Assembly: GCA_009773005.1 (NCBI GenBank)
Contig: WOUT01000009.1
Location: 1-64,000, forward strand
Direction of reading: 5' to 3'
From: Chloroflexota bacterium
GTDB taxonomy: Bacteria; Chloroflexota; Anaerolineae; Anaerolineales; Anaerolineaceae
Length of the DNA stretch: 64,000 nt
Shown piece after piece: positions 1 through 64,000 of this stretch (position 1 is its first letter; every line of letters starts with the position of its first letter). A program made the position numbers and the translations under genes. The notes beneath the pieces are model-generated. The model made no database searches. It was not told the origin of the DNA and worked only from the letters and a program-made list of their open reading frames with translations.

Positions 1-127
1 CGAATGAATGCCATACCTTAATTCTAGCTCATCCAGACCACCTTTTAGTGTCCCCAAATTCGACTTTTTGAGATCAAAATCGCGATATTTTGGAAAAAGT
101 GAGCAAGTCAGGAGGATATTAGAAGGA

Positions 128-386
128 ATTGTAACTTGGGCTAAAATCGATCTAGATGCCATTGCGGACAATGTCGAGCATTCAAACGACATATCAGTAT
201 GGCTGTTGAAATTATGGCGGTTGTCAAAGCGAATGCCTACGGTGATGGAGTCGTACCGGTCGCGCGAGCTGCCTGCAAGCTGGCGCAACCCAATTGGAGG
301 TTCATCGTATGACTGAAGGGATCGAGCTGCGTCGGGCAAGTATCATCACTCCTATTCTTTTCATTCAAGGGCTATACCCCGCCTAG
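128..386 (+). pseudogene. Decayed 5' fragment of an alanine racemase gene (alr)
   Basis: Three reading frames together spell the start of a fold-type III alanine racemase. In frame from 128 there is TWAKIDLDAIADNVEH, the family N-terminus before the PLP lysine. A frame change near 195-199 continues as MAVEIMAVVKANAYGDG, which contains the PLP-lysine motif (AVVKANAYG), and runs to a stop at 310-312. A third frame from 312 gives TEGIELRRASIITPILFIQG, matching the next conserved block, and stops at 384. The remaining roughly 280 residues of a normal racemase are missing: the next gene starts at 403 on the other strand. At least two frameshifts and a 3' truncation mean it cannot encode an active enzyme. 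The motif matches are seen directly; the identity rests on recall of the family. Confidence 0.75.
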
Positions 387-402
387 CAGGCAAAGGTGTG
401 CA

Positions 403-2757
403 TTAATTCAATCCCAGCTTGCAAGCAGTGCTGGATCCCTCTTTGCGCAGGTCTTTACCCAATAACACACGCTCCAGACTGGCGGGCAGGCTGCGGATAC
501 GCCGCCCGGTAGCATTAGTTATGGCGTTAAGAATAGCAGGGGCGGTAGGCACAACTCCGGGTTCACCCAGGTTTTTAGCGCCAAAAGGTCCGGCAGCGAA
601 TGGTTTCTCTACAAATGCCCCCACTATATCGGGCACGTCCAGCGCAGTGGGGATAAGATACTCGTCAAAATTAGTCGCCTGGATGTAACCGTTGTCGTAA
701 TCTACCCGTTCCATCAGCGCATAACCCAATCCCTGTGCAATGCCGCCGTATAACTGCCCACACGCTCCCTGCGGGAAGATGACCGTGCCTGTGTTATGCA
801 CCGCCCAAAATCCGGTTACATCCACCTTGCCGGTGCCGGTATCGACTAATACCTCAGCCACCTGTGCGCCAAAATGATAGGCAAAATAGGGCTTGCCCTG
901 GCCTGTTTCCATTGACCAGTGAATCTCCGGTGAGCTCCATCGCCCACGGCTTGTGAGAGTGAGGCCAATTTTGTGGGCGTGTTCCACCACCAGTTCAAAA
1001 GTGGCGGGTTCTTCCTTTGGTCCAATATATAATTCGCCATGGCGAACGATTTCGTCCTCCCGGCAGCCCAGCAAATCAGCGGCGGATTTATTGAGCAGAC
1101 TGGCCAACCGTTGCGCAGTCACGTGAGTGGCATTACCTCCCAACACAGTGGCTCGCGAGGCTACCGTGGGACCGCTGTCGTGTGAAAGGTCAGTATCCGG
1201 GCGGGGCATGTTAAAACGTTGCGGATTCAAGCCCAGCGTTTCTGCGGCAATCAGTGTAAAGGCGGTGCGCGAGCCGGTGCCGTAATCCGTCAGCCCGGAG
1301 GTGAGGGTCAGCGTGTAATCCGAGTTGACTGTCAGCGTGCCGACAGCGAAATCCACGCCCTCCGCGCCAAGCGACATACCATGAAATACAGCAGCCACGC
1401 CGATGCCGCGGCGGAATTCTCCCGGGGTTAGCGGTTCGGCTGCTTGCCGAGTATAAGCGGCGTGCTTGCGCTTCCAATCAGAAAGTTTGCGCACCTGTTC
1501 CAGACACTCAGCCAGTGAAACATCATCTCCCAGCAGCTGACCATGAGGGGTGGTATCGCCAGGGCGCAGGCAGTTTTGCAGGCGCAAATCAATCGGGTCC
1601 CGTTTGACCATGAGCGCTAACTCGTCCATTGCCTGTTCGATGGCAAAGCATACTTCCGTGTTGCCAAAGCCTCGGAACGCCCCAGAGTAACCATTATTAG
1701 TGTACACAACGTCAGTATCCACGTGGCAGGCGTCGTAGCGGTAGGGTCCCATGGCGTGGATGCTGGAGCGCCAGGCGGTGAAGGGAGTGATACTGGCGTA
1801 GGCGCCACTATCCACCGTGGCGTGAATCTGGCTTGCCCGCAGCTTTCCGTTGGCATCAGCGCCCAGTTGAACGTGCATCTGCATAGAATCGCGCTTATAT
1901 GAGGCAATCAGCGACTCTTCGCGCGACAGAATCATTTTCACCGGACGGTCAGTGAGCAGCGCCAGTTTGGCCACCTGCCCGGAAATCTGATACATCAGAT
2001 CGTCTTTGCCGCCAAAAGCCCCACCCACCTGAGGTTGGATGACGCGAATATTATCTTCGCCCAGTCCAAGCGTACGCACCAGGTTACCACGGTTGATGAA
2101 CGGACTTTGACATGAGGCGTATACTGTCACTCCGCTGCTGCCTGGCCAGGGAACCGCCAGCGCTCCTTCTGTTTCCAGATAGGCGTGCTCCTGGTGCATG
2201 GTGCTGTAATCTTCTTCGAGCGTCACCGGGCAGCGCGCCAGTTCATTTTGCGGGTCATTTTTGCGCACAACGTAATGCGTCAGCAGGTTGCCGCGTGGGT
2301 ACTCCGGGGCGTCCCAAGGCTGCTCGCTGACGATGGTTGTGGAGGCATTGAGTGCCGTCAGCGGATTAAACACGCCGGGAAGTTCTTCCAGCTCAACCTG
2401 GATGGCATCAAGCCCAAGTTGAAGTGCGGCTTTGTTTTCAGCGGCAATGCTGGCGATGCCATCGCCAACGTAGCGCACACGCTGGTAAGCCAGCATGAAC
2501 ATATCTGCTATCGGATAGCCAAAACGCCCGTGATCCATAAAATCTTCGCATGTGATTACCGCCACAACACCAGGGATTTTTAACGCCGCGCTGACATCCA
2601 CGCGCAGGATGCGGGCATGTGGCAAGTTACTGCGTAATGTGTGTGCCACTAGCATACCAGGCAGGGAGTAGTCGTCGATATATTTGGCGGTGCCCAAAAC
2701 TTTTTCCAGTGCGTCCACCCGGTCGGTGGGTTTACCAATAAACTGAAACTCAGGCAT
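403..2757 (-). CDS. Xanthine dehydrogenase-type molybdopterin-binding subunit
   Basis: This is the large catalytic subunit of a molybdenum hydroxylase of the xanthine dehydrogenase / aerobic CO dehydrogenase family (784 aa, normal for a separate Mo subunit). The N-terminal a/b hammerhead domain is followed by molybdopterin motifs GGAFGGKDD, GAFRGFGNTE and QLYGGIAQGLG. Near the C-terminus NLGEPGVVPTAPA holds the Glu that acts as base in xanthine dehydrogenases. The GAFRGFG loop is of hydroxylase type and lacks the AYxCSFR signature of CoxL, so CO oxidation is unlikely. It is the last gene of the operon and overlaps the 2Fe-2S gene by 8 bp. Xanthine or hypoxanthine as substrate is inferred from the nucleoside/purine-type transporter upstream. 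No XdhC-like cofactor insertion gene is present in the window. Confidence 0.93.
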   Translation of the reverse strand: MPEFQFIGKPTDRVDALEKVLGTAKYIDDYSLPGMLVAHTLRSNLPHARILRVDVSAALKIPGVVAVITCEDFMDHGRFGYPIADMFMLAYQRVRYVGDGIASIAAENKAALQLGLDAIQVELEELPGVFNPLTALNASTTIVSEQPWDAPEYPRGNLLTHYVVRKNDPQNELARCPVTLEEDYSTMHQEHAYLETEGALAVPWPGSSGVTVYASCQSPFINRGNLVRTLGLGEDNIRVIQPQVGGAFGGKDDLMYQISGQVAKLALLTDRPVKMILSREESLIASYKRDSMQMHVQLGADANGKLRASQIHATVDSGAYASITPFTAWRSSIHAMGPYRYDACHVDTDVVYTNNGYSGAFRGFGNTEVCFAIEQAMDELALMVKRDPIDLRLQNCLRPGDTTPHGQLLGDDVSLAECLEQVRKLSDWKRKHAAYTRQAAEPLTPGEFRRGIGVAAVFHGMSLGAEGVDFAVGTLTVNSDYTLTLTSGLTDYGTGSRTAFTLIAAETLGLNPQRFNMPRPDTDLSHDSGPTVASRATVLGGNATHVTAQRLASLLNKSAADLLGCREDEIVRHGELYIGPKEEPATFELVVEHAHKIGLTLTSRGRWSSPEIHWSMETGQGKPYFAYHFGAQVAEVLVDTGTGKVDVTGFWAVHNTGTVIFPQGACGQLYGGIAQGLGYALMERVDYDNGYIQATNFDEYLIPTALDVPDIVGAFVEKPFAAGPFGAKNLGEPGVVPTAPAILNAITNATGRRIRSLPASLERVLLGKDLRKEGSSTACKLGLN

Positions 2758-3232
2758 TGGGATTCACCTCCTGCCGTTTCTGTGCAGTGGATTGGATGGC
2801 GTCTACGATTTGTTGGTAACCGGTGCAGCGGCACAGGTTACCGGCAATCGCCTCGCGGATTTCAAGTCGGGTTGGTTGCGAGTTGGATGCCAGCAGCGCT
2901 TCACCCGCCAACACCATGCCTGGCGTGCAAAAACCGCACTGCACTGCGCCATATTGGATGAAAGCCTGCTGCAAGTCGTTGGGGCTGCCATCCGGCAGGC
3001 TCATGCCTTCTATGGTGACAACCTGACGTCCGCTCGCCTGGGCAGCCAGCGTAAGGCACGAGTTTACCAGGCGGCCATCCAGCAAAACGGAACACGTCCC
3101 GCACTCGCCCACTCCGCAGCCTTCCTTTGTACCAGTCAGACCAAGGTAGTCACGTAGCACACTCAATAATGAAGTGTCGGCCGGAGCCTCGATCTCAACA
3201 TGACAGCCGTTAAGGTTAAATTGGAGTTTCAT
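2750..3232 (-). CDS. Xanthine dehydrogenase-type 2Fe-2S subunit
   Basis: A small electron-transfer subunit with two [2Fe-2S] clusters (160 aa). The N-terminal plant-ferredoxin-like cluster shows CGVGECGTCSV plus a later Cys (NSCLTL). The C-terminal helical cluster shows CGFCTPGM and CRCTGY. It passes electrons from the Mo subunit to the FAD subunit. The ATG at 3232 shares one base with the TGA of the upstream FAD gene (TGATG), which points to translational coupling and favours this ATG over the TTG codon just before it. The gene order FAD, 2Fe-2S, Mo in the direction of transcription resembles cox-type operons, although the Mo subunit is of the hydroxylase type. Confidence 0.93.
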   Translation of the reverse strand: MKLQFNLNGCHVEIEAPADTSLLSVLRDYLGLTGTKEGCGVGECGTCSVLLDGRLVNSCLTLAAQASGRQVVTIEGMSLPDGSPNDLQQAFIQYGAVQCGFCTPGMVLAGEALLASNSQPTRLEIREAIAGNLCRCTGYQQIVDAIQSTAQKRQEVNPNA

Positions 3233-4098
3233 CAAGCCTCTCCTACTTCAAATACTTGCGCAAACACTCGAGCGGTCATAGCGGTCAACGCAGGGACTTT
3301 GTATTCCGAGGACCAACGGAAGCCGGAAAGGCGGATCATTTCATCCACAGCCAGATTTGCAGCGTGTTGATATAGTTCAGCACAGGGCTGCTGTCCGGTC
3401 AGCGCTTGCTCCACAACAATCAGCCGTTCAATGTGCGGCGTGGCAGAACCGGTTACCAGCCGAGCTTCGGCAACCCGGCCGTGCTCATCCAGGCGGCCCA
3501 TTGCAGCGACAGTTAAGCGAGAAATCGCCATGGCATTACGCCGTCCCAATTTGAGGAAGGCGCTGCGGCTGCCAGAGTCGGGAACAGGATAGCTGAACGA
3601 GACCAACAATCCGCCGGGGGGTAGGACGGTGCGGTTGGGTCCAGTCACAAGTTGACTGACCGGCAATGCCTGCCCGCCGGCTGGGGTGAGGATGTTCGCT
3701 ACTGTGTCCAGGCAAATCAGGGCCGGCAGGGAATCAGCACAGGCGGCAGCATTGGCGACATTACCACCCAGTGTTCCCATGTTTCGGATCTGTACCGCAC
3801 CCACCGCGCGGCAAGCCTGCGCCAGCACCATTGCGGATGCAATCACGCTTGGATTGCTCATCACATCGCTAAAAGTAGCAGCGGCGCCAATATGCACCCA
3901 GCCGCCGCGCTGCTCAATGCGTCGCAGCTCGGGTATGAGCGAAATATCCACCAATCGGTCACAATAATGAGGGTCGTGACGAAACTGCAAAATGATATCT
4001 GTGCTGCCAGCCAACGCACGACTTTTAAGCCCGGGTTCATTCAGCAAAGCTACTGCTTCACTGACCGATGCTGCCCGGATATATCCAAATCGTTCCAT
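3232..4098 (-). CDS. Xanthine dehydrogenase-type FAD-binding subunit
   Basis: The FAD-binding subunit (288 aa) that passes electrons from the iron-sulfur subunit to NAD+ or another acceptor. It begins with the typical FGYIRAASVSEAVALL strand-helix. The two flavin motifs are present: RALAGSTDIILQFRH near residue 28 and the pyrophosphate loop TLGGNVANAAACADS near residue 108. The C-terminal CO-dehydrogenase flavoprotein domain (about residues 180-285) is complete. It lies 57 bp downstream of the ABC ATPase gene on the same strand and overlaps the next gene by one base, so uptake and oxidation genes are probably cotranscribed. Confidence 0.92.
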   Translation of the reverse strand: MERFGYIRAASVSEAVALLNEPGLKSRALAGSTDIILQFRHDPHYCDRLVDISLIPELRRIEQRGGWVHIGAAATFSDVMSNPSVIASAMVLAQACRAVGAVQIRNMGTLGGNVANAAACADSLPALICLDTVANILTPAGGQALPVSQLVTGPNRTVLPPGGLLVSFSYPVPDSGSRSAFLKLGRRNAMAISRLTVAAMGRLDEHGRVAEARLVTGSATPHIERLIVVEQALTGQQPCAELYQHAANLAVDEMIRLSGFRWSSEYKVPALTAMTARVFAQVFEVGEA

Positions 4099-4155
4099 AT
4101 ACTCATTCCCAATTTCTAAAGTTAAGGTCGACCATTAAAAAGTTCAATAATGATG

Positions 4156-5712
4156 TTAGCGCTGCATGGCTTCGGTCATTGAAATACCGGCCATCATCAA
4201 TCCAATTTGTTCCACGGTGGCTTCGTTGCGCTCCACAATTCCCATGATGCGCCCTTCGTAAAGAACAGCGATTCGGTCAGAGAGCACGCAAATTTCGTCG
4301 AGGTCTTCGGAGATTAAGAAAATGGCGATGCCCTCTTCGCGCTGCTGTAACAATCGCTGATGGATGTATTCGGTGGCTCCTATATCCACGCCGCGAGTGG
4401 GTTGGGCGGCAATCAACACCTTGGGTTGGCGCGACAGTTCGCGCGCCATTATCAACTTCTGGATGTTTCCGCCGGACAGATTTTTTATCGGCGTGTCAAG
4501 GCCGGGAGTTTTTACATTAAAATTTTTAACCAGTTCACTGGCAAATACCCGCATTCTGGCAAAATCGAGAAATATGCCATGAGTGTATTTAGGGGAGGCA
4601 TGATCATGCAGAAAGACATTCTCTTGAACCGAAAATTCGCGCACAGCTCCGTCGCGCATACGCTCTTCAGGGATGTAAGCCAAACCGGAATCGATGCGCT
4701 GCTTAAGCGGCATGAAGGATATATCAACGCTATCCATTAAAATGGTGCCATGATTGGTTTTGCGCACTCCGGCCAGACATTCAGCCAGTTCCCGCTGACC
4801 ATTGCCAGAGACGCCCGCCAATCCGACGATTTCCCCACCGTGGATTTGCAGGTTAATCCCGCGCAGCGCTTCTGTACCGCGGTCGCCCATCGCCTGCAGC
4901 CCCTGGATCTCCAAACGTACTGGACCGCTTTTAAGTGGCTGTGGGTTAAGCTGGCGTACATCGCGCCCGACCATCATTTTAACCAGTTCATTGCGGGTCA
5001 CTTCGGAAGTGAGACGCGTGCCGATCAGGCACCCGTCGCGCAACACGGTCACCCGGTTGCTGATTGCCATCACCTCATGCAGTTTGTGCGAGATGAAGAT
5101 TAGTGTGTGCCCGTCCTTGACCATGCGCTTGAGGGTGACAAACAGGTCGTTCACTTCCTGCGGGGTGAGTACAGCAGTGGGTTCGTCCAGAATGATCAGG
5201 CTGGCGCCGCGGTACAATGCCTTGATGATTTCCACTCGCTGCTGCTCGCCTACCGAAAGCTGCCAGACATAAGCTGAAGGGTCTATGATCGACCCATACA
5301 GTTGCGAGAGTTCGCGAATCCGCGCCGATACCTTATCCAGGTCCAACATTGGCTCACGGCTGGATTTTAACCCCAACGCCACGTTTTCAGCTACGGTCAT
5401 GGTGGGGACGAGCATGAAGTGCTGGTGTATCATGCCTATTCCAACCTCAATTGCGTCCGCGGGGGAGTTGAAGGTGTACGGCCTGCCATTAATCAGGATT
5501 TCACCTTCGTCAGGGCGGTATAGTCCATAAAGCTGGCGCATCAGCGTACTTTTACCCGCGCCATTTTCGCCCAGCAAAGCGTGCACTTCGCCCTGGTTTA
5601 CATCAAAACATACCCGGTCATTCGCCAGCACGCCCGGAAAACACTTGGTGATATTGCACATTTCAACCCGCTGGATCTGTTGTTTTTCGTTTGTGGGTAC
5701 ACCATGTGCCAT
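4156..5712 (-). CDS. BMP-family (nucleoside/purine) ABC transporter double ATPase
   Basis: A tandem ATPase of the sugar/nucleoside importer class (518 aa) that drives uptake by the two permeases encoded upstream. The first half has Walker [10 protein letters not shown], signature [10 protein letters not shown] and Walker [12 protein letters not shown]. The second half has a degenerate Walker A (GVSGNGQRE) and signature LSGGNIQKL, the usual asymmetry of this class, in which one site is catalytically weak. The start at 5712 has GAGG about 9 nt upstream. It is separated from the binding-protein gene by about 200 bp that hold a tandem repeat and a perfect hairpin, so its expression may be lower than that of the lipoprotein. 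Confidence 0.92.
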
Positions 5713-5745
5713 AAGCCAGCCTCAAGTAAATTATTTTTTTATTTA

Positions 5746-5799
5746 GGGCAAAGTACCCCGAAGGGGCAAAGTACCCCGAAGGGGCAAAGTACCCCGAAG
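5746..5799. repeat. Three tandem copies of an 18-bp unit
   Basis: The unit gggcaaagtaccccgaag occurs three times head to tail without mismatch (5746-5763, 5764-5781, 5782-5799), and the first five bases of a fourth follow. Each unit contains a GGGG...CCCC pair that could form a 4-bp stem. The array lies 34 bp upstream of the ATPase start codon, inside the transcribed gap between the binding-protein and ATPase genes. Its function is unknown. Replication slippage is the simplest origin. Confidence 0.9.
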
Positions 5800-5865
5800 G
5801 GGCACGTGGATAGAAACAATTAAGATGCTAATCAGAAATCCCCGTGCCCTTACTTTTAGGATAGA

Positions 5866-5896
5866 CCTCTCTCCTTATGTATGAAAAGGAGAGAGG
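5866..5896 (-). terminator. Perfect 11-bp hairpin between binding protein and ATPase genes
   Basis: CCTCTCTCCTT (5866-5876) pairs perfectly with AAGGAGAGAGG (5886-5896) around a 9-nt loop, 15 bp downstream of the binding-protein stop codon. In the direction of transcription no T-tract follows, so this is less likely a full terminator than a 3'-end stabiliser or partial attenuator. That would keep binding-protein mRNA above permease or ATPase levels, as is common in ABC import operons. The hairpin is seen; the role is inferred. Confidence 0.55.
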
Positions 5897-5911
5897 TTGG
5901 TGGGTTAAAGT

Positions 5912-6958
5912 TTACGGATTGACTGTGATGGTGCCAGCGATGATATCTGCAATAGCTTTTTCACCGGCGGCTTTGATTTCCGCGGACAGGGCATAATCCG
6001 GGTTGAAGACGATCTTTAGTCCGTCATTCTTGAGCTGCAGAACATACGCTTGGCCGCCCAAAGTGCCGGCTTTGTTATTGGCGATGATTTCCTTAATCAT
6101 GCCGGACCAGTCGTACACCTGGCTGGCAACGACCAGCGTTGGAGCCAATGAAGACTGATTCTGCTGTGTACCGAACCACAAGACGCTGCCATTATCCTTG
6201 GCGGCGCCTATGGAGCCAACCACTGATTGTGACGAGCCGGTCAGGATATCCGCGCCGGCGGCGATGTGGGTCTTGGCTGCTTCAGTCATCAGTGCCACAT
6301 CCGAGAACGAACCAGTCCAGGTCTTGGAAACCTTGATGGCCGGGTCAACTGAGGCTACACCCTGCACAAAACCATCAACGTAGGTTTTGGCATCGCCCAC
6401 TTCTACCGGACCAGTTACGCCGATAGTCTTGGTCTTGGTGAGCATGGCAGCCAGCACACCGTTGATGTAACCGCCTTGTTCAGCCGCGGCGGTGTAAGCA
6501 AACACATTGGGCATACCAAAAGTGTTTACGTCTGTTCCCCAGGCAAAGGTTACATTGGGGAAGTCAACGGCAATTTCCTGCACAGAGGCGCCGTACTGCG
6601 AGCCGTGGGCTATGACCACATTAAAACCCTGGCTGGCGTAGTCACGAATGGCGGCCGCGGCATCCGGCACTTTGAACATACCCTCTGAATACTTGATTTC
6701 GAGAGCTGATTCGCCACCCATCTCTGTTTGTACGGCTATCAAAGCGCTATACATGGACTGGCTGAAAGCCATATCGGTGATGGCGCTTGGCATGATGACC
6801 GCTATACGGAACGGCTCGACTGGTTCTACCGTAGGCGCTTCTGTAGCAGGCGCTTCGGTTGGTGCTGCCTCGGTTGCAGGAACTGCAGTGGGGGGGGTGG
6901 CACATGCTGATACGAGTACTCCAAGTAAAACCAGAACTACGATCAAACGCTTGAACAT
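5912..6958 (-). CDS. BMP-family substrate-binding lipoprotein
   Basis: A membrane-anchored substrate-binding protein of the BmpA / PnrA-like family (348 aa), members of which bind purine nucleosides or related compounds. Residues 1-19 form a signal peptide ending in a lipobox (LVSAC, lipidated Cys19). A low-complexity Ala/Thr/Pro/Glu tether (about residues 20-47) precedes the domain beginning FRIAVIMPSAITDMAFSQS. The two-lobed domain follows, including the conserved AAEQGGYINGVLAA segment. The start has a strong AAAGGAGG Shine-Dalgarno. It sits third in the operon, after the permeases. Ligand specificity cannot be read from sequence; the purine assignment leans on family and on the xanthine dehydrogenase genes downstream. 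Confidence 0.9.
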   Translation of the reverse strand: MFKRLIVVLVLLGVLVSACATPPTAVPATEAAPTEAPATEAPTVEPVEPFRIAVIMPSAITDMAFSQSMYSALIAVQTEMGGESALEIKYSEGMFKVPDAAAAIRDYASQGFNVVIAHGSQYGASVQEIAVDFPNVTFAWGTDVNTFGMPNVFAYTAAAEQGGYINGVLAAMLTKTKTIGVTGPVEVGDAKTYVDGFVQGVASVDPAIKVSKTWTGSFSDVALMTEAAKTHIAAGADILTGSSQSVVGSIGAAKDNGSVLWFGTQQNQSSLAPTLVVASQVYDWSGMIKEIIANNKAGTLGGQAYVLQLKNDGLKIVFNPDYALSAEIKAAGEKAIADIIAGTITVNP

Positions 6959-6991
6959 TTTGGATCCTCCTTTGGGGTGAATTGGGGTTGA

Positions 6992-7924
6992 CTAACTCTC
7001 GCCTCGTTCAAAAGGCTTGTTCAACGCAGCCGGTTGGCGTACACGGTTGATGGTAATAGCCAAGGCTGCGATTGTCAATAAATAAGGAAGCATAATTGCG
7101 ACATCCGAAGGAATCTTAACGCCAAGCACTTGCATCCATAATTGGAAGGCATTGACCGTGCTGAATAACAGCGCTCCCCATAAAATACCGACAGGTTTCC
7201 ATCCACCAAAGTAAACGAGCGCCACGGCAATAAAACCCTGCCCGGCGGTCAGGTTGTCCTGGAAAAGGTTTAACAAAGAAATTGACAACGACGCGCCGGC
7301 GATACCGGCCAGAATGGCTCCGATGCACACACTGACGTAACGCACCCGGTCCACATTGACGCCCAGAGAGTCTGCCGCGGCAGGGTTTTGCCCCACGGAC
7401 TTATTCTTCAATCCCCAGGTGGTTTTTTCTAACACGAACCAGGCTAGCGGAACCAGCAGAAAGGCGCCGTACACCAACAAGCTGTGCTGAAAAAAGATCT
7501 CCCCGACCACGGGAATATCACCAAGCAGTGGGATTTTGACAGGTTGGAAACCTGTAACCGTTTTGACGGTGCCGATAGTGGTCTTAAACAGCAGGCTTGA
7601 AAGTCCCAGACCGAACATATAAAGCCCAATACCGCTGATGCCCTGCTCGGCTTTAAGCGTGACGCTGATGAAGGCCATTAATAAACCCATCAGCAAGCCC
7701 ACCACGATAGCAGCCAACAACCCCAGCCAGATGCTGCCGGTGTTAAGCACGATATAGAAGGATGCGTAGGCGCTGATTAACATGATGCCATCCACGCCCA
7801 GGTTGACCACACCGGATCTTTGTGAAAAAGCTTCACCGATGGCGGCATATAAGTAGGGTGTAGCCAGGCGGATAGCAGAGGTGAGGATGCCGGCAACCAC
7901 ACTGAGTTGGAAAACGTCGTTCAT
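6992..7924 (-). CDS. BMP-family ABC transporter permease (second permease)
   Basis: A hydrophobic inner-membrane permease (310 aa) of the branched-chain amino acid/nucleoside-type BPD_transp_2 family, with about 8-10 membrane segments. The motif GEAFSQRSGVVNLGVDGIMLISAY near the N-terminus is typical of this class. The cytoplasmic loop contains NPAAADSLGVNVDRVRY, the coupling segment. The ATG at 7924 overlaps the TGA of the preceding permease (ATGA, 4 bp), so this start is preferred over longer in-frame readings. It forms the channel as a heterodimer with the preceding gene product. Confidence 0.92.
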   Translation of the reverse strand: MNDVFQLSVVAGILTSAIRLATPYLYAAIGEAFSQRSGVVNLGVDGIMLISAYASFYIVLNTGSIWLGLLAAIVVGLLMGLLMAFISVTLKAEQGISGIGLYMFGLGLSSLLFKTTIGTVKTVTGFQPVKIPLLGDIPVVGEIFFQHSLLVYGAFLLVPLAWFVLEKTTWGLKNKSVGQNPAAADSLGVNVDRVRYVSVCIGAILAGIAGASLSISLLNLFQDNLTAGQGFIAVALVYFGGWKPVGILWGALLFSTVNAFQLWMQVLGVKIPSDVAIMLPYLLTIAALAITINRVRQPAALNKPFERGES

Positions 7925-9045
7925 CCCAGTTCCTTCTGGTTTTTGGCGGCGGCCATCTGGCGGCGGGCTGCCCAGCGGCGGGACCACAAAGCTGAGCCGA
8001 CTACAAATAGCACCACCAGCCCTAAAATGGCATCAATCAACGAGTTGGGCACCTGGACGGCGCGCTGCATTTTATCACCGCCAACAAGAAGCCCGCCAAA
8101 TAATAAAGCAGCGGGGATTGTACCAAGGGGATGCAGCCCGCCAAACAGAGCTGCTACAATCCCCGAAAAACCGTACCCGCTGGTAATCCCCTCCAACAGA
8201 CGATGCTGCACGCCCAGCACTTCAACCGCCCCGGCAATGCCGGCAAAACCGCCTGCCAGGGTAAGCGAGAGAGCCTGATTGAAAGGCACGTTGATGCCCG
8301 AAAAACGGGCGGCATCCGGGTTAAGCCCCACTGCGCGGATACGATAGCCGATCGTTGTGCGCCATAGGAAGATATAGACAATTACGGCGAGCGCTACTGC
8401 AATCAGCGTGCCGGTGTGCAGTAACGTTTGCGGCACCAACCGGGTCAGCCACGATTGCTCCGGAAGGCGCTCGGATTGCGCCAGGTACGTCCCGGCGGTA
8501 ATGCCAGCCGGGTCCATCAGCACCGATCGAATCAACAGGTTCATCAATTGCAGGGCGATGGCGTTCATCATCACCGTAGTCAGGATTTCATTGACTTTTA
8601 AGCGCGCCTTGAGAATGCCAGGAATGAAGCCCCACGCTGCCCCGGCGGCAAACCCCACAAGCAGCGTTGACGGGACAAGCAGCCAACCGGGCCACATGCG
8701 GAAGGTGAGCGGGAACCACGTGGCCGCCAGAGCCCCGACTATAATCTGTCCCTCGCCGCCAATGTTGATCACACTGGCGCGAAAGGCGATGCAAATGCCC
8801 AACCCTACCAGCAGCAACGGCGTGGCCTTCACAAGCGTCTGCGTTATTCCAGAAACACTACCTAGCGCTCCGCCAACCATCTCGGCGTATGCCGTCAGCG
8901 GGTTGACCTTGAGGATGAGCAACATCACCGCGCCGATCAGAAGAGCCAGCAGCATCCCAGCCAGTGGTAACAGTGCGTTAAAAAACATACCCGGCGAACC
9001 AAATCGACGAGTACGAACAGCGATCTCTTCTTTCTCAGGCGGCAT
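7921..9045 (-). CDS. BMP-family ABC transporter permease (first permease)
   Basis: The first gene of the purine-type uptake operon (374 aa). It is an integral membrane protein with about 8-10 segments, beginning after a short charged N-terminus at FFNALLPLAGMLLALLIGAVML. It includes the family segment FRASVINIGGEGQIIVGALAATW and the coupling loop LNPDAARFSGINV. The start at 9045 has GGAG upstream with suitable spacing. A promoter-like pair (TTGTAA, 17 bp, TATAAA) lies 45-73 bp upstream on the same strand, directly beside a long tandem repeat. The gene is coupled to the second permease by a 4-bp overlap. Confidence 0.92.
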   Translation of the reverse strand: MPPEKEEIAVRTRRFGSPGMFFNALLPLAGMLLALLIGAVMLLILKVNPLTAYAEMVGGALGSVSGITQTLVKATPLLLVGLGICIAFRASVINIGGEGQIIVGALAATWFPLTFRMWPGWLLVPSTLLVGFAAGAAWGFIPGILKARLKVNEILTTVMMNAIALQLMNLLIRSVLMDPAGITAGTYLAQSERLPEQSWLTRLVPQTLLHTGTLIAVALAVIVYIFLWRTTIGYRIRAVGLNPDAARFSGINVPFNQALSLTLAGGFAGIAGAVEVLGVQHRLLEGITSGYGFSGIVAALFGGLHPLGTIPAALLFGGLLVGGDKMQRAVQVPNSLIDAILGLVVLFVVGSALWSRRWAARRQMAAAKNQKELG

Positions 9046-9089
9046 ATGGATAACTCCAATCTACGAATAATTCTGAGACGCTGTTATCA

Positions 9090-9118
9090 TTTATACTATA
9101 TTATCAGACAACTTACAA
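9090..9118 (-). promoter_or_regulatory. Probable promoter of the purine uptake/oxidation operon
   Basis: On the minus strand, TTGTAA (9118-9113) and TATAAA (9095-9090) are separated by exactly 17 bp, which suits a sigma70-type promoter. Transcription would start near 9083, about 38 nt before the first permease start codon. The tandem repeats at 9121-9334 lie immediately upstream of the -35 box, a position where an activator or repressor array could act. Confidence 0.5.
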
Positions 9119-9120
9119 CA

Positions 9121-9230
9121 GGCAACCTGAGTGCACAACCTGAGTACACAACCTGAGTGCACAACCTGAGTACACAACCTGAGTGCACAACCTGAGTGCA
9201 ACCTGAGTGCAACCTGAGTGCAACCTGAGT
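9121..9230. repeat. Nine tandem copies of an 11/13-bp unit with core AACCTGAGT
   Basis: The core AACCTGAGT starts at 9124, 9137, 9150, 9163, 9176, 9189, 9200, 9211 and 9222. The first five spacings are 13 bp (spacer GCAC or ACAC, alternating) and the last three are 11 bp (spacer GC). The cores are identical. The array fills the space between the divergent purine operon and rpsF. The unit is too short and lacks unique spacers, so it is not a CRISPR array. Whether it binds a protein or is only a slippage product is not known. Confidence 0.92.
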
Positions 9231-9232
9231 GT

Positions 9233-9334
9233 TTTTGACAATCCTACACAACCTAAGTTTTGACAATCCTACACAACCTAAGTTTTGACAATCCTACACA
9301 ACCTGAGTTTATGACAATCCTGCATTATCTGAGT
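9233..9334. repeat. 25-bp tandem repeat, three copies plus a degenerate fourth
   Basis: Units at 9233-9257, 9258-9282 and 9283-9307 read ttttgacaatcctacacaac followed by ctaag or ctgag. A degenerate copy follows at 9308-9334. Each unit carries ACAACCTRAG, almost the core of the neighbouring 13-bp array, so the two arrays are related. Each also contains TTTTGACAATCC, which looks like a -35 element repeated at a 25-bp period. No gene was seen in 9046-9487 apart from the regulatory elements listed. Confidence 0.9.
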
Positions 9335-9377
9335 TTCTAAATAATACTGCCGTGCATGGTTATTTTTTTTTAATCTT

Positions 9378-9387
9378 GTGGTAAAAT
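9378..9387 (+). promoter_or_regulatory. Probable extended -10 promoter of rpsF-ssb-rpsR
   Basis: TTGTGGTAAAAT contains an extended -10 element (TG, one base, TAAAAT at 9382-9387). The same TTGTGGTA-AAT string occurs in front of rpoC (59479-59488 region, minus strand). No good -35 box is visible in the T-rich stretch upstream. Transcription would begin near 9394, leaving a leader of about 94 nt that holds the structure described next. Confidence 0.5.
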
Positions 9388-9400
9388 AAATTCCTTGGTA

Positions 9401-9487
9401 AGCAGAAACTGATACTGCTACCTTTCCGCTCTTGGCTTCGCTTGCAGTGATGTCTGAGGGCAAACCCGTGGAAAGGAGGTTCCCACA
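9401..9487 (+). promoter_or_regulatory. Structured rpsF leader that pairs with the ribosome binding site
   Basis: CCTTTCC (9421-9427) can pair with GGAAAGG (9470-9476), which runs into the rpsF Shine-Dalgarno AAAGGAGG (9472-9479). Inside are a small hairpin GGG-CAAA-CCC (9458-9467) followed by G, giving a CCG next to the closing stem. A further hairpin AGCAG/CTGCT lies at 9401-9419. Many bacteria control this operon by binding the S6:S18 complex to a leader RNA with a CCG in a bulge. The layout here is compatible with that but was not scored against a covariance model. Confidence 0.45.
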
Positions 9488-9802
9488 ATGCGTACTTATG
9501 AAGTAGTTCTAATTGTCCACCCCGAAAATGACGAAACCGCTTTTAAAGAGGTTATCGAAAAGGTTCAGGGTTGGATCACAACTGCTGGCGGCTCGATTGT
9601 TAAGTTAGATGTTTGGGGCAAACGCCGTTTAGCCTATGTGATCAACAAACAGCGTGACGGTCAATATGCTCTCATTACCGCTGAGTTCCCACCCGCTTTT
9701 GCTGCTGAGCTCGAACGTCTTTTACGTTTCCTTGAACCAGTTATGCGGTTCATGATCACTGTTGTTGAAAACCCAACTGCAAAACCGGAACAGACTGAGT
9801 AA
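9488..9802 (+). CDS. rpsF: 30S ribosomal protein S6 (bS6)
   Basis: bS6 of the small ribosomal subunit (104 aa, normal length), which binds 16S rRNA together with bS18. It begins MRTYEVVLIVHPE and contains VWGKRRLAYVINKQRDGQYALI and the C-terminal FLEPVMRFMITVVE, all typical. The ATG has an ideal AAAGGAGG eight bases upstream. It is first in the conserved rpsF-ssb-rpsR cluster and is followed by ssb after 10 bp. Confidence 0.97.
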   Translation: MRTYEVVLIVHPENDETAFKEVIEKVQGWITTAGGSIVKLDVWGKRRLAYVINKQRDGQYALITAEFPPAFAAELERLLRFLEPVMRFMITVVENPTAKPEQTE

Positions 9803-9812
9803 GGAGTTCGGC

Positions 9813-10217
9813 ATGAGTCGTGATTTGAACAAAGTGATGATCATTGGTCATCTTGGCCGCGAGCCTGAGATGAGATACACTCCTTCAGGCCGGCCCGTGA
9901 CCACGTTCACCGTCGCCACAAATCGTTCGTGGAATACGACTGATGGCGAACGCCACAACGAAACCGAATGGTTCAATGTGGTTGCGTGGGGTAACCTGGC
10001 TGAGATCTGCAAACAATATCTCACCAAAGGTCAACAAGTTTATATTGAGGGACGGCTTCAAACCCGACGATGGGAAGACGCAGAAAACGTTAAACGCACC
10101 AGCGTCGAGATTGTTGCGTCCGAGATGATGATCCTTGGCGACCGCCGTGAATCAGGTCAGACGATTGTCGATACTCAAGAACCTGATTTTCAAACAGATG
10201 AAGAGTATCCGTTCTAA
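9813..10217 (+). CDS. ssb: Single-stranded DNA-binding protein
   Basis: A single-stranded DNA-binding protein (134 aa) that acts in replication and repair as a homotetramer. The OB fold runs from LNKVMIIGHLGREPEMRYTP to about residue 108, including WFNVVAWGNLAEICKQYL and GQQVYIEGRLQTR. It ends with the acidic tail TDEEYPF, the usual protein-interaction tip, though the linker is shorter than in enterobacteria. The ATG at 9813 was chosen over longer readings because AAGGAG lies 7 bp upstream and the OB fold starts at once. Confidence 0.96.
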   Translation: MSRDLNKVMIIGHLGREPEMRYTPSGRPVTTFTVATNRSWNTTDGERHNETEWFNVVAWGNLAEICKQYLTKGQQVYIEGRLQTRRWEDAENVKRTSVEIVASEMMILGDRRESGQTIVDTQEPDFQTDEEYPF

Positions 10218-10231
10218 TGGAGTAAGTTATC

Positions 10232-10516
10232 ATGTCAGAAGAAAATTTTTCCGAAAACGAGCGTTTTTCTGGAAATCGACGCTACGTCGCAAGGCCCAAG
10301 ATCTGCCAATTTTGTGCCGATAAATCGATTGCGATCGATTACAAACTGGTTGATTTGCTGCGCCGTTTTGTAACCGAAGACGGCAGGATCCGCCCAAGAC
10401 GCCAGACTGGCACCTGCGCTCTTCACCAACGCGCCCTTGCGATTGCAGTCAAACGCGCCCGTCACATTGCGATTCTCCCCTTCACTGGAGAACGCTGGTC
10501 AGACGCCATTCGCTAA
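10232..10516 (+). CDS. rpsR: 30S ribosomal protein S18 (bS18), with Cys-rich motif
   Basis: bS18 (94 aa), partner of bS6 on the small subunit platform. The core [38 protein letters not shown] is characteristic. Cys25, Cys28, Cys62 and His65 form a possible zinc site, so this is a zinc-type (C+) S18. The N-terminal 15 residues are acidic and probably unstructured. It follows ssb by 14 bp and closes the ribosomal cluster. Confidence 0.96.
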
Positions 10517-10589
10517 GAATATAACATTAAGGTACTGGGCATGGAGATCAATTCTCTATGCCCTTTCTGCAAATTAATCGAGGTAAATT

Positions 10590-11933
10590 ATGCCTAAAGA
10601 ATACAATGAACCCGAACAGAAAGTCGTAACAAAAAAACATATGGCTCGTCTTGAGAAAGAACAAAGACAGAGAAAGTTTCTCTTGACCGGCGTTATCGCC
10701 CTGCTGGCAATCGTCCTGATCCTTGTTACATATGGCATTCTTGATAACACCGTTCTTAGGTCCGGGAAGTCGGTCGCGAAGGTGAACTCAACCAGAATCA
10801 CTGTTGAACAATTTCAGAAACGCGTTAAATATGAGAGACTCTCACTTTCTCAAACATTTCTGAATTATCGAACGTCCCAGTTTGCCGCATTCTTTCAATC
10901 CCAATTGCTGCAAGTGCAAAATAAGCTGGATGACTACATGCAATTTGGCAGCGATACGCTGGATAGTATGATCACCGAAGCAGCTATCGCTCAAAAAGCG
11001 CAAGAATTAGGTATCACCGTTTCAGAAGAAGAGATCAATAAAGAGATCGAACAGAACTTTGGTTTCTATGCAAATGGCACTCCTACACCCGCAGCCACTG
11101 TGGAATATAAACCCACTTCAACATTTTCTCCAACACAGTTGGCGATCATCACTATAACTCCAACCCCAACAGAATTGCCGACAGCCACACCTGAACCTGT
11201 GACCGCCACTCCGGAATTAACTGCTGAAGTTACAGACGCTGCTGTCACTCCGACAGATACCCTGGTTCCTCCAACTAGTACTCCTACCGAAGCTCCCACA
11301 GCTACAGAGATCGCCCCAACGCCCACAGAATTTACTAGGGAAGGTTTCAATAGTCTATACGCAACTTGGGTTGCAAGTTTTAGTACTCAAACAAATTTCG
11401 GTGATGCAGACTTCCGCAATTATGTACGCAATATCTTGTTAAGCAGGAAACTTTATGATTTCGTTAACAAGGATCTTCAGGCGGAGCAGGATATGGTTTG
11501 GGCGCGGCATATTTTGGTTGAAACTGAGCCCGATGCCAAACTGGTGCTCACTAAACTTAAAGAAGGCGAAGATTTCGCGGCACTGGCGGCAAAATACTCA
11601 ACAGATTCATCGAATAGCGCAAATGGTGGTGATCTGAGCTGGTTTGGTAAAGGTCAAATGGTAGCAGAGTTTGAAACGGCAGCATTCGCTTTGAAAATTG
11701 GCGAGATCAGTGAACCTGTAAAAACCGATTTTGGGTATCACATCATCCAGGCGCTTGGTCATGAAGGTCGGCTATTAACCCCAGATGAACTCAACACTTT
11801 AAAAAGTTCAGCTTATCAAAAGTTCATTGAAGACGCAAAGGCAGCTTACAATATCAAGAAGTACGATATTTGGGCTTCAATTGTGCCGAGTGAACCCTCT
11901 ATCCCGGTTGAATACCGTATAACAAATCAATAA
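10590..11933 (+). CDS. Membrane-anchored PpiC-type peptidyl-prolyl isomerase
   Basis: A parvulin-type foldase (447 aa) anchored to the outer face of the cytoplasmic membrane, where it assists folding of exported proteins. One membrane segment (about residues 31-50) follows a charged cytosolic N-terminus. A SurA/PrsA-like helical chaperone region follows. A low-complexity linker of Thr/Pro/Glu (about 165-245) splits that region, and the rotamase domain occupies about 300-395 ([12 protein letters not shown] through [12 protein letters not shown]). The linker is an insertion rather than a terminal tether, which is unusual but seen in filamentous Chloroflexota. It stands 73 bp after rpsR, possibly with its own promoter. 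Confidence 0.88.
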
Positions 11934-11938
11934 ATATC

Positions 11939-12009
11939 GGTGGCTTTGCAATTCCTATCCGCGGAGCAAGCTCACGCGGTATTACGGAATCGCAAGAACG
12001 CCAGCCACC
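11939..12009. repeat. Long imperfect palindrome, copy A of a dispersed REP-like element
   Basis: Nested inverted repeats span 71 bp just after the ppiC stop: GGTGGCT (11939-11945) with AGCCACC (12003-12009), TTGC with GCAA, ATTCC with GGAAT, and CCGCG with CGCGG around an 11-nt loop. The right arm, GGAATCGCAAGAACGCCAGC plus CACC, closely matches the reverse complement of an arm of the element at 16440-16494. The size resembles a tRNA but no tRNA loops can be assigned. It is best seen as a REP or mini-inverted-repeat type element. Confidence 0.65.
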
Positions 12010-12045
12010 TCTTAAAGCTTCGAACCGTAATTTTGGTGAATAGTC

Positions 12046-12080
12046 AAAAGAGCTGTAGTTTTGAACTGCAGCTCTTTTTT
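12046..12080. terminator. Bidirectional intrinsic terminator between ppiC-like gene and smc
   Basis: AAAAGAGCTGTAGTT (12046-12060) pairs with AACTGCAGCTCTTTT (12064-12078), a 15-bp stem with one G-U pair and a 3-nt loop. T-runs flank it on the plus side and A-runs on the other, so it can stop transcription from both converging directions. The smc stop codon follows directly at 12080. Confidence 0.88.
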
Positions 12081-15000
12081 TACTTCACCATATCTTCATT
12101 GACTTCATCCAGCCTCAAGCTAATCACCTGGCTTGCTGAATCTCTGCCCATAGTGACCCCATAAATTACATCCGCTACCTGGACAGTATTTCTGTTGTGT
12201 GTAATCACAATAAACTGCGTCTCACGGCTAAGTTCTTTCAGTAACTCGGTGAATCGCCCAACATTAGCCTCGTCGAGCATGGCATCCACCTCATCCATCA
12301 CACAGAACGGGGTAGGCGATACCTTAAGTAAGGAGAAGATCAGCGCTACGGCGGTTAACGACCTCTCTCCTCCAGAAAGGAGTAAAAGCCCTTGCTCTCT
12401 TCTGCCTGGCAATTTTGCTTCAATGTCGATCCCGGTCTCTGTGGGATTCTCATCATCTGTAAGGACCAATCTGGCAGACCCGCCGCCAAAAAGCCGGGTA
12501 AACATTTGTTTAAATTCAGCTGCTACTGCATTGAACGTGATTCGGAATTCTTTACGCATTAACTCATCGAGCTCGCTGATGATCTGTCTGAGGTCAGTAT
12601 CTGCTTTCCGTAGATCAGACAGTTGCCCTGACAAGAACTCATATCGTTCTTTCACTTCATAATATTCATTTTTCGCATCTGGGTTGATCGCTCCCATACG
12701 ACGCATCAATGATCGTTGCCTGTTGATCGACTCCTCCAACCCTGGAGGGATTTCTGTGATTGGGGTTAATTGATTAATACCTTCCAATGGCAAGGGAGTA
12801 GGTCCTGTCACATCTTTAGAATATTCCAATGTCACCAACCCGAAATCTTCCCCAATTTTGCGTCTTAGGCTATCGATACTCTCCCTAGTCCGTGACAGTT
12901 CAAGTTGTGCCTGAGTGCTGCTTCTTTCCGCGTTGGATTCTGACTGTTGCGCAATAGTGTAATCTTCTTGAAGTTTTGAATACTCTTTCTCCAAAATAGA
13001 TAGTTCAATTTCAGCCGGGTCGATTTTTTGCAGAAGTTCTGCAATGGATTTGTTGAGTTCTTTTTCCTGTTCTTGATGGTCGACCATTTGATTTTCCACT
13101 TGGTTTAATTGACTGGCAATTGTGGAAAGGCGCGTGCAAATATTGGAAGCATTAGTTCGATTTTGCCTGACAGTCAATTCATATTCAGAATGCCGCCTCT
13201 CGGCTTCTGTAACCCCGCGAGAAATAACTGCAAAAGAGGTGTTCCAGTGAACTACCTGACTTTGAAATTCTTCCAAAGAGACTGAGCGCAGTTGATTGTT
13301 CAATTCGCGTAAAAGGGTGTTAATGACATTGATCTTCTCAGTACCAGCCAGAATGTGAGTTTCTATGGCTTTCATTTCTCTATCTGTTTTTGAGATCTCG
13401 TCATTAATCAAAACTAGTTGAGTTTGATGCCATTCATTCTTTTGATTTTGCTGCTCGAATGTCCTTAAAGTACCTTGTAAGGTACGCTCATTATTTTCTA
13501 GTTCAAGTCTCGCTTTACGAAGCTCACTCTCTTCATTTAGACGAGTGTTTCGCAAGGATTGGATAGCGTCTCTCAGTTTGCCAAAGTCATTCTCGTGATT
13601 TTCTTTCCGAAGCTCTATGGCTTCGATTTGTTCAAGTAAATCCCGCCTTTGTCGTGGACGCCCCACTATCGCAGCCCTTTTATCTTTTCCCGCGATGATA
13701 ACACCGGAACCTAGAAAGACCTCTCCTTTTAGAGTAACAATTTTACCAGTTACTGGAATTGAAGGAATCATTCTTTTAGCTGCTGTTCGATCCGTAACGA
13801 TTAGAACCTGGCCTAACAGGAGTGACAACAACGGCTTGATTTCTTTACTACCACTGATCAAATCCGCTGCAATTCCAAGCACATCCGAGTCTTTGACGCT
13901 TTTAATTTTTTCCAGATTTTTTGCCCAGGCTGCCGGGATCAAGATTGCCCGGCCATTCTCCTCATTGTCAAGGAATTCCAGGGTTTCCTCTGGGTCGGTG
14001 GACACATCCAGAAGGATTGCGTCCAGTTGGTCGCCAAGCACCGATCCAATCGCAATTTCAAGGTCAGCAGGCACTTCCATCAACGCGCTGATCGCATGGA
14101 ATTGTCCTTTTAATCGTCCAGCTTTTGAAGCCTGGATCAAGTTTTTTGCTCCTTCGGTCAACCCTGACAAGGCTTTTTCCGCTTGATCGAGTACGTCCAA
14201 TTGGGTTCGGAGTCTGGTGTGTTCAGATTCCAGGCGATTCAATTCCTGGAAGTACCTTTTTTCCTCTTCTTCCTTTTTTTGAAGATCCTCAACATGTTTT
14301 GCAGCGATATGCTGAAGGTCGGTGAAAGCGGATTGCGCCTTCTCCATCATACTTAATGCATTATCGCGTTGTTGGATCACCGCAGCTAATGCCGGCGCGC
14401 TGTTTTGAATACTTGCTGTCAGCTTCGTTCGGGTGTTCAATTGAATTTCAAGACGGCTGGCTAACTCGCGTTGGTGAGCTCGATGTTGCACTTGTTTCGA
14501 TTCAGCATCCGCCAGGTTTCTACGTTCTTGCCTGAGTTGGTTTTCAATTTTTTCGCGTTCTTCTTGGCGGTTGTCTAATTGACTTTGCGCAATTTTCAAT
14601 TGCTCTTGAGCCTCTTGGAGATCTAGCTGCAAGCGATTCTTTTCATTAATAATTGACTCAAGTTTTTCATTCTGAAGAACAGACTGTTCTTCATTTTTTA
14701 CAGAGTCATTTTTTATGGACATTTCCTGATCCCGCAATGATCGTAATCGTTCGTCCAACACAGCCAGATCGCGGCTGATTTTTTCTCGCCCTGAATGGAT
14801 GCCCGCTGACTCAGAATGCCATGCATTTAGTTCATCTCGAAGCTGCAGCAATCTTCGACGCACAGATTGGACCTGGACTTCAATTCCCGTTCGTTTGTCT
14901 CGAGCAAACTTTACTTTTTCTTCCTGGTTACGGAAGATCTCTTTTGTGCGGCTTAAGTCTTTTTGTGTATTTTGCCAATGGTACCCATACCAGTCTTTTA

Positions 15001-15682
15001 ACAAAACAAGCAAATCATCTTTTACATGGTCAAATTCTTCAGCACGTTTCGCCTGCCTTTCCAAGCTCCGCAGTCGAGGTTCAAGCTCACTCAAAATATC
15101 TTGAACCCGTTCGAGGTTACGCCGGGTAGAATCGAGTCTAGTAAGTGATTCCTCGCGTCTGGACCTGAAAAGACCAATCCCGGCCGCTTCTTCAAAAAAC
15201 CTGCGGCGTTCTTCTGGGCGTAAAGAGAGCGCTGCGTCAACCAGCCCCTGCCCGATGATGGTGTACGTGCGTTCTGCCAAGCCCGATTGTGACAGCAGTT
15301 CCGAGATATCTTTCAGTCGTACGCGTTGCCTGTTGAGCAGGTATTCATTATCCCCATCACGGTAGGCACGCCGAGCAATAGATACTTCAGAATAGTCGAT
15401 CGGTAGCCAGCCATCTTCATTATCAAAGGTGATTGAAGCTGAAGCCATGCCTGCGCGTGGTCGTTGGTCAGATCCGACAAATATCATATCCTCGGTTTTT
15501 TTGCCCCGTAATAATGTGTAGGATTGTTCACCCAATACCCAGCGCAGAGCGTCAGAAATATTTGATTTTCCAGATCCGTTGGGCCCAACAATAGCCGTAA
15601 TATTACCTGGAAACTCAAATTGTACCTTGCTGGCAAACGTCTTGTAACCATGTAGTTCGAGAGCTTTTAAGCGCGGTTTCAT
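12080..15682 (-). CDS. smc: Chromosome segregation ATPase SMC
   Basis: The SMC subunit of bacterial condensin (1200 aa, normal length). Walker A GPNGSGKSN lies near residue 32, followed by the Q-loop region. Long coiled coils flank a hinge (about residues 510-680, with LGDQLDAILLD), and the C-terminal head carries the signature LLSGGERSLTAVAL and Walker B FCVMDEVDAMLDEAN. The ATG at 15682 shares one base with the rnc stop (TGATG) and is preferred over the TTG just upstream. Its kleisin partner scpA lies at 17.7 kb on the opposite strand. scpB is not in the window. Confidence 0.97.
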   Translation of the reverse strand: MKPRLKALELHGYKTFASKVQFEFPGNITAIVGPNGSGKSNISDALRWVLGEQSYTLLRGKKTEDMIFVGSDQRPRAGMASASITFDNEDGWLPIDYSEVSIARRAYRDGDNEYLLNRQRVRLKDISELLSQSGLAERTYTIIGQGLVDAALSLRPEERRRFFEEAAGIGLFRSRREESLTRLDSTRRNLERVQDILSELEPRLRSLERQAKRAEEFDHVKDDLLVLLKDWYGYHWQNTQKDLSRTKEIFRNQEEKVKFARDKRTGIEVQVQSVRRRLLQLRDELNAWHSESAGIHSGREKISRDLAVLDERLRSLRDQEMSIKNDSVKNEEQSVLQNEKLESIINEKNRLQLDLQEAQEQLKIAQSQLDNRQEEREKIENQLRQERRNLADAESKQVQHRAHQRELASRLEIQLNTRTKLTASIQNSAPALAAVIQQRDNALSMMEKAQSAFTDLQHIAAKHVEDLQKKEEEEKRYFQELNRLESEHTRLRTQLDVLDQAEKALSGLTEGAKNLIQASKAGRLKGQFHAISALMEVPADLEIAIGSVLGDQLDAILLDVSTDPEETLEFLDNEENGRAILIPAAWAKNLEKIKSVKDSDVLGIAADLISGSKEIKPLLSLLLGQVLIVTDRTAAKRMIPSIPVTGKIVTLKGEVFLGSGVIIAGKDKRAAIVGRPRQRRDLLEQIEAIELRKENHENDFGKLRDAIQSLRNTRLNEESELRKARLELENNERTLQGTLRTFEQQNQKNEWHQTQLVLINDEISKTDREMKAIETHILAGTEKINVINTLLRELNNQLRSVSLEEFQSQVVHWNTSFAVISRGVTEAERRHSEYELTVRQNRTNASNICTRLSTIASQLNQVENQMVDHQEQEKELNKSIAELLQKIDPAEIELSILEKEYSKLQEDYTIAQQSESNAERSSTQAQLELSRTRESIDSLRRKIGEDFGLVTLEYSKDVTGPTPLPLEGINQLTPITEIPPGLEESINRQRSLMRRMGAINPDAKNEYYEVKERYEFLSGQLSDLRKADTDLRQIISELDELMRKEFRITFNAVAAEFKQMFTRLFGGGSARLVLTDDENPTETGIDIEAKLPGRREQGLLLLSGGERSLTAVALIFSLLKVSPTPFCVMDEVDAMLDEANVGRFTELLKELSRETQFIVITHNRNTVQVADVIYGVTMGRDSASQVISLRLDEVNEDMVK

Positions 15683-16428
15683 CAATTCTCTCTCATTTGG
15701 CGTGATGTGTTTTCCAGTAATCCTAATTTGTTAAGGGCGGCGATAGCAGCTTGTTTTGTCGCCGCCTGCTTGCTATGACCGATGCCGCTGCCACTCACTT
15801 TGCCATCAATATAAACGTCCACTTCGAACAGTTTTGAATGGTCAGGTCCCGAAGTATTGCGTGTCAAATAATGTGGCGACTGGTAACCCTTTCCTTGCGC
15901 CCACTCCTGGAGTTTACTTTTAGGGTCTTCATCCTTATGATTTAATAAAATGTCATCAGATGCAGCAGAGAGTATCGGTTCGATAAATTTCATAACACCA
16001 ACGATGTTTTGATCAAGATACAGAGCTCCGATCACGGCTTCAAATGTGTCACATAATAATCCTGAGCGTTCGCTTCCGCCAGCCTGCCATTCTCCACGCC
16101 CCAGGCGCATTGCCTTACCGAGGTCTATTTTCCTTGCAAATTCAGCGAGTTGTGCAGTGTGGACAAGCGCAGATCGCATCCGCGTTAGATCTCCCTCCGG
16201 CATTTCGGGGTACCGGTTGTATAACCATGCTCCCACCACAAAATCAAGCACAGCATCCCCTAAAAATTCCAAACGTTCATTATCTTCCAACGCCTCCGGG
16301 TGTTCATTCAAATATGAACGGTGGGTTAAGGCGCGGCTTAGTAACAATAGATTAGAAAAACCAGGGAGTAGTCGTGCTGCTAATTGTTCCGGCGATTCAA
16401 GATCATTATCGGTTTGTTGCGTATTCAA
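15682..16428 (-). CDS. rnc: Ribonuclease III
   Basis: Ribonuclease III (248 aa), which cleaves double-stranded RNA in rRNA and mRNA processing. The catalytic domain has the signature NERLEFLGDAVLDFVVG with the conserved Glu and Asp metal ligands, plus DTFEAVIGALYLD. The C-terminal dsRNA-binding domain (about residues 165-235) contains KSKLQEWAQ and GSGIGHSKQAATKQAA. The start is a TTG at 16428 with a strong GGGAGGGG Shine-Dalgarno; no ATG is available. The rnc-smc order is common in bacteria, and here translation is coupled by a one-base overlap. Confidence 0.96.
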   Translation of the reverse strand: MNTQQTDNDLESPEQLAARLLPGFSNLLLLSRALTHRSYLNEHPEALEDNERLEFLGDAVLDFVVGAWLYNRYPEMPEGDLTRMRSALVHTAQLAEFARKIDLGKAMRLGRGEWQAGGSERSGLLCDTFEAVIGALYLDQNIVGVMKFIEPILSAASDDILLNHKDEDPKSKLQEWAQGKGYQSPHYLTRNTSGPDHSKLFEVDVYIDGKVSGSGIGHSKQAATKQAAIAALNKLGLLENTSRQMREN

Positions 16429-16439
16429 ATGCCCCTCCC

Positions 16440-16494
16440 GGAATAAGGAGAGCGCCAGCCACCCTGTTAGGGTGGTTCGCGTTCACGCTATTCC
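16440..16494. repeat. Palindromic repeat, copy B of the REP-like element
   Basis: GGAATA (16440-16445) pairs with TATTCC (16489-16494), and CCACCC (16459-16464) pairs with GGGTGG (16470-16475) around a short loop, giving a 55-bp hairpin between thrC and rnc. The reverse complement of its right half, GGAATAGCGTGAACGCGAAC plus CACC, matches the right arm of the element at 11939-12009 at about 19 of 24 positions. It overlaps the transcribed gap ahead of the rnc ribosome binding site and could affect rnc-smc expression. Confidence 0.65.
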
Positions 16495-16496
16495 AT

Positions 16497-17594
16497 TCAC
16501 AGGTTTAGATTAGATTTATACCCTGAACCGGTGATTACTGCAACCACTGGACCCGGATTTTTTCCATCCAAATAATTTACTGCTGCCCATGCCAGCGCAG
16601 ACGTTGGCTCTGCATAGATTCCCAATAATGCCAGATTCTTATAAGAAGAGATAAGTTCAAGTTCATCGATAGCGATGATTTTTCCACTTCCTAGTGAAAT
16701 GCGCTTCAAAATATCTGTGCCGCGTATCGGGCGTGTTACTTTTACTCCTTCGGCTAATGTTTCTGCTTGATCAACCGAATTGGTCTCAAAACTCAATTTT
16801 CGATATGCCTCTGCCAACGGCGCACAGCCTTTGGATTGCACGCCGATATAGTAGGGTTCTCGTGTAATATAACCCGATTTCCGCATGGCTTCGAAGCCAC
16901 GCATGATGCCGTACAGCAATCCCCCGTGGCCCACAGGCGCGATGACCGTTCCTGGCACATTTCCCAGTTGTTCTTCAATCTCATACGCAATAGAAGCAAT
17001 TCCGGCTAATCCAAAAGGCATATACGCATGACTCGCATATACAGCACCGGAACGCGCAGCTTCCAAAACTGCTTTTGCTGCTTCAACCCGTAGACCTGGA
17101 ACCCTCACCAATTCAGCGCCATACATCTCAATTTGAGTTCGTTTCGGACCTGAAGCAGATTCAGGTACATAAACCCGCGCCTTGATTCCAGCCTTGGCAC
17201 AATACGCGGCAAAAGAAGCGCCTGCATTTCCTGAAGAATCCTCTACTGCAAAAGAGACCCCTCTTGATTTCAAACAACTCACTAGTACCGATGTTCCCCT
17301 GTCTTTGTATGAACCGGTTGGATTGTGACTTTCCATCTTCAGGAAGACCTTTTGGTTTTCGTGCTCTATCGCCAGTAGTGAAGTGTTGCCTTCTCCCAAT
17401 GAGATTTCTATAGCACCCTGTTGGAGACCAAACAGATTGCGATATTTCCACATTCCCAAACTTTCTTTTGAAGGCAATTCCGATCGAAATTCAGGGAATT
17501 CTAGAAAATCATAAACACCACCACATTCACATTGAAAAGGGTTCGTGTTTTGTGGATAAGTTTTATGACAAGTGCCGCAAGCAATTAATGCCAT
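16497..17594 (-). CDS. thrC: Threonine synthase
   Basis: A PLP enzyme converting O-phosphohomoserine to threonine (365 aa). An N-terminal zinc ribbon (Cys6, Cys9, Cys22, Cys24) is followed by the fold-type II domain. Lys97 in NPTGSYKDRG is the PLP lysine, and SSGNAGASFAAYCAKAG is the phosphate-binding loop. The ATG at 17594 was chosen because the zinc ribbon begins at residue 6 and because a TATAAT box lies at 17632-17627, over the only upstream alternative (TTG at 17627). It leads the thrC-rnc-smc run. A related PLP lyase cannot be fully excluded, but the zinc ribbon and length fit ThrC. Confidence 0.88.
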   Translation of the reverse strand: MALIACGTCHKTYPQNTNPFQCECGGVYDFLEFPEFRSELPSKESLGMWKYRNLFGLQQGAIEISLGEGNTSLLAIEHENQKVFLKMESHNPTGSYKDRGTSVLVSCLKSRGVSFAVEDSSGNAGASFAAYCAKAGIKARVYVPESASGPKRTQIEMYGAELVRVPGLRVEAAKAVLEAARSGAVYASHAYMPFGLAGIASIAYEIEEQLGNVPGTVIAPVGHGGLLYGIMRGFEAMRKSGYITREPYYIGVQSKGCAPLAEAYRKLSFETNSVDQAETLAEGVKVTRPIRGTDILKRISLGSGKIIAIDELELISSYKNLALLGIYAEPTSALAWAAVNYLDGKNPGPVVAVITGSGYKSNLNL

Positions 17595-17626
17595 TATGTT
17601 TAACCAGGATAAGATAGATTTACCCA

Positions 17627-17655
17627 ATTATAACCTGAGCCTATATTTTCCTTAA
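17627..17655 (-). promoter_or_regulatory. Probable thrC promoter
   Basis: On the minus strand TATAAT lies at 17632-17627, with a weak -35 (TTAAGG, 17655-17650) 17 bp away. Transcription would start near 17620, leaving a 25-nt leader before the ATG at 17594. It is back to back with the scpA promoter. Confidence 0.45.
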
Positions 17656-17679
17656 TAATACTCTTGGCGAGGTCGATTC

Positions 17680-17688
17680 TGCTATAAT
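17680..17688 (+). promoter_or_regulatory. Extended -10 promoter placing the start of scpA mRNA at its GTG
   Basis: TGCTATAAT is a perfect extended -10 element (TG at 17680-17681, TATAAT at 17683-17688). Only seven bases separate it from the GTG start of scpA, so transcription should begin at or next to the start codon. No Shine-Dalgarno fits in that space. This suggests a leaderless mRNA. Confidence 0.6.
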
Positions 17689-17695
17689 AACAAGC

Positions 17696-18484
17696 GTGGA
17701 TTTTCAAATAGCAAGCCATCAATCCGATGCTTATCAGATCAACACAGAAGTCTATTCTGGTCCGTTGGATCTACTATTAAAATTGATCGAACGAGCCGAG
17801 TTGGATATTACGCGGCTGGCGTTGGCGCAAGTGACAGACCAATATCTTGAATACCTGCATCATCTGGAAGAACAGGACGCATCAGAAGTATCCGCTTTTC
17901 TCGTCATTGCTGCCCGCCTTGTGCAAATCAAATCATCAGCGTTGCTTCCCAAATCTGTGATTCCGGGTATTCAGTCTGAAGAAGATCCTGGTGATGCTCT
18001 AGCGCAGCAATTGATCATCTATAAACGATTTAAGGAACTTTCAGGTTTCCTTGAAAAACGCGAGGTTGAAGGACTGCGAACATACCTGCGGCTCGACACA
18101 TCTCCACGCACTCAAATTGCCTCAAAACTTGATTTGAGTGAACTCACTCTTGAGACTTTAATTCAGGTAGCCCGAGAAATTTTTCTCGACTCTAATAATC
18201 TTCCCCCATTAAGTGATGTGGTTTCATTTCCACGCATCACTATTCGCGAAAAAATAAACACCATTCTGCATGCCTTGCAAAAAGAGGGGGCGCTGTCTTT
18301 TAACAGCCTTCTTTCAAATGACCGGGATCGTCTGGAAATTGTGGTTACTTTCCTTGCTTTATTAGAACTAGTTAAACGGCATATGGTTGGAGCAAATCAA
18401 AACGCCCTTTTTGGGACGATTGGTCTTGTGCCTGAGGGTGAATTATCTGCTCTTGAAGATCAGGATCTTGAATTTGTAGAATAG
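17696..18484 (+). CDS. scpA: Segregation and condensation protein A (kleisin ScpA)
   Basis: The kleisin subunit (262 aa) that bridges the SMC heads in bacterial condensin. The N-terminal motif YSGPLDLLLKLIERAELDI is diagnostic. RLVQIKSSALLP follows, and a C-terminal winged-helix region (about residues 180-245) contains NSLLSNDRDRLEIVVTFLALLELVK. The GTG start is the only candidate near the conserved N-terminus. The usual downstream partner scpB is absent; a convergent unrelated gene ends 2 bp away. Confidence 0.95.
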   Translation: MDFQIASHQSDAYQINTEVYSGPLDLLLKLIERAELDITRLALAQVTDQYLEYLHHLEEQDASEVSAFLVIAARLVQIKSSALLPKSVIPGIQSEEDPGDALAQQLIIYKRFKELSGFLEKREVEGLRTYLRLDTSPRTQIASKLDLSELTLETLIQVAREIFLDSNNLPPLSDVVSFPRITIREKINTILHALQKEGALSFNSLLSNDRDRLEIVVTFLALLELVKRHMVGANQNALFGTIGLVPEGELSALEDQDLEFVE

Positions 18485-18486
18485 AT

Positions 18487-19032
18487 TTATAATGTAGCTT
18501 CCTCTTCATTGTAAAGATTATACGGAAGCCGGTTACCTACCCATACTGCCATCAAACTAATGTTATCCTCTGACTCTAAGAGATTGGGGTGAGTGTCTCT
18601 TAACGTCTTTATTAGTAATTCAAATGTATCCTTCTTTGGCCAATCGATCATAAATCCTGGCAAAAGGCTGCGGTCGAGATCATAAGCCAATGGTTGCCAA
18701 CCCTTTTCAGTCAGAGTCTCATCCAACGCCTTTTTCAATTCAGGATGCAGATTACTCCAGCATTCAATAATAGTGGCAGCAAATTCCGAGGAGTTTTCAA
18801 AAAGTGAAACACTGTTTTTGATTTTAATGGGCAGAGGAGCCAGGCTGCTATTGCGAAAACCAGCGATCTGTACACCTTTTGCTACCAGGCGGTTGATAAG
18901 CTGTTTTTGAATGGCCGTACATTTATCGAGGTGATTGAATACTTCATGCAGGATGCTCAATCGATAGTCTTCTCGCATAAATTCATTTACAGCCTGAAAT
19001 GGAAGATATTTTGTCTTGTTTGTGTCATTCAT
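18487..19032 (-). CDS. Hypothetical protein (181 aa)
   Basis: No family was recognised. The product is soluble, with no signal peptide or membrane segment, and is predominantly helical in the first half (LSILHEVFNHLDKCTAIQKQLINRL). The second half is rich in Trp and Leu (GWQPLAYDLDRSLLPGFMIDW). Codon use resembles its neighbours and the ATG start is reasonable, with AGGA about 11 nt upstream, so it is probably a real gene. It lies between scpA (convergent, 2 bp) and the aldo/keto reductase gene (same strand, 45 bp), which gives no strong functional hint. Confidence 0.65.
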   Translation of the reverse strand: MNDTNKTKYLPFQAVNEFMREDYRLSILHEVFNHLDKCTAIQKQLINRLVAKGVQIAGFRNSSLAPLPIKIKNSVSLFENSSEFAATIIECWSNLHPELKKALDETLTEKGWQPLAYDLDRSLLPGFMIDWPKKDTFELLIKTLRDTHPNLLESEDNISLMAVWVGNRLPYNLYNEEEATL

Positions 19033-19077
19033 AGTATTGTTTTTCCTGACTTTTGGTAGACAGTTTATTGTTTATCA

Positions 19078-20016
19078 TTAACTTACTACCTTATCACTAA
19101 TTCCATCAAGTTGGTTCACTTCTTCCGGGGATAACTGCCATCCTAACGAGCCAACATTCTGAATCACTTGATTGGCGTTTTTTGCGCCAGGAATAGGGAT
19201 TGCACCTTTTGATATGACCCAATTTAGAGCTACCTGCGAAGCGGTTTTTCCATCGTGGTCCATCCCGATTTTCTTCATAAGTCTGATCAGTGGCTGAATT
19301 TTTTCAAGCAATGACCGATTGTATCGACTGGCTCGAGCCCCGCGTGGTGGATTTTCGGGAGTATACTTGCCACTTAAGATTCCCATAGCAAGCGGGCTAT
19401 ACGCAATTACTTTGATTCCATTCTCTTTGCAAAATTCCAACAAACCATTTTTCTCAATTCTTTTTTCCAATAAATGATACTCCACCTGATTAGACACCAT
19501 TGAAATTCCTCGTTTTTTAAGAGCATCACTGGCTCTCCTGGTGAGTGTCAGGTTATAATTCGAAACGCCCACAGCTGATATCAATCCATCCTCATAAACA
19601 TCGGCCATTTGGTTCATCCAATTTTCTACGCTCACAGGAGGCAATGGCCAGTGCATTTGGTATAGATCAATGTTAGATAAACTTAATCGCTTTAGACTGG
19701 CTAATAAGGCGTTTCGTAAGGCGTGTTTCCCCAGTCTCCATGGAAATGGCATTATTTTCGATGCAATTATTATTTTGGCGTCTTCTGTTGGAATTAATCG
19801 TCCTAAGTAACTCTCTGACTTGCCTTGCCCGTAAGTCTCCGCAGTATCAAACAAGCGCAACCCGTTTGAAACTGCTTCATGAAATGTCTCTTCAACCTCT
19901 TTTCCGGAGTATTTATTTCCGTATCCCCAAACGAGCCGGTCTCCCCACGCCCAAGTTCCAGTTCCAATTTCAATATTTTCTAAGGGACTGTTGTTTTTCA
20001 AACTTAATTCACTCAT
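19078..20016 (-). CDS. Aldo/keto reductase
   Basis: An NADP(H)-dependent oxidoreductase of the aldo/keto reductase superfamily (312 aa, TIM barrel). The catalytic tetrad is visible: Asp in RLFDTAETYG, Tyr in the same motif, Lys in IIASKI and His in YQMHWPLPP. The cofactor region near the C-terminus is KGAIPIPGAKNANQ. The ATG at 20016 lies 6 nt after a GGAG and is preferred over the adjacent upstream ATG. A TATAAT box (20051-20046, minus) could be its promoter. The substrate cannot be predicted. Confidence 0.88.
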   Translation of the reverse strand: MSELSLKNNSPLENIEIGTGTWAWGDRLVWGYGNKYSGKEVEETFHEAVSNGLRLFDTAETYGQGKSESYLGRLIPTEDAKIIIASKIMPFPWRLGKHALRNALLASLKRLSLSNIDLYQMHWPLPPVSVENWMNQMADVYEDGLISAVGVSNYNLTLTRRASDALKKRGISMVSNQVEYHLLEKRIEKNGLLEFCKENGIKVIAYSPLAMGILSGKYTPENPPRGARASRYNRSLLEKIQPLIRLMKKIGMDHDGKTASQVALNWVISKGAIPIPGAKNANQVIQNVGSLGWQLSPEEVNQLDGISDKVVS

Positions 20017-20102
20017 CATTGTCTCCTGCATTGTCAATGCCAATGATTATACACAGGTTTACAAATCGTGAGCTGCCGCAAATAACAAAAATTGAAATGC
20101 GC

Positions 20103-20108
20103 TATAAT
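20103..20108 (+). promoter_or_regulatory. Possible -10 box for the zinc-ribbon gene
   Basis: TATAAT at 20103-20108 lies 42 bp before the ATG at 20151. No convincing -35 box or TG extension was found. Confidence 0.3.
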
Positions 20109-20150
20109 TTATTAAACTCAATAAACAGATTCTAAACCAGGAGTATGGAA

Positions 20151-20798
20151 ATGGTAGAACATCTTGAATTCGTAAATAATTACAATGATCTTTCCACTGA
20201 CCAGGGTTTTCAATATGAATTTATGTGCAATAGATGCGAATCAGGGTATAGGACCAAATTTAAACCCTCGATAACTGGAAAATTTGCCAATGCATTGGAA
20301 GGCGCTAGCTCTATCTTTGGGGGCATTTTTAGTACTGCAGCAAATGTTGGCGAACGAGTGAGATCAGCGGGATGGCAAAAAGCAAATGATGAAGCCTTTT
20401 CCGAAGCTGTAGCTGAAATAAAACCATATTTCATACAATGTCCCCGGTGCAATGCCTGGGTATGCCGTGAAAAATGTTGGAACACAAAAAAAGGATTATG
20501 CAAGAACTGTGCTCCTGATTTAGGCGTCGAAATGGCCGCTGCCCAAGCCTCAAGATCCGTTGAGGAAATATGGGCACATGCTGCCATGGCTGAAGAAGAC
20601 AAGAAACTTGGAACAGAATATTGGCGTGAAGGAATTACCGCATCTTGTCCGCAATGTGAGGCTCCCCTCGCGACTAACGCCAAGTTCTGCCCCGAATGCG
20701 GCGCTTCTCTAAAAGTTGTGGAAAAATGTCCGAAATGCAGCGCCAAATTGTTGCCCAATGCGAAATTCTGCGCAGAATGCGGCGAGAAAATTCCCTGA
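20151..20798 (+). CDS. Zinc-ribbon protein with four Cys-pair regions
   Basis: A soluble protein (215 aa) of unknown role built around zinc-binding knuckles. An early CNRC pair (about residue 26) is followed by a Gly/Ala-rich helical stretch, then CPRC, CREKC and CKNC. At the C-terminus there are two double-zinc-ribbon units, CPQC-CPEC and CPKC-CAEC, each of the form found in ribosome-associated and regulatory zinc ribbons. The ATG at 20151 sits 7 nt after AGGAG, whereas the ATG at 20145 is too close. Related proteins in Chloroflexota are usually annotated only as zinc ribbon domain proteins. Confidence 0.8.
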   Translation: MVEHLEFVNNYNDLSTDQGFQYEFMCNRCESGYRTKFKPSITGKFANALEGASSIFGGIFSTAANVGERVRSAGWQKANDEAFSEAVAEIKPYFIQCPRCNAWVCREKCWNTKKGLCKNCAPDLGVEMAAAQASRSVEEIWAHAAMAEEDKKLGTEYWREGITASCPQCEAPLATNAKFCPECGASLKVVEKCPKCSAKLLPNAKFCAECGEKIP

Positions 20799-20823
20799 TT
20801 TCGTTTCCTAACTTACTTAAATT

Positions 20824-20857
20824 GAGTTCAGGCATTTGCCTGAACTCGCACTTTTGG
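20824..20857 (+). terminator. Hairpin between zinc-ribbon gene and mutS
   Basis: GAGTTCAGGC (20824-20833) pairs perfectly with GCCTGAACTC (20838-20847) around ATTT. A short T-run (CTTTT) comes four bases later. It could be a weak intrinsic terminator; the T-tract is poor, so partial read-through into mutS is likely. Confidence 0.5.
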
Positions 20858-20861
20858 AACA

Positions 20862-23447
20862 ATGGATTTGAATATGCCTGAAGACGTCACACCCATTCGA
20901 CAACAGTATCTGGATATCAAGAAAAAGTATCCGGATACGATCGTTTTCTTCCGGTTGGGTGATTTTTATGAAACGTTTGATGAGGATGCCAAAATCACTT
21001 CCCGCGAGCTAGACATCGTTCTGACTGCAAGAGGTGTCGCTAAAGGGAATCGCATTCCAATGGCAGGCATTCCTTATCACGCCGTTGAAAATTATCTTTC
21101 CCGCCTAATCGACAAGGGTTACCATGTTGCCATCTGTGAACAAGTCGGATCTCAACCTGCAAAGGGTATATTTCCTCGTGAGGTTGTGCGCGTTGTTACT
21201 CCAGGCACTGTTTTTGAACCGGCACTGCTTAAAAGCGATCGCAATAATTTCCTCGCAGCAATTACTCTCATTGAAGATCGATTCGGTGTTGCATATGTGG
21301 ATATATCCACTGGAGAATTTCAGACAACTGAATTACCAAGTATTAACCCGATAGATGACCTCAGATCTGAATTAATACGTCTGAATCCAGCTGAAGTATT
21401 ATGCCCTGAATCATTGAAGTTGGATGGGGCGTATTCCGGACACATCACCCGTTTGCCCGACTGGCGTTTTGAAACAGGACGTTGCCGTGAAACCATTCTG
21501 AGGATAATGGAAATTACCACACTGGATGGTTATGGTATGGAAGGAATGACCCTTGCCATTCGAGCTTGTGGCGTGATCCTGCAATATTTAAAAGATACCC
21601 AACCCTCTGCATTGCTTTTGCTGAGAGGAATTACAACTTACTCCACCTCTGAGTTTATGACGCTGGATGCTGCAACACGCAGAAACCTTGAACTCACAGA
21701 GACAATCCGGCGGGGTGATCTACACGGTTCATTGCTTTCAATATTGGATCAAACAATCACTCCCATGGGGCATCGCTTGATCAGACAATGGGTCAGTAAA
21801 CCATTGCTAAATATCAACTTTATCAACAAAAGGCAGGAGGTCGTGTTATTCTTCTTCAAATCCTCAATGGTCAGGGTTGGATTTCGAAGTATGCTTCAAC
21901 ATATGGGAGACCTTGAGCGTCTTTCAAATCGAGTGACAACAGGCAATGCTCTCCCCCGAGACCTTGTCGCGATTCGCGGTATTATCTCGCGGCTGCCGGA
22001 GCTAAAACTAATTCTGCCTGTTGAAGAGCTTTCATTGGCCACACATCTTTCTGGTTTTCACCTCTGCCCGGAAGCTTTGGATCTGCTCGAGAATGCAATT
22101 TCAGAAGAGCCTCCTGCAACTCTGCAAAATACCGGGATTATTCGATCAGGATTTTCTGAAGAGCTTGATAATGTGATAGAGATGTCACGTCACGCGCGCG
22201 AATGGATCTCCAACCTTGAAAGTGTTGAACGTGAAAGAACCGGGATAAAATCATTGAAAGTCGGATTCAACAAAGTTTTTGGCTATTACCTTGAGATCAC
22301 GCAAAGTAATTCGAATCAAGCCCCGCCGGAATACATCCGCAAACAAACATTAGTTAATGCGGAACGTTATATCACACCTGAAATGAAAGAATATGAATCG
22401 CTGGTGCTCAATGCAGAAGAACGAATTCGTGAAATTGAAATTCGACTGTTTAAAGAGGTTTGCCAACAGCTCTCAGTTTATGTCCTTCAACTTCTGGAAA
22501 CAGCGCGCGTTTTGGGAGAACTTGATGTTCAATCCGGTTTGGCTGAAGTTGCGGCTGTTGAAGGTTACACGCTGCCTGAGATTTCTGAGGATAGAGCGCT
22601 CGAAATCACTGACGGAAGACACCCGGTTGTTGAAACAACCTTACATGAAGAACGGTTTGTGCCGAATGATATTATTTTGGAACCCGGTGAAACGATACGC
22701 ATCATTACCGGACCTAACATGAGTGGAAAATCTACCTACTTGCGTCAAGTGGCATTAATCACCCTCATGGCACAAATTGGATCGTTCGTGCCAGCCGCCA
22801 AGGCGAAAATTGGCTTGGTTGACCGGATATTTACACGTATCGGTGCACAAGATGAGATCCACGCCGGTCAATCCACTTTTATGGTGGAAATGATCGAAAC
22901 CGCAAACATCCTTAATCACGCCACGCCGCGCAGCCTGATCATCCTGGATGAAATTGGCAGAGGCACATCTACTTATGATGGTCTCTCGATCGCCTGGTCT
23001 GTGGTTGAATTCCTGCACAACCATCCCCGCTTACGGTCACGCACTTTTTTTGCCACACATTTCCACGAACTTACTCAACTGAGTGAATTACTTCCCGGGG
23101 TTCGTAATTACAATGTGGCAGTCACAGAAACTGGCAACCAGGTCGTTTTTCTGCATAAAATTGTTCCCGGTGGAGCAGACCGGTCCTATGGCATCCATGT
23201 AGCTCAACTTGCGGGAATCCCACGACCGGTGATTTCGCGCGCCAGTGAAATCTTGCAACAATTGGAGCAAAGCTCTGGTTCAGCAGTGAAAATTGAAACA
23301 CAAGTCTCTCAGCAAATGGTTTTATTTCCCGAAACCAATCCGCTTCTGGATGAGCTTAAATCGATTGACTTGAATTCTATCCCGCCAGTAGAGGCACTGA
23401 ATATCTTGTACGATTGGCAGAGAAAATACCTGGAATCGAAAAAATAA
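20862..23447 (+). CDS. mutS: DNA mismatch repair protein MutS
   Basis: Mismatch recognition ATPase MutS (861 aa, typical of MutS1). The N-terminal mismatch-binding domain has FFRLGDFYETFDEDA, including the Phe-X-Glu motif (FYE) that wedges at mismatches. The connector, lever and clamp domains follow. The ATPase has Walker A ITGPNMSGKSTYLRQ and Walker B LIILDEIGRGTSTYDG, then the TFFATHFHELTQL switch. The start could be 20862 or the ATG at 20874; neither has a strong Shine-Dalgarno. mutL is not in the window. Confidence 0.97.
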   Translation: MDLNMPEDVTPIRQQYLDIKKKYPDTIVFFRLGDFYETFDEDAKITSRELDIVLTARGVAKGNRIPMAGIPYHAVENYLSRLIDKGYHVAICEQVGSQPAKGIFPREVVRVVTPGTVFEPALLKSDRNNFLAAITLIEDRFGVAYVDISTGEFQTTELPSINPIDDLRSELIRLNPAEVLCPESLKLDGAYSGHITRLPDWRFETGRCRETILRIMEITTLDGYGMEGMTLAIRACGVILQYLKDTQPSALLLLRGITTYSTSEFMTLDAATRRNLELTETIRRGDLHGSLLSILDQTITPMGHRLIRQWVSKPLLNINFINKRQEVVLFFFKSSMVRVGFRSMLQHMGDLERLSNRVTTGNALPRDLVAIRGIISRLPELKLILPVEELSLATHLSGFHLCPEALDLLENAISEEPPATLQNTGIIRSGFSEELDNVIEMSRHAREWISNLESVERERTGIKSLKVGFNKVFGYYLEITQSNSNQAPPEYIRKQTLVNAERYITPEMKEYESLVLNAEERIREIEIRLFKEVCQQLSVYVLQLLETARVLGELDVQSGLAEVAAVEGYTLPEISEDRALEITDGRHPVVETTLHEERFVPNDIILEPGETIRIITGPNMSGKSTYLRQVALITLMAQIGSFVPAAKAKIGLVDRIFTRIGAQDEIHAGQSTFMVEMIETANILNHATPRSLIILDEIGRGTSTYDGLSIAWSVVEFLHNHPRLRSRTFFATHFHELTQLSELLPGVRNYNVAVTETGNQVVFLHKIVPGGADRSYGIHVAQLAGIPRPVISRASEILQQLEQSSGSAVKIETQVSQQMVLFPETNPLLDELKSIDLNSIPPVEALNILYDWQRKYLESKK

Positions 23448-23454
23448 CGGAAAC

Positions 23455-24519
23455 CTATTTTTTTAGGATTCTAGAGACTACAAAGAGAATTATTCCGAGC
23501 GATAAAGAGGCCAGGCTCACGATCAAAGTGAATCTACCCAGACTGGTAATAATTTCTTGAACAACACCTACAACCAACTGCTCGATTCCTTGAAAGCTTG
23601 CTTGACTGTTCTGAAATAATAAGGAATTAATCCCTTGATTTCCACCATATAACAACACTGCACCAAAAAAACCGATCAACATCCCGGCGAGGATCATTGG
23701 AATTCCTAAAGATGAAAACATCCAACGCATAGAACGTATCGAAAGCAGAACAATCAAGAACCCAAACCCAAGGCAAGCCCAGGGAAGTAGCAGCATTGAT
23801 CGACGGATGAATCGATAAATCTTAAAACCGGTTGAAGAGGTTAATGATCCAATTTGCCTCGCTTGCTCACCCGCCGGAAAAATGATCTCTGAGGGTAAGG
23901 CTGCAGCAAATTGTGACATAGCAGTGCTTATTAATGAATCAAGCAACACCAGATTTGTAACTGGAGGATTGCATAAAGGGATTTCACCAGATTGATTATT
24001 TTCTAACCCCGCCAAAATTATAGCCAACTGATCAAACGTACAACTCGGCAGAGTCGAAACAATATTCAAAAAAACCTGCTTACCTGCAGGGCCGGTTAAA
24101 TTATCCTTAATTTGTTGAAGATCAACATGCACAACCAATTCTGTGGTCTTAAGATTAAGGAAATCTAAAATTGATGTAATTCCTGACTCTGTTTGGGTTT
24201 CGATCCAACCTGCCGGGATAACCGAGACGATCAGCCCTTCTATCTGCTCTTGAGATAATACACTAAAAACATTTTCTCCGATAGTTTGGGGTGCTTTATT
24301 TGCGGCTGTCTTAATCACAGTTTCCGCAACCATTCGAGGCAATTGATCAAAAAACTGATCTTTATCAAGAACCTTTAGATAAGATTGTGGTTGAAATATC
24401 GTGTTATTGACCGGCAGGAAGATGAGAGTTGGAATCAATAGCAACCCGAAAATGATCGAGAAAAAGACGATCCAACCTTTTACAAACTGGGCAGAGTATT
24501 CTCGTTGTTTAGAATTCAA
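23455..24519 (-). CDS. Membrane protein of unknown function
   Basis: No family could be named. After a short N-terminus there is one membrane segment (FFSIIFGLLLIPTLIFLPV). A large predicted extracytoplasmic domain of about 190 residues follows, with two Cys (STLPSCTF and PLCNPP) that may form a disulfide. Then come three membrane segments, the last just before the C-terminal RILKK. The TTG at 24519 has AGGA about 9 nt upstream and avoids the 31-bp overlap that the alternative TTG at 24570 would cause. It ends the fmt-panE-GH13 run and converges with mutS. Confidence 0.65.
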   Translation of the reverse strand: MNSKQREYSAQFVKGWIVFFSIIFGLLLIPTLIFLPVNNTIFQPQSYLKVLDKDQFFDQLPRMVAETVIKTAANKAPQTIGENVFSVLSQEQIEGLIVSVIPAGWIETQTESGITSILDFLNLKTTELVVHVDLQQIKDNLTGPAGKQVFLNIVSTLPSCTFDQLAIILAGLENNQSGEIPLCNPPVTNLVLLDSLISTAMSQFAAALPSEIIFPAGEQARQIGSLTSSTGFKIYRFIRRSMLLLPWACLGFGFLIVLLSIRSMRWMFSSLGIPMILAGMLIGFFGAVLLYGGNQGINSLLFQNSQASFQGIEQLVVGVVQEIITSLGRFTLIVSLASLSLGIILFVVSRILKK

Positions 24520-24539
24520 AGTGTATAGTCCTGTTGTTA

Positions 24540-25940
24540 TTATTTTGGAAATAACAAAACTCCAGACCAATGAGGCAATTTGATCGTAATTTTTTGGTCA
24601 ACCACTTCATATTCATCCAATGCCAACATATTGCGTAGTACGGATTTATTCGAGATTCCTGCTGCAGATATGTCTATTTCAAAATTTAACGTTTCATCAG
24701 ATATATTCATAACGATCAGAGAGCAATCGCTATCTTCCCTTCTCATATAAACAAGTGCGCCTGATTTATCATCACATTTCAATATTTGATAATCCCCTCT
24801 TCTTAATGCAACCTTATCTTTTCTTAACCTGATCAGTTTTTTTATCCAGTTACGCAATGGAATATTCCATTGTGACTCATCCCACTGGAACGTTCCCCGG
24901 CAGTCAGGATCACCCGCTCCTAACATCCCGATTTCATCTCCATAATATATTGCAGGAGCCCCCGGGTAAGTCATTAAGAACAAGTAACCAAGTTTCGCTT
25001 TGTCAAGATGACCATCAATTTTTGTCAAAAATCGTTCAGTATCATGACTCCCCAATAATCCATACATAGCATAAGCATTTTCACGAGGATAGCGCGTCAA
25101 CCATTTGAGCGTCTCTCTGGCAAATTTTGTAAGGGATGTTTTTTGCGTTAACAAGTCTAAAACCAGTGTCCTGACCGGATAGTTCATCAACCCATCAAAA
25201 TGTTCGTGTCCAACCCATCTCTTATCTCCATCCCAAATTTCTCCCAATAGATAAGCATCAGGATTAGCATTTTTCACCACCTGCCTAAACGTGTACCAAA
25301 AAAGGTCATCATCAATTTCATTAGGAACATCCAAACGCCAGCCGTCTATTCCGTGTTCGATCCAATATCTGGCGACATTGAGTATATATTTTTGAACATC
25401 CGGATTTGCTGTATTGAATTTTGGAAGGCTCTTATACTTCCACCACCCCTCAAATGTGGTGGCATCTCCGGGCGAATATGCGTCGACAGGGAATTTTCGA
25501 ATGTGAAACCAATCCAAATACGGAGATTCAGCCTGGTTTTCCAAAATGTCATTAAAGGCGAAAAAACCTCTCCCGCAATGGTTAAATACACCGTCCAGAA
25601 TGATTTTCATCTCATTTCTGTGCGCTACATCAAGCAGGGTTAAGAAATCAGCCTTGGTACCCAATTTAGGATCGAGCTGAAAGTAATCGATCGCATTATA
25701 GCGATGGTTCGAAGGTGACAAGAAGATAGGGTTCAGATAGATCGCGTTCACACCAAGATCAAGTAAATAATACATCCGCTGTATGATCCCCCGTAGATCA
25801 CCCCCTTGAAATCCGTAAATAGTGGGTTTAGCAGACCATGCCAGCCCCGCTTTTGGATCGTTTTCACTCTTTCCGTTAGCAAATCGGTCAGGAAAAATTT
25901 GGTAAAATACGCTATCCTGCACCCATGTTGGTACGCTCAT
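24540..25940 (-). CDS. GH13 alpha-glycosidase (cyclomaltodextrinase/neopullulanase-like), cytoplasmic
   Basis: A glycoside hydrolase of family 13 (466 aa) without signal peptide or N-terminal CBM34-type domain. It starts directly at the barrel with VFYQIFPDRFANG. The conserved regions are complete: DGVFNHCG, GWRLDVPNEI (nucleophile Asp), LLGEIWDGD (acid/base Glu) and LLGSHDTERF (transition-state Asp). A short C-terminal beta domain follows. The enzyme probably hydrolyses imported maltodextrins or cyclodextrins in the cytoplasm and could act downstream of the glucan locus at 39.8-49 kb. The ATG overlaps the stop of the panE-like gene (ATGA). Confidence 0.88.
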   Translation of the reverse strand: MSVPTWVQDSVFYQIFPDRFANGKSENDPKAGLAWSAKPTIYGFQGGDLRGIIQRMYYLLDLGVNAIYLNPIFLSPSNHRYNAIDYFQLDPKLGTKADFLTLLDVAHRNEMKIILDGVFNHCGRGFFAFNDILENQAESPYLDWFHIRKFPVDAYSPGDATTFEGWWKYKSLPKFNTANPDVQKYILNVARYWIEHGIDGWRLDVPNEIDDDLFWYTFRQVVKNANPDAYLLGEIWDGDKRWVGHEHFDGLMNYPVRTLVLDLLTQKTSLTKFARETLKWLTRYPRENAYAMYGLLGSHDTERFLTKIDGHLDKAKLGYLFLMTYPGAPAIYYGDEIGMLGAGDPDCRGTFQWDESQWNIPLRNWIKKLIRLRKDKVALRRGDYQILKCDDKSGALVYMRREDSDCSLIVMNISDETLNFEIDISAAGISNKSVLRNMLALDEYEVVDQKITIKLPHWSGVLLFPK

Positions 25941-26986
25941 AAAACACCCTTAATTAATTGATGAAGCTTTTCCGGTTGATTGTTGAACATATCTTTGGTT
26001 AAGCGTCCAGAAGCGAGTTGCTCGAGTGTATCAGACAGTACCTGATTAACTGGAGTTGCCACTCCTGCGGATTTTCCAAACCTGGTTACAGCTCCATTTA
26101 AATAGGTCACTTCACTGATCGTTTTTCCAGCGTATAAGTCTATATGAAATGAAGGCATTTTTGCCCCCCGCGCCCGCGCTAACGGGATTCCCACAATTTT
26201 ACTGCTAAGGTCTGAAGGCAACGAATTGATTAAGCGCATCAAGAGAACAACCGGCGTACCTGGCAAGTCAACCACATCAAGCCCAAGCGCCTTCATGACA
26301 GCGAGGGTCTCACGGATCTGAGTAACCTCCAATCGATACATGAGTGGATCAGAAAAAATTTGTCGGGGTGTCCAATTTAGGATTGCGGAACTGGCGTTGG
26401 CTAATAGATTGGTCGTCATTTTGGACCACTTCATATTAGCTCTGGAGGTATACCCTTTTGCTCTTAAACCAGCAAGGTTAAACCAATCGATTAGCATTTT
26501 CGACAGAGGGTTTCCTGTTTCTATGCCAACTCCACGAAGTTTTTCCAATTTCACATCTCCGAGACCTGATCTGCCCACTGCGCTGGTGATAGTTCCAGAA
26601 ATGACTTTATCGGAACCAATTTTCTGCGCAATCAGATCTTCGTTTTCGACCCCATTTTGCAGACAAAGGATCGGCGGAAATTGATCCTCAATTCCAGTGA
26701 TTGAATCTAAAACACTCTTGGTATCAAAGGATTTTACAGCCAACAAGGCAACATCAAATGGACGGCTGCCGATTACTTGTTTTATATCGGAAAAGACTTC
26801 AATTATTGGGATTCGGATTTCACTTTTCTCAGTCATCAAACGAATCCCTCGTTCTGATGCGCCTGAGACCATCTCTTTTTTCTCGATGAAAACGACTTCT
26901 GCTCCTTTAGCAGCAAGACTTCCACCAATATACGTACCAATGGCGCCCATCCCAAAACATATAACGCGAAGTTTATTTTGTCTCAT
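25937..26986 (-). CDS. Ketopantoate reductase family protein (ApbA/PanE-like)
   Basis: An NADPH-dependent reductase of the ApbA/PanE family (349 aa). The N-terminal Rossmann motif is CFGMGAIGTYIGGSLAAKGAEVVFIE. The family's LLAVKSFDT and ILCLQNGVENED segments follow, and the C-terminal helical domain starts near residue 180 with KMTTNLLANA. It is somewhat longer than typical PanE (about 300 aa) and other pantothenate genes are absent, so a different 2-oxo acid reductase is possible. It lies 9 bp after fmt and overlaps the GH13 gene by 4 bp. Confidence 0.83.
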   Translation of the reverse strand: MRQNKLRVICFGMGAIGTYIGGSLAAKGAEVVFIEKKEMVSGASERGIRLMTEKSEIRIPIIEVFSDIKQVIGSRPFDVALLAVKSFDTKSVLDSITGIEDQFPPILCLQNGVENEDLIAQKIGSDKVISGTITSAVGRSGLGDVKLEKLRGVGIETGNPLSKMLIDWFNLAGLRAKGYTSRANMKWSKMTTNLLANASSAILNWTPRQIFSDPLMYRLEVTQIRETLAVMKALGLDVVDLPGTPVVLLMRLINSLPSDLSSKIVGIPLARARGAKMPSFHIDLYAGKTISEVTYLNGAVTRFGKSAGVATPVNQVLSDTLEQLASGRLTKDMFNNQPEKLHQLIKGVL

Positions 26987-26995
26987 CGTTTCCCA

Positions 26996-27916
26996 TTAAT
27001 CATCCGAAATCCAGTTTTGGATGCCTCTCAAATAATCAGCTCCAGACATCCATTTTTTTCCGGTTGGTTGAACTTCCAATAACACGATCAAACCATCGGG
27101 TGTACCGATTGCTGGATACTTTTCCACTATACATCTAAGGCCAGCTTTATGGTGCTGACTATCAATACTTTTTACTTTGCGTATTTTCAAGATCTGACTC
27201 TTGACCTCAGTAAAAGTGCCAGGCCAATCATTAAGTGCCCTGACCTTGCGGTCGATTGCAACTGAAGATTGTGTAAAATCAAGGCGACCATCTTCTTTTT
27301 TGAGCATCGGGGCGTAAGTAGCATTCTTGTTTTCCTGATCCTTTGGCTTTAGTGTTCCTTCAAGATACGGAGGGAGTGTGTCCACTAATAACTTGCTACC
27401 CGCATCTGCCAGTTTTTGTGTGAGAGAACTCAATGTCTCATCTTCTGCCAATGTCACTTTTTCTTGAGAAAGCACCGCACCCGTATCTATTCCGGCATCC
27501 ATCTTCATAATCGAGACTCCCGAAAATGGGTCACCATTTAATATGGCGGCTTGTATCGGAGCTGCACCCCGCCAGCGTGGCAAATAAGAGGCATGAACAT
27601 TGATACAGCCATATTTTGGCAAATCAAGAACGTTTTGTCGTAAGATCTGCCCAAAGGCAGCCACAACGATCAAATCAGGTTTCCATGCTTGAAGTTGTGA
27701 GAATGAATCCGGGTTTTTCAAACGTTCGGGCTGCATCGTAGGGATACCCAGCTCTTCGGCGAGCGCTTTAACAGGTGGAGGGGTGAGAATTTTTCCACGC
27801 CCTGCTGGTCGGTCTGGCTGCGTGACAACCCCGGTTATTATAAACTTGCTGGCAAGCATCTTTAGGATTGCTACTGCGAAATCTGGAGAACCCAAAAACA
27901 CAATATTTAATTTCAT
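26996..27916 (-). CDS. fmt: Methionyl-tRNA formyltransferase
   Basis: Formylates initiator Met-tRNA with 10-formyl-THF (306 aa, normal length). The N-terminal formyltransferase domain starts IVFLGSPDFAVAIL. The signature HASYLPRWRGAAPIQAAI contains catalytic His and the tRNA-facing loop, and MDAGIDTGAVL follows. The C-terminal OB-like domain begins near residue 205. The def gene usually found nearby is not here. There is no Shine-Dalgarno before the ATG. Instead TGTTAAAAT, an extended -10 box, lies 7 nt upstream (27932-27924, minus), suggesting a leaderless message. Confidence 0.96.
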   Translation of the reverse strand: MKLNIVFLGSPDFAVAILKMLASKFIITGVVTQPDRPAGRGKILTPPPVKALAEELGIPTMQPERLKNPDSFSQLQAWKPDLIVVAAFGQILRQNVLDLPKYGCINVHASYLPRWRGAAPIQAAILNGDPFSGVSIMKMDAGIDTGAVLSQEKVTLAEDETLSSLTQKLADAGSKLLVDTLPPYLEGTLKPKDQENKNATYAPMLKKEDGRLDFTQSSVAIDRKVRALNDWPGTFTEVKSQILKIRKVKSIDSQHHKAGLRCIVEKYPAIGTPDGLIVLLEVQPTGKKWMSGADYLRGIQNWISDD

Positions 27917-27923
27917 GTGGTGA

Positions 27924-27932
27924 ATTTTAACA
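27924..27932 (-). promoter_or_regulatory. Extended -10 promoter of fmt, adjacent to its start codon
   Basis: On the minus strand TGTTAAAAT (27932-27924) is followed by seven bases and the fmt ATG. Transcription would start at about the A of the ATG. There is no room for a ribosome binding site and none is seen. Confidence 0.55.
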
Positions 27933-27962
27933 TATTCTCATTTTCTTATTCCTCCGATTCGT

Positions 27963-27971
27963 TGTTACAAT
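27963..27971 (+). promoter_or_regulatory. Extended -10 promoter adjacent to the start codon of the 27978 gene
   Basis: TGTTACAAT (27963-27971) lies six bases before the ATG at 27978, with no Shine-Dalgarno. Together with the fmt promoter it makes a compact divergent pair: 61 bp separate the two start codons. Confidence 0.5.
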
Positions 27972-27977
27972 TATCCA

Positions 27978-28322
27978 ATGAATGATATATCTCCAGCAAA
28001 ATTGGAATTAATAAAAGCCCAGCGTGCCAGAGAAGCCGGGAATGAAGGGATGGCTCGAGTGTGTGCACGCAGAGCATCCGGATTCGCTATCCGTGAATAT
28101 TTTGAAAATAATGGAAATGAAAACTTAACTATTCCGCTTAACAAATTGTTCAAAGACGAGGAGATCAGATCGGTCTTGCCAGTATCACTTACGTCTTCAC
28201 TAGATCACCTAACTGTAAGGGTCGATATGCCATTTACAATCCCCCAGGATATTGACCTCATTGCAGATGCATGTAAAATAATTGAGGTTTTATCGCATCA
28301 AGATGGGAGAAATAGTGGTTAA
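27978..28322 (+). CDS. Hypothetical helical protein (114 aa)
   Basis: No certain family. The N-terminal half is helical and basic (KLELIKAQRAREAGNEGMAR, then VCARRASGFAIREYFE), which recalls HEPN-like or TPR-like helices, but this is only a resemblance. The C-terminal half contains VDMPFTIPQDIDLIADACKIIEVL. No signal peptide or membrane segment. It overlaps the following glutaredoxin-like gene by about 8 bp, so the two are likely cotranscribed. The start lacks a Shine-Dalgarno but sits six bases after an extended -10 box. Confidence 0.7.
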   Translation: MNDISPAKLELIKAQRAREAGNEGMARVCARRASGFAIREYFENNGNENLTIPLNKLFKDEEIRSVLPVSLTSSLDHLTVRVDMPFTIPQDIDLIADACKIIEVLSHQDGRNSG

Positions 28323-28569
28323 AGCAATCGAAATTATCAAGGTTTACGGAACCACTTGGTGTGGAGATTCACGCAGAGCAAGACAATTCTTTGAAGAGAA
28401 CAAGATTGAATATACGTGGATCGATATTGATCGGGATCAGGATGCCGGTAAGTACGTCGAAAGCGTAAATAACGGATATCGAAGCGTCCCTACAATTCTT
28501 TTTCCTGATGGTTCATTATTGGTGGAGCCATCGCTTTTTCAATTGAAAAGTAAAATGGGGATTTCTTAG
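28315..28569 (+). CDS. Glutaredoxin-like (mycoredoxin-type) protein with CxxS active site
   Basis: A small thioredoxin-fold protein (84 aa). VYGTTWCGDSRRARQFFEEN carries the active site as Cys-Gly-Asp-Ser, so only one thiol is present, followed by the cis-Pro segment SVPTILFPDG. It belongs to the mycoredoxin/NrdH-like group; the monothiol form would reduce mixed disulfides or hold a ligand rather than reduce protein disulfides. The GTG at 28315 has GGGAG with good spacing and is preferred over the ATG at 28303. It overlaps the preceding gene's end. Confidence 0.82.
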   Translation: MVKAIEIIKVYGTTWCGDSRRARQFFEENKIEYTWIDIDRDQDAGKYVESVNNGYRSVPTILFPDGSLLVEPSLFQLKSKMGIS

Positions 28570-28593
28570 GATCATTGTAGGAAATTATTAATT

Positions 28594-28845
28594 TTATTCT
28601 CTAATTTTTTTGATATACGTGAGAATCCATAACGTTAATGCCCCGGCAAAAAGACCAGCGCCGACAACAAGAAGGCCGATATTCTTTTTCGATGATTCCA
28701 GAATGACCGATGGAGTATGCGACAATTTCGTTTTTAGTGAATCAATGAAAACCGGGTCTGGTCTCACAGGTTTCAACATATTATACAGTTTCTCTTCGAG
28801 GTTAAAGAAAGATTTATTATTCATTTGTTCAAATCGACTTTGCAT
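28594..28845 (-). CDS. Small single-pass membrane protein, candidate anti-sigma partner
   Basis: An 83-aa protein with a cytoplasmic helical N-terminus (FNLEEKLYNMLKPVRPDPVFIDSL), one membrane segment (about residues 55-75, IGLLVVGAGLFAGALTLWIL) and a basic C-terminal tail (YIKKIRE). It begins 17 bp after the ECF sigma gene on the same strand. Short membrane proteins in this position are often anti-sigma factors or sigma-associated regulators. No zinc-binding HxxxCxxC motif is present, so it is not a ZAS-type anti-sigma. The role is inferred from position. Confidence 0.7.
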   Translation of the reverse strand: MQSRFEQMNNKSFFNLEEKLYNMLKPVRPDPVFIDSLKTKLSHTPSVILESSKKNIGLLVVGAGLFAGALTLWILTYIKKIRE

Positions 28846-28862
28846 TTTGCTACCCTGTTTTA

Positions 28863-29438
28863 TTATTCTGGCTGGTATCCAATTTGTTCCATTTCTTCAC
28901 GAAGTGCGATCAGTGCCCGGTGATAAAGACTTTTTATTGCGCCTTCGCTTCGTCCCATGATCGTTGCAATTTCTGCATTTGAGAGGTTTTCCAGATACTT
29001 TAGCAATATCAATTGCTGCCTGTCTGCTGAAATTCTCCGAATTCCTCTTAATAACAGTTCCAACTCCTGATTTTTTTCCAACCATTTTTCTGGTTGATCT
29101 GATTTGTGTGGAAGATCAAGATGATCTTCCAATGGGACTTCTTTCCGACGTTGGTTATCTCTGTGCCAGTTTGCGATCAAATTATGTGCAATGCGGTATA
29201 ACCAAGCAGAAAATGGAACGCCTTTCTCCACATAGCTGCTCATATGACCGAACGCCCGATAAAAAACTCGTGAGGTGATATCTTCAGCATCTGATGAGGA
29301 ACCGATTCGATAGTAAATGTAGTTGTAAATGCGGGTTACATTCTTTTCATAGAGGAAACTGAATGCCTCAGGATCACCGCCACAAGCTAAACCAACCGCA
29401 TTTTCATCGGTGATCTCGTTTCTTCCGTTATCGAGCAT
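28863..29438 (-). CDS. ECF-type RNA polymerase sigma factor
   Basis: A sigma70-family factor of the ECF group (191 aa). Region 2 is FSFLYEKNVTRIYNYIYYRI through DAEDITSRVFYRAF and PFSAWLYRIAHNLIANWHRD. Region 4 is LSNAEIATIMGRSEGAIKSLYHRALIAL, a helix-turn-helix that reads the -35 element. It directs RNA polymerase to a specific regulon, probably under control of the small membrane protein encoded 17 bp downstream. The ATG at 29438 is given; a TTG at 29447 with AAGGG upstream is a possible alternative. It is 57 bp downstream of a membrane subtilase gene. Confidence 0.93.
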   Translation of the reverse strand: MLDNGRNEITDENAVGLACGGDPEAFSFLYEKNVTRIYNYIYYRIGSSSDAEDITSRVFYRAFGHMSSYVEKGVPFSAWLYRIAHNLIANWHRDNQRRKEVPLEDHLDLPHKSDQPEKWLEKNQELELLLRGIRRISADRQQLILLKYLENLSNAEIATIMGRSEGAIKSLYHRALIALREEMEQIGYQPE

Positions 29439-29495
29439 CTTTATCAATTAGTTAAACCCTTTACTTCTCATTTAGGTACACTCGCAATATATTTT

Positions 29496-31895
29496 TTACT
29501 TGTACGATATTGCGTATTGGACAGCTTTATAGGCATCCAGAATGCCTGCGCCGATGCCGTCAATCATATCTCCACACGAAGGTGCAGACCCCTGATAAGG
29601 CCGGACTGATCCAAGTAAAATATTCGTTGTCTCCTCAATGTTTCCAATCAATTTAGAATTTGCTGACCACATTAATGCCACCACGCCTGAAACATGAGGA
29701 GCAGAGAATGAAGTCCCGCTTCCTTCTGTATATGTACCCCCAGGATAAGCTGAAAGGATTTTTTCACCTGGAGCTAACAGATCCGGTTTGTTTCGGTTGC
29801 TTCCGTCTACTAAAACTGGTCCGAGACTGGAAAAAGTAGAAAGTTCACCGTTTTGGTTGATAGATCCAGCGGTAAAAACATCTTCATAGATAGCCAATGG
29901 ATCTGTTAAAGTTGCACAACCATAATATCCGGTATTTCCCGCTGCAGAAGACATGAAGATTCCTGCGGTCATTAATGCTTTCACAGTAGATTCAAAAACA
30001 GTCGGATCGCAGCCTTCAACAATTGGGCAGCCCCATGAATTGTTTACAATCATAGCGCCTTTTGCGGGATCGCCATCAATAAATGGATCTCCATCCTGAG
30101 GGAACGGCGCGAGCATAAACTGCATGCAGTCTAGATACTTTGCTGGGTTTCCAAGATTTCTAGCCAAATTAACACAGCCGATCCATTGGGCATCTGGCGC
30201 AATGCCAGTGGTTTTTCCCAGGATCACACCAAGCGTTTGAGTGCCGTGTCCAGATCCGTCCGTTGGAAAAGTTGAATGATTCCAGGGATCATACCAATTA
30301 TAATCATCAGTAATAGTTTTTCCGCGATAAGTATCGCCCAATTCTGGATGCCTTCCATCAACGCCGCTGTCGGTTTGTCCGATCACTATTCCCTTACCGG
30401 TGACCTTGAGCTCCTCGTTAACTTTATCTGAATTGATCATGCTCAAATTCCACAATGGTTCGGTTGGGGCTGCAGAAATATCGCCTGGTTCAAGTGTCGT
30501 CGTTTTCGGCAATGGTCGTAGTTGCGGACTATCAAGAATCCGGTCAACAGACGGATCATTCGAGATCATCAGTTTGGCAATAGCACCCCCGTTCACTTCA
30601 ATTGCGTTTAATAGGTAGTATGGAGTGTAATTTAATTTCAATCGATCCAATTTTGCCCAAAGTTCTGTTTGAGTTGTATTCGCATTCTTCACAAGCGCGT
30701 TATAAACAGCGCTGCGCCGAGTTGAGTAATCTGCGACCCCGGCTTGAATTGAGAGGTCAGTTTGAGATTTTAAGATTACAAACAATTTCTCTCCAAAGAA
30801 CCCGATCTGACCCCAAAATATATAAACCAAAACTGAACCCAGAATGCTGGCAAGGACTAACCCATGATTCCATTTTCGAGGCATATTCAAGTTTGTTATG
30901 ATCCTAAAATTGATCAATAGAACGATAGTCAACATCAACAAACTCATAAAGGTAACCCAGGCGGCTTTATTCGCCCAAGTAAGCGCTTCTCCAGCCCCAC
31001 TTGAGATTACCAATGACAATTCATCCATGTCAAAGAATATTAATGGAAGGGCGATGACCAGTCCTGCAATGAATCCCGCTGCAGCTTTTCCATGTCCTTT
31101 TTTTCCTATCCCGGCCATTGCAAATGCTGAGATTAGCCACCCCGAGACTGGAACAGTTATCACGAGCATCTGCTGCGATCCGTTATGGGCAAGCGCAGTG
31201 ATCAAGATCAATAGAAAAACAGCAACAACAAACCCGTCTAAAATAAAGTCAGAAATTCGGATATTCTTTTCAAGACGCTGGGTTTCTTCGAGATAATATG
31301 GAAATATAACATTGACCACAAGCAAAGCGAATATTACTCCGACGATTAACTCCAGCAGTGTATCCAAAACAGATCCGAAGGCGCCCCAATTGATCCAGGG
31401 AGCTGCCAACCCCCAGCCCACAATGGATGCTAACCCGATTAAATGTGATTTGTCGATTTTCAATTTTAGCGCGGGATCTGGTTTTTTCTTAAAAACGTAA
31501 AGGCTGACAAGTAACAATAACATTGAACTGGATTGAAGGATAGCAGTTTCGTTTTGAGCAGTCAGATACAGTGTTTTCATCGGAATTGTAAAAATAGCCA
31601 GTATTGAAGCAATCATCCATAACCTAAAGATCATTTTGATTCGCCGTGTTTTAACGACACCGAAAAAAATGATACATGGAATTAAAACTAGAAAGCTGTA
31701 AATAGCGTGGACGATCCACCGAAAATCGTTTATTCCCACCGAACTTTCAAATAACGATTGTTCAATTGTCCAACTCACAAAAAGGTCTATCGCCGATAAA
31801 CCGATCACCCACAGCGAAAAGAAAACAAGCAGCAAGATGATGCCACACCCGTGCAGCTTGGCCGGTGTTTTTGCGGTTGAATTAATATTTTCCAT
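29496..31895 (-). CDS. Polytopic membrane protein with C-terminal subtilisin (S8) protease domain
   Basis: 799 aa. The first roughly 360 residues hold about 10 hydrophobic segments, starting at IILLLVFFSLWVIGLSAIDLF. A linker leads into a complete S8 protease domain (about 495-795): Asp509 in TDSGVDGRHPE, His550 in GSGHGTQTLG, oxyanion Asn654 in AAGNTG and nucleophile Ser729 in GTSFSAPHVSG. No classical cleavable signal peptide or propeptide is evident. The protease domain is probably outside the cell, tethered to the membrane bundle. The upstream sequence has AAGGA as ribosome binding site. Cotranscription with the sigma factor and small membrane protein is plausible (57- and 17-bp gaps), which hints at regulated proteolysis. 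Confidence 0.88.
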   Translation of the reverse strand: MENINSTAKTPAKLHGCGIILLLVFFSLWVIGLSAIDLFVSWTIEQSLFESSVGINDFRWIVHAIYSFLVLIPCIIFFGVVKTRRIKMIFRLWMIASILAIFTIPMKTLYLTAQNETAILQSSSMLLLLVSLYVFKKKPDPALKLKIDKSHLIGLASIVGWGLAAPWINWGAFGSVLDTLLELIVGVIFALLVVNVIFPYYLEETQRLEKNIRISDFILDGFVVAVFLLILITALAHNGSQQMLVITVPVSGWLISAFAMAGIGKKGHGKAAAGFIAGLVIALPLIFFDMDELSLVISSGAGEALTWANKAAWVTFMSLLMLTIVLLINFRIITNLNMPRKWNHGLVLASILGSVLVYIFWGQIGFFGEKLFVILKSQTDLSIQAGVADYSTRRSAVYNALVKNANTTQTELWAKLDRLKLNYTPYYLLNAIEVNGGAIAKLMISNDPSVDRILDSPQLRPLPKTTTLEPGDISAAPTEPLWNLSMINSDKVNEELKVTGKGIVIGQTDSGVDGRHPELGDTYRGKTITDDYNWYDPWNHSTFPTDGSGHGTQTLGVILGKTTGIAPDAQWIGCVNLARNLGNPAKYLDCMQFMLAPFPQDGDPFIDGDPAKGAMIVNNSWGCPIVEGCDPTVFESTVKALMTAGIFMSSAAGNTGYYGCATLTDPLAIYEDVFTAGSINQNGELSTFSSLGPVLVDGSNRNKPDLLAPGEKILSAYPGGTYTEGSGTSFSAPHVSGVVALMWSANSKLIGNIEETTNILLGSVRPYQGSAPSCGDMIDGIGAGILDAYKAVQYAISYK

Positions 31896-31978
31896 AGACC
31901 GTCCTTCGAGCTTCCATGCCAGTAAAAACAGTTCGAAAAATATAAATCCCTGACAATCGTCAGTCGACTCCGTTTTGC

Positions 31979-32007
31979 TTGAATTATTCCTGGGCTTCGG
32001 CTACACT
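31979..32007 (+). promoter_or_regulatory. Probable promoter of the alpha/beta hydrolase gene
   Basis: TTGAAT (31979-31984) and TACACT (32002-32007) are 17 bp apart. Transcription would start near 32014, leaving a leader of about 70 nt before the ATG at 32086. Confidence 0.45.
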
Positions 32008-32085
32008 TATTCTTGATTACAATTGGATTATAAATTCAAACCAGTAAACGTGAAAGCCATATTTATCCACCATCGGAGGCTTAAT

Positions 32086-32922
32086 ATGCAGCACACAGAG
32101 TATTTTTGGGAAACAGAAGATAATGTAAAACTGTTTGGACAGGAGTGGAAACCAGAAGGAAAGATTAAAGGAGCAATCGCCCTTGTTCACGGACTCGGTG
32201 AGCATTCCGGCCGTTACGAATATGTTGCCAGCACTCTCGCTGCAAAAGGTTATTCGTTAACTGCTTTCGACCTTCGAGGTCATGGCAAATCAGAGGGAAA
32301 ACGGGGTCATTCGCCTTCCTATGCGGCATTGATGGCTGATATCACGCAAAATATTAATCTTGCAAAAGATCATTTTCAAGACACTCCGGTGTTTCTCTAC
32401 GGGCACAGTCTAGGTGGGAACCTCACGCTTTACTACTGTTTAACCCAGAATCCAGGATTAAGTGGAGCCATTGTTACTGCTCCTGGTCTGGGAACAGCCG
32501 CCCCGGTACCGGCTGTCAAGCTTGCGCTCGGAAAAGTGTTGTATAACTTGCTTCCAGCGACACAAATGGAAAACGGATTGGATCGGTCAGGTCTTTCTCG
32601 GGACCCCGAAGTTGAAAGGAAATATGCGGCAGATCCATTGGTTCACTCCAAGATCTCTGCCCGTTGGGCGTTGGATCTGATCAATAACGGGAGCTATATC
32701 GTCGATCACGCCAGTGAATTCCCTCTACCGCTCTTGCTTATGCAAGGTACTGCGGACCGAGTTGTTAACCCGGCATTAACAAAAACATTCGCAAATGCCG
32801 CGCCTCTTTCCAAAATCACTTATAAGGAGTGGGAAGGTTTTTATCATGAATTACATAACGAACCCGAAAAAGAAAAGGTTCTAAAATTCATGACCGATTG
32901 GTTGGATCAAGAACTCAAATAA
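32086..32922 (+). CDS. Alpha/beta hydrolase, monoacylglycerol lipase-like
   Basis: A serine hydrolase (278 aa) of the monoacylglycerol lipase / lysophospholipase group. ALVHGLGEHSGRYEYVA is the oxyanion-hole HG motif of that group, AFDLRGHGKSEGKRGH follows, and the nucleophile elbow is GHSLGGNL. The catalytic Asp lies in MQGTADRVVNP and the His in EGFYHELHNEPEKE. No signal peptide, so it probably acts on intracellular or membrane lipid esters. The ATG at 32086 has CGGAGG eight bases upstream, so the long in-frame extension before it is not used. Confidence 0.9.
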   Translation: MQHTEYFWETEDNVKLFGQEWKPEGKIKGAIALVHGLGEHSGRYEYVASTLAAKGYSLTAFDLRGHGKSEGKRGHSPSYAALMADITQNINLAKDHFQDTPVFLYGHSLGGNLTLYYCLTQNPGLSGAIVTAPGLGTAAPVPAVKLALGKVLYNLLPATQMENGLDRSGLSRDPEVERKYAADPLVHSKISARWALDLINNGSYIVDHASEFPLPLLLMQGTADRVVNPALTKTFANAAPLSKITYKEWEGFYHELHNEPEKEKVLKFMTDWLDQELK

Positions 32923-33003
32923 TCATTATATTCTGCCATCCGGCGGGATGTAATTTACTGTTAAGATTATACTAATTTGACCAATGAAAATCCAATGAAA
33001 ATC

Positions 33004-33032
33004 TTGACCCTTTTAGGTCAACAGGCTAAAAT
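33004..33032 (+). promoter_or_regulatory. Probable promoter of the glyA-gcvT fusion gene
   Basis: TTGACC (33004-33009) and TAAAAT (33027-33032) are separated by exactly 17 bp. Transcription would start near 33039, giving a leader of about 170 nt. A second -10-like TATAAT (33087-33092) lies inside that leader and could give a shorter transcript starting near 33099. Confidence 0.6.
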
Positions 33033-33131
33033 ACAAGTTGTCTGTATGGTTTCAAGGATGCGCCTGATTACCGACGTTTTAAACGATATAATCTGGTAAC
33101 TGAGAAACGAATGATTGAACCTCTTGCACAC

Positions 33132-33179
33132 AAACCACCCACAGATGTATGCATCAATGACATCTGAAGGTGGTTTTTT
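33132..33179 (+). terminator. Intrinsic terminator inside the glyA-gcvT leader (attenuator candidate)
   Basis: AAACCACC (33132-33139) pairs with GGTGGTTT (33169-33176), and AGATGT (33143-33148) with ACATCT (33160-33165). Six T residues follow from 33174. This complete Rho-independent terminator lies between the promoter and the ribosome binding site (GTAAGGAG, 33197-33204). It must be read through for the gene to be expressed, so control by an upstream alternative fold, riboswitch or protein is likely. The sequence does not match the glycine riboswitch motifs as recalled. Confidence 0.7.
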
Positions 33180-33210
33180 ATTTTCTACTCATCTGGTAAG
33201 GAGAAATTTC

Positions 33211-36200
33211 ATGACTGATTATCTGTTTCGCGGAAATCTTGCCGATCTAGACCCCGAAGTTCAACAACTGACCGATTTTGAAACAGAGCGTCAATTTCGT
33301 AAGCTTATTCTGATTCCATCCGAAAGCACTGCTCCTATGGCAATTCGTGAATCACTGGGTTCAGTGTTTCAAAACCTGTATGCAGAGGGATACCCGGACG
33401 AGGAAACCCGCTGGATGAGTGAAACGGAAATAATGGATTACCCCGCCCGTCTGGCATATTATCGAAGATATGCTGACCCGCGCTATTATAAAGGTGTCGA
33501 GTACGCTGATTTGATCGAATCTCTTGCCCGCCGGCGCTGTGCCGAAGTGTTTGCCACAGACAAGATAAGCGCAGATCAAATCTATGTGAATATTCAGGCG
33601 TTATCGGGTGCGCCTGCAAATAATGCCGTTTACCATGCATTAATCGAACCTGGAGACGCAATCCTTGGGATGAACCTGCTTCACGGCGGGCACTTAACCC
33701 ACGGTTCTTCGGTGAATCGCACAGGCAAACTTTATAAAGTTTCTCATTACAATGTAGACCCCGAAACCGAGCAGATCAATTACGAGAAAGTAGAGCAAAT
33801 TGCCAAAGAAACCCAACCAAAAGTCATCATCTGCGGTTACTCGTCTTATCCCTGGGTTCCTGATTGGGCACGTTTTCGGGCGATCGCTGATTCAGTAGGC
33901 GCATATCTTCTCGCGGATGCTTCACACATCGCTGGTTTGATCGCTGCCAAGACTATTCCATCCCCGGTCGGCTACGCACATGTCGTCACATTCACAACCC
34001 ATAAAACGTTGTGCGGTCCGCGTGGTGCATGCATTTTGACCACAGATTCGACTTTATCAAAAAAGCTCGATAAAGCGGTCTTCCCCGGTGAGCAAGGTGG
34101 ACCTCATGTCCATGTTTTCGCTGCACTTGCCACGACCTTTAAAATTGCCAAAACAGAACCTTTTGTTGCGCTCCAGCAACAGATCCTGAAAAACTGTAAA
34201 GCATTGACCAACCGCCTGATAGAACGTGGCCTGCGAATCTCCTTTAACGGAACAAATACTCACCTTGGAAATGTTGATTGTAAAACCGTTGTCGGTCCAG
34301 ATGGCACGACCTTATCCGGTGATATGGCGGCGCGCATCCTGGATGTAGCTGGAATCGTTCTGAACCGCAATACCATCCCTGGAGATAAAACCGCCCTGTT
34401 CGCGTCAGGGATTCGTTATGGCACGCCCTGGATGACACAACGAGGTCTGGTTGAAAAAGATATGGTGAAAGTGGCTGATATCATCGCTGATGTTCTTGGC
34501 GCCATCACCCCTTATTCAGTCGAAACTCGCAAAGGACCTGCCCAACGCGCCAAAATCGATTTTAAGGTTTTAGAGGATGCAAAATTGCGTGTCCGGGCGA
34601 TTTGTGAGGCTGCGGGCGCAGATTTGAAATATTCGCAGAGTGGATATCCCCATTTCTTTTACATTGACGATCAATCACAAAGGAAAGATGAATACACTTC
34701 TCTTGATATAAGCGGTGAAAATGTCCGGCACTTTGTGACTTATTGCTTCAGCTCTGATGTTGAAGATTTGAAAGTTGGAGAATATCAAAACACCTCAATA
34801 ACCACCCCTGCGGGTCTGGTAGAGGGCGTTTTATCAAATGTCACTCCCTCCGTCTATCGATTTACCTTCAAGAAAGGGAATTTTGGGGTGACAGCGACAT
34901 TCCTGCGCGACCTCTCGGATGGTTATATTGCGTTCGACAATGATGTTCCCAGACGCATCCCGGGCCCGATCGTGATTGAAGAAAACATCAATGAGCCTCT
35001 GGTAAAAACAGATCGTAGTTTGTTGCCAAGCCGAAAACCCTATTTTATTGGACAGCAAGATACTATAGCCGCGACTCTACCAAAATTCGAGTGGACTGAA
35101 AAAGAATCCAATGAATTATTCCGCACTCCTCTATACGAAATTCATAAAAAGATGGGCGCCAAAATTATCCCGTTTGCTGGATGGGAAATGCCAGTCTGGT
35201 ACACCTCTGTGGTCGAAGAACACCTGGCCTGCCGTCAAGCCGCAGGTCTGTTCGACGTCTCCCACATGGGCGTCTTTCAAGCCGAAGGTCCACACGCAGC
35301 ATTATTCCTCGAAACAGTATGCGGTAACGACATCGGTGGTCTCGCGGTTGGAGAATCCTGCTACACCCATTTCCTCGATCCACAGTCTAACGTAATTGAT
35401 GATACATTGGTTTACAGGCGAGCAGTTGATAAATATTTGGTCGTCGTGAACGCTTCTAATGACGCCAAAGACTGGGCATGGTTAACTTCCGTCCGCGACG
35501 GAAAAGTTCAAATTGATCAACATCGCCCCTGGGTTAAAACATTTGGAACAGGGGTTATATTACGGAACTTACGTGATCCAAAAGCTGGAAAAGATATGCG
35601 CGTTGATATTGCTCTACAAGGTCCTAAATCCAGGGATATTCTGCTTGCTTTAGGTTGTGACAGCGCCACTCAAAAGAAAGTGAAATCTTTAAAACGAACT
35701 GAATTATGCGAGACTGTTATCGGAGGTTTCGATCTTGTCGTTTCAAGAACAGGTTATACTGGCGAAAAAATGGCTTTTGAGCTCTTTATCCATCCTGAAC
35801 AGGCCCCCGCGTTATGGGACGCGATTTGCAAGGCTGGTGAGCCTCTTGGCTTGAAAGCCTGTGGTTTAGGAGCGCGTGATTCATTGCGCACCGAAGCTGG
35901 ATTACCTCTTTACGGTCATGAGATGGGCGGTGAGATGAATTTTGGTGTTGCTGAAGCGGGTTTTGGCTCATATGTGAAAATATATAAACCTTGGTTCATC
36001 GGTCGTGATGCATTCATCGAGAGAGAGAAAAACCGCGCCGGTGTTGTTGTGCGATTCCGGTTCACCGAAAAGGGTGTCAGAATGGCTCATAATGGCGATC
36101 CTGTTTTGGATGCCAAAGGCAAGGTCGTTGGTGTCGTCACCAGTTGCGCGATAGATAAAGAAGGTTATTTGACAGGTCAGGCATTTGTAGAAAATCGTTG

Positions 36201-36339
36201 CGCTATTGAAGGTTCTGCTATTTCACTCTTCCAGGGCGCATCCAAACTGGCAGCCAAAGCTCCAGCGGAACTGAGTTCTGGTGATAAAGTAATCCTACCC
36301 GCACCGGCTGTTGTGATTAGCCGTTTTCCTAAACTGTAA
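33211..36339 (+). CDS. Serine hydroxymethyltransferase fused to aminomethyltransferase GcvT
   Basis: One uninterrupted 1042-aa chain joins two one-carbon enzymes. Residues about 1-450 are serine hydroxymethyltransferase: LIPSEST near the start and Lys265 in TFTTHKTLCGPRG as the PLP lysine. Residues about 637-1040 are the T-protein of the glycine cleavage system: LYEIHKKMGAKIIPFAGWEM, FDVSHMG, SRTGYTGEKMAFELF and GLGARDSLRTEAGLPLYGHEM. Between them about 180 residues (455-635) include a stretch (SGENVRHFVTYCFSSDVEDL, then KVGEYQNTS) that looks like a degenerate GcvT-fold piece. Both enzymes make or use 5,10-methylene-THF, so the fusion could channel it. The ATG has GTAAGGAG seven bases upstream. 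gcvH and gcvP are not in the window. Confidence 0.93.
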   Translation: MTDYLFRGNLADLDPEVQQLTDFETERQFRKLILIPSESTAPMAIRESLGSVFQNLYAEGYPDEETRWMSETEIMDYPARLAYYRRYADPRYYKGVEYADLIESLARRRCAEVFATDKISADQIYVNIQALSGAPANNAVYHALIEPGDAILGMNLLHGGHLTHGSSVNRTGKLYKVSHYNVDPETEQINYEKVEQIAKETQPKVIICGYSSYPWVPDWARFRAIADSVGAYLLADASHIAGLIAAKTIPSPVGYAHVVTFTTHKTLCGPRGACILTTDSTLSKKLDKAVFPGEQGGPHVHVFAALATTFKIAKTEPFVALQQQILKNCKALTNRLIERGLRISFNGTNTHLGNVDCKTVVGPDGTTLSGDMAARILDVAGIVLNRNTIPGDKTALFASGIRYGTPWMTQRGLVEKDMVKVADIIADVLGAITPYSVETRKGPAQRAKIDFKVLEDAKLRVRAICEAAGADLKYSQSGYPHFFYIDDQSQRKDEYTSLDISGENVRHFVTYCFSSDVEDLKVGEYQNTSITTPAGLVEGVLSNVTPSVYRFTFKKGNFGVTATFLRDLSDGYIAFDNDVPRRIPGPIVIEENINEPLVKTDRSLLPSRKPYFIGQQDTIAATLPKFEWTEKESNELFRTPLYEIHKKMGAKIIPFAGWEMPVWYTSVVEEHLACRQAAGLFDVSHMGVFQAEGPHAALFLETVCGNDIGGLAVGESCYTHFLDPQSNVIDDTLVYRRAVDKYLVVVNASNDAKDWAWLTSVRDGKVQIDQHRPWVKTFGTGVILRNLRDPKAGKDMRVDIALQGPKSRDILLALGCDSATQKKVKSLKRTELCETVIGGFDLVVSRTGYTGEKMAFELFIHPEQAPALWDAICKAGEPLGLKACGLGARDSLRTEAGLPLYGHEMGGEMNFGVAEAGFGSYVKIYKPWFIGRDAFIEREKNRAGVVVRFRFTEKGVRMAHNGDPVLDAKGKVVGVVTSCAIDKEGYLTGQAFVENRCAIEGSAISLFQGASKLAAKAPAELSSGDKVILPAPAVVISRFPKL

Positions 36340-36380
36340 TAAATTATTCGATAATTAATTTCTAAGGAGAGAACTTAAAA

Positions 36381-37604
36381 ATGCAGACCCCGTGGGATTA
36401 TCGATACGCTCAGCGAACACAACGGATGAAAGCCTCCGCGATTAGAGAGCTTTTAAAGCTCACCGAACAAAAGGACGTTATTTCGTTTGCTGGCGGGTTA
36501 CCCGCACCCGATGTTTTCCCGGTTGAAGAATTTAAAAGAGCCTGTCTCTACGTTCTTGATAATAACGGCGCACAAGCGCTTCAATATGGATCGACTGATG
36601 GTTATGTGCCGTTGAGAGAAATGATTGCCAGGTACACAAATCGCCTCGGTATCGGAGTGAGTATTGACAATATTATGATCACTTCTGGTTCACAACAAGC
36701 CCTTGATTTGCTTGGCAAGATCTTCATTAACCGTGGTGATCGGGTGCTTGTTGAGAATCCAACTTATCTTGGCGCAATCCAGGCCTGGAATGCTTATGGC
36801 GCTGAGTACATCCCTGTAGCTTTAGATGATGACGGAATGGATACAAGGGTCCTCGAGGATGCTTTGAGAAAAGGCCCCAAGTTCATATACGTTTTGCCAA
36901 ATTTCCAAAATCCAACTGGCGCCACGCTATCTTTGGAACGCCGGCTTCAATTGATTGAACTGGCAGACCAATATGGCGTACCTATCATTGAAGACGATCC
37001 TTATGGTCAGCTAAGGTTTGAAGGTGAACATCTGCCCGCCGTTGAACTGCTGGATTCTCAAATGCGCGAGAAAAACAATGCCTACACTGGCAATGTCATC
37101 TATTTAAGTACATTTTCCAAAATCCTCGCTCCTGGTATCCGTCTGGCGTGGGTGATTGCCCCGACTGAGGTGATTAACAAATTGGTCCTTGCAAAGCAAG
37201 GTGCTGACCTTCACACTTCCACCTTTAATCAGATCATTGCACATGAGGTTGGCCAGCACGGATACCTTGACCGTCATGTGAAACTAATTCAAGATACATA
37301 CCGCGAACGGCGCAACGTCATGTTTGAGGCGCTGGAAGAACAAATGCCGGATGGAGTGAACTGGACTCATCCACACGGGGGACTCTTCTTATGGGTTACT
37401 CTACCTGAGATATTGAATACTGGAGAAATGTTTAAAGAAGCAGTAGCTCAAAAAGTTGCTTATGTTCCTGGTGAAAATTTTTTCGCCTGCGGCGGTGGAA
37501 CAAACACAATGCGCTTGAATTTCTCCTGCTCCAAACCGGAAATGATCAACGAAGGCATCGCAAGACTTGGTCAAGTCGTAAAATCAAAACTGATTCACCG
37601 TTAA
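36381..37604 (+). CDS. PLP-dependent aminotransferase, class I/II
   Basis: A fold-type I aminotransferase (407 aa) of the 2-aminoadipate / aromatic aminotransferase (LysN, MocR C-domain) group. It begins QRMKASAIRELLKLT and continues VISFAGGLPAPDVFPVEEF, typical of this group. PNFQNPTGATLSLERR contains the PLP-contacting Asn. The PLP lysine is in YLSTFSKILAPGIRLAWVI. The C-terminal substrate carboxylate Arg is in NTMRLNFSCS. It lies 41 bp after the glyA-gcvT fusion with its own TAAGGAG, so the two are probably cotranscribed. The amino acid substrate cannot be decided. Confidence 0.9.
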   Translation: MQTPWDYRYAQRTQRMKASAIRELLKLTEQKDVISFAGGLPAPDVFPVEEFKRACLYVLDNNGAQALQYGSTDGYVPLREMIARYTNRLGIGVSIDNIMITSGSQQALDLLGKIFINRGDRVLVENPTYLGAIQAWNAYGAEYIPVALDDDGMDTRVLEDALRKGPKFIYVLPNFQNPTGATLSLERRLQLIELADQYGVPIIEDDPYGQLRFEGEHLPAVELLDSQMREKNNAYTGNVIYLSTFSKILAPGIRLAWVIAPTEVINKLVLAKQGADLHTSTFNQIIAHEVGQHGYLDRHVKLIQDTYRERRNVMFEALEEQMPDGVNWTHPHGGLFLWVTLPEILNTGEMFKEAVAQKVAYVPGENFFACGGGTNTMRLNFSCSKPEMINEGIARLGQVVKSKLIHR

Positions 37605-37610
37605 GTGATA

Positions 37611-37643
37611 AAAAATGGTTCAGGTTTTGCCTGAACCATTTTT
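37611..37643. terminator. Bidirectional terminator between aminotransferase and kinase genes
   Basis: AATGGTTCAGG (37614-37624) pairs with CCTGAACCATT (37630-37640) around TTTTG, with an A-run before and a T-run (ATTTTTTT) after. It serves the aminotransferase on the plus strand and the convergent kinase gene, whose stop codon follows at 37644, on the minus strand. Confidence 0.88.
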
Positions 37644-39377
37644 TTATGCGTATTTCGGTTCCCAGAGCTTAAATTCCTTAAATATCGATCCCCCGATAAA
37701 TTCCAGCAAGATTGAATTATCCGGGATTAATTGAGTATCAATAGGCAGGAACCATTCAAGAAATGCCAATAATCGTTTTGCTTCAACGTATTCCGGTGTT
37801 CCATAGACAACCTGCCGCAAGAGTGGTTCAACCAGCGGTTTTAAGGCCGATAGTTCATATACCAGGGCTGAATTAAATAATTTATTGCCGTTCTCCTGAT
37901 ACGGAAAAATATACTCTTTCTCTCCTCTTTGTACAGATTCCCAGCGTTGAATAGTCTGCTGGGCTGTGTAGCCCCTTTCACGAGCGTCACGCACAATTCG
38001 CCTTAATAGCCTTGTATCTGTTGTGGAAATCCGGTTGTATCTATCCAGATTGAGTTGAGTCAGACAAGAAGCATAAATTTTATATGTTGAAGAAGGATTA
38101 ATATCCGGAAGAAGGTTCGGGTTTAAACCATGGATTCCTTCCAAAATGATCATATGATCTGGTCTAAGTTGGACGACTTCACCAGGAACATTTTTACCTA
38201 GCAAAAAATCGTATTTTGGCAGTTGTACTTCTTCGCCAGCTATCAAACGTTTTAAATGGTCGGCCAATAACCTTGTGTTCATTGCCCCCAGAGATTCAAA
38301 ATTATATTGGCCGAAACTATCTTTTGGTGTTCGTTCACGATCTACAAAATAATTATCCATCTCAATCGGAAATGGAGAAAATCCATGTGCCAATAGTTGG
38401 ACAGATAAACGCTTTGAAAAAGTGGTTTTTCCGGAGGATGATGGTCCTGCAATCAAGATGATTCTAGCTTCATCGGAGCGTTCTGCAATGTGCTGTGAAA
38501 TATCAATGATCTGCAGTTCGTGCAGTGCCTCAGATACCAAAATTATCTCACGGATGTTGCCCGCCTGAATTGAATCATTTAACGCTCCAACTGATTCAAT
38601 CCCAAGTCTCTGCAGCCAATTACCATACTGCCGGAATGTACTTAGAAGTTTCGGATAACTTGGCATGGGTACGATGGTTTTGGGAGAGTTCTTTCGCGGG
38701 AACCGGAGGACAAATCCATCCCCTACCAACTCAAGGTCGAACCACTTTAAATACTTTGTAGATGGGACCATATATCCATGATGGTAATCCTGATGTTCGC
38801 CCAAACTGTACAGAACTAAATACTCCTTCTGTCGGTATTTTAACAACCTTACCTTGTCGATTAACCCTTTAGATTGAAAATAATTAATGACTTCATTCAG
38901 CGGAACCGTCTTCCGGTTAAATTTAAAATCTGCTTCAACAAGTTCAAGCATCCGGTGCTTGAGTAGATCCAGCTCTTTAGTCGATAACTTCCCGATGTCA
39001 GTAACATGACAATAATATCCACCCGCTGATACAGAGTGATCTAAAGTCATTTGGGCATCAGGAAAAAGTTCTTCAAAAGCTGCTTCCAATAGAAAGGTGA
39101 TGGACCTACGATAGATTCGCGCTCCGTCATCATCACCCATAGTGATCAAGCGGATGCGTGAGTCAATTTCAATCGGATATGTTAATTCGCGCAGTTCGCC
39201 ATTGACGACAGCGCCCATGATTGGTGGCGAATCCCATTCCGGCAGCATCTGCAGCAAAGTTTCCAGCGTAGCGCCGCGCTGTCCGGTATAGACTCTGCCA
39301 TCCGGGAGAATAATTTCGATCGTCTTCCGTGGAGATTTGATTCTTCCATTAGCTTGATCTGCCATCTGATTTGCCAT
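37644..39377 (-). CDS. Uridine kinase-like nucleoside kinase with N-terminal TGS/ThrRS-like domains
   Basis: 577 aa. An N-terminal TGS-like domain (about 18-80: IEIILPDGRVYTGQRGATLE) is followed by a region resembling the threonyl-tRNA synthetase editing-type domain (SVSAGGYYCHV, about 115-190). From about residue 290 comes a P-loop kinase of the uridine kinase / phosphoribulokinase family: Walker A IAGPSSSGKTTFSKRL, EMDNYFVDRERTPKD, and MIILEGIHGLNP. The cognate nucleoside is unknown; the class is usually called nucleoside kinase. The start has AAGG upstream. It is divergent from the small membrane protein gene at 39506. Confidence 0.87.
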   Translation of the reverse strand: MANQMADQANGRIKSPRKTIEIILPDGRVYTGQRGATLETLLQMLPEWDSPPIMGAVVNGELRELTYPIEIDSRIRLITMGDDDGARIYRRSITFLLEAAFEELFPDAQMTLDHSVSAGGYYCHVTDIGKLSTKELDLLKHRMLELVEADFKFNRKTVPLNEVINYFQSKGLIDKVRLLKYRQKEYLVLYSLGEHQDYHHGYMVPSTKYLKWFDLELVGDGFVLRFPRKNSPKTIVPMPSYPKLLSTFRQYGNWLQRLGIESVGALNDSIQAGNIREIILVSEALHELQIIDISQHIAERSDEARIILIAGPSSSGKTTFSKRLSVQLLAHGFSPFPIEMDNYFVDRERTPKDSFGQYNFESLGAMNTRLLADHLKRLIAGEEVQLPKYDFLLGKNVPGEVVQLRPDHMIILEGIHGLNPNLLPDINPSSTYKIYASCLTQLNLDRYNRISTTDTRLLRRIVRDARERGYTAQQTIQRWESVQRGEKEYIFPYQENGNKLFNSALVYELSALKPLVEPLLRQVVYGTPEYVEAKRLLAFLEWFLPIDTQLIPDNSILLEFIGGSIFKEFKLWEPKYA

Positions 39378-39505
39378 GTTAACCTTATGGTATTTTAGTA
39401 TAACTGATTATTGGATTGCAGGCGATAAAGAACAAATTAATTCGGGTGGCGCTCACAAACCAAGTTGCCTGTGCTATACTTTTTGCAAAGTTACAGGAGA
39501 CCCTA

Positions 39506-39781
39506 ATGGAGCCAAATTATTTAAATTTAGACCCGGAAGAACGCATCAATAAGATGCTTGCAGCAATATCAATTCTCTTGGGCGCGGCAAGTATCTGCGC
39601 AGGGATTGTCCCGATCATTGGCATAGTAGGCGGTTTATTGGGGTTATTTGCCGGGATAAGAGGTAGAAGATCTGAATCACGGAATATTGCCACCGCAGGT
39701 GTTATCGTCTCTGCTTTTGCCATTTTGATTTCGGTGGTATATGCAATTTTTGTTCAAATCGGGAAAGCCAACATTAATTAA
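39506..39781 (+). CDS. Small membrane protein, two predicted membrane helices
   Basis: A 91-aa protein with an acidic N-terminus (EPNYLNLDPEERINKML) and two hydrophobic segments (AAISILLGAASICAGIVPIIGIVGGLLGLFAG and ATAGVIVSAFAILISVVYAIF) joined by a basic loop (IRGRRSESRN). It resembles DUF4190-type small membrane proteins of unknown function. The ATG at 39506 has CAGGAG eight bases upstream, and an extended -10 (TGCTATACT, 39472-39480) precedes it. It converges with the second MalG gene. Confidence 0.75.
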   Translation: MEPNYLNLDPEERINKMLAAISILLGAASICAGIVPIIGIVGGLLGLFAGIRGRRSESRNIATAGVIVSAFAILISVVYAIFVQIGKANIN

Positions 39782-39794
39782 TTTTTTTCGGAGA

Positions 39795-40643
39795 TTAATC
39801 ACTCGGACTGGCAAACATCATTCTTTCAAGTAATGTTTTTTGCAGGATTAAGAAAATTACAATCACCGGTATCGACATAATAATCAGGAGTGACCCAAGC
39901 ATGCTCCATGGTTGCGCATTACCGCTCTGAACCATGGCATAAATAGACATTGCCAATGTTACGGTATCAGCCTTGCTGACAAAAAGCCAACCGATTGCAA
40001 ACTCGGAATACCCCATAAGGAAAGCGATTAACCCCGCCACTGCAATTAAGGGCATCGCGAGGGGTAGAGATACATACCAAAATGACAAGAAATTATTAGC
40101 CCCATCCAAAAATGCTGCTTCCTCGAGTTCCTTTGACACGGATTGGAAACCGACTCGCATATTCCAGATACAAAAAGGTAGTGCAAAAGTTGCGTAGACA
40201 ATCGTGAGTCCAAGTAAGGTAGTTCGAATCTGCAAGATACTTAGCAGAATATACAACGGTGTCATAAACGCGACTGGTGGTAGTAGTGCTGATAAAAGGA
40301 GTATGAATAATGCCGGTTTTTGACCCGGAAATCGAAAACGAGCAAAAGCGTATGCCAACGAAGCCCCCAAGATTAGAGCAATGGCTGCTGCGCCAATTGA
40401 AACGATCATGCTATTCCTGATTAAGATCAAAAAGTCTACTGACTGGTACGGTTTATCAAGCACTTTGAAAAAAGAATCAATGGCAAATACTTTCGGCAGT
40501 AGCCGAAATTCAGTTGCCCTGCTTAAGAGCGATCCGTCAAACGCCAAACGTGCAATCCCCCAAATAGGCAGGACTACATACAGACCAATTATGACTAATA
40601 TTAATTGCGTGATAATTTGTTTAAACCAAATATTTTTACGCAT
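39795..40643 (-). CDS. MalG-type sugar ABC transporter permease (second pair)
   Basis: A maltose-type inner-membrane permease (282 aa) with six predicted membrane segments. The EAA coupling motif is KELEEAAFLDGANNFLSFWYVSLPLAMP, which docks on the ATPase. It pairs with the C-terminal domain of the upstream fusion protein, whose stop it overlaps by 8 bp. This MalFG pair has no binding protein of its own next to it, so it may use the MalE at 46.7-47.9 kb or one encoded elsewhere. It is the last gene of the locus. Confidence 0.9.
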   Translation of the reverse strand: MRKNIWFKQIITQLILVIIGLYVVLPIWGIARLAFDGSLLSRATEFRLLPKVFAIDSFFKVLDKPYQSVDFLILIRNSMIVSIGAAAIALILGASLAYAFARFRFPGQKPALFILLLSALLPPVAFMTPLYILLSILQIRTTLLGLTIVYATFALPFCIWNMRVGFQSVSKELEEAAFLDGANNFLSFWYVSLPLAMPLIAVAGLIAFLMGYSEFAIGWLFVSKADTVTLAMSIYAMVQSGNAQPWSMLGSLLIIMSIPVIVIFLILQKTLLERMMFASPSD

Positions 40644-42816
40644 AAGTCACACCTTCACCGGCCTTGCTCCATCGATTAAGGAGAATTACGAAACCTATTA
40701 GTATCACTATTGTAATAATATTGAGAACCGCAGAAATCGAAAACTGACCATTAATAAAATATCCGCTGACATTAAAGAAATTATAAGATAGCGTCGCTAG
40801 AGTTGTTTCACCTGTCCGAAACGCTTGAAAAAGATAGAATTGATTGAAAGCAAAAATACCACGAATAATAATCGCGGGTATAAACAGAGGCATGAGCATC
40901 GGCCAGGTTACATAACGAAAAGTATTAAGGGAGTTTGCACCATCTAATGCAGCAGCATCATACACTTCAGTGGGAAGCATTCTTAATCCCGCCGAAGCAG
41001 CCAGCATCATGAATGGAAAGCCATACCAAACTCCTGAGATCAATAAAACAACTAACCTTAGATTTGCAGTTTGTTCCCACCCGTTTAGCCCTGCAAATGG
41101 AAAACTTGAACCATATTGTTCAACTCCAAGGCTTAACCAGCCCGTTGCTGGTGCAAAAATATTGATCCACATTAATGCACCAATCATCTCTGGGATCGCC
41201 CAGGGTAAGATAAACAACGCCTCCCAACCTCTTTTGAATTGAACTCCTCGCTGCCAAAGTAGTAAAGCCACGCCTATACCCAAAATAGATTGTAGAAACA
41301 CAGAAAGAAATGTCCAAAATATATCAAAAAATAAGATGCCGCTCGATTTAATATAATCAAAAACAGGCAAATAAGAAGAAGTACCTATGTAATTCACGTC
41401 TTTTGCACGGAATGGAAATTCCGTATTATCCGGAGGTATTCTCCCGGCTAATCCTCCCCACACCTCTCTGAAAATGCCGCCATTCAACCCATCTTTCATT
41501 GAAACGCTATTAAAGTCCGTCAGAGAAACACCAGCCTGGAATAATAATGGCAGGAGTGTAAAAACCAGGAATGCGGTCAATCCTGGAATTAACCATGGAA
41601 GCGCTTTTTTAAAATTGTTAGGTTCGATGATCTTGATTGAACGATTTTTGTTTTTAATACGGTCATATAGACGAACAACTGGCTCAATGAATAGACCTTT
41701 TAATCCTTCAGAAGCCGTCAAGCATAGCGGTGCAGTGAGAATGACAATATATTGAGGCCATTTCGTCGGCCAAATCAACAGGAAAATTAATGCAACAAGA
41801 ATCCAAATTGCATATACGGGTTGTTTTTTTAACTGCCGAGAGAAACCAAACAAAGCCAATAATGTAATTAGTGGATCAATAGCAATGAGAATTGAGTTTG
41901 GCTGCCAAGCCTTGGGAGTCGTCATTAGCCAGATAAAGGGTTGCCACAAAGGAAACCCAGCGCTCTCTACTTCACTTGCTCCTGATGAATAAGCGGCATG
42001 GTAGAAAATCGTTTCGTTTAGTCTATTAATTGGGTCTGCCCATAAATATGGATCGGTAATAATAAATACCAGAAAAGCCAAAGAGCCCCAAACAAGGATC
42101 TTCGAAATACTCTTCTTTGTTTCCTGGTTTTCAACAGCGGTAATAAGCCAATCGATCACTATAGCAATTCCAGCAACACAATATAAGTACTTGGAAGAGG
42201 CGGTGAGCCCCAGAAATATCGCTGATGGGATTAACCATCCCAACCGAGTTTCTTTTTTAGGCTTATGCTGTTTCCAACGTATATAGAATAGTACTGCCAG
42301 CAGGCTGGTTAAGGCTGGTAATGCCTCAAGCATGATTTGCGAAACGTATTTCACTGTAAAAGCATGAACTGCAAGAAACACTCCCCCGATCGGATTGACC
42401 AGTGCGACAAGACCGGCAGTAATCGTACCGAAAACAGCGCTTGTGATGCGGGCGTTCCTCAAGAGGTCTCTTGGAAGATATCGGTTGGGCTCTGATGTAG
42501 TCGGGTGGTCGCCAATCAATGGTTTCTCAGGCAGCGACAGCAGACTCAAACCAAACACGACCTTTGCCAATGGTGGATGCTCTGGGCGATAATTCGTTTC
42601 CAGAAAAGCGGTCCAATTTCCGGTGCGGAAGATCGTTGTGTATTCCTGCGCGGCGCGCATATAATCATCTTCATCGTAATCGATATTTAAGGTGGTCAAA
42701 GCATTCCATCTCAGCCCCCAAGCCAACAAAACGACGAGAAGCACGCTTATTGATAGAAAGAAAGGTTTAAGGAAAGGTTTATTATTCACAAATTTATATC
42801 CTGTTTTATAGTCCAA
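40636..42816 (-). CDS. Fusion of a PMT/ArnT-like (GT-C) glycosyltransferase domain with a MalF-type ABC permease
   Basis: A 726-aa polytopic protein in one open frame. Residues about 20-385 look like a GT-C membrane glycosyltransferase of the PMT/GT39 or ArnT type: the first external loop has the acidic DYDEDDY (residues 47-53) and the second landmark EHPPLAK (79-85), with about eight membrane segments after. From about residue 403 (KKALPWLIPGLTAFLVFTLLP) it is a complete MalF-like permease. The EAA motif is TEVYDAAALDGANSLNTFRY, and about six segments follow the joint. The start codon abuts the stop of the amylase gene (42817) and the end overlaps malG2 by 8 bp, so it sits inside the operon. 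What a glycosyltransferase would do fused to an importer is not known. Confidence 0.85.
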   Translation of the reverse strand: MDYKTGYKFVNNKPFLKPFFLSISVLLVVLLAWGLRWNALTTLNIDYDEDDYMRAAQEYTTIFRTGNWTAFLETNYRPEHPPLAKVVFGLSLLSLPEKPLIGDHPTTSEPNRYLPRDLLRNARITSAVFGTITAGLVALVNPIGGVFLAVHAFTVKYVSQIMLEALPALTSLLAVLFYIRWKQHKPKKETRLGWLIPSAIFLGLTASSKYLYCVAGIAIVIDWLITAVENQETKKSISKILVWGSLAFLVFIITDPYLWADPINRLNETIFYHAAYSSGASEVESAGFPLWQPFIWLMTTPKAWQPNSILIAIDPLITLLALFGFSRQLKKQPVYAIWILVALIFLLIWPTKWPQYIVILTAPLCLTASEGLKGLFIEPVVRLYDRIKNKNRSIKIIEPNNFKKALPWLIPGLTAFLVFTLLPLLFQAGVSLTDFNSVSMKDGLNGGIFREVWGGLAGRIPPDNTEFPFRAKDVNYIGTSSYLPVFDYIKSSGILFFDIFWTFLSVFLQSILGIGVALLLWQRGVQFKRGWEALFILPWAIPEMIGALMWINIFAPATGWLSLGVEQYGSSFPFAGLNGWEQTANLRLVVLLISGVWYGFPFMMLAASAGLRMLPTEVYDAAALDGANSLNTFRYVTWPMLMPLFIPAIIIRGIFAFNQFYLFQAFRTGETTLATLSYNFFNVSGYFINGQFSISAVLNIITIVILIGFVILLNRWSKAGEGVTYA

Positions 42817-44466
42817 TTATTTATCCCTGGGGATTATCTTGAAAATATATGTCGTATATGGCGCTAATTGAACCAGCGGAACATAATCAGCAGAACCAAA
42901 ATTACTTACCTTTAAGTCTGAAGGGACGCTTTCCCCCATCAGCATCTCCAGTTTATATTCCCCTTCCTTAAGAGTGGATGCATTCCAATTCAAACGATAC
43001 TCATCAATGATTTCTTTGGTCATGTTTACCAGAACAAGGATGGATTCCTTTTTACTTTTGCGCAGAGCAGCATATATTCCCCGGTTTGATACCGACACAT
43101 GGGTATAGCCACCAATCGATAGAACTGGATATTGAGTTCTTAGCCGGATTAATTCTTTGTAATAATTGAGAAGCGAATCTGGATCAGCAAGCTCTGCCTG
43201 AACATTAGCAGCCATATAGTTCTCCCCTAGTTCTCGCCATGGAGTTGTGGTTGTGAAACCAGCATGGCTGTTATCAGACCACTGCATCGGCTTTCGAATA
43301 TCTTCGTCAGGTTTGGTACCTTCCATTCCGATCTCCTCTCCGTAATAGATAAACGGCGTTCCTGGAGAGGTCAACAAGAATGTCGCTGCAACTTTAGCTT
43401 TATCGATGTTTCCACCAACGACGCTCATGACACGATTCTGATCATGGTTCGTCAGGAAAGTCCCAAATGTCCAATCAGGGTTATCTTTTTCTATAAATGT
43501 TACAGCGCTGCCAATCCCTGAGACCGACCCGCCATTGGCGCTGTTCACAAATCCACTTGCCAATTCGAAATTAAAGACCATATCCATCTGGTCGCCTGCA
43601 TAGGTTGCTGCAACTCGTGCATCACTCGCGGAAACCTCACCGACCACAAACGCATTTGGATTAACCTCTTTATAAAATGTATAGAACTGTTTAAACCAGT
43701 CATGAGTGGCTTTGGTATTATCGAGTTTATCGCCTTCCTCGATCAAATGTTTCGCAGCGTCAATCCTGAAACCATCGACACCAATTTCGCTTAACCAGTA
43801 TTCCGTAACTTTTTCCATTTGTTCCGTTACTTTTGGATTTTTAAAGTTGAGATCAGGCATGCAATCGCAGAAATAACCATAGTAATAATTTGATGTCGGT
43901 CCAACCCCTGCCGAATGCCAGCGGTTGCCTTCATTTTCAGGGGACCACACGTACCAATCATGGTATGCCGAGCCTTCCATGGAACTCGCGTCCTTGAAGA
44001 ACGGATGCTGATTTGAGGTATGGTTTAGAACGAGGTCAATGATCACTTTAATTCCACGTTTATGGGCTTCCTCCAGAAAATGTTTAAAATCCGCCAAACT
44101 GCCATACTCTGGATTGACTCCGTAATAATTCAGTACGTCATATCCATGATAGGAAGGGGATGGATGAATTGGCATTAGCCAAATTGCTGTAATTCCAAGA
44201 TCAGTGTTTGTTTCTGGATTCCCATCGTTCAGGTAATCCAATTTTTCAGTGATCCCATTAAAATCCCCGATCCCGTCGTCATTACTGTCATAAAAACTGC
44301 GGACAAAAATCTCATAAAAGACGGCTGTTCTCCACCATGGCGATGAGCTCAATAAAGGCTCAATTTCCTTTACATTTCTCGTTAGTAACTCTCTCGGTTG
44401 AACAACCGTACATCCTGCCATGAGTGTCAAAACCATTGGTAATAATAAAAACAATTTTTTCTTCAT
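42817..44466 (-). CDS. Secreted GH13 alpha-amylase-family lipoprotein
   Basis: A family 13 glycoside hydrolase (549 aa) anchored outside the membrane. Residues 1-19 are a signal peptide ending in the lipobox LMAGC. The barrel has VIDLVLNHTS, GFRIDAAKHLI (nucleophile Asp), VVGEVSASDA (acid/base Glu) and FLTNHDQNRVM (Asp). A C-terminal beta domain ends in YTTYIFKIIPR. It likely cuts alpha-glucans or maltodextrins at the cell surface before import by the adjacent transporter. It lies downstream of malG, with a terminator-like hairpin between, and directly upstream of the fusion permease gene. Confidence 0.92.
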   Translation of the reverse strand: MKKKLFLLLPMVLTLMAGCTVVQPRELLTRNVKEIEPLLSSSPWWRTAVFYEIFVRSFYDSNDDGIGDFNGITEKLDYLNDGNPETNTDLGITAIWLMPIHPSPSYHGYDVLNYYGVNPEYGSLADFKHFLEEAHKRGIKVIIDLVLNHTSNQHPFFKDASSMEGSAYHDWYVWSPENEGNRWHSAGVGPTSNYYYGYFCDCMPDLNFKNPKVTEQMEKVTEYWLSEIGVDGFRIDAAKHLIEEGDKLDNTKATHDWFKQFYTFYKEVNPNAFVVGEVSASDARVAATYAGDQMDMVFNFELASGFVNSANGGSVSGIGSAVTFIEKDNPDWTFGTFLTNHDQNRVMSVVGGNIDKAKVAATFLLTSPGTPFIYYGEEIGMEGTKPDEDIRKPMQWSDNSHAGFTTTTPWRELGENYMAANVQAELADPDSLLNYYKELIRLRTQYPVLSIGGYTHVSVSNRGIYAALRKSKKESILVLVNMTKEIIDEYRLNWNASTLKEGEYKLEMLMGESVPSDLKVSNFGSADYVPLVQLAPYTTYIFKIIPRDK

Positions 44467-44489
44467 TCCATTTGCTCCAGAATTGAAAA

Positions 44490-44512
44490 GACGGCCTCTC
44501 GGCCGCCTTTTT
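44490..44512. terminator. GC-rich hairpin between malG and the amylase gene
   Basis: GACGGCC (44490-44496) and GGCCGCC (44501-44507) form a 7-bp stem (one G-U pair) with loop TCTC, flanked by AAAA on one side and TTTTT on the other. On the coding (minus) strand TCTTTTC follows, so it may act as a partial terminator or 3' stabiliser after malG and lower expression of the three downstream genes. Confidence 0.6.
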
Positions 44513-44517
44513 CTTTG

Positions 44518-45537
44518 TTAGCCTTTAACGCCGCCAGCGGTTAACCCGCTTACAATTTGCTTTTGCAGCAATACGTACACAATTGCGACAGGTAAAGCCA
44601 CAATGATTGCCATTGCAGCAAAGCGATTCCATGGAATGGAACTTGCGTATTGGCCTGTCATGTTATATAGCGTCATTGCCAGGGTGTAATCTTGTGGTTT
44701 GGTCAGGAACAACCAGGGCAAAACAAACTCCTGCCAGTGCCCGATAAAGCCGAGGAAAAACGTCACAGCCATTTGAGGCGCTGCTAACGGCAAGACAATT
44801 CTAAAAAAAACTTGATTTGAATCCGCACCATCAATTGCCGCAGCTTCTTCCAGCTCTTTCGGAATTGTATCCAGATAGCCTTTCAGATTCCAAACCGCAA
44901 ATGGTAAAGCTGTAGAAATCATGGCTATACCCACTCCGATCAAGGAATCCCTTAAATTGAAAAGCAGTTTTGCCGCAACACCTGGATCGCATGCAGAGAA
45001 TGGTTGTATTGCCATTGCGCCATCCGCGCAAGTCTTAACCTGCAAGCTATTCATCAATAAAAACAAAGGGGTTGCAAGACCTACCGCTGGCATCAGCAAC
45101 GGAATAAAGACCAATATCATCAACATCTGGCGCAGTTTAAACTTGAAACGCGAAAAAGCATATGCCGCAGTAACGGCTACAAGCAGCGCAACGAGTCCCA
45201 CGATAACTGAAAGCAAGAAACTATTCTTTAAGAGCTCCAAAAAGGTTACCGGGTTAGCGGTTGGGCGGGTTAATACTTGTTGAAAGGCGACCAGAGAGAT
45301 TTCTTTTGGAAATAGTTCCAAGGTTGAGGGTCTTGTTGATTTAGAACTGAATGCGAGGGTGATAATATACATGATCGGAAACATCACTTCAATAGTGATA
45401 AGGAGACATAACAATTGAATAACCAACTGCCTCCAAAGGGGTAGTTTCTCGCTCCCACCCTTGCTGCCAGAAGTATCTATGTTAAAAAAACGAACAAGAA
45501 AGTTCTTTGGTTTGTCTGTTTGGGTTATGGTTGTCAT
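44518..45537 (-). CDS. MalG-type sugar ABC transporter permease (first pair)
   Basis: An inner-membrane permease (339 aa) of a maltodextrin-type importer, about six membrane segments. It is longer than usual because of a 30-residue cytoplasmic N-terminus and a loop near residues 165-195 (QVKTCADGAMAIQPFSACDP) that holds two Cys and is probably extracytoplasmic. The EAA motif is KELEEAAAIDGADSNQVFFRI. The ATG at 45537 was chosen because it follows the malF stop by one base with GGAG upstream. Confidence 0.91.
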   Translation of the reverse strand: MTTITQTDKPKNFLVRFFNIDTSGSKGGSEKLPLWRQLVIQLLCLLITIEVMFPIMYIITLAFSSKSTRPSTLELFPKEISLVAFQQVLTRPTANPVTFLELLKNSFLLSVIVGLVALLVAVTAAYAFSRFKFKLRQMLMILVFIPLLMPAVGLATPLFLLMNSLQVKTCADGAMAIQPFSACDPGVAAKLLFNLRDSLIGVGIAMISTALPFAVWNLKGYLDTIPKELEEAAAIDGADSNQVFFRIVLPLAAPQMAVTFFLGFIGHWQEFVLPWLFLTKPQDYTLAMTLYNMTGQYASSIPWNRFAAMAIIVALPVAIVYVLLQKQIVSGLTAGGVKG

Positions 45538-45538
45538 C

Positions 45539-46552
45539 TTAAGACTCCGAATAACTTTCTGTGGCTCGTGTGATGCGGTTTGTAATAAGGAAAATTGAAA
45601 GCACCACAAAGAATATGATCACAGAGAATGCGCCAGCAGCGCCGTACAAGCGTAAATTCCTTACAAGGTCGTAAGCGAAAGTTACCAGAATCTCTGTCGT
45701 TCTTGCTGGTCCACCACCTGACATGAAGTAAACAAAATTAAAGAGATTGAAAGACATGGTGAACCCGTACATGGCAGCCGGGATCATTGCTGGTCTGATC
45801 AAAGGAACTGTTATATTCCAAAACTGAAAGGTGCGTGATGCCCCATCAATGGAGGCTGCTTCATAAAGTTCTTTTGGAATGCTTTGCAGGGCGCCTGTTG
45901 CCACTAAAACCATAAAAGGCCAACCTAACCAAAAATTGGCGATCATCATGGCATAGTATGCCAATGGCAGCGGACCGTTTGGCAGAAGCCATGGAATTGG
46001 AGGTTTATATTCAAATAACCAACGGATTTTCACAGGGTCAATATTCCCAAACAATTGGGAGGTTGCTGTTAAAGCCTGGTTCATCGCGCCGTATTGCTCA
46101 TCAAAAATGTTCCGCCAAATGGTTCCCACTACAATTGGAGGAATGACAACAGGAAGGACGTAAATGGCACGATATAGTCTCTTGAACCAGATGCCTTTCA
46201 CATTCATTAATACTGCGATTAAAACACCAGCCGGGACATGAACCATTACATTTGTTATGGCCCACCAGAAGTTATAGGTCAGAACTCTGAAGAAATCAAA
46301 ATTCTGAACTGGCAGTCCGCCGGTGATGATATCTATGTAATTTTTAAATTGAATATGGTTCAACTTTGGGGAATTTAATCCCAATAAAAGGTCTTTTGTC
46401 TGAAAATCAGTGAACGAAATGATAACCTGGTAGATCAAAGGGTAAAAAGTAATTACCCCTAGCACAACAAACGCAGGTAATAAATATAGATATGGGATGA
46501 ATGCACGCCGTAAGTTGACTTTGCGCTTTACCGGTACAGTTATCGTTGCCAT
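45539..46552 (-). CDS. MalF-type sugar ABC transporter permease (first pair)
   Basis: Permease partner of the MalG encoded next (337 aa). It opens with RRAFIPYLYLLPAFVVLGVITFYPLIYQVIIS, typical of MalF-type proteins without the extra N-terminal segments of the E. coli protein. The EAA motif is KELYEAASIDGASRTFQFWNI. The ATG at 46552 has GAGGGAC just upstream; the in-frame extension to 46618 would run through a hairpin and has no ribosome binding site. It is 128 bp downstream of malE. Confidence 0.92.
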   Translation of the reverse strand: MATITVPVKRKVNLRRAFIPYLYLLPAFVVLGVITFYPLIYQVIISFTDFQTKDLLLGLNSPKLNHIQFKNYIDIITGGLPVQNFDFFRVLTYNFWWAITNVMVHVPAGVLIAVLMNVKGIWFKRLYRAIYVLPVVIPPIVVGTIWRNIFDEQYGAMNQALTATSQLFGNIDPVKIRWLFEYKPPIPWLLPNGPLPLAYYAMMIANFWLGWPFMVLVATGALQSIPKELYEAASIDGASRTFQFWNITVPLIRPAMIPAAMYGFTMSFNLFNFVYFMSGGGPARTTEILVTFAYDLVRNLRLYGAAGAFSVIIFFVVLSIFLITNRITRATESYSES

Positions 46553-46592
46553 CAGTCCCTCGCGAATATGGTCCGGGTGGATTTTTGTAAAA

Positions 46593-46628
46593 GTCAAAGC
46601 AAATGAGATCGCTCCCACTTGCTTTGAC
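46593..46628 (-). terminator. Hairpin between malE and malF
   Basis: GTCAAAGCAA (46593-46602) pairs perfectly with TTGCTTTGAC (46619-46628) around a 16-nt loop. On the coding strand the stem is followed by TTTTACAAAAAT. This position, between a binding-protein gene and its permeases, is where many sugar operons carry a stem-loop that keeps binding-protein mRNA abundant. Confidence 0.6.
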
Positions 46629-46680
46629 TCGAAGCCTTGGTTAAATGAGTAAATTGTCCATTAGCCAAGTAGTAAATTTC

Positions 46681-47853
46681 TTACTTGTTTGCGTTTGCGG
46701 TGCCAGTGGCGACCCATTCAGCAGCGGCGACACCCTTTTCGAAAACTTCATCAGTACCGCAGAAGTTGGACCAGTATAGGCCTAACTGAGGAACCTGCGG
46801 GCGGATGGTGGCGCCTTTATTGAAGGCATCCACGAGACCCTGGATCAGGGGATCGGTGATGGTGACGTCAGTGCGCACAGGAACGTGACCGGCTTCGTTC
46901 ATCATGACGGTCTGTGAAGCGGCGTTGGTGAGGAATAGAGCAACCTTCAGGGCAGCTTCCTGATTGGTGCTTGTTGGATTGAAATAGAATCCATCAACAC
47001 CTAGGAATGGGGTGGCGGGGCCAGTGGGGCCAGCGGGCAGCGCGGTCACGGCCAATTTATCGCCAAGGGCATTTTTGTAATCGCCCATTGCCCAGTTACC
47101 ATTGGTGATCGCAACAGCTTTTCCTTCACTGAAGGGGGCAAGACCATCGCTGTCGTTTTTCGGCCAGGAATTGGTTTTGGAGATCTGATAAGCTTCATTC
47201 AAGAAGGCCATCGCATCTGCAACGCCGGTACCCTGGTCAGCAACAACTTTCCATGAATCGTCGAAGATTTTTCCGCCATAAGCGCCAAAGAAACCAAAGT
47301 GATGGTAGCAGCCGTAGCTGATAGAGACTTCGGTGCCGCCCTGCATCAGAGCAAGCAGTTCATCGGTAGTCGCAGGAGGCGTGGGGAGCAATTCTTTGTT
47401 ATACCAGAAAGCAACTGCCTTGAGGCTTTCGGGAATACCATAGAGAACACCATCAACGCTCATACCATCGATACCAAGTTGGTTTACGCCATCAAGTTTG
47501 CCTTTGGCAAGTTCAGTAATATCTGCCACCAGGCCGGCACGGGCATCATCACCCAATGAATCATTGGGGGCAATGAACATATCAGGACCACTTCCGGCGG
47601 CAACGTCAGTGCGATATTTATTGAAAATATCGTTGAATGGAACCTGAAGTGCATTAACCTTGATTTCTGGCATATCAACAGCAGCCTGCGTTAAAAGTTT
47701 GGTCAATGCAACTTCCTCAGCAGAGCCAGTGCCGTAAGCGTGCCAGAAGGTTACTTCAGCTGCAGCGGGTGCAGCGGTCGGTTTTGCGCATGCAGCCAAT
47801 GCAAACGCAACGATCATCAAAATACTGATCAGGGGTAATAACTTCTTAGTCAT
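46681..47853 (-). CDS. MalE-type extracellular sugar-binding lipoprotein
   Basis: Substrate-binding protein of a carbohydrate ABC importer, family 1 (390 aa). A signal peptide with lipobox ALAAC (lipidated Cys21) is followed by a short Ala/Pro tether and VTFWHAYGTGSAEEVALTKLL. Further family landmarks are AAGSGPDMFIAPND, GKAVAITNGNWAMGDYKNA and LPAGPTGPATPFLGVDGFYF. Neighbouring amylase and permeases suggest maltodextrin as ligand. The start has AGGAGAG upstream. The LacI-type regulator gene ends 109 bp upstream, so it may share that transcript or use its own promoter. Confidence 0.92.
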   Translation of the reverse strand: MTKKLLPLISILMIVAFALAACAKPTAAPAAAEVTFWHAYGTGSAEEVALTKLLTQAAVDMPEIKVNALQVPFNDIFNKYRTDVAAGSGPDMFIAPNDSLGDDARAGLVADITELAKGKLDGVNQLGIDGMSVDGVLYGIPESLKAVAFWYNKELLPTPPATTDELLALMQGGTEVSISYGCYHHFGFFGAYGGKIFDDSWKVVADQGTGVADAMAFLNEAYQISKTNSWPKNDSDGLAPFSEGKAVAITNGNWAMGDYKNALGDKLAVTALPAGPTGPATPFLGVDGFYFNPTSTNQEAALKVALFLTNAASQTVMMNEAGHVPVRTDVTITDPLIQGLVDAFNKGATIRPQVPQLGLYWSNFCGTDEVFEKGVAAAEWVATGTANANK

Positions 47854-47962
47854 TTTTCTCTCCTCTTAGTTTATTTGCAATTTACTACAAAATGTGAAAT
47901 GGTTGAATACTTTTATATTTTTTCCTTTCGTACTCACCTCCTCCATATTAACTATATTAGCA

Positions 47963-48952
47963 TTAAGCCGTCTCCCTTTCAATAACCTTCAACGGCAATT
48001 CGATATGTTGAACAGGCTGGGTAGATTCTGAAAGGCGTGAAATCAATAAATTGGCAGCAATTCTTCCTGATTCATCCAATGGCTGATGAACTGTAGTCAA
48101 GCCAAAGTATTCTGCCATATCAATATCATCAAAACCAATAATCGCAACGTCTTGTGGAATTCGCAAACCTAGCGTTCTAACTTCTTTAATAAGCGAAATC
48201 GCCTGAAGGTCAGTTGCAGCAAATATGGCCAGAGGTAATCCGTAAGAAATGAGATTTTTTAATACCTTACCAGGATCATGGGCATATTCACATGCAAAAT
48301 CATCAGGCAATGAAATTTCATTTTCTTTCAGGGCTTTTAGATATCCCTTTAAACGCTTTTCTATCGGGTTAACCCCAAATTCTGGTTGGATCCGTCCTCC
48401 AATAAAGGCAATCCTTCGGTAGCCTTTATCCAAAAGGTATTTTGTAGCCATATACCCGCCCGCAACATCATCAATTTCCAGTGTGCAGAAATGAGAATCG
48501 AAGAATTCGATAAGGACGGTTTCCAATTTGTTGTTGATCAGTCTGAGGGCAATCGTTTCATCAAAAACCTGCGAAGTTATGATCAATCCATCTAATGTCA
48601 TACTCAAGGGAAGTGTTTCGAGGTAACTTTTTTCGCGGGAACGTGAATCTACCGGGTAAATGACCAATTCATAATCATTCTGGTTTAATACACCTGAGAT
48701 TCCCCTTAACCGTTGCACAAAAGATGGTGTCGTAAAAAAAGGAATGAGCACTCCTATTCGCCTGGTTTTCATAAGCGCTCTAGCCCGGGATTCTGCCTTT
48801 GGTATATAACCCAGAGAATCAATCGCATTCATAACCGCAGTGCGGGTAGCAGGTTTTACTCGAAGGGGATAATTTAAAACTCTGGAAACTGTGGCAATGC
48901 TTACTCCAACTTCTTTTGCTACATGATAAATTGTGGGTTTCGAATTTGGCAT
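47963..48952 (-). CDS. LacI-family transcriptional regulator of the glucan locus
   Basis: A 329-aa repressor-type regulator. The N-terminal helix-turn-helix (TIYHVAKEVGVSIATVSRVL) and hinge helix are followed by a periplasmic-binding-like sensor domain (IGVLIPFFTTPSFVQRLRGI; GFDDIDMAEYFGLTTVHQP). It most likely binds a maltodextrin-derived effector and controls the transporter and amylase genes downstream. A perfect inverted repeat (TGTAAG-CT-CTTACA) overlaps its own promoter, so self-repression is likely. The start has AGGGACAG upstream. Confidence 0.93.
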   Translation of the reverse strand: MPNSKPTIYHVAKEVGVSIATVSRVLNYPLRVKPATRTAVMNAIDSLGYIPKAESRARALMKTRRIGVLIPFFTTPSFVQRLRGISGVLNQNDYELVIYPVDSRSREKSYLETLPLSMTLDGLIITSQVFDETIALRLINNKLETVLIEFFDSHFCTLEIDDVAGGYMATKYLLDKGYRRIAFIGGRIQPEFGVNPIEKRLKGYLKALKENEISLPDDFACEYAHDPGKVLKNLISYGLPLAIFAATDLQAISLIKEVRTLGLRIPQDVAIIGFDDIDMAEYFGLTTVHQPLDESGRIAANLLISRLSESTQPVQHIELPLKVIERETA

Positions 48953-48980
48953 TCTGTCCCTATTTTTGTAACAACTTTTT

Positions 48981-48994
48981 TGTAAGCTCTTACA
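48981..48994. promoter_or_regulatory. Candidate LacI-type operator
   Basis: TGTAAGCTCTTACA is a perfect 6+6 inverted repeat with a 2-bp centre, the form of many LacI-family operators. It abuts the -10 box of the regulator's own promoter, covering the likely transcription start. It starts 29 bp upstream of the regulator start codon. Confidence 0.65.
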
Positions 48995-49022
48995 TTATAG
49001 AGATAATTTACCTGGAAGTCAA
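48994..49022 (-). promoter_or_regulatory. Strong promoter of the LacI-type regulator gene
   Basis: On the minus strand TTGACT (49022-49017) and TATAAT (48999-48994) are 17 bp apart, nearly the sigma70 consensus. The candidate operator lies directly over the predicted start point. Confidence 0.75.
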
Positions 49023-49180
49023 GTAACACTATGTCGGGGTTTTTGAACACCCTAATGCCAGGTTTTTGAATACAACCCGTTCAATCAGATGACGTTTCTT
49101 AAAACTAAAAGATCGTTAATTCTTTATCGATTATAATAATTTTCATATTTGAAAAAGCATTGTGGATTTATGTGAATTTG

Positions 49181-49999
49181 ATGAAAAAATGGCGTCTTAT
49201 TACAACACCTGCCTATTCCGGCGCTTTCAACATGGCTCTTGATGAGGCTTGCCTGTATTTCGCATCTCACAAACAAGTACCTCCAACCTTGAGACTCTAT
49301 TCATGGGATCCGCCATCGTTATCATTGGGGTATGCACAAAAAGTAACAGATGTGAATATCACTCAGCTAAAATCACTGGGTTGGCAGCTTGTAAGGAGGC
49401 CAACTGGAGGACGGGCAATTCTTCACACTGATGAGCTTACTTATTCTGTTTCAGCGCCGGTTGATGACCCAATTGTATCCGGCACTCTATTAGAGAGTTA
49501 CCAAAGAATCTCTCTTGCTCTTCTTACTGCATTAAAACTTCTAGGACTTTCTGATGTTGCAAACAAACAATATCCCAACCAGCCAGACTCGGCAAAAACC
49601 AATCCCGTTTGCTTCGAGGTTCCTTCCAACTATGAGATTACCGCATCCGGAAAAAAACTCATAGGTTCGGCTCAAGCCAGAAAATCTGGTGGTGTACTCC
49701 AGCATGGTTCATTGCCATTATGCGGGGACCTCACCCGGATCACCCATGCTCTTCAATACCCATCTGAAGAAGCCCGCCAATCCGCTTCACAAAAGCTTCT
49801 GGATCATGCAACATCTTTTGAAAATGTTGCCGGTAGAATCATAGAATGGGAGCAAGCCGCACAAGCATTCATCAAAGCTTTCTCTACAACACTGGATATC
49901 GAATTTTACCATTCTGATCCTACTACTGAAGAACTCACGATGACAGAGGAGTTGGTAGAGTCAAAATACGGGTCTGATGAATGGAATTTTCGAAACTAA
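49181..49999 (+). CDS. Lipoate/octanoate transferase family protein (LipM-like)
   Basis: A 272-aa member of the lipoate ligase/octanoyltransferase fold. RRPTGGRAILHTDELTYSV is the family substrate loop. Cys144 in NPVCFEVPSNYEI matches the catalytic cysteine of LipM-type octanoyltransferases, and Lys159 in GKKLIGSAQAR is the conserved lysine. This favours transfer of octanoyl from acyl carrier protein over ATP-dependent ligation. The ATG at 49181 lacks a clear Shine-Dalgarno, so the exact start is uncertain. The enzyme could modify GcvH, which would link it to the glycine cleavage T-domain at 35-36 kb, but no gcvH is present here. Confidence 0.88.
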   Translation: MKKWRLITTPAYSGAFNMALDEACLYFASHKQVPPTLRLYSWDPPSLSLGYAQKVTDVNITQLKSLGWQLVRRPTGGRAILHTDELTYSVSAPVDDPIVSGTLLESYQRISLALLTALKLLGLSDVANKQYPNQPDSAKTNPVCFEVPSNYEITASGKKLIGSAQARKSGGVLQHGSLPLCGDLTRITHALQYPSEEARQSASQKLLDHATSFENVAGRIIEWEQAAQAFIKAFSTTLDIEFYHSDPTTEELTMTEELVESKYGSDEWNFRN

Positions 50000-50124
50000 G
50001 TTTCATGAAAACAAGATTAAGAGAGTTCCTCGGATTTTCTTAAGAACGTGTTCAATGCAAGTGGCTTGGACCCTGTATAGCTCCTTGGCAATTGGTCAAT
50101 CCAAAAATCCATAAAAATCGGAAC

Positions 50125-50133
50125 TGGTACAAT
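50125..50133 (+). promoter_or_regulatory. Extended -10 promoter adjacent to the SanA-like start codon
   Basis: TGGTACAAT (50125-50133) lies seven bases before the ATG at 50141, with no Shine-Dalgarno between. Predicted leaderless message, as for scpA and fmt. Confidence 0.5.
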
Positions 50134-50140
50134 TCTTGCT

Positions 50141-50809
50141 ATGATAAAAAAGATAATTAATATGATCTTAAGCTTATTGTTTTGGTCAGTAATAGCTGCA
50201 ATTATTACCTTCGGCGTTCCGCGGTTGATCAGTGAAATTTCTTCACTTGGAAAAATATTTTCAACCGCAACCACAAGGAATTCTAAAGCAGCGATCGTGT
50301 TTGGAGCAGGTTTGCTTCGTGACGGCACTCCTTCTCCGGTATTGAAAGACCGGGTAGCCACCGCCGCCCAACTTTTCTTTGATGGAAAGGTTCAAAAGTT
50401 GTTGATGAGTGGTGATAATCGTTTTGTTGATTACAACGAACCTGGAGCCATGCGGGCTTATGCCGTTGAGCTTGGAGTTCCCGAGAGTGCGGTCGTACTG
50501 GATTACGCTGGCAGAAGAACCTATGACACTTGTTACCGGGCGCTTCACATCTTCGGATTGCAGGAAGCTATTCTTATCACCCAACGATATCACCTGCCGC
50601 GAGCCCTTTTTACGTGCAACGGGATCGGTCTTAAATCAACTGGAGTCGAAGCCAATTTACGTGATTATCATCCGTATTCTCAACGGTTTTGGAATCTAAG
50701 AGAACTTCCGGCGACCCTCGTAGCCCTTTGGCAGGTTTGGTTCAGTCACCCTTTGCCTGTAATGGGAGACCCTGAACCTATCTTTTTTACTGAAAGGTCG
50801 GGTAACTAA
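50141..50809 (+). CDS. SanA/YdcF-like (DUF218) membrane-anchored protein
   Basis: A 222-aa protein with one N-terminal membrane segment (about residues 5-26) and a DUF218/YdcF-like domain. AAIVFGAGLLRDGTPSPVLKDRV is the diagnostic SanA motif, followed by KLLMSGDN, RRTYDTCYRA and ITQRYHLPRALF. E. coli SanA affects envelope permeability and vancomycin resistance at high temperature; the biochemical activity is not known. Its stop overlaps the HD-domain gene start (TAATG). Confidence 0.88.
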   Translation: MIKKIINMILSLLFWSVIAAIITFGVPRLISEISSLGKIFSTATTRNSKAAIVFGAGLLRDGTPSPVLKDRVATAAQLFFDGKVQKLLMSGDNRFVDYNEPGAMRAYAVELGVPESAVVLDYAGRRTYDTCYRALHIFGLQEAILITQRYHLPRALFTCNGIGLKSTGVEANLRDYHPYSQRFWNLRELPATLVALWQVWFSHPLPVMGDPEPIFFTERSGN

Positions 50810-51384
50810 TGCTCAATCGAGAACAAGCATTATCAATTGTCCACAGATATGTCAAAAATCAGCATCTCGTAAATCATATGCTGGCTGTTGAAGCAGTGAT
50901 GCATTTTTATGCCCGAAAACTGAACCAGCCTGAAGAGCTCTGGGGATTAACCGGTCTGGTACATGATTTTGATTGGGAGATACACCCAACAGCGGAGCAA
51001 CACCCTTCGGAAGGAGCGCCAATTCTACGCACTGAAGGCGTTTCGGAAGAAATCGTTCAAGCCATCCTCAGACACGGAGATCATGCAAATCTACCAAGAG
51101 AAACATTGCTCCAAAAAGGTTTGTATGCCTGTGATGAGATTACGGGACTCATCACAGCAGTGGCATTAGTGCGTCCATCGAAGTCTCTGTATGATCTTGA
51201 ATCAAGTTCGGTTAAAAAGAAATGGAAAGATAAGGCATTTGCAGCGGGCGCGAATCGAGAGGAAATCGCCAGAGGCGCCGAGGAGTTTGGAATTCCGCTT
51301 TGGGAACATTGTGACAACGTGATTTTTGCGATGCGTGAAATTGCACCAGTAATCGGGTTGGAAGGCACTCTCACCCCCGGCTAA
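50809..51384 (+). CDS. HD-domain metal-dependent phosphohydrolase family protein
   Basis: A 191-aa HDIG-type protein. The metal site is LVNHMLAVEAVM (first His), LTGLVHDFDWE (His-Asp pair) and AILRHGDHAN (further His). YACDEITGLITAVALVRPSK is characteristic of the small HD hydrolases often annotated as hydrolases of unknown substrate. Its ATG shares one base with the preceding stop codon, so translation is coupled to the SanA-like gene. Confidence 0.88.
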   Translation: MLNREQALSIVHRYVKNQHLVNHMLAVEAVMHFYARKLNQPEELWGLTGLVHDFDWEIHPTAEQHPSEGAPILRTEGVSEEIVQAILRHGDHANLPRETLLQKGLYACDEITGLITAVALVRPSKSLYDLESSSVKKKWKDKAFAAGANREEIARGAEEFGIPLWEHCDNVIFAMREIAPVIGLEGTLTPG

Positions 51385-51420
51385 TCAAATAAGTGCCGGA
51401 TTTAAGACGGAGGTATCAAT

Positions 51421-52530
51421 ATGGTACTACAGGGAAAAGGAACGTGGATTTGGAAGATCCCTCAATGCGAAGGAGGTAATGCTCAGGCAATTGCGACAGT
51501 TGCTAAAAATGCGGGTTTCTCGCACGTTTTGATCAAAATTGCCGACAGTTCCTACCCTTACAACGTAAATAAAACAACCGGCGTTGATCTGATCCCACCT
51601 GTGGTTGATGCACTTCGGTCCAAAGGATTGCTAGTGTGGGGATGGCATTATGTTTATGGATATAATCCACTCGGTGAGGCCGCAATTGCAATCTCTCAAT
51701 GCAAGAAGTACAATCTGGACGGCTATGTTGTTGACGCCGAGATCGAATACAAATTAGCCGGTCGCGAAGCTGTAGCTCGCACATTCATGACTGAATTACG
51801 CAAGGGGATTCCAAACACACCGGTTGCCCTCAGCACGTTCAGATGGCCTACCTACCACCCCAATTTCCCCTATAAGGCGTTTTTGGAAAAATGTGATTAC
51901 AATATGCCGCAGGTCTACTGGATGAAGGCCCATAATCCCATTTATGACCTCACCCGCTCCTACAATGAATTTAAGGCAATTACACCAACACGCCCGATGA
52001 TCCCGACCGGCCCGGCTTTTATGGAATCCGGCTGGCAGCCAACTCCAGCCGAGGTAAAAGATTTCCTCGATACTGCAAAATCTCTCGGAATGACTGGGGC
52101 AAATATTTACTCCTGGGATGATTCACGAACTATACTTCCCGCAGTGTGGAATCTTGTAGCAAATTACAATTGGCCTGGTCCTGCCCAACCCCCAGTAGGA
52201 ACGGATATTCTGGACAAGTATATGAATGCTCTCAACACAATGAATTACAACGCGGCATTGGATTTATACACTGAAGAAGCAGTCCACGTTACTGCAGATC
52301 GAACCATTCAGGGAAACGTCAATATTCGCCTTTTCATTGGGCAGCTGCTCACGAATGGCTTGAACGATGGCGTCTTTAAAGTGACCAGCTCCTCAGGTAC
52401 TGGTGAGACCAGACACTTTACCTGGACCTGTGATTCATACCGTGGAAAAGTGCGCGATGGCAGTGATACCTTTGGATTAAAAGACGGGAAAATCGCCTAC
52501 CATTATTCTCATTTCACGATCACGGCTTAG
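51421..52530 (+). CDS. TIM-barrel glycoside hydrolase-like protein with C-terminal SnoaL-like domain
   Basis: 369 aa, no signal peptide. Residues about 1-250 look like a GH25/DUF1906-type TIM barrel: [40 protein letters not shown] (candidate acidic residues), [11 protein letters not shown] and GANIYSWDD. Residues about 258-368 resemble an NTF2/SnoaL-like cone ([37 protein letters not shown]). Catalytic activity and substrate are uncertain. The ribosome binding site ACGGAGG precedes the ATG. The last 11 bp overlap the convergent gyrA stop. Confidence 0.75.
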
Positions 52531-54991
52531 GTTTTTTAGTTTTTGCCGGAATTGAAATCAGGTTCGAATAATCCACTACTGATGTGATCCGTTGAATTTC
52601 ATCTCCACTCTTGAGTTCTGTCAATGTTTTTCCACTTGTCGCACGTTTTCCGGTTGGAACATCATCCAGCCGGAATATTTTTGCAGCCGCTTTCTTAAAG
52701 TGAAGTGAGATTTGAGTATTCTTTTTTCCTGATACGGCACCAATAATTTCACTACCAGGTTTCAGTTTGCATGTGTTAACCCCTTGCCCGTACCTGCCCT
52801 GTACCGGGAACACCTCCTCCTCCATGCGCCAACCTTTTCCGTCTGAAGACACAGCAAGGATTTCAACACCTTTGTTTAGCTCGACAAGACTGGCTACTTT
52901 ATCTTCATCAGAAAGCTTGAGTGCATTTACTCCAGCTGCTATCAAACCCATCGGACGCACGTCACTCCCTCTGAACCGAATGGACATTCCTGATTTTGTA
53001 AATATCAGATAATTGGTTTCATTTTCAGTCAATAATACCCAACCTAATTCATCGTTCTCATTTGCCTTCGCTAAAGTGAATAAATCCGATGATGGACCTG
53101 GCAATTCTGACACCAATGACTTTTTGATCATTCCTTGCTGACTCATGGTTGTTACACAAAAGGTTTCTGATTTTTTTTGTTCATTAGAAACACAAAACAT
53201 TCCAATCGGGATGTCGCCATCCTGGAAAGGCGCAATCCGGAAATAATCCGAGCCGTTTTCCAAATCTTCGACCGTTGAGAGGGTCTGCGCTGCGACACAA
53301 GCGCATTTTCCAGACCTTGATACCAAATATAAATTCTGATGTGAATCAGTTTTAAGTATATAAATCGGCGCTTCACGACCGCCTAGTCGCGGTGGATTGG
53401 TTTCTGTCATTTTAGCGACTTTTCCATCTTTTGACATGCCGATCCACACATTTTCTACCGGGGTCACGTCTTTGACTGTCAACAGATCAGAGGCTACCTT
53501 TCCTTCCTTTAACATTATGATCTGTGTTTTCCTGCGGTCAGCATATTTCTCGCGAACTTGAGTTAATTCAGAGATCACTGCTTGTCTTCGTTTTACCTCT
53601 GATTTTAAGAGCGCCTGTAATTCCTTGACCAGTTCAATAAGCTCTTTATATTCCTGTTCAATTTTGCGCCGTTCTAGAGAAGCCAGGCGTTTTAAAGGCA
53701 TATCGAGGATTGCTTGTGCTTGAATCCCAGATAGTTTAAATTTCTTTGTCAATTTTTCTTTTGCCTGATCGCTATCTTGAGACCCTCTGATCAAAGCGAT
53801 AACTTCATCTAGGAATTTTATTGCGATTCGTAATCCTTCAATAATGTGAATTCTTTCCTCAGCCATTTTAAGATCAAAATCGCTTCTTCTTTTTACAACT
53901 TCAAGTCTGTGTTCAATAAATACCTTTAATGCCTGCTTCAATGAGAGAAGTTTTGGTTCTCCATTCACGAGAGCAAGCAAATTTATGCTGTAGGTAATTT
54001 GTAACGGTGTACGCTTATACAGTGTTCTCAAAGTCTTGTCAGCATCTGCCGTCTTGTTTAATTCGATCACAATCCGCATTCCGTGCCGGTCTGACTCATC
54101 ACGCAGGTCTGAAACGCCATCCAATGCTCCATCACGTGATAACTCAGCAATACGCTCAATCAACGCGGATTTATTCGTCATATAAGGCAATTCGGTGATG
54201 ATAATCCGGCTCTTGCCGCGTGCCATTTCTTCCAAATTTAACTGCCCGCGCAGGGTTAATCGTCCCTTCCCGGTTGCATAAGCAGCCTGAAGTTCATTCT
54301 GCTCATGTTCTTGTAGAATAATTCCCCCGGTCGGAAAATCGGGACCTTGTATATGCTTCATTAGATCGCCGACTGTGATATCGTCCAATTTTTGCCAATG
54401 TTCAAGGAGGTAGATCAAAGCATCAATGGTTTCTCCCAAATTGTGCGGCGGGATACTTGTGGCCATACCCACTGCAATACCTGTAGCTCCATTCACAAGC
54501 ATGTTCGGGATTGCCGATGGCAGTACGTTCGGTTCACTGAGTGTATCGTCAAAATTTCGATCAAAATTAACCGTATCTCGGTCTAATTGTTTTAGAAGAT
54601 CAAGTGCAAACGGCGTAATCCGAGCTTCCGTGTATCGCATGGCAGCTGGCGGATCACCGTCAACACTGCCAAAGTTACCTTGTCCATCCACCAGAGCATA
54701 TCGCATTGAAAAATCCTGCGCCAATCGAGCCATCGATTCATAAACAGCCTGGTCTCCGTGTGGATGGTATTTGCCGAGGACTTCTCCAACAATCCTGGCA
54801 GATTTCTTGTAAGCGCTGTCAGACCTGATACCCATGTCGTACATAGCATAAAGGAGTCTTCTTTGAACCGGTTTTAAACCATCGCGCGCATCAGGCAATG
54901 CTCTTGAGACGATCACACTCATGGCATAATCCAGATAGGATTGCTGCATTTCGTGATCGATATCTATCTTCTTAACTATTCCCATGTCCAT
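52520..54991 (-). CDS. gyrA: DNA gyrase subunit A (type IIA topoisomerase A subunit)
   Basis: The breakage-reunion subunit (823 aa). The N-terminal winged-helix has [22 protein letters not shown], the quinolone-pocket region [18 protein letters not shown], and the active-site Tyr in [13 protein letters not shown] coiled-coil tower follows, then a six-bladed beta-pinwheel. The GyrA box, needed for DNA wrapping, appears only in degenerate form ([10 protein letters not shown]), so ParC/topoisomerase IV is not excluded. gyrB is not adjacent. The ATG at 54991 has CAGGAG upstream. Confidence 0.93.
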
Positions 54992-55021
54992 AAACTACTC
55001 CTGTCTCCTCAGCGAATATAC

Positions 55022-55050
55022 ACTATAAGTTTACACTAGCCATAGTTAAA
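55022..55050 (-). promoter_or_regulatory. Possible gyrA promoter
   Basis: On the minus strand TTTAAC (55050-55045) and TATAGT (55027-55022) are 17 bp apart. The -35 is poor. The box lies between the rpoC terminator and the gyrA start, where a promoter is needed. Confidence 0.35.
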
Positions 55051-55066
55051 ACTTACTTTTAGCATT

Positions 55067-55102
55067 AGCAAAATAAAAACCCCGAGGAATAAACTCGGGG
55101 TT
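55067..55102 (-). terminator. Intrinsic terminator of rpoC
   Basis: AACCCCGAG (55078-55086) pairs with CTCGGGGTT (55094-55102) around a 7-nt loop, and the minus strand continues with TTTTATTTT. It starts 18 bp after the rpoC stop codon. Confidence 0.9.
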
Positions 55103-55120
55103 CTATATATTAAAGGGTTT

Positions 55121-58100
55121 TTAATCTGCTGAGGCTTGTTCAGCTTCTTCAATAATTGGCTCTTTAATTTCAGGGAGCGCTTCCACTACAGGAGTAAACC
55201 GCCCATGAACAAAACCAGTTCCTGCCGGTATGAGTTTTCCAATGATCACATTTTCTTTCAAACCGAAGAGCGGATCTTCAGTTGAAGCGATGGCAGCGCC
55301 AGCTAAAACCTTGATGGTATGTTGGAAGGATGCTGCAGACAGGAAGGAATCAGTGCTCAAGGAAGCTTTGGTGACTCCGAGCAGAATCTCCACAAACCGG
55401 GCTGGCTGTTTCCCTTGAGCGATCAGGTTTTCATTCGTCTGCTTGATCTCCAATCGATCAATAACATCCATTGGAAGATACTTGGAATCACCAGGACGAA
55501 TCACCTGCACTTTACCAACCATCTTGCGAATGATCACTTCGAAGTGTTTATCATTAATATTTTGACCCTGAGCCCGATAGACTTTTTGAACCTCGGTCAT
55601 GAGATAGATCTGAGCCGCCTCGCGTCCCTTGATCTTTAGAATTGTATGCGGATTGATGGAACCTTCAGTCAATGGAGCGCCTGCCTCAACCTTTTGACCG
55701 TCCCGAATGATTAATCGTGAAGTACTCGGAATTTCATAATCCTCACTCTCACGTTGTTCATAAGAGACGTACACTTTTCGGTTTTCAACCCGCACACGAC
55801 CATTGTGTTGGGCAGTGATTTGAGCTTCGCCTAAATTCGCAATGACATCACTCAAGGAGATCGTGGTTTCATCTTTTACAATGATTTGCCAGTCGGCCGG
55901 AATTTCATATTCATCGGCAACCATCTCGCTGTGTTCCACTCGAACAATTCTTTGGTCCCCGGCACGCTCACTTTGAATAGCATTGGCTGTACCTGCAATA
56001 CTTGTCACCACAGCCTCACCCTTTGGCATTCTGCGCGCTTCAAAAAGTTCTTCCACACGCGGCAGACCGGTTGTAATGTCTCCGCCCGCAGCGACACCAC
56101 CCGTGTGGAATGTACGCAACGTTAGCTGCGTGCCAGGCTCACCGATGGATTGTGCTGCTACGACGCCCACAGCTGATCCGAGAACCACCAATGCCCCACG
56201 GCCGAGATCCATGCCATAGCACATTGCGCAAATGCCATGGATCAATGAACAAGTCATGGCTGAGCGTACAAATACTTTTTCGACACCAGTATTCATCACT
56301 TTGCGGACAAGATCATGATCAAACAGATCGCCACGCTCAGCAATTACCTCACCAGTTTTTGGATCTGCGAGACGGGCTGCAATTGTACGTCCAAAAAGAC
56401 GTTCTCCCAAGTTCTGACCAGCAACATCGTCTTCCTTACGGATCCAGATACCATCTTCAGTGCCACAATCATGCTCATTGATGATGATATCCTGTGCGAT
56501 ATCCACCAGACGTCGGGTCAAATAACCTGCATCTGCAGTACGTAGTGCGGTGTCCGCCAAACCTTTTCGCGCGCCGTGTGTTGAAATGAAATATTCCAGT
56601 GCGGTCAGTCCTTCACGGAAGTTCGAAGTGATCGGCAAACGGATAATACGTCCTGCCGGGTCAGCCATCAAACCGCGCATGCCTGCCAACTGGGCGATTG
56701 GACCAAAACCACCTTTTGTAGCGCCTGAGTTGGCCATGGTTGCCAGGTTTCCATTGGGATCCATATGCTTGCGAACAGAATCGCCAACCTCCTTGGTTGT
56801 ATCCTGCCACACTTTGATAACTTGCTCATTGCGTTCTTGTTCTGTCAGCAATCCGCGGCGGTAGCCTTTGTTGATCTGATCAACTTCGCTTTGTGACGCG
56901 GCAAGGATCGCAGTTTTTTCTTCGGGAACAGAAATATCTGCAACTGCAATCGTGATTCCAGATTTCATTGCATATTGGAATCCAATATCCTTAATATTGT
57001 CAGCTACCTCTGTTGTCACAGTCTCGCCACAAATATCATAGACGTCGGCGATCAAATTCTTAACACCAGTCTTTTCAAGCACACGATTATCAAACTGAAC
57101 TTCATCAGGCAGAATGCGGTTAAAAAGCACCCTCCCAACAGTTGTGCTGATCATTCTTGTAACGGGCTTGTCAAGTCGTTCATGTTTATCATTGAACCAG
57201 GTATACAATTTTACATTTACATCTGTGTGTAATTCCACCTGACCTAATTGATAAGCTAGCTCTACCTCATCCATGTCAGCAAAATTACGTCCATCACCCT
57301 TGTGAAGCCGGTTGTCTTCCATTGTGAGGTAGTACACTCCAAGTACCATATCCTTACCTGGGCTGATGATCGGTTCTCCATCAGCTGGTTTCAGCAGGTT
57401 TTTGGAGGACAGCATCAATGTTCGGGCTTCTCGAACTGCTTTCTCCGAGAGGGGAACATGAACAGCCATCTGGTCGCCATCAAAGTCAGCATTGAACGCG
57501 GTAGTAACCAACGGATGGAGTTGAATTGCGCTTCCTTCAATGAGAATTGGTTCAAAAGCTTGAATACCCAGACGGTGAAGTGTTGGCGCACGGTTTAGCA
57601 GAACTGGTCGTTCCTTGATAACCTCTTCCAATACTTCGTAAACTTCAGGGCGGTTGCGTTCGATAAAGCGTCTGGCGCCTTTTACGTTTGCTGCGTAGCT
57701 ATGAGAGACCAGGCGGGAGATCACAAATGGTCTGAAGAGTTCAAGCGCCATGGATTTTGGCAGACCGCACTGGTAAAGTTTAAGTTGTGGTCCGACAACA
57801 ATAACCGAGCGGCCTGAGTAATCAACACGTTTACCGAGCAGGTTGCGACGGAATCTACCCTTCTTGCCTTTAAGCATGTCACTCAAAGATTTCAACTCGC
57901 GTCTGCCTCGGCGGGAAAGCGCTTTGCCGCGTTGTGAATTATCGATCAATGAATCCACGGCTTCCTGAAGCATTCGTTTTTCATTACGAACAATCACATC
58001 CGGTGCGCCTAGTTCAAGCAGGCGTTTCAAACGGTTATTGCGGTTAATAACGCGCCTGTAGAGGTCATTCATATCAGAGGTCGCAAACCTGCCACCATCC

Positions 58101-59365
58101 AATGGAACCATCGGACGCAGGTCAGGGGGAATAACCGGTAGAACTGTGAGGATCATCCATTCCGGTCGGTTGCCGGATCTTCTGAATGATTCAACGACTT
58201 TTAAGCGAGTCGTAGCTTTTTTGCGCTTTTGTTTACTCTTTGAAGTGCGAACCTCGGTCCACAAATCTGCAGAAAGCTTTTCCAGGTCAAGTCGGCGCAG
58301 GACATCATAAAACGCCTCGGCTCCCATATCCGCCCGGAAGACCTGACCCCAGCGAGATTTCAACTCTCGATAGCGGCTTTCGGTAAGGAAAGTGAACGGG
58401 TGAAGTTCCTGAAGTTCATCACGTAAATGCGAGTTTTGGTCTTGAGATACACTGGATTGATCTTCAAGTGAATTCCGAAGTGTTTCCATCACTTCATCTG
58501 CTTCAGCTTTGACCAGCTCAATACTCATCTTGATCTGTTCAAGATCACGCTGAAGTTCCTTTTTAAATTCGCTTTCAATTTCTTCCAGACTTTCTTTCAC
58601 TGCTTTTTGAACGCTGGCAATATGCTTGGAAGTAACCGTATCCCCTATATCAGCAATTAAAACGTCGGCAGCAGAAAAAAACACTTTTTTCTTCAAAATT
58701 TGTCCGGTTTTTTCAGTCAGCAGTTTTTCAAGCGCTTGACCTTCCTGGATTACCGGTTCAAGACGAGCCGCTGTCTGTTCATCAGCTTTAGATTCGATAT
58801 CTGCTTTTCGTTGTTGGAATTCAGCTATTTTTTTGTCGCGTCCAAGTTTCACATCCAGTATCTTGGCGTTAATTTGACTGGCCTGGGCGCGCTCAGAATC
58901 ATTGATCTCATCTTCCAACCGTTTTAATGCTTTTTGTCTGGCGTCGTCGTCAACAAATGTGACGATATATTGGGCAAAATATAAAACACGGTCCAAATTT
59001 CGGCGAGAAATATCCAGCAAAAGCCCTAAATAAGATGGGATCCGGCGGGTATACCAAATATGAGCTACTGGGGTTGCTAAATCAATGTGCCCCATTCTCT
59101 CGCGCCGAACAGATGCACGGGTAACTTCAACACCGCATTTATCACAGACGATTCCTTTGTAACGAGGGTTCTTATATTTTCCACAATAACATTGGTAATC
59201 ACGTGAAGGTCCAAAGATCGCCTCACAAAATAGACCATCTTTTTCTGGACGTAAACGTCGATAATTAATTGTTTCGGGTTTGAGTACTTCACCATACGAC
59301 CAACTGCGAATTGTTTCTGGTGAAGCAAGGTTAATGCGAAGGGCAACCAGACTTTTTGTTTCCAC
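55121..59365 (-). CDS. rpoC: RNA polymerase beta' subunit
   Basis: Beta' subunit of RNA polymerase (1414 aa). The N-terminal zinc ribbon (CYCGKYK and CDKCGVEVT) is followed by a long coiled-coil insertion (about residues 135-310, rich in Glu, Lys and Gln). The clamp and the catalytic NADFDGDQM Mg site come next, then trigger-loop [18 protein letters not shown] and the second zinc site ([11 protein letters not shown]). The start is GTG with AGGAGG upstream. Unlike in most bacteria no rpoB precedes it: the upstream neighbour is a histidine kinase gene, 149 bp away, and rpoC has its own promoter and terminator. Confidence 0.97.
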
Positions 59366-59408
59366 TAAACGCCTCCTGTTGGGAACTCTGGAGCAATTAA
59401 ACGAGTAT

Positions 59409-59436
59409 CAGCGCACTGACGATAGAGCCTGCGCTG
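59409..59436 (-). promoter_or_regulatory. Hairpin in the rpoC leader
   Basis: CAGCGCA (59409-59415) pairs with TGCGCTG (59430-59436) around a 14-nt loop, within the roughly 110-nt leader between the rpoC promoter and the GTG start. Its role is unknown; no T-tract follows. Confidence 0.5.
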
Positions 59437-59478
59437 AATAATTTAGGGGTGCAGTTTATAAAAATCATGCAACTAAAA

Positions 59479-59505
59479 ATTATACCACAAATTTTATTTT
59501 TTCAA
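59479..59505 (-). promoter_or_regulatory. Extended -10 promoter of rpoC
   Basis: On the minus strand TGGTATAAT (59487-59479) is an extended -10 box, with TTGAAA (59505-59500) 15 bp upstream of the TATAAT. The context TTGTGGTATAAT nearly repeats the rpsF promoter (TTGTGGTAAAAT). Confidence 0.65.
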
Positions 59506-59514
59506 TGGTTCTTT

Positions 59515-62500
59515 TTATTTTAATTCAAGATTGGTTTGTTTGATCGGAATTTCCAAAAAGAATGTACTTCCCTTTCCAAGGTTACTCCTTGCCCAGGCTC
59601 TCCCATTATGTCGTTCAGCAATTGATTTCACAATGGATAATCCAAGCCCAGAACCCTTCAGGAATGTGTTTTCTTTTTTACCAGTGCGCGTGAATTTGTC
59701 AAATATTTTTGGTATATCCAGAGGAGCGATTCCCTGGCCATGATCTTGTATCTCAAATACAACCGAATCAGTATTAACCTGCAACCGTAAAGAGATCTGA
59801 CCACCCAATGGTGAAAACTTGATCGCGTTCTCCAATAAGTTATATAGCGCTTGCTGGAGAAGCGCTTTATCTGCTTCTATCCTCAAATCATGTGCAACGG
59901 TCAATTCACGCATGACTTGAACCTTGCGTTGAGTAGCTAGAGGTTGCAAAAGTTTAACAACTTCATCGAACAAATCAATAGGCGCTACTTTCTCAAGTTG
60001 AAGAACCACACCGGATTCGATTCGCCCTAGATCCAGCAATTTATCAACCATTTGGTCAATATTATCAAGACCGGTGATGATTTTCTCAGCATAATCCTTT
60101 TGTTGTTCATTTAGGTCGCCGACCATTTGCATCATTGTTGCATACCCTCTAACAATTCCCATTGGAGCGCGCAGATCATGGCTTACAGTCGCTACGAAAT
60201 CGGATTTCATTTTTTCCAATTCGCGAAATTCTGTGATATCACGCAAAACACAGACCTTGCCAACAACAGCGTTTTCAACCACAACTGAAGAGATGGATAA
60301 GGCGAAAGTTTTTCCGTTTCCAATGTTTATCTCGCTTGAATTTTCACTCTTTTCAAAGTTCAATTTCAAAAATTCAATGAATTCAGGAGAAACGATCGTT
60401 CCAATGGAATCCTTCTCGCCTTCAGGCTCACCGATTAATCCAGTCACTTCTTTTGCAGCCTGGTTGGCAATTAGCAGTTTTCCACTTTCGCCCACCACCA
60501 ATACAGGTTCCGGTGTTGAAGCTAATACAGACTCCAATCGTTTTTTTCCAATTTCTGCATTCATATACAAACTTGAATTAGAAACCGCAAGGATGGCTTG
60601 ACCGGCAATAGTATTTAAGAAACGAATTTCTTCGTCACGAAATCGATGGGGTTGAGTATAGGCAATCCATAAAATTCCAAACGCTTTATCTCCCTCTTTT
60701 AGTGAAATTGCGATCAGCGCTGACGGGATTACAGTTCCTTTGAATGCTCCCATCCGACGAATCCGGGTTTTCGAAGGTATGACAGTAATCCGTTCACCTT
60801 GTAATTGTTCGAGCAGTATCCTGTCCAGTTCAGCATACTCATCGGCATCATCCCCGGCTTTAAAGGTAACTATCTCTTCCTCTAATCCAAAAAGCGACCC
60901 GTTTTTGAGGATCAGTCTAGCAGAATTTGCTCCATAGGATAGACAGGCATTTAATAAATGTACGGAAGTTTTTCCAATCTCAAAATTGGACGCGATTCCT
61001 TGAGACACATTAAGCAATACATCCAACTCTTCCAAGCGTGATTTCAGGCTGGTGCGCATCTGTTCAAACGCTGACCCCAATCTGCCAACTTCATCTACAC
61101 CGCTGACCTCAATCTTTTGATCAAGTCCGCCTTTGGAAATCTCATCAGCCTGTTTTGCCAAAGCCACCAACGAAAGTGACAATGAGCCTACCATAAAGCG
61201 CAGCAACAGATATGCAGCCAGTGAAATCAGAATTGAAATTGCCAGCAAAGGGATTGCAATCTGCAATGCCAGGTCTTGTGCATAACTTGCCGGCAACGAA
61301 AGAAGTATTTTCCAATTCTTCTCACTCGTTATCGCTGCATAAACCATTCGCCTTGTACCCGTCCCGCTGGTATCTTCAAAGTATTCGGATGTTTCGGGAA
61401 CTAATCCCTGGTAAGTGGTCAGTATGAGGTTTGGATTCGTGTGAAACAGGATACGGTTTTCCCCGTCCAGGATTACCCCTTCGCCGCCAGCATTTTTGAT
61501 TTCTTCCAAGGCTATTAATGCTGGTTGGGAAAACAAATTAACCCCCAGGTTTGTGCGAGCCGTAATCACACCTTTTGCCAGACCGTATTCATCAGGAATC
61601 GCGGCAATATATGCAATTTGGGCAGAGGATTCACCTGTTGATGGGCCAATGACATAACTTTGGATCAAAACTCCGTTCAGGGCTAATGTTACACCGGCGT
61701 TCTCTTCAGGCGTGAGTAAGTACTGATTAAGGTTAGATGCTGGGTAACCAATTACTGGAGCGCCGGTAAGATCAAAAATAAAAAATTGAGTAAAAAACGG
61801 AATCGTTCTTAATTTGGCTTTTAGAAATTCTCTTCCAGTAATCGGATCATCAGTCGGTATTTTGCTTGCAACCAGATCAAGCAGCAAGCCTTGTCCAGTA
61901 TCTATTAGCGCAGGGATATTCTCGGCAGCAATTTCTGCAGTGCCTTTCAGTCGACTTTGCAACATATCTTGAGCCGCCCGTCCTGCCACGATCCAATCCG
62001 CAATAGAAAGGGTCAACAAAAAAGCAAAAACCAATGGCAAAGCAATGTACAACACTCTGTCCTGCAAACCCGTTTCATAAGGGGATGGGATAAATGTTTT
62101 ATTTTGGATCCAGTATTTGGATTTAGCCGCCAAGGACAATTCAAGCAGCAGTCCGGCCATAACCATTTGGACTGCATTAACCAGCATGATCACCCATGAT
62201 TGAGTAAATGCATAATCCAGGCGCGCGGCCAAAGATCCATTCGTACTAAAGAAAGTCGTCAGTAAAAAGAGAGGGGCTGAAACAATCATCACAGCCAGTG
62301 TCGCGCCGATCGGTCGCCGCAAGAATTGGAAAAGTCGGGATCGATAATTCTGGCGCAATGAAAAACTAATTAACAAGGCTAATGAAGCTGTTTCCAAAGG
62401 AGTGAAAACATTGTGTGTATTCCAAAACGCAGTCACCAAGCCAGATAGAAAACCTAATAAAACAGCGGGAATAAAACCCAGCATCCCCGCTGCAAGTATC

Positions 62501-62793
62501 CACGGTATTGCCGAAAACACCATAATTACTGGTAATGTACTTTCTCGTGTGATATTTGGAAGTGGAAGTGTGTTTTCCCAAGGAAGTTTGAATCCAAAGG
62601 TCAATGGAATAATAATCGTAAAAAAAGAAAGAACACCAAAGAGAATCCAGAATCTTTTGGTATTTTGTATTTGCAGGTTTATACGCAGACCCCAAAAGAT
62701 AACCGCAGCCAAACAAAACCAGCCCAACCAACCGATCAGATGGTAAGGCAGGTCAATATAAGGTTGAGTATCTAAAAGTGTTGCAGTAAACAT
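59515..62793 (-). CDS. Large multi-domain sensor histidine kinase
   Basis: 1092 aa. About seven or eight membrane segments at the N-terminus are followed by a large extracytoplasmic Cache-like sensor region (roughly 270-510), another membrane segment and a HAMP linker (DEVGRLGSAFEQMRTSL). A GAF-like domain comes next, then a PAS-like domain (STPEPVLVVGESGKLLIANQAA). The HisKA domain has phospho-acceptor His872 in VSHDLRAPMG, and the ATPase has N-box Asn989 (NLLENAIKF), DHGQG near 1017 and GSGLGLS near 1047. No response regulator gene is present in the window. The gene starts 34 bp after the secernin-like gene and may be cotranscribed with it. Confidence 0.92.
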   Translation of the reverse strand: MFTATLLDTQPYIDLPYHLIGWLGWFCLAAVIFWGLRINLQIQNTKRFWILFGVLSFFTIIIPLTFGFKLPWENTLPLPNITRESTLPVIMVFSAIPWILAAGMLGFIPAVLLGFLSGLVTAFWNTHNVFTPLETASLALLISFSLRQNYRSRLFQFLRRPIGATLAVMIVSAPLFLLTTFFSTNGSLAARLDYAFTQSWVIMLVNAVQMVMAGLLLELSLAAKSKYWIQNKTFIPSPYETGLQDRVLYIALPLVFAFLLTLSIADWIVAGRAAQDMLQSRLKGTAEIAAENIPALIDTGQGLLLDLVASKIPTDDPITGREFLKAKLRTIPFFTQFFIFDLTGAPVIGYPASNLNQYLLTPEENAGVTLALNGVLIQSYVIGPSTGESSAQIAYIAAIPDEYGLAKGVITARTNLGVNLFSQPALIALEEIKNAGGEGVILDGENRILFHTNPNLILTTYQGLVPETSEYFEDTSGTGTRRMVYAAITSEKNWKILLSLPASYAQDLALQIAIPLLAISILISLAAYLLLRFMVGSLSLSLVALAKQADEISKGGLDQKIEVSGVDEVGRLGSAFEQMRTSLKSRLEELDVLLNVSQGIASNFEIGKTSVHLLNACLSYGANSARLILKNGSLFGLEEEIVTFKAGDDADEYAELDRILLEQLQGERITVIPSKTRIRRMGAFKGTVIPSALIAISLKEGDKAFGILWIAYTQPHRFRDEEIRFLNTIAGQAILAVSNSSLYMNAEIGKKRLESVLASTPEPVLVVGESGKLLIANQAAKEVTGLIGEPEGEKDSIGTIVSPEFIEFLKLNFEKSENSSEINIGNGKTFALSISSVVVENAVVGKVCVLRDITEFRELEKMKSDFVATVSHDLRAPMGIVRGYATMMQMVGDLNEQQKDYAEKIITGLDNIDQMVDKLLDLGRIESGVVLQLEKVAPIDLFDEVVKLLQPLATQRKVQVMRELTVAHDLRIEADKALLQQALYNLLENAIKFSPLGGQISLRLQVNTDSVVFEIQDHGQGIAPLDIPKIFDKFTRTGKKENTFLKGSGLGLSIVKSIAERHNGRAWARSNLGKGSTFFLEIPIKQTNLELK

Positions 62794-62827
62794 TGAATCT
62801 ATCGGCGCTTTCTCTTAAGTTTCATCA

Positions 62828-64000
62828 CTAGAAATGATGGTTTGCCTCTTTATTAAAGGTTCTCCATGCAAACCTGTATAATAACCGATTCATTCGGTTG
62901 ATTTTCTCCTTCCGAATAACCTCAAGCCACTTTCTTTCCATTTCATCAGAAGCCAAAAAACACTCTTCAGATATTTCTTTCCTGCGATTATGTGAAGCCC
63001 CTAAACTCAGTTTTACTTTCGCAATGGTTTCTCTTTCGACCCTGCTTTTTTCTTCACTTATCAATCGGATTCTATGCGGGTAATCCTTCAGTATTTCACG
63101 ATGGAGTTCTTCATGCCGCCAAAACAAGTTTTTATTATCATATTTACCTGTTGGAGAAAGACCAGTTTCTGGAATCCCGCAATCCATCCATACAGGTTTG
63201 AAGTTGGAGGTGCAAGGTGCAGAGGTTCCCGTCACCCAGTGAACCGTATCGGTTCTATCGATTTGCGAGACCATCGAGCCGGTAGTTTGGCTTCCGCGGA
63301 TCGGTCCCCAACCTGCGTGCATACAGACATCCGCTCCTGTAATTCCCTTATCAGGCGACCATTTTTCATTCAAATTGCCGCCGTGGTGACGCAGAATAGA
63401 CATCATCATTCCAAGGTTAAGCTTGCCTTTTGCACCAAGTAATTGCTTCGTTGTACAGGTTTGACGCTTGCGAGCGTCACTAAAGAGAGTATAGACAGGT
63501 TCTGAATAGCACCGGCTAAAACTGAAATCGGCGGCATCCTTGCACCACCCTTTTTCGATTGCATGAGAGACCAGATTCCTGGATGCCAAATCCCATTTTG
63601 AACCTATCGTGATCGCATTTGAGATTGAGCGGATATCTTTGATTTTTTCGGCTGCCCATTCTTTTCCGGCAGTTTCCAATACCCAAGCTTCATCCGGATC
63701 GCAGATCAGAAAACTATTGTGGTAATACATTTTATGCGCAAAACCGCAATTTCCGCTTTGCCCGTGGATCTCCAGCAAGTCAGTGATGGTTATAAGTGCC
63801 TCATAGGCTGTTTTTGATCTCTCCAATGCAAGGCGCAAAAAATCCATCCCGATCAAACCGGGCGCCTTGCCATACGGCACGCGAGTGAAAACAGCTTCAT
63901 TTCCAATGGTTAACCCAAACTCATTCGAGCCCATTTCAGCTCCCCAGATCCAAAAAGGCTTGGCAAGCAATACTTGATGCGTTTCGATTACTTGAGGAAT
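62828..64000 (-). CDS. Secernin-like peptidase C69 family protein (5' end cut by the window)
   Basis: The frame is open to the window edge, so the N-terminus lies outside. The visible part follows secernin/C69 dipeptidases closely: WIWGAEMGSNEFGLTIGNEA, LIGMDFLRLALERSKTAYEA, ITDLLEIHGQSGN, DEAWVLETAGKEWAAE and the C-terminal FKPVWMDC. The family's catalytic N-terminal Cys, released by autoprocessing, would be in the missing part and cannot be checked. It is probably an Ntn-hydrolase acting on peptides or amides. The histidine kinase gene follows after 34 bp. Confidence 0.85.
   Translation of the reverse strand: MPQVIETHQVLLAKPFWIWGAEMGSNEFGLTIGNEAVFTRVPYGKAPGLIGMDFLRLALERSKTAYEALITITDLLEIHGQSGNCGFAHKMYYHNSFLICDPDEAWVLETAGKEWAAEKIKDIRSISNAITIGSKWDLASRNLVSHAIEKGWCKDAADFSFSRCYSEPVYTLFSDARKRQTCTTKQLLGAKGKLNLGMMMSILRHHGGNLNEKWSPDKGITGADVCMHAGWGPIRGSQTTGSMVSQIDRTDTVHWVTGTSAPCTSNFKPVWMDCGIPETGLSPTGKYDNKNLFWRHEELHREILKDYPHRIRLISEEKSRVERETIAKVKLSLGASHNRRKEISEECFLASDEMERKWLEVIRKEKINRMNRLLYRFAWRTFNKEANHHF

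Follow-up and report, generated by a model that had tools for sequence, protein, structure and literature searches.

A single gene of a Chloroflexota bacterium (Anaerolineaceae) joins a GT-C glycosyltransferase to a MalF-type permease of an ABC importer, genuinely in frame and as a member of an operon. It lies in a stretch of 64,000 nucleotides of contig WOUT01000009.1, hereafter the window. The architecture is new and is built from known families: GT-C transferases and ABC importers are each widespread, and in the openly licensed literature we located no published description of the two as one protein, in agreement with the preliminary description of this DNA, which knew of no such coupling. 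We tentatively favour the reading that the transferase half is an active enzyme using lipid-phosphate-linked sugar, which the fusion keeps at an importer and which modifies proteins associated with that importer at the outer face of the membrane.

Gene, domains and fold

The fusion gene occupies positions 40636-42816 of the minus strand and encodes 726 residues, from a TTG start codon at 42816 to a stop codon at 40636-40638; frame 1 of the plus strand is rich in stops over the same interval. The preliminary description had recognised here a glycosyltransferase joined in frame to MalF, in a gene abutting an amylase gene and overlapping malG2, and both points were borne out, with the open reading frame placed on the minus strand. 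The start codon directly follows the TAA of a GH13 α-amylase gene (42817-44466, minus strand like all genes listed here; lipoprotein-type signal TMAGC judged by eye), with AGGGA 7 nt upstream, and the 3′ end of the fusion shares 8 nt with the start, from its ATG, of malG2 (39795-40643), which encodes the partner permease. Beyond the amylase gene lie malG1 (44518-45609) and malF1 (45539-46618), encoding ordinary permeases, a gene for a MalE-like solute-binding lipoprotein (46681-47853) and one for a LacI-family regulator (47963-48952).

Residues 1-388 (41653-42816, minus strand) form a PMT/ArnT-like GT-C domain and about residues 396-726 (40639-41631, minus strand) a MalF/SugA-type permease domain, MalF2. 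In a comparison with Pfam, which the preliminary description had proposed, the N-terminal half matched PMT (PF02366) at residues 75-253 with E = 3.6e-5, a marginal hit of 23.9 bits for a cut-off of 22.7, and the C-terminal half matched BPD_transp_1 (PF00528) at residues 511-711 with E = 4.8e-11. Sequence likeness of the transferase half to PMT is weak also in the PDB profile search, where the match to Pmt4 (E = 2e-5) started at the HPP, after the acidic pair; of 52 GT-domain sequences, 8 matched PMT and 23 PMT_2 (Pfam, E 0.01). The permease half matched MalF in sequence with E = 1.3e-16.

Structural modelling, likewise proposed at the outset, gave a GT-C fold followed by a MalF/SugA permease fold. 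In the AlphaFold2 model of the whole protein (pLDDT 88.2, pTM 0.61), the transferase half has about nine long helices, so that the earlier estimate of eight was roughly right. VIA-align superposed residues 14-382 on Pmt4 (9i5l, Z 27.9, rmsd 3.2, 340 aligned), residues 14-389 on Pmt2 (6p25_B, Z 27.2) and residues 16-382 on ArnT (5f15, Z 25.5); residues 398-724 were superposed on SugA (7caf, Z 24.2, rmsd 3.4, 281 aligned) and residues 399-723 on MalF (9nxc_H, Z 23.5). Interdomain residues 392-397 have a pLDDT below 50, so the mutual orientation of the two domains is not established by the model.

With the Pmts of family GT39 (Pmt4, Pmt1-Pmt2, actinobacterial Pmt) the fusion has in common the GT-C core and two neighbouring acidic residues on the first outer loop; aligned by structure, it is 14% identical to Pmt4. 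Yeast Pmts carry a MIR domain, whereas the fusion has none (Pfam) and is joined to an ABC permease. ArnT, the undecaprenyl-phosphate aminoarabinose transferase, shares the GT-C fold and has a C-terminal soluble domain where the fusion has its permease. The permease half shares its fold and the EAA coupling loop with E. coli MalF and mycobacterial SugA, but it follows a GT-C domain, lacks the large P2 domain and the GGP loop, and has its helices 1 and 2 separated by an additional loop (DG..GG.WRE..G.TG). In addition, FNQFYLF (residues 657-663) replaces the FNxFN-type motif of its neighbours.

Conservation and gene neighbourhood

The same architecture, which the preliminary description suggested looking for in related genomes, was found. 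Both domains lay in a single frame at all 44 related loci in genome_contigs (4 of them cut by contig ends), in a search that recovers close relatives only. A single-frame fusion was also present in at least 14 of 101 relatives, the own genome counted, and in at least 11 of 400 Chloroflexota genomes; these presence counts are lower bounds, with at most 11 candidates scored per genome among the relatives and two in the phylum sample, and the three samples overlap in some genomes. Of 64 examined loci, 57 carried both domains in frame (6 of the 57 are second copies of the same gene). The non-redundant set comprises 56 fusions, and 48 full-length fusions were aligned. The fused state was retained down to 34-36% identity.

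Three further relatives among the 101 hold a fusion cut by a contig end, a fusion split by a frame break (G041) and a mere remnant (G076); in G041 and G076 the fusion unit has been lost, so that it is dispensable in some lineages. The frame break of G041 lies in the linker and leaves the halves in different frames, as would be expected if a frameshift or a chimeric assembly had joined two genes elsewhere. However, linker-like sequence goes on in the shifted frame, so that G041 resembles a broken fusion, and dozens of separate genomes hold a single-frame fusion in one alignment spanning the junction. Such an artefact was ruled out for the family and we give it practically no credence. Neither the hidden frameshift in the window nor the absence from relatives that had been considered initially was found, G041 and G076 being exceptions among the relatives.

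The permease halves of the fusions form one long-branched clade in a MalF tree, apart from MalF1, which ruled out that MalF2 is a recent copy of MalF1. A distinct malG2 follows the fusion directly at 55 of 56 loci, the exception (L093) being a contig end. The pair belongs to a maltodextrin operon at 23 of the 56 loci and stands behind prfA, away from mal genes, at 22. BLAST with the window's MalE-like protein detected a gene of that family at all 23 mal-type loci and near none of the 22 prfA-type loci. No ATPase gene was detected near the 22 prfA-type pairs with a crude sequence pattern; prmC and sua5 were scored in the same way, and the prmC pattern (3 of 22) is too strict for absence to be counted. 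A single OB_MalK match in the window's genome is consistent with a shared ATPase. Tandem mal operons of Thermotogales also hold more than one malFG set and lack an ATPase gene; in the available part of that paper each operon has its own malE and no fusion is mentioned (PMC2246101).

The fusion-malG2 pair tends to co-occur with the ordinary MalF1 system, although exceptions exist. MalF1 (E 1e-80) was found in 15 of the 16 fusion-bearing relatives, a number that includes the split and the contig-cut copy, against 12 of the 85 others, G076 with its remnant being one of these 12. At 70% identity or more, the counts were 12/16 and 1/85. The statistical association held in the phylum sample (9/11 with the fusion against 47/389 without; 6/11 against 3/389 at 70% identity or more). 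MalF1 is carried elsewhere by 15 of the 19 named prfA-type genomes and was not found in the other four (L070, L071, L073, L098), nor in the genomes of L101 (apparently the same as G451), G467 and G006; because of these genomes, reliance on the MalF1 system is not strict.

These contexts bear on a doubtful but serious alternative, an ordinary second importer for another oligosaccharide whose transferase half is an active general envelope enzyme, fused for co-expression or stability and functionally uncoupled. It fits the location of many pairs away from mal genes, the existence of free-standing GT cousins of about 390 residues in the same phylum and the finding that L067, L078 and L082 each carry a lone GT-domain copy next to the fusion. 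On the other hand, the fused state persists at low identity, the only intact unfused MalF2 in the tree is that of the frame-broken G041, and R652, FNQFYLF and the extra loop are specific to the fused permease, which suggests a joint specialisation of both halves.

Active site, permease and proposed coupling

The motifs DYDEDDY, in the first loop, and EHPPLAK, pointed out in the preliminary description, were located at residues 46-52 and 79-85. D46, D48, E49, D50, D51, Y52, E79, H80, P81 and K85 are invariant in the 48 aligned fusions, as is R123; the second proline of HPP is kept in 41 of 48. The pattern DxDEDDY with EHP...K was found in 53 of the 56 non-redundant fusions, that is in all those with an N-terminus, the other three lacking this gene end in the data, and a decayed transferase domain was rejected on this basis. 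D48-E49 also occurs in the free-standing cousins, whereas those compared lack the additional acidic residues D50-D51. We tentatively take D48-E49 to be the counterpart of D77-E78 of Pmt1, the catalytic Asp-Glu of the first outer loop, although the Pmt4 profile match, which aligns the HP..K stretch and the following Arg (R123), starts only at HPP. Retention of the motif speaks for an enzyme rather than a pure scaffold. It also bears on the possibility that the GT-C half binds a lipid-linked sugar without turnover and tunes import to how much envelope precursor is available. Both domains being on one polypeptide and no acceptor being known would suit such a sensor or gate, but it need not retain the proposed catalytic pair and its neighbours in 48 of 48 fusions, nor D48-E49 in the cousins, and we consider it quite unlikely.

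In the permease half, the EAA loop (VYDAAALDGAN) aligns to LYEASAMDGAG of MalF, and the ATPase-coupling loops are intact in both MalF2 and MalG2 (EEAA..DGA). R652 is invariant in the 48 aligned fusions and aligns to MalF Ser433, a position presumably on the helix lining the sugar path. E. coli maltose-contact residues were dropped as predictors of the MalF2 substrate, the aligned positions differing in MalF1 too. The C-terminal GLTxGGVKG tail (GLTAGGVKG in the window's MalG1) is found in 22 of 24 MalG1 and none of 56 MalG2. In the available part of PMC3150292, the MalG tail inserts at the MalK interface. With this tail and the GGP loop absent, transport by MalF2-MalG2 may be altered or lost. 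The pair might even import no sugar and use ATP to feed or clear lipid-phosphate carriers for the fused transferase, as the arginine at position 652 and the absence of MalE-like genes near prfA-type loci would also allow. We hold this to be very unlikely in view of the tendency to co-occur with MalF1 and the presence of the pair in maltodextrin operons; moreover, we know of no type I importer that flips lipids.

In the tethered-transferase reading that we favour, one inner-membrane protein would combine an N-terminal PMT/ArnT-like GT-C domain with a C-terminal CUT1 (maltose/trehalose-type) subunit. MalF2 would pair with MalG2, as their fixed gene order suggests, use a shared MalK-type ATPase and probably be served by the MalE-like protein of a neighbouring or unlinked MalE-MalF1-MalG1 system. 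The transferase would take a sugar from a polyprenyl phosphate at the outer face and transfer it to proteins around the importer. Its acceptors would be the permease itself, the amylase at the surface or the binding lipoprotein in its docked state. Besides serving as a transporter subunit, the permease half would anchor the transferase at the importer. The O-glycoproteome of Streptomyces coelicolor offers a precedent for glycosylated importer-associated proteins, since, in the available part of PMC6593405, several binding lipoproteins of ABC systems are among its members, as are hydrolases and the permease of a phosphate ABC transporter. A Ser/Thr-rich linker as shared target was inconsistent over 24 binding-protein N-termini, so that no obvious common O-glycosylation site emerged among them. 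A GtrA neighbour (one match) was rejected as a lead to the donor synthase, the adjoining gene being by eye NDP-sugar epimerase-like and not GT2. A tighter coupling, in which MalF2-MalG2, set in motion by MalK, would gate or power the GT-C half and tie surface glycosylation to uptake in one cycle, appears unlikely; the motion would serve to dock the substrate, to present the acceptor or to handle carriers.

For the annotation of Chloroflexota genomes, a GT39-like gene may turn out to be a transporter subunit. With the fusion, experiments could address how binding lipoproteins and transporters are selected for the glycosylation at the outer face that is known from actinobacteria, and whether such glycosylation affects nutrient uptake.

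The fusion gene, its two domains and its operon

The open reading frame described at 40636-42816 is genuine and lies on the minus strand, with 726 residues and no internal stop. The gene begins with a TTG codon, preceded by AGGGA 7 nt upstream, right after the amylase stop codon (TAA), and shares its last 8 nt with malG2, bearing out the operon membership put forward in the preliminary description. Read along the minus strand, the operon comprises a LacI-type regulator, a MalE-like binding lipoprotein, MalF1, MalG1, the GH13 amylase, the fusion and MalG2. After the operon lies a gene for a 577-aa protein of the phosphoribulokinase/uridine-kinase family with an N-terminal extension (37644-39377, minus strand), whose position is kept in close relatives. 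Elsewhere in the window, a 1074-aa ORF (33115-36339, plus strand) carries serine hydroxymethyltransferase (116-457) and aminomethyltransferase GcvT (673-942) domains in a single frame; ORFs of similar size (1019-1072 aa, unlabelled) adjoin the aminotransferase gene in L038-L043, six close relatives.

Pfam searches found both expected domains, PMT at residues 75-253 (E 3.6e-5, narrowly above the cut-off) and BPD_transp_1 at residues 511-711 (E 4.8e-11). By sequence, the permease half matched the MalF chain 2r6g_F (E 1.3e-16), and a profile built from 52 GT domains, 48 of them from fusions and 4 free-standing, matched Pmt4 (E 2e-5). An AlphaFold2 model computed from 48 fusions (pLDDT 88.2, pTM 0.61) reproduced the predicted order of a GT-C domain followed by MalF. 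With VIA-align, residues 14-382 of the model matched Pmt4 (Z 27.9, 340 residues, rmsd 3.2) and this first part also matched Pmt2 (Z 27.2) and ArnT (Z 25.5); residues 398-724 matched SugA (Z 24.2, 281 residues, rmsd 3.4) and the second part MalF (Z 23.5). Both halves are from known families. Searches of the open-licence literature gave no description of a GT39/O-mannosyltransferase-ABC permease (MalF) fusion.

Occurrence and unity of the fusion in relatives

The same architecture was found in other genomes in three samples, which overlap (e.g. G451 = L101, G339 = L069, G420 = L076). The protein matched 44 loci in genome_contigs, every title being Chloroflexi or Anaerolineae-type, and both domains lie in one frame in all 44 (4 are contig-cut). 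In the relatives set (101 genomes including the window's own), 13 show a single continuous match spanning nearly the whole protein; G037 was matched as two pieces in the same frame and in G067 the fusion is interrupted by a contig end. In the phylum set (400 genomes), 10 including the window's own match nearly the entire fusion profile and G379 matches profile positions 12-548 in one frame covering both halves; these 11/400 are a lower bound, as two candidates per genome were scored. Single-frame joins across so many genomes rule out an assembly or frame artefact as the source of the fusion.

Two genomes depart from this pattern. In G041 (L052, 8724-10945) the halves lie in different frames, and because the shifted frame still reads linker-like sequence, this is apparently a broken fusion and not an ancestral gene pair; the break is either natural or an assembly error. 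In G076 a remnant of the fusion unit lies in the mal operon (L164 6230-6843, contig C74): behind MalF1 and MalG1, a 150-aa ORF bearing the beginning of the GT half (DFDEDDY, EHPPLTK) is directly followed by the end of MalG2 (59% identical, residues 166-273) and then by the amylase. The intervening stretch is missing, with most of both halves lost, through either a true deletion or an assembly error.

In the GT tree (107 rows, some being one gene fetched twice) 3 changes suffice to explain the fused label, where shuffled labels take 31.4 on average. The free-standing rows nested in the fused clade are tandem copies directly before the fusion at L067 (6781-7920), L078 (7872-9056) and L082 (7932-9035), and at the edge of the clade stand the split G041 and two f52-family rows. 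Free-standing GT cousins at L055 and L056 adjoin a LacI-type gene together with genes that, judged by eye, resemble a GH1 glucosidase and two GH94-type phosphorylases. In the MalF-like tree (104 rows) MalF2, the fused permease, forms one clade (support 100, branch 1.92, 60 rows) made up of 56 fused and 4 unfused rows. G041 accounts for two of the unfused rows, and the other two are the contig-cut G067 and a truncated piece of the window's gene; the halves therefore stay joined among the rows sampled, G041 excepted.

Conserved features of the two halves

The alignment comprised 48 different full-length fusions, one from the window and 47 from loci L044-L101; it left out 4 contig-cut sequences, 6 duplicates and the fusions fetched later. 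D46, D48, E49, D50, D51, Y52, E79, H80, P81 and K85 were present in all 48. With the window's own fusion set aside, a pattern count over 56 non-redundant fusions found DxDEDDY and EHP...K in 53, the remaining three (L091, L095, L097) being cut before or within the motif region. D46, D48, E49, Y52, E79, H80, P81, K85 and R123 were still invariant when four free-standing cousins were added. D50-D51 are missing in five free-standing cousins compared. R123 aligned to an Arg of Pmt4; the Asp-Glu pair and the corresponding Arg are essential in yeast Pmt1. To judge from these residues, the GT half appears to be a functional enzyme.

The permease half appears, on its sequence, to be specialised. R652 and F657-F663 (FNQFYLF) are invariant in the 48 fusions, the latter replacing the FNxFN-type motif of MalF1 and the other unfused MalFs compared. 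Relative to these proteins, the fused MalF2 also lacks the GGP loop and carries DG..GG.WRE..G.TG in the loop between helices 1 and 2; the EAA loop is retained. Two exceptions lie outside the 48: L110 has Lys at 652 and L112 deviates at several fusion-specific features. The consensus of 56 MalG2 sequences retains EEAA..DGA and ends in an LLERMMFG-like stretch. A GLTxGGVKG-type tail was found in 22/24 MalG1 but 0/56 MalG2; in E. coli MalG the equivalent tail sits in the MalK dimer interface (PMC3150292).

Genomic settings and proposed role

MalG2 lies downstream of the fusion in 55 of 56 non-redundant loci, the exception being a contig end. In 23 of the 56 the fusion lies behind SBP/MalF1/MalG1 (mal-type), with the amylase directly upstream in 20 of these; 22 lie behind prfA (L045, L065-L067, L069-L074, L076-L078, L080, L082, L084, L085, L090, L092, L098, L139, L140), and 11 have another setting or are too short. 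Within the fetched stretches, a MalE-like match was found at 23/23 mal-type versus 0/22 prfA-type loci and an ABC-ATPase-like ORF at 8/23 versus 0/22. A sua5-like gene is present at 19 of the 22 prfA-type loci, so that a transport-type gene pair stands beside translation genes. Inspection of L073 and L067 by eye gave the order uvrC, prfA, in some cases an agmatinase-like gene, then the pair and prmC, with sua5 after them in L073; at L065, L067 and L070 an agmatinase/ureohydrolase-like gene (314-319 aa, family by eye) separates prfA from the GT/fusion genes. The fusion tree requires at least 5 switches of setting (6 by parsimony, 10 rows being unlabelled). We infer that the fusion and MalG2 behave as one unit, which has passed from one setting to the other on more than one occasion.

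Presence of the fusion went along with that of MalF1, counted at E 1e-80 or better. MalF1 was found in 15/16 relatives that have the fusion (counting, besides the 14 fused ones, the split G041 and the contig-cut G067) versus 12/85 without, G076 among the 12 (Fisher p 8e-10, relatedness ignored), and in the phylum set in 9/11 versus 47/389 (p 5e-7, relatedness ignored). At 70% identity or more the counts were 12/16 versus 1/85 and 6/11 versus 3/389, respectively. MalF1 was present in 15/19 named prfA-type genomes (not found for L070, L071, L073 and L098) and in 4/5 other-context genomes (missing in L101); it was likewise not found in G006, G451 (= L101) and G467. A set of genes for an ATPase (identified by eye), SBP, MalF1, MalG1 and amylase occupies a different chromosomal site in G071 (L141). 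A single OB_MalK match was obtained in the window's genome; the ATPase gene concerned is on another contig.

As rival readings, the GT half could be a passenger uncoupled from the importer, or a sensor, or the permease may have become an accessory to the transferase. Two results count against a role in protein glycosylation: the MalE linkers share no common Ser/Thr-rich stretch in the 24 N-termini compared, and no donor synthase for the GT half was identified. Our proposal that importer-associated proteins are glycosylated follows a precedent in Streptomyces coelicolor, whose O-glycoproteome includes a phosphate permease and hydrolases as well as ABC binding lipoproteins (PMC6593405). On this analysis the likeliest role of the GT half of the fusion is to glycosylate the proteins surrounding the importer, onto which it would transfer sugar from polyprenyl phosphate.
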